Assembly (NCBI GenBank): GCA_014728215.1 | Contig: WJLZ01000059.1 | Coordinates: 1 to 42,451 of the forward strand | Length of the DNA: 42,451 nt | Direction of reading: 5' to 3' | From: Chitinivibrionales bacterium | Lineage (GTDB): Bacteria > Fibrobacterota > Chitinivibrionia > Chitinivibrionales > WJKA01 | In this document: piece after piece, positions 1-42,451 of the stretch | How positions within the stretch are numbered: the first letter of the stretch is position 1 | Layout: every line of letters begins with the position of its first letter | Notes under the pieces: generated by a model | The model's database searches: none | Seen by the model: the letters and a program-made list of their open reading frames with translations, nothing else | Told to the model about the DNA's origin: nothing | Position numbers and translations under genes: made by a program

Positions 1-786
1 ACGGCAATTTTTGAGAAACCGAATGACTATTCAGATTGTCAACTCTTGATTTCCGCCAAAGGTCACCTTGATACAATAATACCTTTACCGCAAAAAAGCG
101 TGGAAATAACTCTCAAGGCAGATAGCAGCTTTATCAATAAAGACGACCGTTTTGCTTACGGGCAGAGAACATTCACGCATTTCAGTGATACATATATCCC
201 AAAGTCGGTGAAGAATATTACTGAATTACCCGATAGTATTCAAGACATCCTTAAGAAATATCTAGATGTTAGACTCGGTGCGTTTTCACAACGCTTGAAA
301 TTTGCTGGCGGTGAGATTGTAGATATTAAGCGCCTCTTCATCGTAGATCCTGGTACTAAATCATACAAATGGAAGCCTCAAACTTATAACCTCTGGTTTT
401 CTATTCAAGACACGAGCAAAGGGATTAGTTTGTATGAGGCGCAGATTGTCCTCGATAGTAACGGGAGGGTCGTCGAGGATATCGCTCTGCCAAATACCTC
501 AATGCACCCGCAAAAAGCAGAATTCATACACGTGCAAACCGCTATTCAAATAGCCAAAAATGCTTTAGAATTTCAAAATGATCAGTTCTGCATAACCATT
601 GGATACGACAAGAAGATTGACTGCATCACATATGAGTTTGAATCGCACAAGCATTTAGACAATAATAGATTGGAAACGGTACGGTTAATCATTAATGCTA
701 ATAATGGCAAAATTCTGGATAGAATCAAAAGTCACGGAAGTTGGAGTGGAAAGCGCATGAACACCCCCGCAAAACATGCGCCATGA
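1..786 (+). CDS. Hypothetical protein, 5' end outside window
   Basis: The reading frame is open from base 1 to a TGA at 784-786. A TTG at 46 could act as a start, but the codons before it are open too, so the true start probably lies left of the window. The visible part is about 261 residues. I do not recognise the family. The second half alternates charged and hydrophobic residues and ends with a strand pattern (VRLIINANNGKILD) like PepSY-type or other beta-rich domains; this is only a resemblance. No membrane segment or lipobox is visible in the part present. The gene is followed by a repeat-rich spacer and by convergent genes, so it has no operon partner downstream. Confidence 0.6.
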   Translation, partial: TAIFEKPNDYSDCQLLISAKGHLDTIIPLPQKSVEITLKADSSFINKDDRFAYGQRTFTHFSDTYIPKSVKNITELPDSIQDILKKYLDVRLGAFSQRLKFAGGEIVDIKRLFIVDPGTKSYKWKPQTYNLWFSIQDTSKGISLYEAQIVLDSNGRVVEDIALPNTSMHPQKAEFIHVQTAIQIAKNALEFQNDQFCITIGYDKKIDCITYEFESHKHLDNNRLETVRLIINANNGKILDRIKSHGSWSGKRMNTPAKHAP

Positions 787-817
787 GGAAAAGAGCATAA
801 GAGCGGCGGCAGAAAAA

Positions 818-867
818 GTTTACAGACATGCCGGTTCTACGAACCTGTAAACCCCAAGGAAAATACC
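818..867. repeat. Hairpin repeat, family 2, copy 1
   Basis: Outer arms GTTTACAG/CTGTAAAC enclose an inner hairpin GGTTC-TACGAACC; the unit ends in CCCCAAGGAAAATACC. A second copy in the same orientation lies at 1075-1133 with paired base changes in the inner stem. Confidence 0.6.
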
Positions 868-952
868 CTTTATGCACATAATGGTTTTTAAATTGTAAAG
901 TCCATCTCAACTGCCAATAAAAAAACTCTCAGTGCTTCCCACTCAGCCCACG

Positions 953-1027
953 CATGCCAGCATTACCGGCATGAATATAATAAGCATTTTCCAAGTGGGT
1001 TTTTAAAGGGGATGGAATCACCTTTCC
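953..1027 (-). repeat. Interspersed 75-bp structured repeat, family 1, copy A
   Basis: Read on the minus strand, this unit runs GAAAGG, GATTCCATC, CTTTAAA, GGAAAATGCTT and then an ATGCC...GGCAT hairpin. The same blocks in the same order and spacing occur at 35722-35796 on the plus strand, 34 kb away. The terminal hairpin is kept although its sequence differs. Confidence 0.6.
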
Positions 1028-1074
1028 AAATGCATCTCATGCTCTCATCCCCATTCCTGATCATTCGGGTTGTA

Positions 1075-1133
1075 GTTTACAGGCATCCGGCTCTACGAGC
1101 CTACGAGACTGTAACCCCCCCAAGGAAAATACC
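1075..1133. repeat. Hairpin repeat, family 2, copy 2
   Basis: Same layout as 818-867: GTTTACAG, an inner stem GGCTC/GAGCC around TAC, CTGTAAC, then CCCAAGGAAAATACC. Relative to copy 1 the inner stem has a T-to-C change on one side and the matching A-to-G change on the other, so pairing is kept. Confidence 0.6.
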
Positions 1134-1170
1134 GCTGTCCCCAAATTCAAAATTTGTCTGTACGCGACTT

Positions 1171-2970
1171 TTAACTCTCTTCCCCGATCTCTCCCAGATG
1201 AGGGTAGTCTTTGAGGAAATTATAGAGGGTAGCCCGTCCTACACCGAGCATCCGTGCGGCTTTGGCTTTATTGCCAGCCACTCGTTTCAGAACAGTTTCC
1301 ACATTAGGGGGAGAAAGCTTGGGTTTCCTTCCTGCCTTGCCGGATCCCTGGGTGTCGGTATTGCGGCTGCTTTCCACATGGAATTCCATGCTCCGGTTGA
1401 TTTCCGGGGGAAGGTGTTCGGGATCGATAATGGGGGTGTGGCATTTTATGAGAGAAAATTGGATGGCATTCTGGAGTTGACGAACATTGCCCGGCCAGGA
1501 ATAGGACATCATGACCGACAGGGTGTCGTCGCTGAGTGCATAGTCGCTCTTTCCCAGTTTCCCGGCGCTTTCTTTAAGGAAATGGTGCGCCATGATCGGA
1601 ATATCGTTGCGATGGTCTCTGAGTGGGGGCATTTCAACCGGCACCACGGCAAGCCGGTAGAAGAGGTCTTCCCGGAACTCCCCCTTTTTCACCATCTGTC
1701 TGATATCCCGGTTGGTGGCACTGATGATTCTGACATTGACCTTCAGGGTTTTCTCGCTTCCCACCGGTTCGAAGGTCCCTTCCTGGAGCACCCGAAGCAG
1801 TTTGACCTGCATTGCCTGTGACAACTCGGCGACTTCATCGAGAAACAGGGTGCCGCCGTCGGCAAGCTCAAACCGCCCCTTTTTGTCTCTGATCGCCCCG
1901 GTAAAGGCGCCTTTGACATGGCCGAAGAGTTCACTTTCGAGGGTCCCTTCCGGGAGGGCGCCGCAATTGACCGGCACAAAGTGCTTGTCCCGCCGCGGGC
2001 TCTCGGCATGGATCGCCCGGGCCACCAGCTCCTTGCCGGTCCCGCTTTCACCGGTAATCACCACCGGGAAATCGCACTGAGCAAGGTCCTGTATCAGGTC
2101 GAAAATCGCCAGGATCTTGTAATCCAGGCCGATAATGCCCCGAAACCCCGGGACCGTACCCGTCTGATGTTCGAGGGTCCGGAGTTTTGTCTGATCATTG
2201 AGCGCGGCAACCACACCGATCGGCATATCGCCGTCATTTTTCATTGGCGAAACAGTAACATCAAATTCCCGCCGCCTGCCGTCGATGGTGAGAAAAACCG
2301 TGGAGTACTCTTTATTCTTTACCGTTGAAGGATCATAGCCGTCACAGAAACTGCACTCTTCACCACACAGGCGGGGTGAAAAGACTTCATGGCAATCCTT
2401 ACCGAGCACGTCGAGCTGGGAATACCCGGTGATTTTCTCGGCGCCCCGGCTGAAATAGAATATCTTCCGGTCCATATCATGGGCCATCACCCCCTCGTTC
2501 AGACTGTCGAGCATGGTATTCATCGAACTTCTCTGATGAATCAGCGAAGAAAAATAACCGTCATTAAAGAAATTTTTCACCCGTTGATGAATATGGGCAG
2601 CAACGACTCTGCATGCTTCACGGAGTTCATTGTTTCCAGGATTTGCCGTAAAAACATCATCTATTTTCCACTGGATTACCGCGGGGCAACCGGGAAGCAC
2701 CATGCATTCCCGACCTGGATCGTCGCATAACAGTATCACGATATCGATCCGTTTACTTTTCAGCGATGAAATCGCCTTTGCCTCATGACCGGAGATATCG
2801 ATACCCGTTTCGCTCATGACCTCGACAGCAATGGGATTGACCGGGAGCGGATCGAGTCCGGCACTGAGAACTTCAACACCGGAAGGCGCCATGGTGCGGG
2901 CAAATCCCTCGGCTATCTGACTTCGGAGAGAATTTCGATTCGACACAAACAAAAGGGCAGTATTAAGCAT
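1171..2970 (-). CDS. Sigma-54 activator with ArsC-like sensor domain and PAS domain
   Basis: The 599-residue protein has an N-terminal domain of the thioredoxin-coupled arsenate reductase/low-molecular-weight phosphatase fold (1-137), a PAS domain (about 148-262) with a Cys cluster C202-x3-C206-x2-C209, a sigma-54 AAA+ domain (about 278-505; Walker A GESGTGKE 307-314, GAFTGA 354-359, Walker B 374-379) and a Fis-type helix-turn-helix (about 556-588). It should activate RNA polymerase-sigma-54. In the N-domain the P-loop reads SNRNSLRS: the nucleophilic Cys10 of ArsC is Ser10, while Arg16, Cys82, Cys89 and Asp105 sit at the ArsC positions, so the domain probably senses rather than catalyses. 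The start chosen is the ATG overlapping the ptsI stop by 8 bases, because the fold begins there; another ATG at 3006 adds 12 residues. It is the last gene of the zwf operon and is probably translationally coupled to ptsI. Confidence 0.88.
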   Translation of the reverse strand: MLNTALLFVSNRNSLRSQIAEGFARTMAPSGVEVLSAGLDPLPVNPIAVEVMSETGIDISGHEAKAISSLKSKRIDIVILLCDDPGRECMVLPGCPAVIQWKIDDVFTANPGNNELREACRVVAAHIHQRVKNFFNDGYFSSLIHQRSSMNTMLDSLNEGVMAHDMDRKIFYFSRGAEKITGYSQLDVLGKDCHEVFSPRLCGEECSFCDGYDPSTVKNKEYSTVFLTIDGRRREFDVTVSPMKNDGDMPIGVVAALNDQTKLRTLEHQTGTVPGFRGIIGLDYKILAIFDLIQDLAQCDFPVVITGESGTGKELVARAIHAESPRRDKHFVPVNCGALPEGTLESELFGHVKGAFTGAIRDKKGRFELADGGTLFLDEVAELSQAMQVKLLRVLQEGTFEPVGSEKTLKVNVRIISATNRDIRQMVKKGEFREDLFYRLAVVPVEMPPLRDHRNDIPIMAHHFLKESAGKLGKSDYALSDDTLSVMMSYSWPGNVRQLQNAIQFSLIKCHTPIIDPEHLPPEINRSMEFHVESSRNTDTQGSGKAGRKPKLSPPNVETVLKRVAGNKAKAARMLGVGRATLYNFLKDYPHLGEIGEES

Positions 2971-4636
2971 TGTAGGCGGCTTTCTTTGTTTCGGCACGTT
3001 CTGCATACTGGGCCATTTCGTTCCGTAACCGTGGAATCAGGCGGGGACTCACACTCAGGGAGGTCAACCCGGCATCCAGAAGCCGGGAGACAATGCCTTT
3101 ACGGCCGGCCATCTCCCCACAGATAGTAATCGGTTTATTCGCGGCTTTTGCCTTTGCACTCAGCTCTTCAAGCACATTCCACAAAATCGGATGATCGGGA
3201 TTATAATCGGCTGATACCAGTTCGTTATTTCTGTCGACTGCAAACATATACTGGATAAGGTCGTTGGACCCGATGCTTGCAAAGTCGGCCATCTGAAGGA
3301 TTTTTTCGGCCTGATAGCAAGCGCTGGGGACTTCAAACATGACCCCGATTTCCACATTTTCAGCCCGGGCCCCCGTGGACGCGATAATCTCCCGTATGCC
3401 GTTCCGGAGCTGTTCGAACTGAACAGCATCAACCACCATGGGAAAAAGAATCTTTACGGGGCCTTCGCTGGTAAGCCGGAGCAGGGCCTTTACCTGAGTG
3501 GAAAAGATTTCGGGGCTGCCCACAAGAAACCGTGCGCCGCGCCATCCGAGATAGGGATTGGACTCCTTTTCGATAGTCAGGAAGGGAAGCTCCTTGTCGC
3601 CGCCTACATCGAGGAGACGAAAGGTTATCGGCTTGCCGGGAATGGCCTTTCGCACCCGGCTGTAAAATTCAAACTGCTCGTCTTCACTCAACAACCGCTC
3701 GGCCCGCATGAAAATGATCTCGGTACGAAACAACCCGATACCGTCGGCACGGAAAGCCGCCGCCTGCCGGACATCCTCGATAAGACTGGCATTGGCATAG
3801 GCATTCATACCTTCGGGGGTAGAGATAACACAGATATCATCGGTTTTAACCGGCTCTGCGGGAATATACCGTTGAATCACATCATCGGTAGGGTTGACAA
3901 TGACGATACCTTCATCACCATCCACCAGGACTCTGGTCCGGCAATTGACATGCTCGAGAATGTTTTTAACACCGGTGACCGCGGGAATACCCACCGACCG
4001 GGCAATAATCGCGGCATGGGATGATATCCCGCCGTGTTCGGTGACAATCCCCAGGACCTTGGTCAAATCCATATGAATCATCATGTCGGCAGAGAGTTGT
4101 TCAGCAATGATAATGCTGTCTTTGCCCTCTCTGCAATGACGCTGGCCTTTGCAGGCAAAGCCCGGACGGGTGTTATTCAGATAGTCGAGCAGACGGCGGC
4201 GGATTTCTCCCATATCGGTTGAGCGCTCACGAAGATACTCGTTATCGAGGCCCGCAAACCGGTCTTCATGCTCATTATAAACCTGATTGATCGCATACTC
4301 TAGGTTGACCAGGTCGTTTTGTACCCGTTCCTTGATCACATCCACAATCGGGCTGTCATTCATGATATTTTTCTGGGTGGTAAAAACCTGCGCTTCGGCC
4401 CGCCCTACTTTCTCGGCAGCATCCGCAGCGATCCGGTCGAGTTGGGCATTGCAGTAAACCAGGGCTTCTTCAAACCGCTCGATCTCCCGGGCGGCTTCCT
4501 TTTCATCTGCCAGAGTATGGCGGGGAACGCTTCGGCTATGAACAACCGAATAGAGGCAAACCGGAGCAACGATCCTTCCGGAATTGATTGCAAGACCTTT
4601 AAATTCCTTATTCTGTTCACTACTTTTTTTAATCAT
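2963..4636 (-). CDS. ptsI: Phosphoenolpyruvate-protein phosphotransferase (PTS enzyme I)
   Basis: Enzyme I takes phosphate from PEP and passes it to HPr at the head of the PTS. The 557-residue protein has the N-terminal HPr-binding and swivel part with phospho-His in GGISSHAAIIARS (H207), and a C-terminal PEP-binding barrel with GIGLFRTE, the GSNDLIQY block and the ICGEMAG block. Length matches the family (about 570). The chosen ATG overlaps the upstream TGA as ATGA, with GAGGAG 11-12 bases before it; an earlier in-frame start at 4681 would lie deep inside the previous gene. No HPr or sugar-specific component is encoded in the window, and the partner downstream is a sigma-54 activator, so a regulatory PTS is possible. 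That last point is inference. Confidence 0.93.
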   Translation of the reverse strand: MIKKSSEQNKEFKGLAINSGRIVAPVCLYSVVHSRSVPRHTLADEKEAAREIERFEEALVYCNAQLDRIAADAAEKVGRAEAQVFTTQKNIMNDSPIVDVIKERVQNDLVNLEYAINQVYNEHEDRFAGLDNEYLRERSTDMGEIRRRLLDYLNNTRPGFACKGQRHCREGKDSIIIAEQLSADMMIHMDLTKVLGIVTEHGGISSHAAIIARSVGIPAVTGVKNILEHVNCRTRVLVDGDEGIVIVNPTDDVIQRYIPAEPVKTDDICVISTPEGMNAYANASLIEDVRQAAAFRADGIGLFRTEIIFMRAERLLSEDEQFEFYSRVRKAIPGKPITFRLLDVGGDKELPFLTIEKESNPYLGWRGARFLVGSPEIFSTQVKALLRLTSEGPVKILFPMVVDAVQFEQLRNGIREIIASTGARAENVEIGVMFEVPSACYQAEKILQMADFASIGSNDLIQYMFAVDRNNELVSADYNPDHPILWNVLEELSAKAKAANKPITICGEMAGRKGIVSRLLDAGLTSLSVSPRLIPRLRNEMAQYAERAETKKAAYNA

Positions 4637-5448
4637 ACAACAGGTTTTTCTCCTCGATAAATCGCCATCCCATGCCTGCACAGGGAAAAATCATATTTCA
4701 CCGGGTCTTCCGGAGCAACCGCTTTGAGTGCTTCAGTTACCTCCAGAGCTGTTTTCCATTCAGCCCGGCGTCGTTTTGTCAGCCCCAAACTCAGCGCTGC
4801 CCGTGTAACATGGGTATCCAATGGTATTACCAATTTTGAGGGTAAAAATTGCTTCCAGATACCAAAATCAATTTCATCATCAGGCCTGACCATCCACCTA
4901 AAATACATATTGAGCCTTTTACAGGCACTCCCGGATGCAGGAGAGGGCAATAAATAGTAAAATGACGGGCCTGCGTGGGGAGCTAGTTTTGCTGCGAGGG
5001 TATGAAAATAATCTACGAAACCGATCATTCGATCTGCCGGAGAATAACCCATGGCAGCCGAATGTTTAATCGCACTCTTCTCAAGAGAGCCGTGGTTATT
5101 CAGAGCATGCTTCACGACCTCCAGCAGAAGGGCGATATCGTTTCCTTTATTGAAACGGTGTTTGAATGAAGAAAAAACCTTTTGCTTCTGTGCCAGCGAA
5201 GTACCGGCGACAAAATCATAGAGATCGCTCCCTATAAGCGCAAGCAGCCGGTTCAGGGATGCGATGATCTGCTCCACTCTTCCATAGGCAAGGCAGGAAC
5301 AGAGAAGCCCCGCTATTTCGATACGGACAGGGTCCGTAAACCGCCGTACGCATATCAGCGGGTCGACAGCAAGATATTTCTTTGAATGATATTCGTTATA
5401 AAGAGTGTCGAGTTTCTCTTTTAACCGTGTTTCAGGCAATTTTTTCAC
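4633..5448 (-). CDS. TIGR02757 (DUF2400) family protein
   Basis: This 271-residue protein matches the TIGR02757/DUF2400 family by its LYNEYHSKKYLAVDPL start, the IEIAGLLCSCLAYGRV block, VIPLDTHVTRAALSLGL and YDFSLCRHGM. The middle and C-terminal blocks recall helix-hairpin-helix DNA glycosylases (an LDTHV..-like segment and a late Cys), but the biochemical role of the family is not established. Translation starts at GTG 5448 with no clear ribosome site. It lies 35 bases after zwf and overlaps ptsI by four bases (ATGA), so it is co-transcribed with both. I see no functional link to sugar metabolism from sequence. Confidence 0.85.
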   Translation of the reverse strand: MKKLPETRLKEKLDTLYNEYHSKKYLAVDPLICVRRFTDPVRIEIAGLLCSCLAYGRVEQIIASLNRLLALIGSDLYDFVAGTSLAQKQKVFSSFKHRFNKGNDIALLLEVVKHALNNHGSLEKSAIKHSAAMGYSPADRMIGFVDYFHTLAAKLAPHAGPSFYYLLPSPASGSACKRLNMYFRWMVRPDDEIDFGIWKQFLPSKLVIPLDTHVTRAALSLGLTKRRRAEWKTALEVTEALKAVAPEDPVKYDFSLCRHGMAIYRGEKPVV

Positions 5449-5483
5449 AATGTAGTATACTGATAGCGGATATTCTCAATAAT

Positions 5484-6806
5484 CTATTCACAAACTGATA
5501 TATATTTTTCGAAATCGATCCAATCATCTGTTAAGCCGGGCCCGGGGACTTCTCCCTTCCTGTAATATTTGAGTTTCCCCTTGCCGAGAGAGGGCTCGAA
5601 TTTTTTCCAGGAGACTTCAGTCTCCTCGGCGCCCACAAAGAGCGTCCGGTCCCCCCGAATCGCATCCAGGAGAAGCCGTTGATAGGCCTCGGGTATTTCG
5701 GCCTTAAAAGAATTCCGATAACAGAATGCGAGATTGGCGTTGGATAATTGTATACCGCCGCCCGGAGTCTTGCTGATCGTGTCGATAACGATTCCCTCGG
5801 ACGGCTGAATCTTGAAAACAATCTTGTTCGGTTCGAGGATATCGGCAGCATTAAAGAGCAGACGGGGTACTTTTTTAAATTTCAGCCCGATTTCCGTGCC
5901 TTTGCGATTAAGTGCCTTTCCGGTGCGGATATGGATCGGCGTTCCGGCCCATCGGAAATTATTGATCGACAGTTTCATTTCCGCGTAGGTCTCGGTTGTC
6001 GAATCGGGCGCCACTCCCTTTTCATCAAGATAGCCCAGATACTGATACCTGCAGCAATCCCGGACTTCTATGGATTTCAAAATATTGATTTTCTGATTCC
6101 GTACGTCCTCCGCATCGAGAGATACAGGGGCTTCCATGGTGAGTAGACAGAGAAGCTGGATCAGATGGTTCTGAATCATATCGCGGATAATACCCGAATT
6201 GTCGAAATAAGCACCCCTATTTTCAACGCCAAGTGTCTCAAATGCCTGAATCTGAATCGAATCGATATACTTGCTGTTCCATACCGGGTAAAAAAGAGAA
6301 TTGGCAAATCTGAATACGAGAATATTCTGAACCGCTTCCTTGGCAAGGTAGTGGTCGATCCTGAAAATATGCGTTTCATCGAAATGCCGGGCCAGCCGGT
6401 GGTTGAGGGTATGCGCCGACTGATAATCGTATCCAAAGGGCTTTTCGATAATAAGGTATGAGTTCGGACCGAACCCCTCGGCGGCGAGTTCTTCAGCAGT
6501 CGAGGCATAGGCCACCGGAGGGATGGCCATGAAAAAGATTATCCGGGAAAAATTCCCCTTTTTTTCGATATACTCTTTCAGCCCCTTCATTCCCCGGTGA
6601 TAACTGAGAAGCCGGGCAAACTCAGGGGAAATATCAAAGCGATTGCGAAAAGACGTATCATCAAATTCAGACCGCCCACTGCCAATGATTGCCGTGCAAT
6701 TATCGATCTCATTTTTCTCGTAAAGCCGGGAAAGCGCGGGAATAAGCTTGCGTTTTGCAAGATCACCCGATGCACCAAGAACGACAATGGCGATATTTTT
6801 CGGCAT
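5484..6806 (-). CDS. zwf: Glucose-6-phosphate 1-dehydrogenase
   Basis: It oxidises glucose 6-phosphate to 6-phosphogluconolactone with NAD(P)+, the entry step of the oxidative pentose phosphate pathway. The 440-residue protein shows the Rossmann motif GASGDLAKRK (11-20), EKPFG (121-125), the substrate motif RIDHYLAKE (149-157; usually RIDHYLGKE, so one Gly-to-Ala change) and the DMIQNHL block with the catalytic-base His at 214. It is a little shorter than the usual 480-500 residues. It is the first gene of the leftward operon with DUF2400, ptsI and the sigma-54 activator. There is no strong ribosome site before the ATG at 6806. Confidence 0.95.
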   Translation of the reverse strand: MPKNIAIVVLGASGDLAKRKLIPALSRLYEKNEIDNCTAIIGSGRSEFDDTSFRNRFDISPEFARLLSYHRGMKGLKEYIEKKGNFSRIIFFMAIPPVAYASTAEELAAEGFGPNSYLIIEKPFGYDYQSAHTLNHRLARHFDETHIFRIDHYLAKEAVQNILVFRFANSLFYPVWNSKYIDSIQIQAFETLGVENRGAYFDNSGIIRDMIQNHLIQLLCLLTMEAPVSLDAEDVRNQKINILKSIEVRDCCRYQYLGYLDEKGVAPDSTTETYAEMKLSINNFRWAGTPIHIRTGKALNRKGTEIGLKFKKVPRLLFNAADILEPNKIVFKIQPSEGIVIDTISKTPGGGIQLSNANLAFCYRNSFKAEIPEAYQRLLLDAIRGDRTLFVGAEETEVSWKKFEPSLGKGKLKYYRKGEVPGPGLTDDWIDFEKYISVCE

Positions 6807-6880
6807 AATAGAAAGTCGAAAGTTGAAAGTCGATACGCTGTTCTAAAACACTGATTACGCTATAGCGGGACGAAGTGTAT

Positions 6881-6940
6881 TGGAGTGGTGGATTATCGGG
6901 CATAAATCCACGATCCGAAATTTATTTCTCCACCACTCCA
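6881..6940. repeat. 12-bp perfect inverted repeat with 36-base loop
   Basis: TGGAGTGGTGGA at 6881-6892 is the exact reverse complement of TCCACCACTCCA at 6929-6940. It lies between rubredoxin and zwf. No T-run follows on either strand, so it is not a classical terminator; it could stabilise mRNA ends or be a dispersed repeat. Confidence 0.6.
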
Positions 6941-7035
6941 TTAGTCCGTTTTTTTCGGATACTGTCACGAATGGGTAATACAAAGTCAGCGGCGATCAGC
7001 TCATTGGCCTCATCAGCGTTCAATGTGCTTATCCC

Positions 7036-7197
7036 TTACTCCTGCGGCGAAAACTCACTCTTGTCAACACCACATTCCGGGCAGGTCCAGTCGTCCGGAA
7101 GATTTTCAAACGCGGTCCCGGCGTCAATACCATTGTCAGGATCGCCGATTTCAGGATCATACACATAACCACAGGCATTACAGACATACTTTTTCAT
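7036..7197 (-). CDS. Rubredoxin
   Basis: This 53-residue one-iron electron carrier has the two iron knuckles [12 protein letters not shown] (Cys6, Cys9) and [13 protein letters not shown] (Cys39, Cys42) at normal spacing, and a full family length. GGAGG lies eight bases before the ATG. It is 46 bases downstream of rubrerythrin on the same strand, and rubredoxin is the usual electron donor to rubrerythrin, so the two form an oxidative-stress unit typical of anaerobes. After the TAA stop the same frame stays open for another 37 codons, an oddity listed under findings. Confidence 0.95.
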
Positions 7198-7243
7198 TGG
7201 AAACCTCCATTTTTATTTGATAAAAAACATCCGTGCTTTTCAA

Positions 7244-7819
7244 CTACCAGTTTTTATTGACTACTTCGAAATACCCCTGAGGATGTCTGCAGAGAGGACA
7301 CTTTTTCGGAGCGTCAGGCCCTTCATGAATATGGCCGCACTTCTGACAGATCCATTGAGTTGGAGCGCTTTTTTTAAATATCGAACCGTTTTTCACATTT
7401 TCGAATAGTTCGAGATACCGCTTTTCATGCCACATCTCCACGTTGATAATAAGTTTGTAGACCGACGCGACATTATCGAAACCTTCCTGTTTTGCCGTTT
7501 CGGCAAAGGAGGGATAGAGCTGGGAATATTCTTCATTTTCTCCTGCCGCGGCTGCAGCAAGATTCTCTTCGGTGGTCCCGATTTTCCCGGCAGGATAGGC
7601 TGCGGTAATTTCAACCGGACCGCCTTCCAGAAACTTGAACATCTCCTTTGCATGGACCCGTTCATTTTCTGCTGTTTCCAGAAAAATATTACTGATCTGA
7701 GAATACCCTTCCTTGGCCGCAGCGCTTGCAAACAGCGTATACCGGTTTCGTGCCTGCGATTCGCCGGCAAATGATTTCAGAAGATTCTTTTCGGTCTTGG
7801 TTCCTTTAATCGATGCCAT
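7244..7819 (-). CDS. Rubrerythrin
   Basis: Non-haem di-iron peroxidase that reduces hydrogen peroxide in anaerobes. The 191-residue protein has the N-terminal four-helix di-iron domain (GTKTEKNLLKSFAGESQARNRY, then ETAENERVHAKEMFKFLEGG and EMWHEKRY supplying Glu/His ligands) and a C-terminal rubredoxin-like domain with CQKCG and CPLC. AAGGAG precedes the ATG at 7819. It is transcribed ahead of rubredoxin. A 16-bp palindrome and a PerR-box-like stretch lie in the 87 bases upstream. Confidence 0.96.
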   Translation of the reverse strand: MASIKGTKTEKNLLKSFAGESQARNRYTLFASAAAKEGYSQISNIFLETAENERVHAKEMFKFLEGGPVEITAAYPAGKIGTTEENLAAAAAGENEEYSQLYPSFAETAKQEGFDNVASVYKLIINVEMWHEKRYLELFENVKNGSIFKKSAPTQWICQKCGHIHEGPDAPKKCPLCRHPQGYFEVVNKNW

Positions 7820-7872
7820 GACTTGCTCCTTCTTAGAAAGAATGAATAAACAATATAAATGATTCTAATATG

Positions 7873-7888
7873 GTTCTTTTGAAAGAAC
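7873..7888. promoter_or_regulatory. Palindrome upstream of rubrerythrin (candidate operator)
   Basis: GTTCTTT and AAAGAAC are perfect 7-bp arms around two bases, 54 bases before the rubrerythrin ATG. Nearer the gene, TTAGAATCATTTATA matches the PerR box pattern TTATAATnATTATAA at about 12 positions. Which of the two, if either, is a regulator site is unproven. Confidence 0.35.
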
Positions 7889-7906
7889 GGTTATTTCACT
7901 TGTTTT

Positions 7907-8959
7907 TCAGGGGATGACCTTATCGATAATACCCCCACCGAGCATACAATTTCCATCATAAAAAACGATCGACTGACCGGGAGTGATCGCCTCCTGCGGC
8001 ATATCGAAAGTCACTGTCATATCTCCCTTGTGACCTGTCAGTTCACATGATGCAGCCTTATGAGCGTAGCGAATCTTTGCGGCAAGTTTGGGGGGAATCT
8101 TTTCGGTAAAGAGATTGAGGTCCCGTGCCACAAGTTTTCTTGCCCCAAGATCATCCTTTGATCCCACAATCACCGCATTTTTTTGCGGGTCGATTTTTAC
8201 TACGTAAAGCGGCGTTCCGGTTGCGATACCAAGCCCCTTGCGCTGTCCTACCGTATAGTTGCCGATACCCCGGTGTTTTCCCAGAACGGTCCCCCGGCAA
8301 TCGACAATATTCCCGGTAGTCTGCAGCATCCGGCCGGTTATTTCCCGGTAGCTTGTGCCGGTGACAAAACAGATATCCTGACTCTCTTCTTTGTCCGATA
8401 CCGGAAGCCCCTCATCCCGGGCCAGTGACCGTACCGTCGCTTTATCCAGTGAGGCAAGGGGAAAGAGTAACCGTGGAAGCGCCTCTTTTTTAACGGCATA
8501 GAGAAAATAGGTCTGGTCTTTGGTTGTATCCTGAGGGCGTGAGAGAACCAGGTCGCCATTATAATCACTCACCCCGGCGTAGTGGCCGGTGGAAAAATAA
8601 TCAAACCCCAAAGCCTGCGCCTTACGCAACAGTATGTCGAATTTCAAATACCGGTTACACCGCACACAGGGATTCGGAGTCCTCCCCGCAGCATACTCAT
8701 CAATAAAATTCTGTATGACATGCTTTTCAAGGGCCTCCGAAAAGTCCATCACGTAATGGGGGATATCGAGCATATCGCAAACCCGGCGAGCATCACTGAC
8801 CGCCTGGGGACCGCAGCATGACGGCGTCTCATCATCGCCCTGCTTAACTCCCAGACACATGGTAATGCCCGTAATGCTGTATCCCTCTTTTTTTAAAAGG
8901 GCCGCGGCAACCGACGAATCGACCCCGCCGCTCATGGCGACCATCACTTTTTTAGTCAC
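7907..8959 (-). CDS. mnmA: tRNA-specific 2-thiouridylase MnmA
   Basis: It puts sulfur on uridine 34 of Lys, Glu and Gln tRNAs using ATP and a sulfur relay. The protein has the PP-loop AMSGGVDSS, the NPCVRCN and SQDICFV segments holding the two catalytic Cys residues, GHYAG, TKDQTYFL and the C-terminal beta-barrel ending with GGGIID. I chose the GTG at 8959 because GGAGAG lies eight bases before it; an ATG six codons upstream (8977) has its purine stretch too close. Length is about 350 residues, normal for the family. It follows metY by 25 bases on the same strand, so co-transcription is likely. Confidence 0.94.
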   Translation of the reverse strand: MTKKVMVAMSGGVDSSVAAALLKKEGYSITGITMCLGVKQGDDETPSCCGPQAVSDARRVCDMLDIPHYVMDFSEALEKHVIQNFIDEYAAGRTPNPCVRCNRYLKFDILLRKAQALGFDYFSTGHYAGVSDYNGDLVLSRPQDTTKDQTYFLYAVKKEALPRLLFPLASLDKATVRSLARDEGLPVSDKEESQDICFVTGTSYREITGRMLQTTGNIVDCRGTVLGKHRGIGNYTVGQRKGLGIATGTPLYVVKIDPQKNAVIVGSKDDLGARKLVARDLNLFTEKIPPKLAAKIRYAHKAASCELTGHKGDMTVTFDMPQEAITPGQSIVFYDGNCMLGGGIIDKVIP

Positions 8960-8984
8960 TGATCCATCTCTCCACATCTTCCGT

Positions 8985-10280
8985 TTAACATGCTTTCGTC
9001 AACGCCTCATCCAGGGCTGCAATGATATCGTCGATATGCTCCAGCCCAATCGACAACCGTATCAGATCGGGAGCCAATCCGCTTGCCGCCTGCTGCTCTT
9101 CACTCAACTGTCCGTGAGAAGTACTTGCCGGGTGGAGTATCAGACTCTTTGCATCACCAACATTGGCAAGATGAGAAAAGAGTTCTATCGAATCGATACA
9201 CCGTACCGCGGCGTCATATCCCCCCTTGATTCCAAATACAACCATACCGCCGCAACCCCGGGGAAGATATTTCCGTGCCATGGCGTACGATGGATCATCA
9301 GGCAGTCCGGGATACCGCACCCACCCCACATTCGGGTGTCCTTTCAGGAACTCCGCAACGGTGAGGGCATTTTCACAGTGACGTTCCATCCTGAGTGGAA
9401 GCGTTTCGATCCCCTGAAGAAACATCCATGCATTATCCGGGGAAATGCACGCGCCAAGATTGCGCAACGGGACCAGCCGCATCCTGAGGATAAAGGCAAG
9501 TGGATTCAACTCTTCCCCAAGATCATGGGCATACCGGATCCCGTGATAACCGGGATCAGGTTCATTGTAAAGAGAATATTTCGGATCGGTCCAGTCAAAA
9601 TTGCCGGCATCAACGACAATGCCGCCGATTCCCGCACCATGCCCGCCAAGCCATTTGGTCAGCGAATGGACCACGATATTTGCACCGTAATCGATCGGTT
9701 TGAGAAGCGCGGGTGTGGAAAAGGTCGAATCCACGATCAGGGGCAGGTGATGTTTCTGTGCGATTTTCGCTATCATCTCGATGTCCGCAACACCGAGTAC
9801 CGGATTACCGATAGTCTCGAAATAGAGTGCCCTGGTCTTGTCGGTAATCGCCTTCTCGAATTCTTCCGGCTTGTCATGGGGTACAAATTTTGTGGTGATA
9901 TCAAACTGCGGAAGAATCGTATCGAACATGGTGTAGGTTCCACCATACAGGTTATTCGCCGAGACGATTTCATCACCCGCCTTACAGAGATTTATGATGG
10001 AATAAAATATCGCCGACGTTCCCGAAGCAAGGGCCAGACCGGCCACACCCCCCTCGAGGGCCGCAACACGCAACTCCAGAATATTCTGCGTGGGATTCAT
10101 CAGACGGGTATAGATATTGCCCAACTCTTTCAGGGCAAACAGATTTGCGGCATGTTCGGTATTCCTGAAAAGATAGGAGCTGGTCCGATAGATCGGCACT
10201 CCCCGGGAGAGAGTGGTCTGGTCGGGTTCCTGCCCGGCATGAAGTGCCAGGGTTTCCAAATGATACTTTTTCTCTGTCAT
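8985..10280 (-). CDS. metY: O-acetylhomoserine aminocarboxypropyltransferase (homocysteine synthase)
   Basis: PLP enzyme of the Cys/Met metabolism family that makes homocysteine from O-acetylhomoserine and sulfide. The 431-residue length fits MetY better than the roughly 390-residue MetB/MetC. Visible blocks are YTRLMNPTQ, ALASGTSAIFY, the ETIGNP loop, DSTFSTP and the PLP lysine in VVHSLTKWLGGHG (K209). GGGAAGT lies just before the ATG. A good sigma-70 promoter sits at 10400-10428, giving a leader of about 110 bases with two short hairpins. The gene is divergent from the reductase at 10529. A sulfhydrylase and the tRNA thiolase mnmA next to it both use reduced sulfur. Confidence 0.93.
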   Translation of the reverse strand: MTEKKYHLETLALHAGQEPDQTTLSRGVPIYRTSSYLFRNTEHAANLFALKELGNIYTRLMNPTQNILELRVAALEGGVAGLALASGTSAIFYSIINLCKAGDEIVSANNLYGGTYTMFDTILPQFDITTKFVPHDKPEEFEKAITDKTRALYFETIGNPVLGVADIEMIAKIAQKHHLPLIVDSTFSTPALLKPIDYGANIVVHSLTKWLGGHGAGIGGIVVDAGNFDWTDPKYSLYNEPDPGYHGIRYAHDLGEELNPLAFILRMRLVPLRNLGACISPDNAWMFLQGIETLPLRMERHCENALTVAEFLKGHPNVGWVRYPGLPDDPSYAMARKYLPRGCGGMVVFGIKGGYDAAVRCIDSIELFSHLANVGDAKSLILHPASTSHGQLSEEQQAASGLAPDLIRLSIGLEHIDDIIAALDEALTKAC

Positions 10281-10399
10281 ATATTACTTCCCTTTTCGAG
10301 TGATTGATAAATATAAATCGTCACCACCTGCGGTGCTTTTACCCACCTGGCTTTGAAAGCCATAGCGCATTGTTCACATAATTTATAAACATTGTAAAT

Positions 10400-10428
10400 A
10401 ATATAAGTCTTATAACATTCCGAGTCAA
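10400..10428 (-). promoter_or_regulatory. Candidate sigma-70 promoter of metY
   Basis: On the minus strand, TTGACT (10428-10423) and TATATT (10405-10400) are separated by 17 bases. This predicts a start near 10393 and a leader of about 110 bases before the metY ATG. Confidence 0.5.
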
Positions 10429-10528
10429 GGACCCGATTGCATACCTCCAAAGTCATTCCCCTCTCCAGGTCTCCACCTTTTATATTACTCTTTCACCGTC
10501 ACCCACCTGCCTGAAGGGAGCGCAGAAT

Positions 10529-11593
10529 ATGAGCAAGAACTGGTTACTTTACGGAGCAAACGGCTATTCGGGCAAACTTATTATCAATGAAGCACTTGAG
10601 CGGGGGCATCAGCCGATTCTTGCCGGACGATCCCAAGAGCGCATCGCATCCCTTGCGCAGCAATACAAACTCGAGCAGCGTATATTCGATACCGCTTCCG
10701 GCCCTGAAGCAATTGAGCCGGCCCTGGAGAATGTCTCTTTGGTCTGTAATGCCGCAGGCCCCTTTGTTCATACGGCCTTTCCCATTGTATCGGCCTGCCT
10801 GAAAACAAAGACCCATTATGTTGATATCACCGGTGAAATCCCGGTTTTTGAGCGGGTCCACTCCTACCACCACCGGGCAAAAAAGAGAGGTATCGCTTTT
10901 GTTTCAGGGGTCGGTTTTGATGTGGTTCCCACCGACTGTCTGGCAAAGTATACAGCCGACAAGCTTCCCGACGCCACCGAGCTGGAAATTGACTTTGAAG
11001 GCCTGGGCGGCGGTTTCAGCCGGGGAACACTCCTCACCATGCTCGAGCATATATCCCGTGGTATTCTGGTGCGCAAAAACCGCCATCTCATCAATAAAGG
11101 ACTTGCGGCCAGGGGTAAAACGGTCGAGTTTCCCGGCCATTCAGCCACGGTTTTTCCTATCACCTGGGGCGATCTCTCGACCGCCTATCACTCCACAGGA
11201 ATCCCGAATATCGAGATCTATGCAGCCCTGAAAGGCAAGCTCTTTTCGATGAACGCCTTTGTTCGCAAACTTGTTTTCATCTCGCTGAAAAACCGGTTTA
11301 TCCGTTCCCGGGTTATGAATTATGTTAAAAATCATGTCACCGGCCCCGGCGAGCGCGAGCGCAGGGAAGGACACTCCCATATTCGGGTGTGGGTCCGAAA
11401 CGAAAAGGGCGATTCGGAGGAAGCATGGTTGATCACCGTTGAAGGCTACCGGTTTACGGCCCTGGCCTCGGTCAGGTCGGTGGAGAAAGTGCTGGAAGGA
11501 TCCATTACCGGCGCACTCACCCCTTCCCAGGCCTTCGGCGCCGATTTTGTTCTGGAAATCCCCAACACCAAACGGTTTGATTCTCCAGGCTGA
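10529..11593 (+). CDS. Saccharopine dehydrogenase-like NAD(P)-binding reductase
   Basis: The 354-residue protein starts with a Rossmann fold (LLYGANGYSGKLIINEAL; AGRS at the dinucleotide-selecting position, which suggests NADPH) and continues with CNAAGPF, YVDITGE and SGVGFDVVPTD, the pattern of the trans-acting enoyl reductase/saccharopine dehydrogenase-like family. Members act on varied substrates, so the reaction cannot be named from sequence. GGGAG lies ten bases before the ATG. It stands alone, divergent from metY; an 18-bp A/T-rich palindrome about 75 bases after the stop (11666-11683) is too weak to call a terminator with confidence. Confidence 0.82.
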   Translation: MSKNWLLYGANGYSGKLIINEALERGHQPILAGRSQERIASLAQQYKLEQRIFDTASGPEAIEPALENVSLVCNAAGPFVHTAFPIVSACLKTKTHYVDITGEIPVFERVHSYHHRAKKRGIAFVSGVGFDVVPTDCLAKYTADKLPDATELEIDFEGLGGGFSRGTLLTMLEHISRGILVRKNRHLINKGLAARGKTVEFPGHSATVFPITWGDLSTAYHSTGIPNIEIYAALKGKLFSMNAFVRKLVFISLKNRFIRSRVMNYVKNHVTGPGERERREGHSHIRVWVRNEKGDSEEAWLITVEGYRFTALASVRSVEKVLEGSITGALTPSQAFGADFVLEIPNTKRFDSPG

Positions 11594-11853
11594 TCATATA
11601 CCCTGGTCGATCCGACGACTCCGGGCCCCATACCTCGTCGATCATGAGAATGATTGACTTCTTCCCAATTTTTCGAAAAATTGCTTTGTTAGCCCCCGTG
11701 CGATTAATTAGATTTGTATTAGGCAAAAGGAGATACATTTGTATGTCAACCAGTAAAATGGGCTGAGACATTTCGCCCTCCGGCATAGCGCTCTTTAATA
11801 TCTAAACATCGGCTGGAAGCGATTTTTCATGCTTTTTAGATGGGAACAAACCT

Positions 11854-14800
11854 GTGGCACAAAAAAAACGAAAAAACGGGCCGGCCGAAAACAAGAAAAA
11901 TGGAATTCACCCTCCTGATCCCGAAGAAACGGATCAGACCACCACTATACCGGAGCTTCATTCGGAAAGAGAAAAAAAAGCGCTGGATGATATCCTGGTT
12001 CTTCTTCACAAAACGTACCGTGTCGATTTTTCTCACTACCGTCATACGACAGTCCTCCGCCGCTTATCCCGGCGCATGTCGTTAGGAAAACAAGACACTG
12101 TTGCGGAATATTGCCAATTTCTTAAAAGCAATCATCGTGAAATCGAACTGCTCTACGAAGACCTCCTTCTCTCCTTTACCGAATTTTTCCGCGATTCCGG
12201 GGTTTTTGAGATCCTGAAGCAAAAAGTGTGTAAAGCTCTGGTAAAGGACCGTCCGGCCAAGTCGCCGATCAGGGTCTGGGTCCCCGGCTGCTCTACCGGT
12301 GAAGAGGTCTATTCCATCGCCATTTGTCTGTACGAATTTTTTGAAAAAAGCATAACCAGGCTCCCGGTACAGCTCTTCGGCACCGATCTTGTGGAACGGC
12401 ATATCAACAAAGCGCGGCAGGGCCTGTATCCGAAAAAAATAGCCGATCAGGTCTCACCCGAGCGGCTCGAGCGTTTCTTTGAAAAAACCGATCAGGGATA
12501 CAAAGTAGCCGGCTATATCCGGGAGATGTGCGTTTTTGCCGTCCAGGATATCACCAAAGATCCACCGTTCCCCCGAATCGATTTTATCAGTTGCCGTAAT
12601 GTGCTTATCTATTTCGACGCCGCGTTACAGGAAAAGGTCATACCACTCTTTCATTTTGCCCTGAATCCCGGCGGATTTCTGCTTTTGGGCTCATCCGAAA
12701 CAATGGAAAAACATTCCAACCTCTTTGGCCGGATAGACCATTCAATCAACCTCTATGTTAAACGCACCGCTGCCGCGCGGCCGGCGTACCGCTTCCATTT
12801 TCAGAGCACATCCGTCAAGTCCGGACCTACAGGTGAAATAATACCGTCTGCCCCCTTCGGGAATCCGAAAAATTCCGATATCGGAGAGCAGGTCGACCGA
12901 ATCCTTCTGGACGCCTACGGCCCCGCCGGTGTCCTGGTCGACAGCGCCTTTAATATACGCCAGTTTCGCGGGCATACCTCAAAATACCTGGAGCCAGCCC
13001 ACGGTGAAGCAAGCTTGAAACTCTCCAGAATGGCCCGTGAAGGACTGATGCCCGATATTTCCGTGGCAATTGAAGAAGCAAAAAAGAAAAAAAACCGGGT
13101 ACGCAAAGACGAGGTGCGTTTCAAATATAACGATAAATACTTCTATGTTGCCCTGTCGGTCCTGCCCCTGAACGACTCTTCAACCGGTGAACCGTGCTTT
13201 TTGGTCCTCTTTGAAGATCCCAAAACACCGCCTGAACCGGAGATCACTCTCCGGAACGGTACGGATGAACAGCGCGATGTAAACGATACCAAACGCCTGC
13301 ATCATGAACTCCGGAAAACAAAACATCATCTCCATTCGATCATCCAAGAAAAAGATGAGGTCAATCAGGAGCTGTGGGCGGCAAATGAAGAAGTGCTTTC
13401 AACCAACGAAGAACTCCAGAGTGTTAATGAAGAGATGGAAGCCGCCAAGGAAGAACTCGAATCGAGCAATGAAGAACTCATGGCACTCAACGAAGAACTC
13501 CAGATCAAAAACAGAGAACTTTTTGAGGGCGAAACCTTCCTTTCCAATGTCTTTGAGGCGATACAGAACGGTATCAGTATCCTCGACACCGAGCTGAACA
13601 TTATCCGGGTTAACGAATGGATGGAAAAGAACTATGCCCATGGGACTCCCCTTGCCGGGAAAAAGTGTTATGCGGTTTATCAGCAGCGAAGCACCCCCTG
13701 CCCCGACTGCCCTACGCTTGCCGCCATAGAATCGGGCAAACCCCGGAACGCAGAAGTCCCCTATCCATCGAAGAAAAACCCCGTGGGGTGGATGGGCCTG
13801 AGCGCCTTTCCTCTGAAAAATGCCGAGGGAACAGTAACCGGCGTCATCGAATATGTACGAGACATTACCGAACGGAAAAAAGCACAAACCGCCCTGTTTG
13901 AAAGCGAACGGCGGTATCGCGAACTCTTTGACAGCAGCAGAGACGGCTTTGTGGTAGTCGATCCCCGGGGGCGGTTTATCGACGCAAACCCGGCATTCTG
14001 CCGTATGCTGGGCTATACACTCGAAGAACTTGTGCGAAAAAATGATTTTTATGACATCACACCGGAAAAATGGCGCGCCTGGGAACAGCATGAGATATGG
14101 GAAAAACAGCTGCTCAAAGAAGGATACTCCGGGCTCTACGAAAAAGAATATATACGCAAAGACGGTACCACATTCCCGGTCGAACTTCAGGCTTATGCTT
14201 TTTTTGACAACCAGGGCAACCCCCGGTACATGTGGGGTATCGCAAGGGATATTACCGACCGGGAAAAGGGCCGGATTGCCATTCTGGAAAGTGAAGAAAA
14301 GCTGAGAAGTATCCTGGAATCATCACCCGACGCCATAACCGTAATGGACCTGAACCCCACAATTATCGATTGCAATCATGCGGCCCTCGACCTGCTCGGT
14401 TACGAAAAGAAGGAAGGAATCATTGGAAAAGACGCCATCTCGATCGTTGATGAAAATGATCTTGCCGCGGTCCGCAGCATGATGAATGAAATTTTGGAAA
14501 AAGGCCTGGTAAAAAACAGATACTACTCCGTACGCAGAAAAGACGGCGAAGTCTTTCCGGCAGAAGTTTCTGCAAGTGTTTTCAGGGACAGTACGGGAAA
14601 GGAGATCGGTTTTGTAATAATAGCAAAAGACACTACCGAGCGGAAAGCCATGGAAACACAACTCCGTCAATCAGAAAAAATGCAGGCGGTCGGCCAACTG
14701 GCAGGTGGTATTGCTCACGATTTTAACAATCAACTCTCAGGCATTCTCGGGTATGCCGAAATGCTTCGTGAAGAAGCGGCCAATAATTATCACTGCGCTC

Positions 14801-15819
14801 GGTATGCCGACAATATCATCTTAAGTGTAAAACGGGCCGCCGATCTCACCTCCCAGCTCCTGGCCTTCTCTCGCAAGGGGAAGTATATTAATACCGCGGT
14901 CGACATGCACCGGATAATATTCGAAGTTGTCAACCTTCTCAAACACAGTATCCATAAAAAAATCGAGGTTCATCAGGAGTTGAATGCAACCTCTCCAATA
15001 GTCATGGGCGATCCCACCCAGCTCCAGAACGCCGTACTCAATCTCGGTCTCAATGCCCGGGACGCCATGCCTGAAGGCGGTATCCTCACCTTTGCTACCG
15101 ATACCGTTACTCTGGATGAAACCTATTGTGATGCTCAGCCCTATGAGATCAAACCCGGAATATATATAACGATACGGGTTGTCGATACCGGAACCGGAAT
15201 GGATGAAAAGGTAAAAAACAGGATCTTCGAACCCTTTTATACAACAAAAGAACGGGGCAAAGGTACCGGGATGGGCCTTGCCGCGGTATTCGGAACGGTT
15301 AAAAGTCATAATGGTGCCATTACCGTGGAAAGTGAACCGAATCAGGGAAGTACCTTTTCAGTCTATTTACCTCCGGCCCCGGAAAAGAACGAAAAAATAT
15401 CTCAAAGCAGCATGGAAAATATCGCCACTTCCGGAAATGCTCATATTCTTCTTGTTGAAGACGAGGAATTAATCCGGGAGGTCACCGCAAAGATGCTGGA
15501 AAAATTAGGATACACCGTATCGGTGTGTACCAATGGTCTGGAGGCCGTTGAGTGGTACCGGAATAACCCGCAAAGCATCGACCTCGTTATCCTCGATGTC
15601 ATAATGCCGAAAATGGAGGGGCACGAAACCTTTGTAAAACTTCGTGAGATGAATCCCGATCTGCAGGTCCTTGTTTCATCCGGGTACAGCATGGAATCCG
15701 AAGCCCGGAAGATAATCGAACAAGGGGCAAAAGGATTTATTCAAAAGCCCTTTCGAAAAGGCGAACTTGCCGCAATAATTTCCGAAATACTCGAGAACAC
15801 CGGCGAAGGCAAACTATAA
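11854..15819 (+). CDS. CheR methyltransferase-PAS-histidine kinase-receiver hybrid
   Basis: A 1321-residue fusion. Order: CheR-type SAM methyltransferase (about 45-310; VPGCSTGEEVYS as SAM motif, ISCRNVLIYFD), a PAS-like stretch, a long Glu-rich coiled coil (about 480-560), three PAS domains (the first with CYAVYQQ...PCPDCP), HisKA with H955 in GGIAHDFNNQ, a HATPase domain with GTGMGLA, and a C-terminal receiver with D1248 in ILDVIMP. Related proteins normally begin with a CheB methylesterase; here CheB is absent and the protein starts with a charged tail. The start is GTG 11854 with only a weak GGGAA before it. No chemoreceptor or other chemotaxis gene is nearby, so the methylated target is unknown. 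The last six bases overlap a convergent small gene. Confidence 0.9.
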   Translation: MAQKKRKNGPAENKKNGIHPPDPEETDQTTTIPELHSEREKKALDDILVLLHKTYRVDFSHYRHTTVLRRLSRRMSLGKQDTVAEYCQFLKSNHREIELLYEDLLLSFTEFFRDSGVFEILKQKVCKALVKDRPAKSPIRVWVPGCSTGEEVYSIAICLYEFFEKSITRLPVQLFGTDLVERHINKARQGLYPKKIADQVSPERLERFFEKTDQGYKVAGYIREMCVFAVQDITKDPPFPRIDFISCRNVLIYFDAALQEKVIPLFHFALNPGGFLLLGSSETMEKHSNLFGRIDHSINLYVKRTAAARPAYRFHFQSTSVKSGPTGEIIPSAPFGNPKNSDIGEQVDRILLDAYGPAGVLVDSAFNIRQFRGHTSKYLEPAHGEASLKLSRMAREGLMPDISVAIEEAKKKKNRVRKDEVRFKYNDKYFYVALSVLPLNDSSTGEPCFLVLFEDPKTPPEPEITLRNGTDEQRDVNDTKRLHHELRKTKHHLHSIIQEKDEVNQELWAANEEVLSTNEELQSVNEEMEAAKEELESSNEELMALNEELQIKNRELFEGETFLSNVFEAIQNGISILDTELNIIRVNEWMEKNYAHGTPLAGKKCYAVYQQRSTPCPDCPTLAAIESGKPRNAEVPYPSKKNPVGWMGLSAFPLKNAEGTVTGVIEYVRDITERKKAQTALFESERRYRELFDSSRDGFVVVDPRGRFIDANPAFCRMLGYTLEELVRKNDFYDITPEKWRAWEQHEIWEKQLLKEGYSGLYEKEYIRKDGTTFPVELQAYAFFDNQGNPRYMWGIARDITDREKGRIAILESEEKLRSILESSPDAITVMDLNPTIIDCNHAALDLLGYEKKEGIIGKDAISIVDENDLAAVRSMMNEILEKGLVKNRYYSVRRKDGEVFPAEVSASVFRDSTGKEIGFVIIAKDTTERKAMETQLRQSEKMQAVGQLAGGIAHDFNNQLSGILGYAEMLREEAANNYHCARYADNIILSVKRAADLTSQLLAFSRKGKYINTAVDMHRIIFEVVNLLKHSIHKKIEVHQELNATSPIVMGDPTQLQNAVLNLGLNARDAMPEGGILTFATDTVTLDETYCDAQPYEIKPGIYITIRVVDTGTGMDEKVKNRIFEPFYTTKERGKGTGMGLAAVFGTVKSHNGAITVESEPNQGSTFSVYLPPAPEKNEKISQSSMENIATSGNAHILLVEDEELIREVTAKMLEKLGYTVSVCTNGLEAVEWYRNNPQSIDLVILDVIMPKMEGHETFVKLREMNPDLQVLVSSGYSMESEARKIIEQGAKGFIQKPFRKGELAAIISEILENTGEGKL

Positions 15820-16005
15820 TTTTTCCACCTTTGCAGTCTCGGCTTTGACTACGTGGGTACTATGGTCCGGGGTATTGAACCAAAAAACCAGTGAATCGCC
15901 TCTTGAGGTAAAACACTCCTCAAACCCTTTCTTCTCAGCGCAGGGAAATATCTTTTTGTATTTCTTTACTGCATGGCAAATCAGTTTTTTTCGATGCTTA
16001 TCCAT
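15814..16005 (-). CDS. Small conserved-looking protein, 63 residues
   Basis: A GGGGGGAG ribosome site seven bases before the ATG supports this short gene. The protein is basic at the start (MDKHRKKLICHAVKKYKK), has two Cys-containing stretches (FPCAEKKGFEECF) and a compact end (LVFWFNTPDHSTHVV). I have the impression of similar short proteins in other anaerobes but cannot name a family or function. Its stop overlaps the end of the convergent CheR-kinase gene by six bases. Confidence 0.65.
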   Translation of the reverse strand: MDKHRKKLICHAVKKYKKIFPCAEKKGFEECFTSRGDSLVFWFNTPDHSTHVVKAETAKVEKL

Positions 16006-16080
16006 TGATATCTCCCCCCTTTCGCCTCTCTATAAAGAGTACGACCGGGAAGGGAATAAAACCGGCAACCGGAGTTCCGA

Positions 16081-17106
16081 TTATTGATTTGGAATCTGTG
16101 CGGGAAGTGAACCGAATTGTGCATCCGGAGGAAATGAATAGGCCGAATCGGTAAAATGGATATCCGCCGATTGCATCAGGCCGTCAACATATTCCATAAG
16201 AAATTCATTTTTCTTTTTCACCTCAAGGAGCATGACAATCTGCTTTTTCACCTGATCGAGCGATTCGGGTGCAAGCGCCTTTTCATCGATCTTTTTCAGA
16301 ATATGATACCCCATACCGGTTTCAACAACCGGACTGATCTGTCCCGGCTTAAGGGAAGCAAGGGCCTCTTCGAATTCTTTTCTCAAATCACCGGTCTCAA
16401 ACCAGCCCATATCTCCGCCGTCCCGGGCCGCAGGCCCCTGAGAATATTTCCGCGCACACGCGGCAAAGTCTTCACCCGCTTTCAGTTTGGTCACAATCTC
16501 CTGAGCTTTCGATTTAAGCGCCGTCTCTGCCGATTCGGTGGTATCCTTGCCGGAAAGTATAACGATTTGAGAAACCTTCGTCTTTTTCCTTCCCTTAAAC
16601 TTATCTTTATTTTCTTCATAGAACTGCCTGCACTCTTCATCGGAAACCGGATCAATATTCTGAAACAGCTCACGCATCAGAGAATCGAGCATAATGCCGT
16701 AGGACACCTGGTCGTACAGATCTTTTTCGGTTTGTCCCCATTTGGCAAGTTCTTCTTCAAAAGTCTTTTGATCGTCAAACCCGCCTTTTATTGCCGCAAC
16801 ATTCTTCCTGAGTTCTGCAGTATCGATCGGGTAATTTTTCTTTTTTGCTTCGGCAAGCAGGAGTTTCTGCGATGCGATATGATGAGCCGCCTGCTTTTTC
16901 ATATTATCAGACGCCCCTTCGAAAATGCGGCCGGGAAAAAGGCGGTTCATATCATTCCGTAAAAATTCGCCCACCTGGTGGATCTCCTCTTTTTTAATCC
17001 ATTCCCCGTTGATCGAGAAAACACCTCTTTTAAGTTCGGAAGAATCCTTTTTCGAACATCCCACAATAAAAAGTAGAATACAAACAACCACTGCAGATTT
17101 TTTCAT
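16081..17106 (-). CDS. PpiC-type peptidyl-prolyl isomerase lipoprotein
   Basis: Periplasmic foldase of the SurA/PrsA kind. The 341-residue precursor has a lipoprotein signal with lipobox FIVGC (Cys17), an N-terminal SurA-like helical chaperone region (about 28-165) and one parvulin domain (about 170-275; TKVSQIVI, SQGPAARDGGDMGWF, GYHILK). AAGGA lies five bases before the ATG. It is followed on the same strand, upstream, by the HD-GYP regulator with a 22-base gap, so the two may be co-transcribed. Role: helping outer-membrane proteins fold, inferred from family. Confidence 0.9.
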   Translation of the reverse strand: MKKSAVVVCILLFIVGCSKKDSSELKRGVFSINGEWIKKEEIHQVGEFLRNDMNRLFPGRIFEGASDNMKKQAAHHIASQKLLLAEAKKKNYPIDTAELRKNVAAIKGGFDDQKTFEEELAKWGQTEKDLYDQVSYGIMLDSLMRELFQNIDPVSDEECRQFYEENKDKFKGRKKTKVSQIVILSGKDTTESAETALKSKAQEIVTKLKAGEDFAACARKYSQGPAARDGGDMGWFETGDLRKEFEEALASLKPGQISPVVETGMGYHILKKIDEKALAPESLDQVKKQIVMLLEVKKKNEFLMEYVDGLMQSADIHFTDSAYSFPPDAQFGSLPAQIPNQ

Positions 17107-17128
17107 AACTGTTCCTTATCGATTAATA

Positions 17129-19108
17129 TTACTCGTTATCCTCAAGCCACCCTTTTCTGAGTGCAATACGAAAGAAAGCGTCAACGATCAAAGGATCGAA
17201 CTGTTTTCCCCGCTCCTTTTTCAATCGGCGAAAAGCCTCTTTTCTTCCGAGACTGTTACGGTAGGGGCGATTCGAGGTCATCGCTTCAAAAGCATCGGCA
17301 ACATGCAGAATTCGGGCTCCAACAGGAATGGCCTCACCTTTCAGGCCGTCGGGATAACCGCTTCCATCAAAGTTTTCATGATGATATAAAATTAATTTGT
17401 AGAGATCACGGAGAAAAGGGACATCCTTGACGATATTTGCTCCCAGGGAGGCATGGGTCTTCATAACACCGTTGAATTCATCGTAGGTAAGCGAGCCCGG
17501 CTTATTGAGAATATAGCCGGGAACACCGATCTTCCCGATATCATGCAACAGTCCGCCGTCTCTGATAATTCCGATTATAGTAGCATCAAGAGCCAGTTCG
17601 AGGGCAATTTCCTCCGCGATATTCATGACGTTTTCGGAATGGCCGTGCGTGTAGGTATCCTTTGCATCGACCGCTATGGCCAAGGCTTTTATGGTCCGGA
17701 TATAATTCTCTTTCATATCACCGTAAAGCTTTGCATTTGTCAAAGCAATCCGCGTCTGATTAACTAAACTGCACAGCAGCGAAAGCTTCTCGACTTCGCT
17801 CTCCAACTGGTTTTTTGCCGCAAAATAGAGAATTCCGTAATCGATTTTTTCTATCGCAATCGGCGCAATATGGGTAAAAGCGAAAGAAAGCGGCAGCGGC
17901 GAATCCGGGGTTCCGGATAAATTCAAGGGGACCATTCCTACCCGTTTGCTTACCACCAAGGCATTACTGACGGCATTGTATTCGGAAACCACCCGCTCGC
18001 ACATTTCATTCACCTGACTGTCAGATGCAAGCCCGCGAGACCAGTACATCAGGCGATAGGTCCGTTTGTACGTGGTGAGATATCCGATAATATCAATTTG
18101 AAAATTTTCTTTGATTGTCTCAAAAAGGCAGGTGATAATCCTGTCCTTTTCAACAAGTCCCATCAACCGCTCGGAATAATTGCTGATCAGCGAAAGTTCA
18201 TCGAGTTTCTGGTGGACCGATGTATACAGATTGGCGTTGTTGATAGCAATCCCGGCCTGAGCAGCCAGCACCTCGATCGTATTCAAATGAAGCATGGTAA
18301 AGGATTCTTCCCCCACCGGACGGTTCAGATTCACGACACCGATTGTTTCATCTTCAACCTTAAGGGGAACCGATATGGATGAACCGATTTCTTTCCGGGA
18401 GAGAGGAATATTTACTTCGGGATATGTTTCCTTATCAGTTATCAGCAGCGCCTTTCCATTGGAAACCACCCACTTCGAAACCGGCCATTCTCCTGCATCA
18501 CCAAGTGATGATCTCTTCAAGGGAGCCCGCACCCCCTTCTGCCGGGCAATAAACAGCTCCCGGTTCGATTTATCGATCAGCTGGATCGAGCCACTTCGGG
18601 CCTTCGAAACATCAAGACAACACTCGAGCGTATCCTCTAAAAGGCGGGGAAGATCGTGAGTATTTGATAATTTGCTGGTGATATCGTGAAGATTTGCGAG
18701 TTCGTTGAGCAGAGCATTTTCCTGAGAGAGTTCTGTGGTTGCAAAGGCCTGCTCGATTTTCTGCTCCAGCAGTTCCATTTGAAGCGGCTTAACGATATAG
18801 TCGAAAGCACCGTTTCTGAGCGTCTTGATAGCGCTTTCCACCTCCGGATAGCCGGTGGTAATAATAACCGGTATCGTCGATGAATTCTTACGGATTTCTC
18901 CCAGGAACTGGACACCGTCCATCTCGGGCATTCGAATATCGATAATCGCCAGATGCGGTTTCAATTCAAAATACAACTCCAGCGCCTGACGGCCGTCATA
19001 GGCAACCGCAGTAGTATAGCCGCATGTCGATAAATAATCGGATACAACAGTACATAAAGACTTGTCGTCGTCGGCAATGAGAATTAAATGTTCGTCTGCT
19101 TTACCCAT
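17129..19108 (-). CDS. Response regulator with GAF and HD-GYP domains
   Basis: 659 residues. An N-terminal receiver (about 8-125, phospho-Asp D57 in AIIDIRMPEMDG) is followed by a GAF domain (about 150-295), a second degenerate GAF-like region (about 310-460) and a C-terminal HD-GYP domain with GHSENV, LLHDIGKIGVP and HHENFDGSGYP. HD-GYP domains hydrolyse cyclic di-GMP; the metal-binding His/Asp residues and the GYP triad are intact, so activity is expected. No cognate kinase lies directly beside it, though two hybrid kinases are within 5 kb. Start ATG 19108 has a weak purine site. Confidence 0.92.
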   Translation of the reverse strand: MGKADEHLILIADDDKSLCTVVSDYLSTCGYTTAVAYDGRQALELYFELKPHLAIIDIRMPEMDGVQFLGEIRKNSSTIPVIITTGYPEVESAIKTLRNGAFDYIVKPLQMELLEQKIEQAFATTELSQENALLNELANLHDITSKLSNTHDLPRLLEDTLECCLDVSKARSGSIQLIDKSNRELFIARQKGVRAPLKRSSLGDAGEWPVSKWVVSNGKALLITDKETYPEVNIPLSRKEIGSSISVPLKVEDETIGVVNLNRPVGEESFTMLHLNTIEVLAAQAGIAINNANLYTSVHQKLDELSLISNYSERLMGLVEKDRIITCLFETIKENFQIDIIGYLTTYKRTYRLMYWSRGLASDSQVNEMCERVVSEYNAVSNALVVSKRVGMVPLNLSGTPDSPLPLSFAFTHIAPIAIEKIDYGILYFAAKNQLESEVEKLSLLCSLVNQTRIALTNAKLYGDMKENYIRTIKALAIAVDAKDTYTHGHSENVMNIAEEIALELALDATIIGIIRDGGLLHDIGKIGVPGYILNKPGSLTYDEFNGVMKTHASLGANIVKDVPFLRDLYKLILYHHENFDGSGYPDGLKGEAIPVGARILHVADAFEAMTSNRPYRNSLGRKEAFRRLKKERGKQFDPLIVDAFFRIALRKGWLEDNE

Positions 19109-19153
19109 CCGTCGCCAAATGCTGTTTGCCCGAAAAACAGGCGGAAGCTCTTT

Positions 19154-20209
19154 CTACCAACGAAACCGTCCACCTACCTGGTAGGTGCCGGCAAGCTCAT
19201 GAAAGAGATATGCAAAATCCAGGGCGAGTCTCTCTTCTATTATATATACTCCCCCGCCAAAGGTGAAGCGGGAGGTTTCTAAAATATTTATCGCTTCCGA
19301 ACCGAATCGGATTGCGACCCTGTTTCTGATCAGATATTCCACGCCCAGGTTACCATGAAATATAAATGACGGTATTTCATCTGGGTTGGAAAGTCTTATT
19401 TTATCGGGCACCTTAACCGAATCATCCCGCGCGAGCGAATTGACTCCTTCATTCCCGAGAAAATCGGGGGTATAGTAATTAACCTGAAGGCGACCGTAAA
19501 TATAGGGTATCTCTTTTTCCCATCCAATGCCTACCCTCACCTGAGGCAGGGCCAGATCATAGTAATCTTCGTTCCAGTAGATATAATTCGTGGAAATATT
19601 GTGTGCTACCAGGGCAGCCCGCAGGCCGACGGATGTCAATTCAAATGTCGCTGCAGCATCCACCCCTATGCCGTAACCCGTATAACCGAGCAAGTTTCTT
19701 CTCAGTGCATTGAGCGTGGCGCCTACGCCAAGGAGCATATTTTTTTTCACCTGAAACGAATGACCGTATCCGGCACGAAACATTATTTCCGATGATGATG
19801 AGTAATCGATTTTGTCGGGATCATAGATTGGATCGTCGAAACTGTTCAGCTCAAGATTGTCGTATATAGGGATACCCGGCACATAGAGGTAATTCAATGA
19901 AACGCCGAATCCCGAGTGGTCGTTCAGCCTGCCGGTATAGGAAAGAAAAAAGGTATTGAACACATCGGAATAGAAATCAGCAAAGGCGAATGAAACTTCA
20001 TTAATGGGATAAAGCCCCAAATTGGCGGGGTTGCCTTCGGGAGCAGCATCCTGATTGAATGTTTGATCGGCCCCGGCGAGAGCTGCCGATTTCGGACTGG
20101 TGAAAACGGCCCGGTTGCTGTTGGAGTAGTAATTATCGCCTGAACCGGCAGTAACCGAAGAAAAAATGAGCGCAGATATTATAAAACCAGTGAATGCGAG
20201 TTTTTTCAT
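19154..20209 (-). CDS. PorV/PorQ-family outer-membrane protein
   Basis: A 351-residue secreted protein with an N-terminal signal peptide (cleavage near SSVTAG), then the PorV/PorQ (UPF0164-type) start: SPKSAALAGADQTF and GNPANLGLY. A beta-barrel pattern of alternating residues continues to the final aromatic Trp (VGGRFRW). In Bacteroidota such proteins serve type IX secretion or similar export; in other phyla the role is unknown. No other secretion gene is present here. A perfect palindrome sits directly before the ATG. Confidence 0.82.
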   Translation of the reverse strand: MKKLAFTGFIISALIFSSVTAGSGDNYYSNSNRAVFTSPKSAALAGADQTFNQDAAPEGNPANLGLYPINEVSFAFADFYSDVFNTFFLSYTGRLNDHSGFGVSLNYLYVPGIPIYDNLELNSFDDPIYDPDKIDYSSSSEIMFRAGYGHSFQVKKNMLLGVGATLNALRRNLLGYTGYGIGVDAAATFELTSVGLRAALVAHNISTNYIYWNEDYYDLALPQVRVGIGWEKEIPYIYGRLQVNYYTPDFLGNEGVNSLARDDSVKVPDKIRLSNPDEIPSFIFHGNLGVEYLIRNRVAIRFGSEAINILETSRFTFGGGVYIIEERLALDFAYLFHELAGTYQVGGRFRW

Positions 20210-20226
20210 GGTTATATAATATAACC
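20210..20226. promoter_or_regulatory. Palindrome abutting the PorV-like start codon
   Basis: GGTTATAT and its complement ATATAACC flank a single base immediately before the ATG at 20209. In the mRNA the hairpin would include part of the AGAGG ribosome site, so it may limit translation. Confidence 0.4.
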
Positions 20227-20291
20227 TCTTGAGAAAATAAAATAAACATCAATTTATAGAAATTTCCACAATAAATCCTTAAAAAATACGA

Positions 20292-20321
20292 TTTACTCTG
20301 TAACAAATTGTATTTTATATT
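20292..20321 (+). promoter_or_regulatory. Candidate promoter of tRNA-Val
   Basis: TTTACT and TATATT separated by 18 bases, about 40 bases before the tRNA. Confidence 0.35.
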
Positions 20322-20361
20322 AAAAGAGCCTTTGTGATCCGGTTCAACAAAAATAACGTAC

Positions 20362-20435
20362 GGGCGCATGGCTCAGTTGGTTAGAGCGCCGCGTTCACAT
20401 CGCGGAGACCGCTGGTTCGAGTCCAGCTGCGCCCA
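20362..20435 (+). tRNA. tRNA-Val (anticodon CAC)
   Basis: Acceptor arms GGGCGCA/TGCGCCC pair fully. The anticodon stem CCGCG/CGCGG holds loop TTCACAT, giving CAC. The T loop is GGTTCGAGTCC. The 3' CCA is not encoded. Confidence 0.95.
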
Positions 20436-20495
20436 TTATATCCTCCATATCTTCAGGTACGTCTTTTGTATCAAAGGCGCTGCCGGAATGTGATT

Positions 20496-21968
20496 ATGGC
20501 CTCGAAGCACCTGTATTTTTTATTTATCAGCCTCCTCGTAATTATTACCCGGATACCGGCTCAGAATGTCTCTGATCAACCGGCACTCGATACCGGGTGT
20601 ATCGATTTTATCAGCCCTAAAGCGGGACGTATCATTGCCGGAACCTCCTGCACCCTTTCCATTGAAACCTGTGATTATGTGAAATCCCTGACCATAAAAG
20701 CCCGATATGCTTCTCATAAGCCTCCCCGAAAAATTGTTACCGATATCGGACACCTTACCCGACCGCCTTACAAGCTGATCTGGCAAACCGATTCAGTCCC
20801 CAATCAGTTAGTCGACGGCCTGAGCTTTTACTGTGAAGCCCTGCTGAGAAACGGTACAAAAATCTATTCTTTTCATGAAGGCATTTTTCTCATCCACAAC
20901 AGATTCTCTACAGATACCATGGAGATCCCCTTTCATCCTGCAGGCAAAACCGGCCTGCTGAAAAAAGGAATCAATATCACCGGAAAGGATAACCAGCTGA
21001 TATCGGCCAAAACCTTTCTCAGCTGGAACAAAGAAAATCTGAATTTTGACATTCGGGTTGTCAACCCGGCCTTTCATTCCTCTATGTCCCCTGAAAAAAT
21101 GAAAAAGGCAGGGGTAGAAATCCTGATCGATCACACCCTGCGACGTCTCCCTTACCCTTCATCGGATGACTATGTGCTTACCATCCCCCTTGAAGGAAAA
21201 GCATTGCGCACCATGTACATGCCCGAAATCAATGTCAAAGATCAGTTTACCCTGAAAAAACGGCAGGAGCCCCATACCGGTACCTATACCCTGAAAAAAA
21301 TCGATTTCAAAGGATTTACCGTCAACGCCTCCATTCCACTCCATGCGCTCGGCACAAGTATTCCGGAGTCTCTCGGCTGCAATCTTATAATTAAGGGATT
21401 TGATAATACCGACAGTCTGATAACCCTCTCCTGGGCCGATGCTCAGGGACTCGACCGGTATGCCCCGATTCTCTGGAACACGCTGCAGTTGAAACCGCTT
21501 CCCCTCTACCATCACTGGGCGGTAAGGCTGATCGTTCCCTTTCTGCTCGGTCTTGGCCTGACATTCGCCCTGGCCTGGATAAGCAGATCATTCAAAAGTA
21601 AGCAGAATACGGTTACAAAATTTGAAGCCGGTGAAGAAGAAAAAACTCAACTGGACAAGATTCAGACTGTTATCAACGAAACGATAACCGATAAAAATCT
21701 CACTCCAGCCCTTGTTGCATCTTCTGTTGAGCTTTCCACGTCAAAAGTTAAACAGATTGTTAAAAAATATTCCGGCATGCCATTTCATGATTATATCATG
21801 CACCTGCGGACCGAAATCGCCCGTGAACGACTGAGATCCTCCCACTCAAGTGAAGCCTTCATTGCCAACTCAAGCGGTTTTGCCGGCGTTCATGAAATGG
21901 AGAAATATTTCCAGAAATTCCACCATACAACACCCTATAAATATCGTAAAGAATTTCATGTTGCCTGA
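20496..21968 (+). CDS. Membrane-spanning AraC-type regulator with periplasmic sugar-binding-like domain
   Basis: About 490 residues. A signal/anchor helix (LYFLFISLLVIITRIPA) is followed by an Ig-like part (SPKAGRIIAGTSCTLSIE) and a beta-rich domain resembling CBM9/DOMON sugar-binding modules (WNKENLNFDIRVVNP, DYVLTIPLEG), a transmembrane helix (VRLIVPFLLGLGLTFALAW) and a cytoplasmic AraC/XylS helix-turn-helix pair (LTPALVASSVELSTSKVKQI; TPYKYRKEF end). This architecture suggests a one-component sensor that detects an extracytoplasmic ligand and binds DNA from the membrane. The CBM9 assignment is by resemblance only. I prefer ATG 20496; a TTG at 20466 would add ten residues. It lies 60 bases after tRNA-Val and has no operon partner. 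Confidence 0.82.
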   Translation: MASKHLYFLFISLLVIITRIPAQNVSDQPALDTGCIDFISPKAGRIIAGTSCTLSIETCDYVKSLTIKARYASHKPPRKIVTDIGHLTRPPYKLIWQTDSVPNQLVDGLSFYCEALLRNGTKIYSFHEGIFLIHNRFSTDTMEIPFHPAGKTGLLKKGINITGKDNQLISAKTFLSWNKENLNFDIRVVNPAFHSSMSPEKMKKAGVEILIDHTLRRLPYPSSDDYVLTIPLEGKALRTMYMPEINVKDQFTLKKRQEPHTGTYTLKKIDFKGFTVNASIPLHALGTSIPESLGCNLIIKGFDNTDSLITLSWADAQGLDRYAPILWNTLQLKPLPLYHHWAVRLIVPFLLGLGLTFALAWISRSFKSKQNTVTKFEAGEEEKTQLDKIQTVINETITDKNLTPALVASSVELSTSKVKQIVKKYSGMPFHDYIMHLRTEIARERLRSSHSSEAFIANSSGFAGVHEMEKYFQKFHHTTPYKYRKEFHVA

Positions 21969-22065
21969 ACGAAGGAGTGGGTGAAAGTCAGAAGTCACTG
22001 CCGTTGCTTAACCCCAACCTCTCAAATCGTTGTCTCAAATCGCTTTTCATCTCCTCCCCCGATCC

Positions 22066-24144
22066 CTACTGTCTCGATTTCCCCATTTTATAGAGCGCTT
22101 TCTGAATCTCAAGATCCAGCATGTTTTTGTCGTAGGGTTTGGTAAACCATTTGCGGATACCGAGGGCATTGAGGGTCTTTTGCTTGGGAGGAGGATAACC
22201 GGAAACGACAATTACCGCAAGGTCGGGTTTGATCTTTCGCATATTTCCGATCAGTTTATGAGGGTCATCGGTACCGAGCTTCCAATCCATAATAACAACA
22301 TCACAGTCATCTTTATGCCGCTTTAATGCTGCAAGCGTCTCTTCCTGATTCGAAGCTTCGCAATAGGGATAGCCGAGTCCTTTGATGAAAATTTTCAGGA
22401 TATCACGGATCTTGGCGTCATCTTCAAGGAGAAGAATACGAGATGAGAGACGGTTTACCATAATATGCTTGGTATCAAGATCGGTGTCTTCTTTTTCACT
22501 TTCAGGAAACTCCATCCGAAATGTCGTGCCTTGACTATCGGTTTTTTCAATAGTGACAACACCTTTATGCAACGAAACGATTCGTTTCACCAGCGCCAGA
22601 CCAAGACCGGTCCCCTTTCCGGCTTTTTTTGTGGTAAAGAATGGATCGAATATATTCTCCAAAATCTCAGGAGGAATACCACAACCGGTATCGGAGAAGC
22701 GAATTACAACGGTATCGGCGGCGCCTTCAACCCGGGTGGCGAAACATTCAATAAAAATCTGACCTCCACCCGGCATGGCATCACGAGAGTTGCCGATAAG
22801 ATTCTGGAATATCCGCCGAAGATAATTTTCATCACCTTGGATCCAGAGCTGCTCGTCGGTCATCTCAACAATTACTTCGTAATTATCACCAAGCTGCTTG
22901 CGGAACAATGGAAGGCATTTTTCGAAAAAGCTCCGGACATTGATCGAATCATAATCCAGGGGTCGCTTTCTTCCCAATGCAAGGAGTTCGGAGGTTAAAA
23001 AACGAGCATCTTCCAGAGTATCCAGGACAAGGTTCATCTGCTGCCGGGTATCTGCTTCACCGGTCTTATCTTTTACCCGTCCGATCAGATCATTAACTGT
23101 CTGGAGAATATTATTGAAATCATGGGCCATTCCGCTTGCAAGCGTTCCAAGGGACTCCATTTTCTGGTACTGAAAAAGACGGTTCGCCATCTCTTCACGT
23201 TGCGACATGGCCAATTCCTTGTCGGTGATATCGGTCATCAGCCCTTCCCACTGCTGTTTGTCTCCGGTAAGCTGAAGGGGCCTGATAGTGCAATCCACGA
23301 ATTTCCTTCCCCCTTCAAAATCTCTGATTTCGAAGGTGCCGCGCAATCCTTCGCTGCGAAGCCTCAAACTCTCTTTGTCAACAAGAAAGTCGCGAATATT
23401 CCGGCCTTCGAGTACTTTTTCCGGAATTCCGAGCAGAGTAAAGGATGCCTTGTTTGCCCAGAGAAAATTCCCGTTCACATCCAGTGTAAAAAGCATCTCC
23501 GGCAGCCGGTGAACCAGATTCTGATAGCGTGTCTCCGAGGAGATCATTTTCTCGATCGCCTTGAAATTATTCCGGGATATAATTCCTCCTAAAATAGCGA
23601 CGATAAGAAGAAGGCAAATGCGAATCGAGTAATCATAGGTCCAGTCGGGAGAGGTGCTGATAGCCGGGTATAAATAGAGAAAATAGAGAAGGCTGTATTC
23701 GGCCGCGGCCAGACTGCCGGCAAAGATGGAAAGCCGCATCTGATGGTGAAGCGCGGCAAAGGCGATAGGAATGAAATAGGCCCCGAAAAGCGCACTCTGA
23801 ATCAGCATCCTCGATGATGTGCCGACAGAATAGGACCAGAGGACATAGGTGACAATCGTTACATCAAAAAGCACCGAAATGAAAGCGGGGCTTTTGGGTA
23901 ATGCTCTGCGGCTGTAATAAAAAAGGTAATAGAAACTATAGAGAATCAGCGCCAGAGCAGTCAACATTTGAACACCGTATACAGCAGTACCGGTATTCCG
24001 TAAAAAATATCCCATCGTGAACATCATGGAAGCAAAGAGTCCGAGAATAAGACGGATCCATGCGACCCAATGCTCGCTTTTGGCGGCGGCGCTGCGAATA
24101 GTGCGCGTGCGTCCTAGAAAATCGGCGTGTGACTCATTTGACAT
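22066..24144 (-). CDS. Membrane hybrid histidine kinase (6 TM-PAS-HisKA-HATPase-REC)
   Basis: About 692 residues. Six hydrophobic helices (about 25-195, for example [20 protein letters not shown] and [14 protein letters not shown]) are followed by a PAS domain (about 210-320), a HisKA domain with the phospho-His in [10 protein letters not shown], a HATPase with [13 protein letters not shown] and [10 protein letters not shown], and a receiver with the acceptor Asp in VVIMDWKLG. It should autophosphorylate and relay to its own receiver; the final output partner is not visible. I prefer ATG 24144 over the upstream TTG at 24162; neither has a good ribosome site. Confidence 0.9.
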
Positions 24145-24255
24145 CGTGGCAAAGGCTTGCAATTACTGTTTTTTCACCCTGTTACTGAAGACTTTTCCTG
24201 AAACGAATTCAAGTAATTATTTGTAATAAAATAAGTTAATACCATCTTTAATCCA

Positions 24256-24273
24256 ATTTATAATATTATAAAT
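24256..24273. promoter_or_regulatory. 18-bp A/T palindrome in divergent promoter region
   Basis: ATTTATAA-TA-TTATAAAT is a perfect palindrome between the divergent hybrid kinase and the chorismate-synthase-like gene. It resembles Fur-family (PerR) boxes without the central base, but A/T richness makes chance more likely. Confidence 0.3.
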
Positions 24274-24417
24274 ATGTTTTTTCATTCTATGCCATAATTT
24301 CCAATCACTTATCGAAATCTGCATGGACAACTTCCATTTAATATTTTTATACCTCACCATATAATTACTCCAGCATTTTTTGCATATTGAATCGTACTCT
24401 TCAAAAAAGGAGAAAAA

Positions 24418-25755
24418 ATGATCGGATGTCATTTCGGCAGATTTTTGCAGGTTACTGTTGCAGGTGGTTCTTATCAAGAAGGGCTTACTGCGGTAATTCA
24501 GGGAATTCCCCCGGGAATACTTGTGGCCGAAAAAGAGATCTATGGCGATCTCCTCTTACGCAAGCCCGGCGCAGATGAGCTCTCATCCCCGCGAAAAGAA
24601 CCTGATCTTCCGGTCATATACTCAGGATTTAATGCTGCGGATACCATTGAAAATGCCGGTAATAAAAATCATACCAACGGTACCCCGCTCTGCATCCTGA
24701 TACCCAATCTCGACCGTCATTTCATTCATATCAAGCAATATCAGGACACCAATCGCACTCCCCGTCCGGGGCACGCATCCTATGCCACGTTCATGAAATA
24801 CGGTGCCGATGACGACGCTATCGGTGCAGGAATTTTCAGCGGCCGGTATACTTCCACCATTGTCGCTGCCGGCGCAATTGCAAAAAAAATCCTGGCACTC
24901 TATGGTATATCGGTCTTCTCCTACGTGAAAGAGATGGGCGGTGTTCCCTGTCCTGAAATCGACGAAACCGCGATCAGGGAAAAAGCCGAATCCTACAAAA
25001 AAATGCGCTGCGATTATGATCCCTTTTATCAGGAAGTCTATGAAAAGGGACGAATCACCATGGAAATGCGATTTCTGGAAAAAATGAAGATCCTCGCAGA
25101 GATCGAGAATGAAATCGATGATATCCGCTCAAAAGCGCCCGCCTTCGACCCTGACGCGATAAAAGAGAAATATAACGTTCATCCGATACTCAATTGTCCC
25201 GATCTGAAAGCAGCACAGGAGATGGTCGATGCGGTTAATAGGATTTCCGCAACCGGCGATTCGGCCGGCGGCCTGGTCGAAGTCATGGTGACCGGTGTTC
25301 CGGCAGGACTCGGTGAGCCGGTATTCGATAAACTTGATGCCGAACTCGGAAAAATGGTCGGTATCGGCGCAGTAAAAAGCGTTGAAATCGGCGCTGGGAT
25401 AAAAGTTAAAGATATGACCGGCTATGAATGCAACGACCGGATGCATTCCGAAAAGGACAAGGTCGTATTCGAATCCAACAATGCTGGCGGTATTACCGGC
25501 GGTGTTTCCACCGGACAGACAATCATCGCCCGCCTCGGGGTCAAACCGACTCCTACAATCGATAAAAAACAGAATACTATTGATAAATATACCCTGGAAA
25601 ACAAAGAACTGGCCGCCATAACCCGACGGGACCCGACCATCGTCGCCCGGATCTGGCCGGTGGCTGAAAACTACACCGCTCTGGTCATGCTCGATAACCT
25701 TATGGCACATCTCGGTTATCAGAATGTGATCAAGACAATTTCAGAAAAGGCATAA
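24418..25755 (+). CDS. Divergent chorismate synthase homologue, probably altered activity
   Basis: The 445-residue protein follows the AroC fold throughout: FGRFLQVTVAGGS at the start, GIPPGI, RKEPD, RPGHASYATFMKYG (119 = conserved His), VAAGAIAKKIL, SGGLVEVMVTGVPAGLGEPVFD-type block, SNNAGGITGGVSTGQ and KPTPTI. AroC turns EPSP into chorismate with reduced FMN. Key sites differ, however: the GESHG motif is GGSYQEG (its His replaced by Tyr), the RSSARETA flavin/phosphate motif is IFSGRYTS, and GRHDPC is TRRDPT. It is also longer than the usual 360-400 residues. It may be a paralogue with another reaction or a degraded enzyme; no other shikimate gene is near. AAGGAG before the ATG is strong, and the gene overlaps the next M16 peptidase by one base (TAATG). 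Confidence 0.8.
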   Translation: MIGCHFGRFLQVTVAGGSYQEGLTAVIQGIPPGILVAEKEIYGDLLLRKPGADELSSPRKEPDLPVIYSGFNAADTIENAGNKNHTNGTPLCILIPNLDRHFIHIKQYQDTNRTPRPGHASYATFMKYGADDDAIGAGIFSGRYTSTIVAAGAIAKKILALYGISVFSYVKEMGGVPCPEIDETAIREKAESYKKMRCDYDPFYQEVYEKGRITMEMRFLEKMKILAEIENEIDDIRSKAPAFDPDAIKEKYNVHPILNCPDLKAAQEMVDAVNRISATGDSAGGLVEVMVTGVPAGLGEPVFDKLDAELGKMVGIGAVKSVEIGAGIKVKDMTGYECNDRMHSEKDKVVFESNNAGGITGGVSTGQTIIARLGVKPTPTIDKKQNTIDKYTLENKELAAITRRDPTIVARIWPVAENYTALVMLDNLMAHLGYQNVIKTISEKA

Positions 25756-27257
25756 TGAGAACAGTAATTAAAATCATCGCTTTTCTCACATTCTGCACTG
25801 CTGTTTCCGGTGCAGCGAACATATCTGTCCCAGTCCACTACGACTCACTGGCCAACGGCCTGAAAATCATGGTTGTCCCCGACACCCAGGTAGCGGTTGT
25901 CTCCTGCAGGCTCTACTATTTCGTCGGGTCCATGTATGAAGGTCCCGGCACCTCCGGACTCTCTCATATGTACGAACATATGATGTTCAAAGGCACCAGA
26001 ACACTGGGAACCAAATCCTACAAAAAAGAGGTGCCGATCATGAATACAATCGATTCTCTGGATGCCAAAATCCAGCGATTGAGAGAGCAAGGTGCCAGTG
26101 AATCGGATGAAAAAATCATTGCACTGCGGAAACAGATTTTCGAACTCCTCGAAAAACAGCGTAAATACATGAAAAAGGATGAAATCTGGGAACTCTACAA
26201 GAATAATGGAGGTACCCACCTGAACGCCTGGACCGGCGATGACATGACCGGTTACATTGTAACGCTCCCTGAAAATAAAGTCGACCTTTTCTACTGGATC
26301 GAATCCGACCGCATGAATAATCCGGTGCTCAGAGAGTTTTACAGCGAGCGTGATGTTGTTACTGAAGAGCGGCGAATGCGGTATGAAAACCGTCCTGCGG
26401 GAAAATATTATGAGCGTCTCTTTGCACTCTTTTACAAAGCCCACCCGTACCGAATTCCCACTATCGGCTGGATGTCTGATATTCGTTCCTATACCCGCGA
26501 AAAACTCAGAGAGCATGTGGCCAGATATTATACCCCGGACAATGCGCTCATCGTGCTGGTCGGCAAAATCGAGCCCGAAAAGGCAGTCAAGGATATCAAA
26601 CGGTATTTTGGACATATCCCCCCGGCGGCGGAGCCTAAAGAAGATGTGGTTACCCGTGAACCGGACCCCGTGGGCCAGACACGATTTACCCTTCATGATA
26701 ACGCATCCCCACAAATGGATATGTTCTTTCATACACCGGGATATCCCAATCAGGACCTCTATGTTCTCGATGTTGTCGAAGGTATTTTATCCGGAAGAAG
26801 CGGACGGCTGTATGAACGGCTGGTTGATAAAGAAAAGCTCTGCACAAATGCAGGGGCTTCCAACCGGACCAAGCTTCATAACGGATATTTTCATGTATGG
26901 GCCACGCTGAAAGATACCACCGATCCTGCCGAGGTGGAGAAAATTATCATCGAAGAAATTGAGCGCCTTACAGAGAAACCGCCCATCCCGAAAGAGATGG
27001 AACGGAACAAAAACAATATCCGAATGTCCTTTGTCAAGCAAATCAACAGCCTCGAAGGCTTATCGGACCTGCTGGCTGCCTTTGAACGAATTGGTAGCTG
27101 GGAAGACCTGATAGAATATCCCGACAAAATCGCCGAAATCTCACCGGATCAGGTCGCGCCGGTTGTTACTCGTTACCTTAAACCCGACCTGTCGACCATC
27201 GGCATGCTTTTAAAACCTCAAAAAAGTGAAAAAACAGCTGATAATGAGCAGAAATAA
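25755..27257 (+). CDS. M16 zinc metallopeptidase, catalytic subunit
   Basis: The 500-residue precursor has a signal peptide (cut near SGAA) and an M16 catalytic core with the inverted zinc motif H71-MYE-H75 and the distal EE in VVTEERRMRYE (204-205). A helical insertion of about 60 residues rich in Lys and Glu lies between them (about 90-150). It should act outside the cytoplasmic membrane on peptides. Together with the next gene it forms a two-chain M16 enzyme, as known for bacterial M16B pairs. It starts within the stop codon of the upstream gene, so translation is coupled. Confidence 0.93.
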   Translation: MRTVIKIIAFLTFCTAVSGAANISVPVHYDSLANGLKIMVVPDTQVAVVSCRLYYFVGSMYEGPGTSGLSHMYEHMMFKGTRTLGTKSYKKEVPIMNTIDSLDAKIQRLREQGASESDEKIIALRKQIFELLEKQRKYMKKDEIWELYKNNGGTHLNAWTGDDMTGYIVTLPENKVDLFYWIESDRMNNPVLREFYSERDVVTEERRMRYENRPAGKYYERLFALFYKAHPYRIPTIGWMSDIRSYTREKLREHVARYYTPDNALIVLVGKIEPEKAVKDIKRYFGHIPPAAEPKEDVVTREPDPVGQTRFTLHDNASPQMDMFFHTPGYPNQDLYVLDVVEGILSGRSGRLYERLVDKEKLCTNAGASNRTKLHNGYFHVWATLKDTTDPAEVEKIIIEEIERLTEKPPIPKEMERNKNNIRMSFVKQINSLEGLSDLLAAFERIGSWEDLIEYPDKIAEISPDQVAPVVTRYLKPDLSTIGMLLKPQKSEKTADNEQK

Positions 27258-28725
27258 CAAAAAGATTTTTCTTCTTCCTCTCCTGGCAGGTATAGGCATA
27301 CTCGCCGGAGCAAGCGGCGTTGGTGCGCGTAAAGCATCGCTTCCTCAGCATCCATCAAAAATCTCCTATGTTCCGCTGGATTGGGATCTTCCCCTGGGTG
27401 CCCCTTACCGTGAAACGCTCGACAATGGTCTTCGCCTGTATATTGCCGAAGATCCTACCGTCCCCATGGTACAGATGACTGGCTTTATCACCTGCGGCTC
27501 GCTGGATGATCCTGCCGGTAAGGAAGGTATGGGCGATCTGGCGGTGCGCCTGTTGCGAACCGGTGGAACCGGACGTTTTCCGGCTGATACACTCGATCAA
27601 CTTATCGAACTGTATGCGATCGATATCAATTTCTCTCTCCATGAAACACAACTTGAGTTCAAATGCTCCTTTTTATCTGAACACACCGATACAGCCTTGA
27701 CTATTCTGGAAGAAATTCTCTTCAATCCGGCGTTCGAACAGGAAAAGGTGGATAAAGAAAAAGCACTCTTCCGGCAAATGATCCGGCACCGGTTCAATAA
27801 TCCCGAACCCGTTGTTGCAGCAGCCTACGATAAGCTCCTCTATCCCGGTGAAGAAAACAGCAGGCTCGCTACCGAAGAGAGTGTCGTTTCTGTTACCCGT
27901 AAGGACCTGGTCGATTTTCATAAGAAATATTTCCGCACTCAGAATTTCATCCTTGCTACTGCAGGCAAGTTTAAAAAACAGCAGATGAAAAACAGATTGA
28001 ACACACTCTTTCCCAAAGCTGGAGAATCCAAACCGCTCTCCTTTGAAAAGGATATTACGCCGGCTCCCGAACAGAAAACACTTATCGTAAACAAAAAACT
28101 CAATCAGTCCTATGTCCGTATCGGTATACCGCTGATCAAGCGTCCTCATCCCGATTATTACCCTCTGTCGGTCCTCAATCTGATCCTGGGCGGAGGAGGA
28201 TTTACTTCCCGGCTGGGGAAAAAGATCCGTTCCGATGAAGGACTGACCTATTCAATACGCTCCACTGTTGAAGCAAACTACGCATATCCTTCGACTTTCT
28301 ACATTTCATTCTTTACAAAGACACCCTCCACCGCCCGGGCGACAGCCCTTTCGCTCGCTGAAGTCGAGAAGATACGTAAGGAAGGGGTTACCCCGGAAGA
28401 ACTCGAAAATGCAAAAAAGGTGCTTATCGACGGCTTCCCCTCCATGTTCAGAACCCCCTACGACATCGTTGAAACCTATGCCTGGAGTGAATATTACGGC
28501 CGGGAAGCGGATCATTTTAAAGTTTATCCCGATAAAATTAAAAGCATTACGCTGGATGATGTCACACGGGTGGCGCAAAAATATCTTGATCCGGCCAAAT
28601 TCCGGTATGTCTTTGTTGCCGATACCGCGGATCTGTTTGCAGTGGATACGTTCAAAGAATTTTCCACAGAGGAACTCGAGCCGGTGAAAACAACCGTTCC
28701 CGACTCACTCCCCTCTCTGCCTTGA
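27244..28725 (+). CDS. M16 peptidase-like non-catalytic partner
   Basis: About 493 residues with an N-terminal hydrophobic signal (IFLLPLLAGIGILAGASG). The M16 fold is clear (LDNGLRLYIAEDPTVPMVQM; GGGGFTSRLGKKIR; DEGLTYSI), but the HxxEH motif is replaced by GMGDLAV and no zinc ligands remain. The late Gly-rich stretch plus SRLGKKIR and GLTY give the substrate-binding Arg/Tyr signature of the beta chain in M16B heterodimers. It overlaps the catalytic gene by 14 bases if ATG 27244 is used; GTG 27226 is an alternative. The pair is followed four bases later by a lipoprotein gene. Confidence 0.9.
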   Translation: MSRNNKKIFLLPLLAGIGILAGASGVGARKASLPQHPSKISYVPLDWDLPLGAPYRETLDNGLRLYIAEDPTVPMVQMTGFITCGSLDDPAGKEGMGDLAVRLLRTGGTGRFPADTLDQLIELYAIDINFSLHETQLEFKCSFLSEHTDTALTILEEILFNPAFEQEKVDKEKALFRQMIRHRFNNPEPVVAAAYDKLLYPGEENSRLATEESVVSVTRKDLVDFHKKYFRTQNFILATAGKFKKQQMKNRLNTLFPKAGESKPLSFEKDITPAPEQKTLIVNKKLNQSYVRIGIPLIKRPHPDYYPLSVLNLILGGGGFTSRLGKKIRSDEGLTYSIRSTVEANYAYPSTFYISFFTKTPSTARATALSLAEVEKIRKEGVTPEELENAKKVLIDGFPSMFRTPYDIVETYAWSEYYGREADHFKVYPDKIKSITLDDVTRVAQKYLDPAKFRYVFVADTADLFAVDTFKEFSTEELEPVKTTVPDSLPSLP

Positions 28726-28729
28726 AGCC

Positions 28730-29497
28730 ATGAGACGTTTTTTTTACCTTGCAGGAACAGTAACCATTGTGCTGCAGCTTCTCGGCTGCGCCGGTTCATC
28801 ACAACGGGTTACCAGCGGTCTGGCCCAGGAATATAAGCTGAAAAACGTACAGCCACTGGACTCTGCAGGATGCCTACGCTATCTCGAACAGATCATGCAT
28901 GCATTTAACGACACCATTTCGCAAGCCGATCTTCACAATGATTACTCCCGGGCCCGGGAACGGCTTTGTGACGACTCATGTCCGCGCACTCCTCATATCG
29001 ATAATCTCATCGCCGCCTTTACCGTCCTCAGGTATCACGGACTTACTGTCCTGGAACTAACGCCCGATACCTATGAAGCGATCAGGGCCCTGTCACCTCA
29101 GCGGATTGTCACCGGCATTCTTGTCCTCCGGACTGAGGGCAAAGAGGTCACCTCCCTGGAGCGAAATGAGCTGCTGGATCGTAACCGCTCCCTCTTCGCA
29201 GCCCATGCCGAAGATCTTCATTGTGATATTATCAAAAATATCAAAGCCGGTGAAAACAGCTATACGCTGATTACCGGCGCCGGAGACATACTTTCCGGAG
29301 CCGCCCACGACAGGATCGTCGGTCAGGTGTATTCATCTACCGTACCCGACGGCAAAGACAGCTACAGCCGGATCGCTTCACTCTTTGTGGTCACCGGAAT
29401 GGAGCAGTTCAACCTCAGCGCCTATCTTGACGAATGGTACTCCCGCCTCCCCCACCGGCTGGTACAACCCAAAGTAGACGAATTTGAATGGAAATGA
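28730..29497 (+). CDS. Predicted lipoprotein of unknown function
   Basis: 255 residues with a lipoprotein signal and lipobox LLGC (Cys20). I do not recognise the mature domain; it is mixed alpha/beta, with Cys residues in a CDDSC stretch and no known catalytic motif. It begins four bases after the inactive M16 subunit and is the last gene of the aroC-like/M16/M16 operon, so it may help the peptidase pair at the membrane. This role is inferred from position only. Confidence 0.8.
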   Translation: MRRFFYLAGTVTIVLQLLGCAGSSQRVTSGLAQEYKLKNVQPLDSAGCLRYLEQIMHAFNDTISQADLHNDYSRARERLCDDSCPRTPHIDNLIAAFTVLRYHGLTVLELTPDTYEAIRALSPQRIVTGILVLRTEGKEVTSLERNELLDRNRSLFAAHAEDLHCDIIKNIKAGENSYTLITGAGDILSGAAHDRIVGQVYSSTVPDGKDSYSRIASLFVVTGMEQFNLSAYLDEWYSRLPHRLVQPKVDEFEWK

Positions 29498-29554
29498 TGA
29501 GAAAATGGCGGGGTGAAGAAATGGAGTAACAGGGTCGTGGATTCCTCTCCCCCC

Positions 29555-30862
29555 TCACAACAAATTCGCCGCCAGCTCCGAAAGTTTCGACCGCTCTCCC
29601 TTTGTCAGGGTGACATGAGCGGCGATATCCTGTTTCTTGAACTTTTCCACAATATAGCTCAGACCGTTGCTCGATGAATCGATATAGGGATTGTCGATCT
29701 GATAGGGATCGCCGGTCACGACGATTTTGGTCCCGTCACCGACACGGGTGACGATAGTTTTCAGTTCATGGGGGGTGAGATTCTGGGCTTCATCCACAAT
29801 CAGGTATTGATTATGGATCGACCGTCCGCGGATATAGGTCAGAGGTTCGATAATCAGAATTCCCATCTCAGTCAGTTCCTTGAATCCTCTGAGATGGCGT
29901 TTTGATTTGCCCTCACTTCGAGTCAGAAACTCCACGTTGTCGGCAATAGGATACATCCATGGAAACAGCTTTTCTTCGATCGTACCCGGGAGATACCCGA
30001 TGTCCTTTCCCATGGGCTGGGTGGGACGCGAAACGAGGACCCGGTTGAAGCTGTTTTCATCCACGGTCTTATAGAGACTGGAGGCGATAGCCAACAGTGT
30101 TTTACCGGTGCCGGCCTTGCCGATCAGGGTCACCAATTGGATGCTGTCGTTGAGCAATGCATCCATGGCAAATACCTGCTCCCGGTTGCGGGGTTCGATT
30201 CTCCAGACATGTCCCTGACTTCGGGCATCAATCCGTACGACTTTTTTCTGAGCCCCATCATACCGGCCGAGGGTCTTCAGCGACATGTTTTCGTTATGCA
30301 AGGCGATATACTCATTGGGAAAATACTCCTCATCGAGCTCCACCGCACCTTCACGGGTCAATGTTTCAATCTTTTCCGAATCCACGACACTGCTGCAGTA
30401 ACCGGGATAGAGTTCTTCGACATCCACCTTCTCCGATTCGTAATCTTCAACCTTGAGCCCGAGGGTATCGCCTTTGATCCGCAGGTTAATATCTTTACTG
30501 ACTATAATGGTGGGAATACCGGGTTGCTCTTCCTTTATTGCAAGAGCAATGGCCAGGATATTGTTCCGCGTATGCCGCAGGTCCAGAGGAAGGCGGTTGA
30601 TTATCTCTTCGGTACCGATTTTAACCGATACCATGCCGCCGTTCCTCATCCGCACCCCGGTGGCAAGGGAACCTTCCCGGCGGAACTCATCGAGATACCG
30701 TGAGGTCTGACGGGCATTGGTCCCTGTTTCGGTGAGTTCTTTTTTGAACCGATCGATATCTTCGATAACATTGATCGGAACGATTACATTATTATCGTCA
30801 AAGGCAAAAAGCGCCTGTGAATCATAGAGTAATACTGTTGTGTCGAGTATATAATTTTTCAT
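29555..30862 (-). CDS. PhoH-family ATPase with N-terminal PIN domain
   Basis: About 435 residues. The PIN domain (about 1-130; NYILDTTVLLYD, ETGTNARQTSRYLDE, TRNNILAIALAI) carries the acidic residues of an RNase. The PhoH domain has Walker A LIGKAGTGKT, RPTQPMGKDIGYLPG and Walker B LIVDEAQNLTP, the signature of PIN-PhoH (PhoH2-type) RNA-unwinding/cleaving enzymes. AAGGACGG before the ATG at 30862 fixes the start; a longer frame to 30928 has no such site. It is convergent with the lipoprotein gene. Confidence 0.93.
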   Translation of the reverse strand: MKNYILDTTVLLYDSQALFAFDDNNVIVPINVIEDIDRFKKELTETGTNARQTSRYLDEFRREGSLATGVRMRNGGMVSVKIGTEEIINRLPLDLRHTRNNILAIALAIKEEQPGIPTIIVSKDINLRIKGDTLGLKVEDYESEKVDVEELYPGYCSSVVDSEKIETLTREGAVELDEEYFPNEYIALHNENMSLKTLGRYDGAQKKVVRIDARSQGHVWRIEPRNREQVFAMDALLNDSIQLVTLIGKAGTGKTLLAIASSLYKTVDENSFNRVLVSRPTQPMGKDIGYLPGTIEEKLFPWMYPIADNVEFLTRSEGKSKRHLRGFKELTEMGILIIEPLTYIRGRSIHNQYLIVDEAQNLTPHELKTIVTRVGDGTKIVVTGDPYQIDNPYIDSSSNGLSYIVEKFKKQDIAAHVTLTKGERSKLSELAANLL

Positions 30863-30969
30863 ATTCTTTCCGTCCTTTGGATTAAAATAATAAAATCCAT
30901 TTACGATTCGTTCTCCGGCCGGTTTCAAGGCCCGCGGTCCAGGAGATTTTCAGTTGCTCACGCCATCAA

Positions 30970-31548
30970 TTAAATAATTACGCCTTCGCGACAAAGTAAT
31001 TTTCTTTTTTTAGTGATACACCCGCCGGCCTTTTTTCCCATAAAACCGCCGATTGTTCCATCGCTGCGAATTACCCGGTGACAGGGAATAATCAAGGGGC
31101 AGGTATTATTTCTCATCACCGAAGCCGCCGCACGGACCGCCCGCGGATGTCCGGCCATTCGTGCCAACTCACTGTACGACACGACCTCTCCCCAGGGTAT
31201 TCTCCGCGCCGCACCGAGAACGTCCTTCGCAAATCCGCTCAGCCCCGACACATCGACCGCAATCGCCCCCAGGTCTTCCTCTGCACCGGCAAGAAACCTC
31301 CTCAGCATACCCCCAACCCGCACAATCGCTCCCTTCGTAACTTCCTTAACCGCACGACCATGCAACCGCTGCGTAACCGCAAGATCAACCCGGATCACCA
31401 CCACCGAATCCCCACGGCGGTATCCATACACGGTACAATGTGTAACTGGATGCCGTATAGTGTATCTGACAAGCCTTTGTTCCATTGGTATCGTTTCCTT
31501 TTCGATGCCGGTCACCGGCTCCACTCCCAATCTATTATCTTCGTCCAT
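30970..31548 (-). CDS. ogt: Methylated-DNA-[protein]-cysteine S-methyltransferase
   Basis: Suicide repair protein that removes alkyl groups from O6 of guanine. 192 residues. The N-terminal part is poorly conserved as in the family; the C-terminal domain has IPWGEVVSYSELA, RAVRAAASVMRNN and the active-site IPCHRVI with Cys156. GAGG lies close to the ATG. The gene is divergent from uvrB with a 121-base gap, so two DNA-repair genes share a promoter region. Confidence 0.93.
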   Translation of the reverse strand: MDEDNRLGVEPVTGIEKETIPMEQRLVRYTIRHPVTHCTVYGYRRGDSVVVIRVDLAVTQRLHGRAVKEVTKGAIVRVGGMLRRFLAGAEEDLGAIAVDVSGLSGFAKDVLGAARRIPWGEVVSYSELARMAGHPRAVRAAASVMRNNTCPLIIPCHRVIRSDGTIGGFMGKKAGGCITKKRKLLCREGVII

Positions 31549-31669
31549 TATCCTCTTTTCTTATCTTCGATCTTCGACTTTCACCCACCGCCAGGCCCCA
31601 AGATAAATCATGTCCTCATCCGTAATATATCTGGATTTCACCGCTCAATCGATGTATCTTTAAAATACT

Positions 31670-33655
31670 ATGAAATTAAAACTCGTTTCTGAATATAGCC
31701 CCAGAGGTGATCAGCCCGACGCGATTGCTCAGATCTCCGATAGCATGATCAAGGATGTCAAGCATCAGACCCTCCTCGGCGTTACCGGATCGGGCAAGAC
31801 ATTTACCATGGCAAATATCATCGAAAAAGTCCAGTTGCCTACGCTGATCATTTCCCATAACAAAACACTTGCAGCCCAGCTCTACCAGGAATTCAAAGAC
31901 TTTTTTCCGGAAAATGCAGTTGAATACTTTGTCTCCTTCTACGATTACTATCAGCCGGAAGCCTACATCCCTTCCACCGACACCTATATCGAGAAGAGCT
32001 CCGAGATCAACGATGAAATCGACCGCCTGCGGCTCAAGGCGACCAGTTCCCTGCTTTCCCGGAAAGATGTCATTATCGTTGCGAGTGTCTCCTGCATCTA
32101 CAATATCGGTTCTCCGGAATCTTACCGTGAAGCGAGTGTCGACATCTCCTGTGGTGATGTCATAAGCCGGAAGGCCTTTCTCAAACGACTCGTCGATATG
32201 CGTTATGTCCGGAATGATATGTCCTTTGAGCGCGGCACGTTCCGGATCAGGGGAGATTCCATCGATATCTACCCTGCCTACGAAGAGACCGGGATCAGGA
32301 TCGAAACCTTCGGAGATGAAATAGAAACCATCAAACGATTCAGACCCATCGACGGAAAGATCATCAATACTCAGGAGAGCATCGTCATTTTCCCGGCAAA
32401 GCATTTTGTCTCCACGGGGTTGTCCCTTGAAGGGGCCATCAAACAGATCCATCAGGAATTGCAGCTGCAGCTTGAAAAATTCAGATCTGAAAACAAGCTC
32501 GTTGAAGCTCAACGGCTTGAACAGCGCACCCTGTACGACATCGAAATGCTTCGTGAGATGGGCTATGTCAACGGCATCGAAAACTACTCCCGCATACTCG
32601 AGGGCCGCAAACCAGGAAGCCGTCCGCACAGTCTCCTGGAATTTTTCTCCACGCCCTTTCTCACCATTATCGATGAGTCTCATGCAACCATACCGCAAAT
32701 CAACGGCATGTACAACGGCGACCGGGCACGAAAACAGACCCTGGTCGACCACGGTTTCCGTATCCCCTGTGCCCTCGACAACCGGCCACTGAAATTCACT
32801 GAATTCGAGGAGATTACCGATTTCGTGCTCTACTCATCGGCCACCCCTGCGGATTACGAACTTAAAAAATCCGGCGGCGTCATTGTCGAACAGATCATCA
32901 GGCCTACCGGACTGATTGATCCACCGATCGAAATCAAACCCGCAGGTAATCAGGTTGACGATCTGATCGAAGAACTCAGGACGACCATCTCCCGCGGAGG
33001 ACGGGCCCTGGTCACGACCCTTACGAAACGGATGTCTGAAGATCTCACCGAGTATCTCGATGCTCTGGAATTCAAAGTGCAATACCTTCACTCTGAAGTG
33101 GAAACCCTTGAACGGTCGGAAATACTCCGCAACCTCCGGGAAGGGAAATTCGATATCATCGTCGGTATCAACCTGCTCAGGGAAGGTCTCGATCTTCCGG
33201 AAGTATCGCTGGTGGCCATTCTCGATGCAGATAAAGAGGGATTCCTCCGCTCCACGCGCTCGCTGATTCAGATAGCCGGCCGGGCAGCCCGTAATACCGA
33301 GGGAAGAATCATCCTTTACGCGGATATCATGACCAATTCCATCAAAGCAACCGTACAGGAGTGCGGTCGACGTCGGGAAAAACAGATAGAATACAACCAG
33401 CTCCACAACATTACCCCGCAAAGCATTCGACGGATTATCAAAGGCCCGCTCTCCTTTTACAGTGCTGCCGAAGATGAACAGGAAGTGAGCATGGCCGCAG
33501 AACCCTCACCCGGATATGGAAAAGAAATACCCGATGATACTGATTCTCTTATAAAGGAACTCGAAAAAGAGATGCAGCAGGCAGCGAAAAATCTCGAATT
33601 TGAAAAGGCGGCCCGGCTACGCGACCGGATCGCCGCTTTAACCGGGGAACGGTAA
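31670..33655 (+). CDS. uvrB: UvrABC system protein B
   Basis: Damage-verification helicase-like subunit of nucleotide excision repair. The 661-residue protein has Walker A LLGVTGSGKT (about 35-44), the beta-hairpin YYQPEAYIPSTDTYIEK that clamps DNA, helicase motifs (SHATIPQ; GINLLREGLDLPEV; QIAGRAAR) and the C-terminal UVR motif (LEFEKAARLRDRI) that contacts UvrC. Length is normal. It is followed four bases later by the HEAT-repeat gene. Confidence 0.97.
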   Translation: MKLKLVSEYSPRGDQPDAIAQISDSMIKDVKHQTLLGVTGSGKTFTMANIIEKVQLPTLIISHNKTLAAQLYQEFKDFFPENAVEYFVSFYDYYQPEAYIPSTDTYIEKSSEINDEIDRLRLKATSSLLSRKDVIIVASVSCIYNIGSPESYREASVDISCGDVISRKAFLKRLVDMRYVRNDMSFERGTFRIRGDSIDIYPAYEETGIRIETFGDEIETIKRFRPIDGKIINTQESIVIFPAKHFVSTGLSLEGAIKQIHQELQLQLEKFRSENKLVEAQRLEQRTLYDIEMLREMGYVNGIENYSRILEGRKPGSRPHSLLEFFSTPFLTIIDESHATIPQINGMYNGDRARKQTLVDHGFRIPCALDNRPLKFTEFEEITDFVLYSSATPADYELKKSGGVIVEQIIRPTGLIDPPIEIKPAGNQVDDLIEELRTTISRGGRALVTTLTKRMSEDLTEYLDALEFKVQYLHSEVETLERSEILRNLREGKFDIIVGINLLREGLDLPEVSLVAILDADKEGFLRSTRSLIQIAGRAARNTEGRIILYADIMTNSIKATVQECGRRREKQIEYNQLHNITPQSIRRIIKGPLSFYSAAEDEQEVSMAAEPSPGYGKEIPDDTDSLIKELEKEMQQAAKNLEFEKAARLRDRIAALTGER

Positions 33656-33659
33656 TACC

Positions 33660-34577
33660 ATGAATCTCGAAACAGCACGTGAGTGCCTGACATCGTCAAT
33701 TCCCGAGAAAATCCTCGCCAGCCTCAAAGTTGTCGGAATGGAAGGGACCCTGGGAGATCTCCAGACAATACTGACACTTGTAAAAAACGACAACCAGACC
33801 ATAAAAAACACCGCCATTCAATCCAGTTGCCTGATCATTCGCGAGAATCTTATCTCCCATTACAACGATCTTGACAGTGCGGTCAGAGAAAAACTCGGCC
33901 TTATTATGAACACCCTTTCGTCAACCGTGGTAGATGAAATCGGCAAAGACCTCTACAGCGATGATGATGAACGGCGGCTCAGGGCAGTGCAAATCCTCGG
34001 CCTGCTCAAGAAAAATCCCCGAGTACATCATGTACTGGCCGATCTGGTGAAAGACCGGGATGTCAAAATCAGGGCCACCGCGGTCAATCTTCTGGGAAAA
34101 ATCGTGGGCCCGGATACCGAAAATATCATCATGTCCCTGCTCAACGACAAGGACAAACGGGTCCGGGCAAACACTATCGAAGCACTTGAGAGTCTGGGCA
34201 ATAAACGGCTTATCCCCATACTGATGCGGTTTCGGAAAGATCCCAACAACCGGATCCGGGGGAATGTGCTGAAAGCGCTCTACACCCTCGGCCACAGGGA
34301 TATCACCGATGACCTCCTCGAAATGATCAAAAGCAAAAACAATTTTATGAAAGCATCCGCCCTCTGGGTAGTCTCACAAATCGCCCATTACAATGATGAA
34401 ATCCTGGAAACGACCGGGTATCTCCTTATCTCGGATAATGAAATGGTCGTCAACAATGCCCGCAAAGCACTGCAGGCCATGGATAATCCCCGTGCCCGGG
34501 GGTATGTGAAATATTTAGGGGCAACCGACGATGATGGCGATAGGGATGCTGCAATTAAGCAGGAAGCTGCAGTCTGA
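33660..34577 (+). CDS. HEAT-repeat protein
   Basis: 305 residues made almost wholly of about 31-residue helical repeats: RRLRAVQILGLLKKNP, VKIRATAVNLLGKI, KRVRANTIEALESLG, NRIRGNVLKALYTLG, FMKASALWVVSQIA and so on. HEAT solenoids bind proteins; no catalytic domain is present. Soluble, no signal peptide. GGGGAA before the ATG and a four-base gap to uvrB suggest co-transcription, but a role in repair is not implied by sequence. Confidence 0.88.
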   Translation: MNLETARECLTSSIPEKILASLKVVGMEGTLGDLQTILTLVKNDNQTIKNTAIQSSCLIIRENLISHYNDLDSAVREKLGLIMNTLSSTVVDEIGKDLYSDDDERRLRAVQILGLLKKNPRVHHVLADLVKDRDVKIRATAVNLLGKIVGPDTENIIMSLLNDKDKRVRANTIEALESLGNKRLIPILMRFRKDPNNRIRGNVLKALYTLGHRDITDDLLEMIKSKNNFMKASALWVVSQIAHYNDEILETTGYLLISDNEMVVNNARKALQAMDNPRARGYVKYLGATDDDGDRDAAIKQEAAV

Positions 34578-34925
34578 GCGTCCTTTTAGATAAACGATCC
34601 TTCGACACTTCGGCCCCCACTTCGATATGCTCAGAGTGTCACTCAGTGCGGCGCATACTCAGGTCAATGTACCGAGAACGATTACGATGAAAAAAATGCC
34701 TTAAATATCTCTCCTTCCATCTCATTAAATATCAAACACTTACAAATGCACCTCATTTCATTCACGCCAAAGGTTAAAGTTTCCCTGTCCATGCGCCGAT
34801 ATTTAATAATGAAGGCAATCCCTCCTCCACGGACGGAGCGCTCAACGGGGACTTCCAGGGATGGAGTGGCTTCCAGGGACGGAAGAGCACCCCATAAAAA
34901 AGGACTTTAGAACGAGTATGTTATT
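34578..34925. other. Gene-free spacer with repeat-like debris
   Basis: No credible coding sequence. At 34598-34690 there is a stretch with CACTTCG twice and CTCAGAGTGTCACTCAGTG, which looks like the CTTCGA..GCTCAG intergenic repeats common in several phyla. The end holds three small hairpins described separately. Confidence 0.5.
34825..34885. repeat. Three mini-hairpins in tandem
   Basis: CTCC-ACGGAC-GGAG (34825-34838), CTTCCAGGGATGGAG (34852-34866) and CTTCC-AGGGAC-GGAAG (34870-34885) share one layout. Stem changes in copies 1 and 3 are paired. Confidence 0.5.
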
Positions 34926-35246
34926 ATGTCCGAACTACTACCAATCAACAACGCTTTTGCCGCAGGCAAATATGAGTCGATACGGCGCAAGTCGAAGCCG
35001 GATCAGCAGGATAAGGCTAGCCGGGTAAACAACGACGCATCGAATAAAGAATCTGTTCACATCTCCGAGTCTTCACTCAACCTGCAGAAAATCTGGGATA
35101 AAATCAAAGTGCTTCCCGAAGTCAGGATCGAAAAGGTGGAAGAAATTAAAAAGGAGATTAGGAACAACAATTACCCTATCGAAAACCATCTCTACAAAGC
35201 CATGGAGAAAATGATCAAGGGGTATATTATCGATGTCGAAGAATAA
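34926..35246 (+). CDS. flgM: FlgM-like anti-sigma-28 factor
   Basis: 106 residues, disordered and basic at the start, then the FlgM core: SVHISESSLNLQKIWDKI, LPEVRIEKVEEIKKEI and NNYPIENHLYKAMEKMI. FlgM holds sigma-28 until the flagellar hook is finished. No flagellar gene lies in the window, so it is an isolated copy. It is followed by a clear terminator and tRNA-Leu. No strong ribosome site is visible before the ATG. Confidence 0.8.
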   Translation: MSELLPINNAFAAGKYESIRRKSKPDQQDKASRVNNDASNKESVHISESSLNLQKIWDKIKVLPEVRIEKVEEIKKEIRNNNYPIENHLYKAMEKMIKGYIIDVEE

Positions 35247-35266
35247 ATTTCCTCACAATATCAGAT

Positions 35267-35303
35267 AAAAAGCCTTTTTTGAAACTGCAGAGAAGGCTTT
35301 TTT
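35267..35303 (+). terminator. Rho-independent terminator after flgM
   Basis: Stem AAAAAGCCTT (35267-35276) pairs with AAGGCTTTTT (35293-35302), followed by T-rich sequence. Confidence 0.75.
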
Positions 35304-35467
35304 ATTGCCTTTTTCCCCCGCAATGAAGCATTTTTAGGGTGGATGCTGAACGAACCACAAGCATGCGATATCTTTCTCGATATCCATTTCCGGATCAGCG
35401 GAGATCGGCATGATTAGCGTTATCGGCGTCCTGTTCTCTTTCACATTTCGAGTTTCGAATTTAACCA

Positions 35468-35552
35468 GCTCGGGTGGTGGAATTGGTAGACACTAGGGAC
35501 TTAAAATCCCTCGCAGCATAGCTGTGTACGAGTTCAAGTCTCGTCCCGAGCA
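35468..35552 (+). tRNA. tRNA-Leu (anticodon TAA)
   Basis: Acceptor arms GCTCGGG/CCCGAGC pair. The anticodon stem GGGA/TCCC holds CTTAAAA, giving TAA. A long variable arm (GCAGCATAGCTGTGT) and an 85-base length fit a class II leucine tRNA. The 3' CCA is not encoded. Confidence 0.95.
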
Positions 35553-35562
35553 CTACAATACA

Positions 35563-35607
35563 AAATGGACTTAGATGGGATTACCGTTTAGGTCCATTTC
35601 CTTTTTA
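35563..35607 (+). terminator. Terminator after tRNA-Leu
   Basis: AAATGGAC (35563-35570) pairs with GTCCATTT (35592-35599), followed by CCTTTTT. Confidence 0.7.
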
Positions 35608-35721
35608 TCACCTCCCCCGCCTCATTGCATATTTTTTTTCAGCCCGTTTACCTCTAATCGATTATCAATCTGTCTGAAATAATTTTTTCTTTTTGCGGCA
35701 TTTACTATTTGTTGATATCAT

Positions 35722-35796
35722 GAAAGGGATTCCATCCCTTTAAATCCCTTCTAAGGAAAATGCTTTTTTAAAATCTATGCCGATAAATCGGCATAG
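35722..35796 (+). repeat. Interspersed 75-bp structured repeat, family 1, copy B
   Basis: Blocks GAAAGG, GATTCCATC, CTTTAAA, GGAAAATGCTT and a hairpin with arms CTATGCCGAT/ATCGGCATAG (35775-35796). AAAGGGAT/ATCCCTTT (35723-35741) is a second perfect inverted repeat. Same order as copy A at 953-1027. Confidence 0.6.
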
Positions 35797-35865
35797 GAAA
35801 TATCCCTTCCCGTAAAGTACCCACTTGTTAAGCAACATGGCGATCATACTTCTATTGAACCTTGA

Positions 35866-35958
35866 GACTTGCGCATTATCGAGCGGCTGGTTCTGCTGGT
35901 CCGTTACCGTGCCCGACAGGGTGATCTGGGAATACGCGGAAATAGTCGCCGATATAAC
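35866..35958 (-). pseudogene. Fragment of a secreted protein with carboxypeptidase-regulatory-like domain
   Basis: The minus strand encodes VISATISAYSQITLSG followed by TVTDQQNQPLDNAQV, which is the end of a signal peptide and the first strands of a CarboxypepD_reg-like domain (SGTVTD..NQPL..A.V). There is an in-frame stop just upstream, no start codon, and after the Val the reading becomes unrelated. This is a gene remnant broken at both ends. Confidence 0.55.
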
Positions 35959-35989
35959 TCAAAACCTGCTGTATAAAGGAGAACAAAAA

Positions 35990-36106
35990 ATGAACATCCC
36001 TGAAAAAGATATCGAAGTACAATATGCCTGGAAAATCTTTAAAGATACAAGACAATTACAACACATGCTCCTCTCGTTCGGGAGTCTTTCCTATAGTAAA
36101 AGATAA
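35990..36106 (+). CDS. Possible 38-residue ORF
   Basis: AAAGGAGAAC lies well placed before the ATG; the product starts MNIPEKDIEVQYAWKIFK. No family recognised. It stands among gene fragments and may itself be the stub of a longer gene. Confidence 0.35.
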   Translation: MNIPEKDIEVQYAWKIFKDTRQLQHMLLSFGSLSYSKR

Positions 36107-36119
36107 TCCTTATGCAATT

Positions 36120-36391
36120 CGGATTTATTACGAAAATATCTTTCGTGTTTTGGGTGAGAGTCTACAATCCGAAAAAACCGCAAAAAATGCGAGTTATCGC
36201 AAAAAGACCTGGCGTTGGAGACCGGGCTGGACCGGACATATGTCGGCGGAATCAAGCGGGGAGAGCGGAATGTAGCAGTGTTAAATCTATACAAAATAGC
36301 TAATGTGCTCAATGTTTCAGCATCAAAGCTTCTCCAGGGGGTTAGATCAACAAATAGCTCACTTCAAAAAGCTCAGACTGTATCCTATCAG
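36120..36391 (+). pseudogene. XRE-family helix-turn-helix gene, frameshifted and truncated
   Basis: Two frames together give an XRE repressor start. The first reads IYYENIFRVLGESLQ. The second, shifted by -1 near 36167, reads IRKNRKKCELSQKDLALE, TGLDRTYVGGIKRGERN and VAVLNLYKIANVLNVS. The pattern IRxxRxxxxLSQ plus TYVGGIKRGERN is diagnostic for the HTH_3 fold. A net loss of one base (or four) between LQ and IR explains the break. The 3' part runs into DNA that is antisense to an HU gene, so the C-terminus is lost as well. Confidence 0.7.
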
Positions 36392-36571
36392 AAATCTGCC
36401 GAATCCTCGAATTTCAATATTATTGCCGCTCCGGAGCGATTTGCCGACAGCATCAAAAAATGCTTCAACAATGATTGCCGTGTCGACTTGAGTGAGGCCG
36501 GTTTTATCGGAGATCAGTGCAACCAGATCGCGGTTTGTAACGTTAGACATTTTTTTGATAGTGCGGGACAT
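36359..36571 (-). pseudogene. HU/IHF-family DNA-binding protein, truncated
   Basis: AGGAGG before the ATG at 36571 and the residues NVTNRDLVALISDKTG, LTQVDTAIIVEAFFDAVG and NNIEIRGFGRF identify an HU-family protein. Family members continue for about 30 residues with the DNA-grasping beta arm and its Pro; here the frame switches after GFGRF to ten unrelated residues and stops (70 residues in total). The foreign tail is antisense to the XRE remnant, so the break is a rearrangement junction. The product could still dimerise but should not bind DNA normally. Confidence 0.7.
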
Positions 36572-36742
36572 GGAAACCTCCTGTAATGATGTGGATATAG
36601 ATATGGAATTCTGATTAATCTTCAGCACATGCTGTTAATTTCGGTATCAGCTTGAGCCACAGCAGCATGCAGAGTGAGTTCTGAGCATTATAGCGGCTGC
36701 AATATCTTCAAAGCAAACCGGAATAATATGGAATCGATATAG

Positions 36743-36782
36743 ATGCGTCATTATTTGTCGCATGCTTTTCATATATTAAATT
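36743..36782 (+). promoter_or_regulatory. Shared palindromic operator and promoter, copy 1
   Basis: Arms ATGCGTCAT (36743-36751) and TTGTCGCAT (36755-36763) flank TAT. The second arm contains TTGTCG (36755-36760) as a -35-like element, 16 bases before TAAATT (36777-36782). Same size and geometry as the site at 41890-41910, and 38 bases before the ATG at 36802. Confidence 0.7.
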
Positions 36783-36801
36783 GAATATTGAAGGATAATT
36801 T

Positions 36802-38037
36802 ATGGTGGAAAAAGCGAAAACCAGGAAAAGTACCGGTAATCAAGCCCGGGCATTGCTTCCGGAGGCATCTCTCTACGCAGATCAATGCACTGATTTGTAC
36901 GGGCGTATCAATGCACTTATATTTATTTCAAATATCTGCCAGGAGACGGGGCAAACAAAGGAGGCCAAAAGGCTCTTATGGAAATGCTACCATCAAATTC
37001 CATTGCTGAAAGATATACCTTCCCGTAAATACAAAAGCATGGAAATAGCCTCACGATTCATGGACCTTGATATCTGCAGACCATCACTTACCCTTATTAA
37101 AAAGTTAAGCAGAAGCCAAATCACCTCATATCAGCTCTTTGAACTAATTGAAAAACTCCGAAAAGCGGGCAAAGCTGCGGTTGCCGATGATTGTATTTGC
37201 CGGATTGAGAAGAATTCGAAAGCATTTTTTCTGGAATCAGATAAATCGTTTATCTACTGCAGAATAGCAGAATATTATATAAATGCCGGAAATACATCAA
37301 AAGGGCTGAAATATCTTGCCCGAGCCGAGTCGTGGGCCGGCAGAGGTAAGTATGCCCACATTCGGTGTTATGCATATTCGGATGTCGCTGATTCTTATAG
37401 AAAAGCCGGAAAAACAGAAAAATGCAGGGTGAATCTCGGGAAAAGCCTTGCATGTGCGCGGAAAAGAAGAAACCTGCGTTCAATGCAGGATATCCTGCTT
37501 GTGATCCGGAAATACCATGCAAGCGGTGAAAGCAGGCGATCAAGAGAATTGTTGTCCAGGCAGATCAGGAAAGTATTCATTTCGAAATCAGACAATCTTT
37601 CCTGTGACTATATGCTTGAACTTTCTGATAGCTGCTGCATGATCGGAATGAGAGCAAAAGCGCTTGAATTGCTTGAGCTTTTATTGAGACAGGCAAGAAA
37701 AAAGAGATACTATTCTGAATTGATCCGAATCTGCCGGGGTTTTATGGATGCCGGGGATTTAGCCGGAGCAGAGCGGATTGTCAACAGCCCATCATTTAAA
37801 AAGGCCGATCCTTTTTTTGCATTCTTTCAAATCGGGTCGCTTGCAAAAAGATTTCTCATGGAAGGCGATTCCCACAAAGCAGAGAAATATCTAAGGCAAT
37901 CGCTGGACGGTGCATATTCGATCGGGCAGTATGACATGAAAGCACTGTTGATAGCAACGATTGCAGGATGGTTCAATGATTCCAATATTTTTGACAATAC
38001 GCTTGTGGAAGAATGCAAGGCGCAAACGAATAAATGA
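36802..38037 (+). CDS. Helical-repeat (TPR-like) protein of unknown function
   Basis: 411 residues, very basic, built of TPR-like helix pairs: ALIFISNICQETGQTKEAKRL, YCRIAEYYINAGNTSKGLKYL, YSDVADSYRKAGKTEKCRVNL, LELSDSCCMIGMRAKALELL and IGSLAKRFLMEGDSHKAEKYL. No catalytic motif, signal peptide or membrane helix; unusually many Cys for such a scaffold. AAGGA lies before the ATG. The palindromic operator upstream is shared with the ATPase gene at 41853, so the protein probably works with the AAA+ ATPase, the PcfJ-like protein and the WYL-type regulator. I do not recognise a named family. Confidence 0.82.
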   Translation: MVEKAKTRKSTGNQARALLPEASLYADQCTDLYGRINALIFISNICQETGQTKEAKRLLWKCYHQIPLLKDIPSRKYKSMEIASRFMDLDICRPSLTLIKKLSRSQITSYQLFELIEKLRKAGKAAVADDCICRIEKNSKAFFLESDKSFIYCRIAEYYINAGNTSKGLKYLARAESWAGRGKYAHIRCYAYSDVADSYRKAGKTEKCRVNLGKSLACARKRRNLRSMQDILLVIRKYHASGESRRSRELLSRQIRKVFISKSDNLSCDYMLELSDSCCMIGMRAKALELLELLLRQARKKRYYSELIRICRGFMDAGDLAGAERIVNSPSFKKADPFFAFFQIGSLAKRFLMEGDSHKAEKYLRQSLDGAYSIGQYDMKALLIATIAGWFNDSNIFDNTLVEECKAQTNK

Positions 38038-38278
38038 CCGCCACCATAATAATTCCCAAAACAGCCGGGAGAATCAACAGAAAAACTATTGAGCAATCCT
38101 GTATTGTCATTGAATTATTTCTCACTGCATTATTTTTGAAACCGAAATCTATTCACCTTGCTGTTTTATCAGATAAATTGATCTATAAAGCGGAAATAAT
38201 TTGACGATTTGCATGATTAATGAAATCTATATAATAAACTGCCTGGTAAGGGCATCAAATTCGACATCCCTCAAAAAA

Positions 38279-39559
38279 TCATTTTTCCGTTCCTGCAATC
38301 CATTCTTGAACACTCTTCCAGGTCTCTTCATCAGCTTCCCCATTAGCTACAGTCCGTAATTCCAATGGAACAATTTTATTTCCCTCATAAGCTACTGCCA
38401 GCGTAGCCCGTTGCGGCTCGAGTACTCGATAGATATAACAGGACCGTTCCATAATCATGCGGGAGCATGCATGCAGGCAGTTATGCATTGTAATGCTTTC
38501 ATCGATCAGCTCTTCAATAGTTTCTACCGGCATAATAGTTGAAGTGCCTGCCAGCGGAGGTGAGGGGAGCTTGTTGGTGCCATAGATCTTTTTCAGAGAC
38601 TTCGCACTTTGCTTTACAAATAATCTATCAAATTTTTCGCTATCGATCCATTTATTGTAGAGGGTCCTGAGTTCAGCCGCAGAATGGCAGGAAAACATTT
38701 TCTGTTCATAATTGCTAATTTCCAAATCCCGCGCGCAATCTCTCATATCCGACCATAATCTGGATAATGAAGCTCTCTTATCTCTATCAACAGTATGCCG
38801 GACCAATTTCCCTGATTCATCGACAGGCGAAAGCAACCAGTTAGTGAATTCGAAATTATGGATAAGGTTACAAATTTCATCGGCAGGGATTTCCTTTAAT
38901 TTTCTGATACTACTCATATGATCCAGCAACGATACCAGCTCCCTGATTTTATAGCAGAGATCCCGGTAGTATTGTCTGCATTTAATTCTCGCCAGTATCC
39001 TTACATACGATTCGGTGGCATTAATACCGATGAGCCGCAGTATCGCTCTTCTTTTACACAGCGCCCACCTTGCTCCTTCATCGACAGGTATTTTCTGCCC
39101 GGCGATTTCATCGGCAAGCAACCAGGCAAGAACCGGGTTCGATTCGAGCAGGTCCATTGTTTGCGGACATTGACGGATCATTTTCAAAAGCATTATCTGA
39201 CGCCAGGCGAAATGCTTGACATTTTCAACTACTCCCGGAGGAAATGTTTCAGCATATTCATCAAGCGCGGCTTTGAAATGCCTATTCGACGTATCGAACG
39301 GTAGCGTTATTCCCGGATCCCAATCATCACACTCCCATATCTCAAGCACAGGATGCCATTGTGATACCTGCAATCCCCGCTCCCAGGTACTGATTCGTAT
39401 GCAGGTTCTCTGTGATCTCCGGAAATCGATATACAGGAAGCCATGATAATCATCATACCAGACATTATCGTCGAGCCCTGCTGAATCGGGTCGCCATGAA
39501 TGCAAGCGCAACACGCCGGTGCATGAAGCTTTGTGGTCTTCTGTTTTGCATGCAGGCAT
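38279..39559 (-). CDS. PcfJ-like domain protein
   Basis: 426 residues, no signal peptide. The C-terminal third has the PcfJ-like pattern: LIDESITMHNCLHACSRMI, then SCYIYRVLEPQRATLAVAYEG and a closing VPLELRTVANGEA..; PcfJ-like proteins carry a similar M-x-x-C-V/L block before a short beta sheet. The N-terminal part (WDP.. and many Trp/Cys) is not recognised. PcfJ was named from a conjugative plasmid and its function is unknown. It starts five bases after the ATPase stop, so the two form an operon; the chromosomal setting here does not include transfer genes. Confidence 0.7.
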   Translation of the reverse strand: MPACKTEDHKASCTGVLRLHSWRPDSAGLDDNVWYDDYHGFLYIDFRRSQRTCIRISTWERGLQVSQWHPVLEIWECDDWDPGITLPFDTSNRHFKAALDEYAETFPPGVVENVKHFAWRQIMLLKMIRQCPQTMDLLESNPVLAWLLADEIAGQKIPVDEGARWALCKRRAILRLIGINATESYVRILARIKCRQYYRDLCYKIRELVSLLDHMSSIRKLKEIPADEICNLIHNFEFTNWLLSPVDESGKLVRHTVDRDKRASLSRLWSDMRDCARDLEISNYEQKMFSCHSAAELRTLYNKWIDSEKFDRLFVKQSAKSLKKIYGTNKLPSPPLAGTSTIMPVETIEELIDESITMHNCLHACSRMIMERSCYIYRVLEPQRATLAVAYEGNKIVPLELRTVANGEADEETWKSVQEWIAGTEK

Positions 39560-39564
39560 GGCAA

Positions 39565-41853
39565 TTACTCTTTTCTGAATCCGATCTTTTTGCCGACATT
39601 TCCGTTTTTTTCGGCGATTTCATTTCTCAATGAATCGATCAGCATATCATGTGAAATGCTGATGTTCTGCAGGAAAAAATATTTCTGATAGACCGCCTTG
39701 AAATCACCGGGTGTGGCATATTCAATGGAACGGATTTTCATTTGCTGAATTGCCGTGCATCGGGTTGTTACCATTTTTTTGAAGAACAGATCATAGAAGA
39801 CCAGATTGCCTTCGGAGCTGAGATAATCGAATCGCAGCTTAATGGGAAACCGTCGTATAGCCGCTGAATCCATGATTTTCTTGAAATTGGTTGCACAGAT
39901 GAGTATCCCCCTGAAATTCTCCATATTTGTCAGCCATTCATTCACAAAAGATATTTCCCACGAATGCTCAGCTCCTTCCCTGCCAGCCAGAAAACTATCT
40001 GCTTCATCAATAAACAGAATAGCCTTATCCCGCCGGGCTTCATTGAAAACCTCCCGGGTATTCTTTTCGCTCTCCCCTACCCAGCAGCTCATCAGGTCGC
40101 TCGCTCGTTTTATAATCAATCGCCTGTGGAGGAGACGCGCCGTGTATTTTGCAAATTCTGTTTTACCGCTTCCGGGAGGACCATAAAGGAGCATGTTCAT
40201 GTTATGTACAGATGATTCAGAATCCATACTGTTCCAGTATTTGTTGAATTGGCACAGGGCACTAAAACATCGATCCAAATCCTCATGAATATTCAATCCC
40301 TGTATGCTGTAATCGGGAGCATTGACTCTGGAATTTTTTTCAGCAGGTCCTTGCTGATCGATGATTTTCAAATGAGCATCGAGGATACCCTCGATAAGCG
40401 TAATAATCTCTTTCCGACTTTTCTGTTTTCTGAATATTCTTGCTGCATTTCGCAATGCGATATCGATTCCCCCCGCACTGATTTCATACTTTTCAGCAAG
40501 CGCGGTGATATCATGAACCGACAAGCATTTTGCCGGCATGTGTTTTTTAATGCTGTGCTCCCAGATTCTTTTCCGCTGCAGGAACGTCAGCTTGTCAAAC
40601 CGGATCGAATAATCAAACCGCCGTCTGGTGGATTCATCGATACCGTCAAAGCGGTTAGTGATCCATACTGTAAATGCAGTAGACTCATCGAGCAGTTTAT
40701 TGATCTGCCCCTTTTCCGCAAGCGGAGCCAGGGAGAAGAATGACGGGGATGAATTCAACACCGCATCGGCTTCATCAACAACGATGATCGCCTCATTGGA
40801 ATTGATCATCTTTCGGCAGGCCAGGAATGCCCGGTACCTGAACATTGCATGAGCGGTTTCATCTTTCTGTTTTTCATCATCGATATTCTTTATTTCATAA
40901 ACATTCAGGTTAATGCTTTTGCCGAGCGCACGGGCAAATTCGGTTTTACCGGTACCCGGCGCACCATACAGCAGGATATTCACTCCCTGGTCCGGGGTTT
41001 TATGCCGGCGAAGGGCTTTCACTATTTCTATCTGCTTTTTATGCACGGTATGATACTCGAGCGGGATCGAAGGACCGCTGTATTCGGTGAAATACTTTTT
41101 AGATATTGCCTGACTGGCGGTGCCGTCCAGAAAATCGATCACTTCAACTGCGGGATTGCGTTCCTCGTTTAGCAATGCCGAATTGAGCAGTGCCGACCTT
41201 CCCGATAACGCTCTGCTTATTTCATTGCCTGGAATGCCTGATAATGTACTGAGGATTTTATTATTGATCGAATCCCTGTGAGTACGCTTTACGTCAATTA
41301 ACGGACTCAAATCTTCGATCATCTTGTCCACCACCGAATCGGTAACCGACAAGTAAGCAATCAGAAGGACCTCTTTTTCGATTTCACCTAACCCAAAAAG
41401 CTTTGCAATTTCATTGAGTTTCTTTTGCAGGGAGCACGTACGTTTGCCGGCTTTTTCAGCACAAAAATCGTTCAGTGATTCATAAATATATCGAAAGATA
41501 TCCCTTTTCAGATATTCATTGCGGTGCATATCCTTAATCATTTCTTCGATATTATCTCTCCCTGCTTTATACCCGTCATCAAAGGTATCTTCAAGTTTAA
41601 TGCGTTTCGCTTTTGCCAGGCAGAAGGTGACGATCCGACGTTTATCGGGCTGCGTAAGATAGCGGAGCGCAATTTCGAGAATATCATCACTGATGATTCT
41701 TCCCGTATGCTCGAGTATGTTCAGCAAGTACCCGAGTTTCCGCCTGTCGGCAATACCGTTGATCCTTCTCAGTGATATGTTCCTGAACCGCTTGTTTCTC
41801 TGCAGCGAACGTTTGCGATTCAATTTCCGCAAAAATATCTCATCCATATTCAT
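39565..41853 (-). CDS. Tandem AAA+ ATPase
   Basis: 762 residues with two AAA+ modules. Module 1: Walker A GAPGTGKT (297-304), Walker B IIVVDEAD (356-363), sensor Asn400, Arg410-412. Module 2: Walker A GPPGSGKT (558-565), Walker B ILFIDEAD (612-619), sensor Asn656, Arg667-668. Both modules therefore look active. The N-terminal 260 residues are helical, very basic at the start (LNRKRSLQRNKRFRN) and of unknown fold; they could bind nucleic acid or a partner. This resembles SpoVK/CDC48-type remodelling ATPases but no close family name is certain. GGAG before the ATG at 41853 fixes the start; a frame extended to 41910 would have its ATG inside the operator. First gene of the leftward operon with the PcfJ-like gene, divergent from the WYL-type regulator. 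Confidence 0.88.
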   Translation of the reverse strand: MNMDEIFLRKLNRKRSLQRNKRFRNISLRRINGIADRRKLGYLLNILEHTGRIISDDILEIALRYLTQPDKRRIVTFCLAKAKRIKLEDTFDDGYKAGRDNIEEMIKDMHRNEYLKRDIFRYIYESLNDFCAEKAGKRTCSLQKKLNEIAKLFGLGEIEKEVLLIAYLSVTDSVVDKMIEDLSPLIDVKRTHRDSINNKILSTLSGIPGNEISRALSGRSALLNSALLNEERNPAVEVIDFLDGTASQAISKKYFTEYSGPSIPLEYHTVHKKQIEIVKALRRHKTPDQGVNILLYGAPGTGKTEFARALGKSINLNVYEIKNIDDEKQKDETAHAMFRYRAFLACRKMINSNEAIIVVDEADAVLNSSPSFFSLAPLAEKGQINKLLDESTAFTVWITNRFDGIDESTRRRFDYSIRFDKLTFLQRKRIWEHSIKKHMPAKCLSVHDITALAEKYEISAGGIDIALRNAARIFRKQKSRKEIITLIEGILDAHLKIIDQQGPAEKNSRVNAPDYSIQGLNIHEDLDRCFSALCQFNKYWNSMDSESSVHNMNMLLYGPPGSGKTEFAKYTARLLHRRLIIKRASDLMSCWVGESEKNTREVFNEARRDKAILFIDEADSFLAGREGAEHSWEISFVNEWLTNMENFRGILICATNFKKIMDSAAIRRFPIKLRFDYLSSEGNLVFYDLFFKKMVTTRCTAIQQMKIRSIEYATPGDFKAVYQKYFFLQNISISHDMLIDSLRNEIAEKNGNVGKKIGFRKE

Positions 41854-41870
41854 GGGCTCTCCTTTGTTTT

Positions 41871-41929
41871 TTAATAAAATATCAGCAGTATGCGACAAAT
41901 GTTGTCGCATTTGAATTATATTTTAAAAG
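41871..41929. promoter_or_regulatory. Shared palindromic operator with two divergent promoters, copy 2
   Basis: Perfect arms ATGCGACAA (41890-41898) and TTGTCGCAT (41902-41910) flank ATG. Leftward, TTGTCG (41898-41893) is 16 bases from TATTAA (41876-41871); rightward, TTGTCG (41902-41907) is 16 bases from TAAAAG (41924-41929). A single dimeric repressor here could block both the ATPase and the regulator genes. Confidence 0.72.
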
Positions 41930-41968
41930 GAATATTCTGCTGGAATAATCATCGAAAGGAATAGATTA

Positions 41969-42451
41969 ATGGTCCATACCACCGATGTCCGGAAAAGCGA
42001 ACGGATGATCAGGATTCTGGCTTTTCTAATACGCCGAAAACCCAGGAAATTTTCGATCAGTGACATTCACAATATGCTGTGTGAGTTTGACATGGTATCC
42101 CTCCGGAATGTCCAACGGGACCTTAAAGAACTTTCCGAGATATCAGAAAGTTGCGTCTGCTGCGAAATGGTACAGGGGAAACTTCACTATTTTATCGAGC
42201 CTGACATCAGAAATAAAATGACGCTTCCGATAAGGCATAACGGCCTTTTAGCACTGTTTTTACTCAAACGATTACAGCCTTTTTTTGCATCCAAAGCACA
42301 AAGCCTGGAGGAGGCCCGTGATGCGCTTAAAGAGTTGAGCTCAGATCAATACTATGACCTTTTCGAAGACCTCGATGAGCAGCTTGAAAAGAGCACGTTT
42401 ATCTTTGGAGAGCAGTCGGTGCTCAGCCTCGACAACAACCTTCTTGCCGAT
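41969..42451 (+). CDS. WYL-type (DeoR-like) transcriptional regulator, 3' end outside window
   Basis: 161 codons are visible and the frame is open to the window end. The N-terminus is a winged helix of the kind found in WYL proteins: SERMIRILAFLIRRKPRKFS, then SLRNVQRDLKELSEI as recognition helix, followed by a second helical region (LPIRHNGLLALFLLKRLQPF) that leads into the WYL domain in this family. The ligand-binding WYL part itself lies past the window. GAAAGGA precedes the ATG. Being divergent from the ATPase gene across the palindrome, it is the best candidate for the protein that binds it. Confidence 0.8.
   Translation, partial: MVHTTDVRKSERMIRILAFLIRRKPRKFSISDIHNMLCEFDMVSLRNVQRDLKELSEISESCVCCEMVQGKLHYFIEPDIRNKMTLPIRHNGLLALFLLKRLQPFFASKAQSLEEARDALKELSSDQYYDLFEDLDEQLEKSTFIFGEQSVLSLDNNLLAD

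Follow-up and report, generated by a model that had tools for sequence, protein, structure and literature searches.

DriD of Caulobacter crescentus is a WYL-type activator of the response to DNA damage that is itself activated by ssDNA, independently of the SOS system (PDB 8tp8, 9pfq; PMC12340889, PMC4211646). Its published consensus, ATACGAC-N7-GTCGTAT, is located at −35, at a fixed distance from the −10 box (PMC12340889). The reported targets are didA, bapE, recJ, dnaG and CCNA_03891/01149; the driD gene itself is not activated, and there is no ATPase among the reported targets (PMC12340889, PMC4211646). BrxR, another WYL regulator, recognises palindromes with a spacer of 5 bp, of which each island has two (PMC9122601). 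Both BrxR and CapW are repressors. The mycobacterial PafBC is, like DriD, a WYL activator responding to DNA damage, but it is a heterodimer. PafBC also has a different target motif and promoter mode.

The stretch of DNA analysed here (the window) is the entire contig C59 of genome G000 (42,451 bp of a 5.0-Mb genome), and its right end falls inside a WYL gene. The four open reading frames at 36802, 38279, 39565 and 41969, which the first-pass annotation had grouped into a fixed module, were all present. They encode a TPR-repeat protein (411 aa; 36802–38037, + strand), a PcfJ-like protein (PcfJ-A, 426 aa; 38279–39559, − strand), a tandem AAA+ ATPase (39565–41910, − strand) and the N-terminal half of the WYL regulator (161 aa; 41969–42451, + strand). 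The five-base operon gap between the ATPase and PcfJ-A (ATPase stop at 39565, PcfJ-A start at 39559, 5 bp) and the divergent promoter of the ATPase and WYL genes were confirmed, as was the position of the site after gene debris and a tRNA-Leu (taa) gene at 35468–35553 (+ strand). The debris consists of HTH fragments and a truncated ORF for an HU-like DNA-binding protein (36359–36628, − strand; Pfam PF00216, 7.5e-11, profile positions 2–50 of 90 only). In genomes G002 and G004, uvrB, a HEAT-repeat gene and tRNA-Leu are kept together, with no match beyond the tRNA. Because synteny stops at this point, tRNA-Leu is probably the left edge of an accessory island, the content of which varies among related genomes. 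A second copy of the tRNA-Leu 3′ end, such as an att site would show, was not found in the sequence stretches searched.

Extension to the right of 42451, which had been proposed as a check, led to the end of contig C213, so that regulon genes would lie on facing ends of the two contigs. C213 supplies the remaining part of the WYL gene (179 aa; L063 13992–14531, − strand), a paralogue of PcfJ-A (PcfJ-B; L063 12684–13949), a PD-(D/E)XK-like protein, a DUF2779 RecB-like nuclease and the small p163. The two WYL halves were joined as one gene because they fit consecutive parts of the WYL protein of G030 (residues 8–168, 52%, and 171–350, 50%), to which they are the sole close WYL matches in their own genome. 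From this complementation of the split gene we infer that C59 and C213 are adjacent. The “WYL switch” of the first-pass annotation is thus real, but only its HTH half lies within the window; the C213 half encodes the WYL and WCX domains (Pfam, 9.6e-9 and 2.5e-12, respectively), and the 161-aa N-terminal half alone gave no significant Pfam match.

When the WYL family profile was compared with the PDB, it matched DriD over the full length at 3e-57, followed by PafBC as the second-best solved relative (4e-25), CapW (1e-6) and 7qfz (5e-6), an unnamed WYL protein that we take to be BrxR. By this comparison, DriD is the closest solved relative of the family, and the two share the wHTH-WYL-WCX arrangement. 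The defence-type regulator of the BrxR/CapW kind that had been implied earlier was not supported by the same numbers, and the binding sites of both BrxR and CapW differ from the box described below. At the two arginine positions of the WYL domain (RxxR of DriD/SiwR), DriD has RLDR and the G030 homologue RLSR, with both arginines kept, whereas this protein has KLCR, with Lys at one position, a point against a DriD-type reading.

Operator 1, TGCGTCATTATTTGTCGCA (36744–36762), is a DriD-type box with one mismatch upstream of the TPR gene, and the −10 box of the TPR promoter, TATATT (36772–36777), starts 10 nt past its 17-nt core. Operator 2, TGCGACAAATGTTGTCGCA (41891–41909), is a perfect DriD-type palindrome common to the divergent ATPase and WYL promoters, whose −10 boxes, both TATTTT, are found at 41876–41881 (− strand) and 41919–41924 (+ strand), again 10 nt past the core. 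The two operators, both near-palindromes, are identical at 16 of 19 positions in the better orientation and had rightly been called near-identical. Since operator 2 and the −10 box at 41876–41881 fall within the ATPase ORF that starts at 41910, Met20 at about 41853, preceded by AAGGAG, is the more likely start, and the protein would have about 762 residues rather than 781.

All locus promoters, including that of the TPR gene with its one-mismatch box, follow the consensus RCGACA-N5-TGTCGY with a −10 box 10 nt on, which bears out the shared transcriptional control proposed in the first-pass annotation. The DriD core CGAC-N7-GTCG is contained in this consensus, and the locus box matches the published DriD site. 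At least nine genes lie behind an operator or within operator-led operons, among them the C213 units PcfJ-B, the PD-(D/E)XK-like pair p243-p213, the DUF2779 nuclease and p163. The 5.0-Mb genome contains six perfect matches to the promoter (four palindromes), all six at the C59 and C213 ends, and the TPR promoter, with one mismatch, is a seventh. In 61 genomes, the composite pattern (box plus −10) gave 42 sites, compared to one for the reversed control. TA...T was found at offset 10 in 38 of 66 operator–gene pairs and at other offsets in 0–5 of 66, a geometry that comes mostly from Fibrobacter-type genomes, is weak elsewhere and is clear mainly within the phylum. The discriminating patterns are the perfect and composite ones only; in most genomes, one-mismatch operators counted without a −10 box were no more numerous than the hits of the reversed control. 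A perfect box was present upstream of the ATPase at 20 of 108 family loci and upstream of 14 of 949 other genes. No good box was found in G030, the closest relative, which is a further point against the DriD-type reading.

The GC3 of PcfJ-B, p213, p243 and p163 (0.31–0.39, host 0.52) argues for a mosaic acquisition of the locus genes. Mixed GC, debris and the break in synteny past tRNA-Leu would also be expected from a chance pile-up of unrelated cargo at a tRNA-adjacent hotspot, but this is very improbable considering that the promoter type is restricted to the locus genome-wide (6/6) and that the ATPase and WYL genes are linked across phyla (see below).

The ATPase (ORF of 781 aa) has an N-domain followed by two AAA domains, each with Walker A, Walker B and arginine finger motifs that are invariant across 16 homologues, consistent with the two intact sites noted previously. 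The best fold matches were Cdc48/p97, Rix7 and NVL (E 3e-18), which share the two AAA modules; judged by motifs intact at both sites, the protein would belong to the Cdc48/p97 class, defined by two active AAA domains. It differs from these proteins in being bacterial and island-borne, in its identity of about 20%, and in the N-domain, which is predicted to be all-helical and in this model lacks the double-psi barrel and the beta barrel of the p97 type. PHROG 10401 (“ATPase”) represents phage-derived members of the same family (1.1e-68). IetA of the IetAS system is similar in its AAA domain but has single-AAA length (about 370 aa); the locus ATPase scored 124 of the 510 bits required by the NCBIfam cut-off, so an IetA identity was rejected, and no subtilase partner was seen nearby. 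In PADLOC 2.0.0, the ATPase and its partners gave generic AAA matches only and no full-length match to a system component, and none of PADLOC, NCBIfam and Pfam contains a system covering the locus, as the first-pass annotation had supposed. Our literature search, covering mainly openly available papers, found no paper naming this ATPase-WYL system.

Searches of genome contigs with a single ATPase sequence returned no homologues; an alignment query did. Of the 108 ATPase homologues, about 52 had a WYL gene within four genes, compared to none of 17 control regions, and no other neighbour family exceeded five. The pair recurs in bacteria of many phyla as well as on plasmids, where WYL was present in eight of nine annotated loci, mostly adjoining the ATPase. 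What is conserved is thus the pairing of the tandem AAA+ ATPase with the WYL regulator, other partners being exchangeable. A dedicated machine in which the ATPase acts with the PcfJ-like protein, a TPR scaffold and the WYL switch, suggested by the operon gap and common operators, is hardly credible: homologues of the PcfJ-like and TPR proteins are few and distant, none lies near an ATPase, and elsewhere they lack boxes, while the locus itself holds more than these four genes. The fixed four-gene module was accordingly largely refuted by the co-occurrence check. The supposed helical-repeat scaffold is a TPR protein (TPR_12, 2.4e-7) and a genome-specific accessory. The PcfJ-like call held for PcfJ-B (25.8 bits to PF14284, gathering threshold 25; G028 homologue, 38.4) but not directly for PcfJ-A (15.2), which is homologous to PcfJ-B (6.6e-22). 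PcfJ-A was absent from the plasmids searched, and its low-confidence model (pLDDT 60, pTM 0.32) had no match below 1e-3 in the PDB. The one homologue found for p163 is encoded in G030, with WYL on one side and the ATPase on the other.

Among the partners, nuclease-like proteins or proteins of defence type recur (PLD, PDDEXK_4, GmrSD, DUF2779, Fic); on a Sphaerotilus plasmid, the pair has BREX-2 pglZ/brxD upstream of it. Together with the variable island content and the 5-bp spacer in the inverted repeats bound by BrxR-type regulators, this could indicate an anti-phage or anti-plasmid defence system under a BrxR/CapW-type repressor, with the nucleases as effectors. We consider this unlikely, however: the regulator is DriD-like and distant from CapW and 7qfz, the constant distance from operator to −10 suits an activator better, there was no PADLOC system match, and known defence models numbered 82 in ATPase flanks versus 60 in control regions, a crude count that is not clearly enriched. 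Genome maintenance, one of the two roles suggested initially, is plausible; the locus may serve either defence or repair.

The pair might instead form an accessory DNA-repair or damage-tolerance module on plasmids and islands, with no immune role, in which ssDNA from DNA entry or stalled replication would induce the ATPase together with RecB-family nucleases, and these would process or protect DNA. DriD-type control would fit, as would recA behind the same promoter type in G043 (only one of the genomes examined had a perfect box there, so that recA is not a general target), Y-family polymerases close to the pair on plasmids of Desulfosarcina and Methylomonas, PD-(D/E)XK nuclease and UvrD-helicase pairs adjoining it on Novosphingobium and Leisingera plasmids, and DUF2779 in several loci, including the ATPase-DUF2779-WYL operon of Rhodoferax and Diaphorobacter plasmids. 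On the other hand, the partners (also Sir2, Fic, ADP-ribosylglycohydrolase and SLOG-like proteins) seem too varied for a single pathway, and exchange of low-GC genes is typical of conflict systems. This sub-case of our preferred explanation deserves serious consideration, at somewhat less than even odds.

That explanation, to which we assign a probability of about 0.7, is a mobile, DriD-like regulon inducible by ssDNA or DNA damage and centred on a Cdc48-like ATPase whose partners can be exchanged. It draws on the gene content, operator, promoter geometry, conserved ATPase-WYL pair, ATPase motifs and partner exchange observed here. The island would carry a DriD-like WYL activator, probably ssDNA-activated, and the genes under its control. 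Build-up of ssDNA through DNA damage, stalled forks, or phage or plasmid DNA would cause the regulator to bind the boxes, which overlap the −35 exactly 10 nt upstream of the −10 at all locus promoters, and six or seven promoters would be turned on together: those of TPR, the ATPase with PcfJ-A and WYL itself on C59, and those of PcfJ-B, p243-p213, DUF2779 and p163 beyond the contig gap. These genes would supply a p97-like tandem AAA+ ring for remodelling, active at both ATP sites, and exchangeable partners that are often nucleases. We infer ssDNA as the ligand, activation instead of repression, and the target of the ATPase. As with DriD, one regulator would serve several promoters, but the targets here are a tandem AAA+ ATPase and nuclease-like and other proteins in one mobile locus. 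The box at the WYL gene itself, in contrast to the lack of autoregulation of DriD, and the absence of an ATPase from the reported DriD targets are points against a DriD-type reading.

More tentatively, the pair may represent a widespread, uncatalogued immune system, in which a DriD-like sensor would detect ssDNA arising when phages replicate or plasmids enter, and would switch on transcription of a p97-like unfoldase and interchangeable nuclease modules; a defence repertoire could then be changed by placing genes behind a standard promoter cassette. For an ATPase-WYL pair of many phyla and plasmids, the switch is now defined, ssDNA is the predicted signal, and pattern searches with the promoter rule could find more members. 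If our reading is correct, DriD-type control would reach beyond Caulobacter into gene cassettes that are mobile, and bacteria would be seen to connect a p97-like machine with the sensing of damage independently of SOS.

The right end of the window carries genes for a TPR protein (36802–38037, plus strand), a PcfJ-like protein (38279–39559, minus strand) and a tandem AAA+ ATPase (39565–41910, minus strand), followed by the 5′ part of the gene for a WYL-type regulator (41969 to the window end, plus strand). The genome comprises 5.0 Mb in 229 contigs, one of which, C59, makes up the entire window. A C-terminal part of a WYL protein (179 codons), with WYL and WCX domains (Pfam), was found at the extreme end of a second contig, C213 (L063, 13992–14531). 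When compared with the intact WYL protein of another genome, G030, the window half matched residues 8–168 (52%) and the C213 half residues 171–350 (50%); no other part of the genome gave a close WYL match. The complementary halves, together with promoters common to both contig ends, suggest that the ends are neighbours; since C59 and C213 share no overlap sequence, we infer the junction. In the window orientation, the C213 end encodes PcfJ-B (421 aa, paralogous to the PcfJ-like protein of the window), p213, p243 (with EAKLSD, by eye a PD-(D/E)XK-like motif), a DUF2779 protein (2.7e-41 in Pfam; EVK nuclease and DFET exonuclease-like motifs by eye), p163 and p403. Part of the locus has a foreign base composition.

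Several features described in the first-pass annotation were borne out. The ATPase stop is separated from the PcfJ-like gene start by 5 bp, as in an operon, and both AAA domains have intact Walker A, Walker B and arginine-finger motifs, invariant across 16 homologues. Between the tRNA-Leu and the island lies gene debris (35825–36628): a truncated HU gene and frame-shifted pieces of an HTH gene. An FlgM-like anti-sigma-28 gene (34926–35246; Pfam, 7e-10) lies between a HEAT-repeat gene and the tRNA-Leu, an order conserved in G002.

The two near-identical operators noted previously turned out to be a single motif, RCGACA-N5-TGTCGY. When operators were aligned with downstream genes, a TA...T −10 box lay exactly 10 nt past the 17-nt core in 38 of 66 operator–gene pairs (other offsets, 0–5 of 66), which include many closely related loci and are not 66 independent events. 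The −10 box was much less distinct outside the phylum. The composite promoter, RCGACA-N5-TGTCGY-N10-TANNNT, occurred at 42 sites in the genomes of 61 relatives versus one for the reversed control pattern. All six perfect matches in the 5-Mb genome, at four palindromes, fell on the C59 and C213 ends, and the pattern search found none elsewhere; they precede the genes for the ATPase, WYL protein, p163, DUF2779 protein, p243–p213 and PcfJ-B. The promoter of the TPR gene is arranged in the same way, except that its box deviates at one position. Because the ATPase operator and −10 box fall within the first codons of the ORF starting at 41910, the true start is probably Met20 (about 41853), which is preceded by AAGGAG.

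A perfect box preceded the ATPase gene at 20 of 108 loci that encode a homologue, versus 14 of 949 other genes at those loci; some of these other genes (e.g., those for a Fic protein and a metallophosphatase) are likely regulon members themselves. Stretches L257 (G043:C409), L252 (G032:C105) and L254 (G014:C144) each have one such palindrome with the composite promoter on both strands; the ATPase is absent from them as examined, and they are possibly further cassettes. G040, a genome without the ATPase, had 19 one-mismatch boxes versus five in the control, none with a −10 box, perhaps reflecting a different WYL regulon.

A WYL family profile built from 20 sequences matched 7qfz, which we take to be BrxR, at 5e-6, CapW at 1e-6, PafBC at 4e-25 and the Caulobacter DNA-damage activator DriD at 3e-57 over its full length. 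In our regulator, lysine replaces one of the two WYL arginines. DriD binds ATACGAC-N7-GTCGTAT, overlapping the −35 element at a fixed distance from the −10 box, and is activated by ssDNA in its WYL domain (PMC12340889). Since this box core and promoter geometry agree with those found here, activation by ssDNA is the best-supported prediction for our regulator. In G043, a perfect box with a −10 box at the usual distance lies 62 nt before the start codon of recA (L255:1450–2511, G043:C4), which independently hints at a DNA-damage regulon, in one lineage only. The G041 recA has a two-mismatch site at 46 nt.

The ATPase has homologues in Fibrobacter, Treponema and several groups of Deltaproteobacteria, in Gamma-, Beta- and Alphaproteobacteria, and in Nitrospirae, Verrucomicrobia and other taxa; plasmids and virus-classified contigs carry them too. 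A WYL gene lay within four genes of the ATPase at 52 loci, versus five or fewer for every other neighbour family; 17 control regions contained no WYL genes. The annotated plasmid loci had a WYL gene nearby in eight of nine cases; five of the nine had a box (one mismatch or none) just upstream of the ATPase, and two an ATPase–DUF2779–WYL operon. Their neighbours include PD-(D/E)XK and UvrD-helicase pairs, Y-family polymerases, RtcB, Sir2, ADP-ribosylglycohydrolase and BREX genes. The single p163 homologue found sits between WYL and ATPase in G030. G042, G048, G051 and G057, of one family, have an island with common flanking genes and differing contents; that of G048 (L245, G048:C3:151000–167000) retains the WYL gene, with a 371-aa gene behind the box instead of the ATPase. 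PcfJ-like and TPR homologues were few and distant, and none was near an ATPase or box. The fixed four-gene module proposed earlier is not supported: the WYL linkage recurs while the other contents vary, so the ATPase–WYL pair is constant and its partners are exchangeable. In Fibrobacter-type islands, a small protein encoded downstream of the ATPase (L029, 6673–7083; L030, 6519–6929) has a SLOG/DprA-type nucleotide-binding look by eye. The genome that contains the window also has a frameshifted, shortened 141-bp remnant (L026, G000:C160:4795–4935) that shares 84% DNA identity with the P-loop region of the ATPase and, judged by sequence, represents a decayed second copy.

Both the type of regulator and its binding site have been described before; a tandem AAA+ ATPase with mobile partner cassettes under a DriD-type regulator is not reported in the open-access papers searched. 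A structure model and profile group the ATPase with p97/Cdc48, Rix7 and NVL, although its modelled N-domain is helical, unlike that of p97, and a remodelling or unfolding ring would be the natural reading. Nuclease-like partners recur. Known defence models numbered 82 around the ATPase versus 60 in control regions, with no clear separation. We consider the locus to be a DriD-like inducible accessory regulon, with a probability of roughly 0.7, in which DNA repair or tolerance and immunity carry similar weight.
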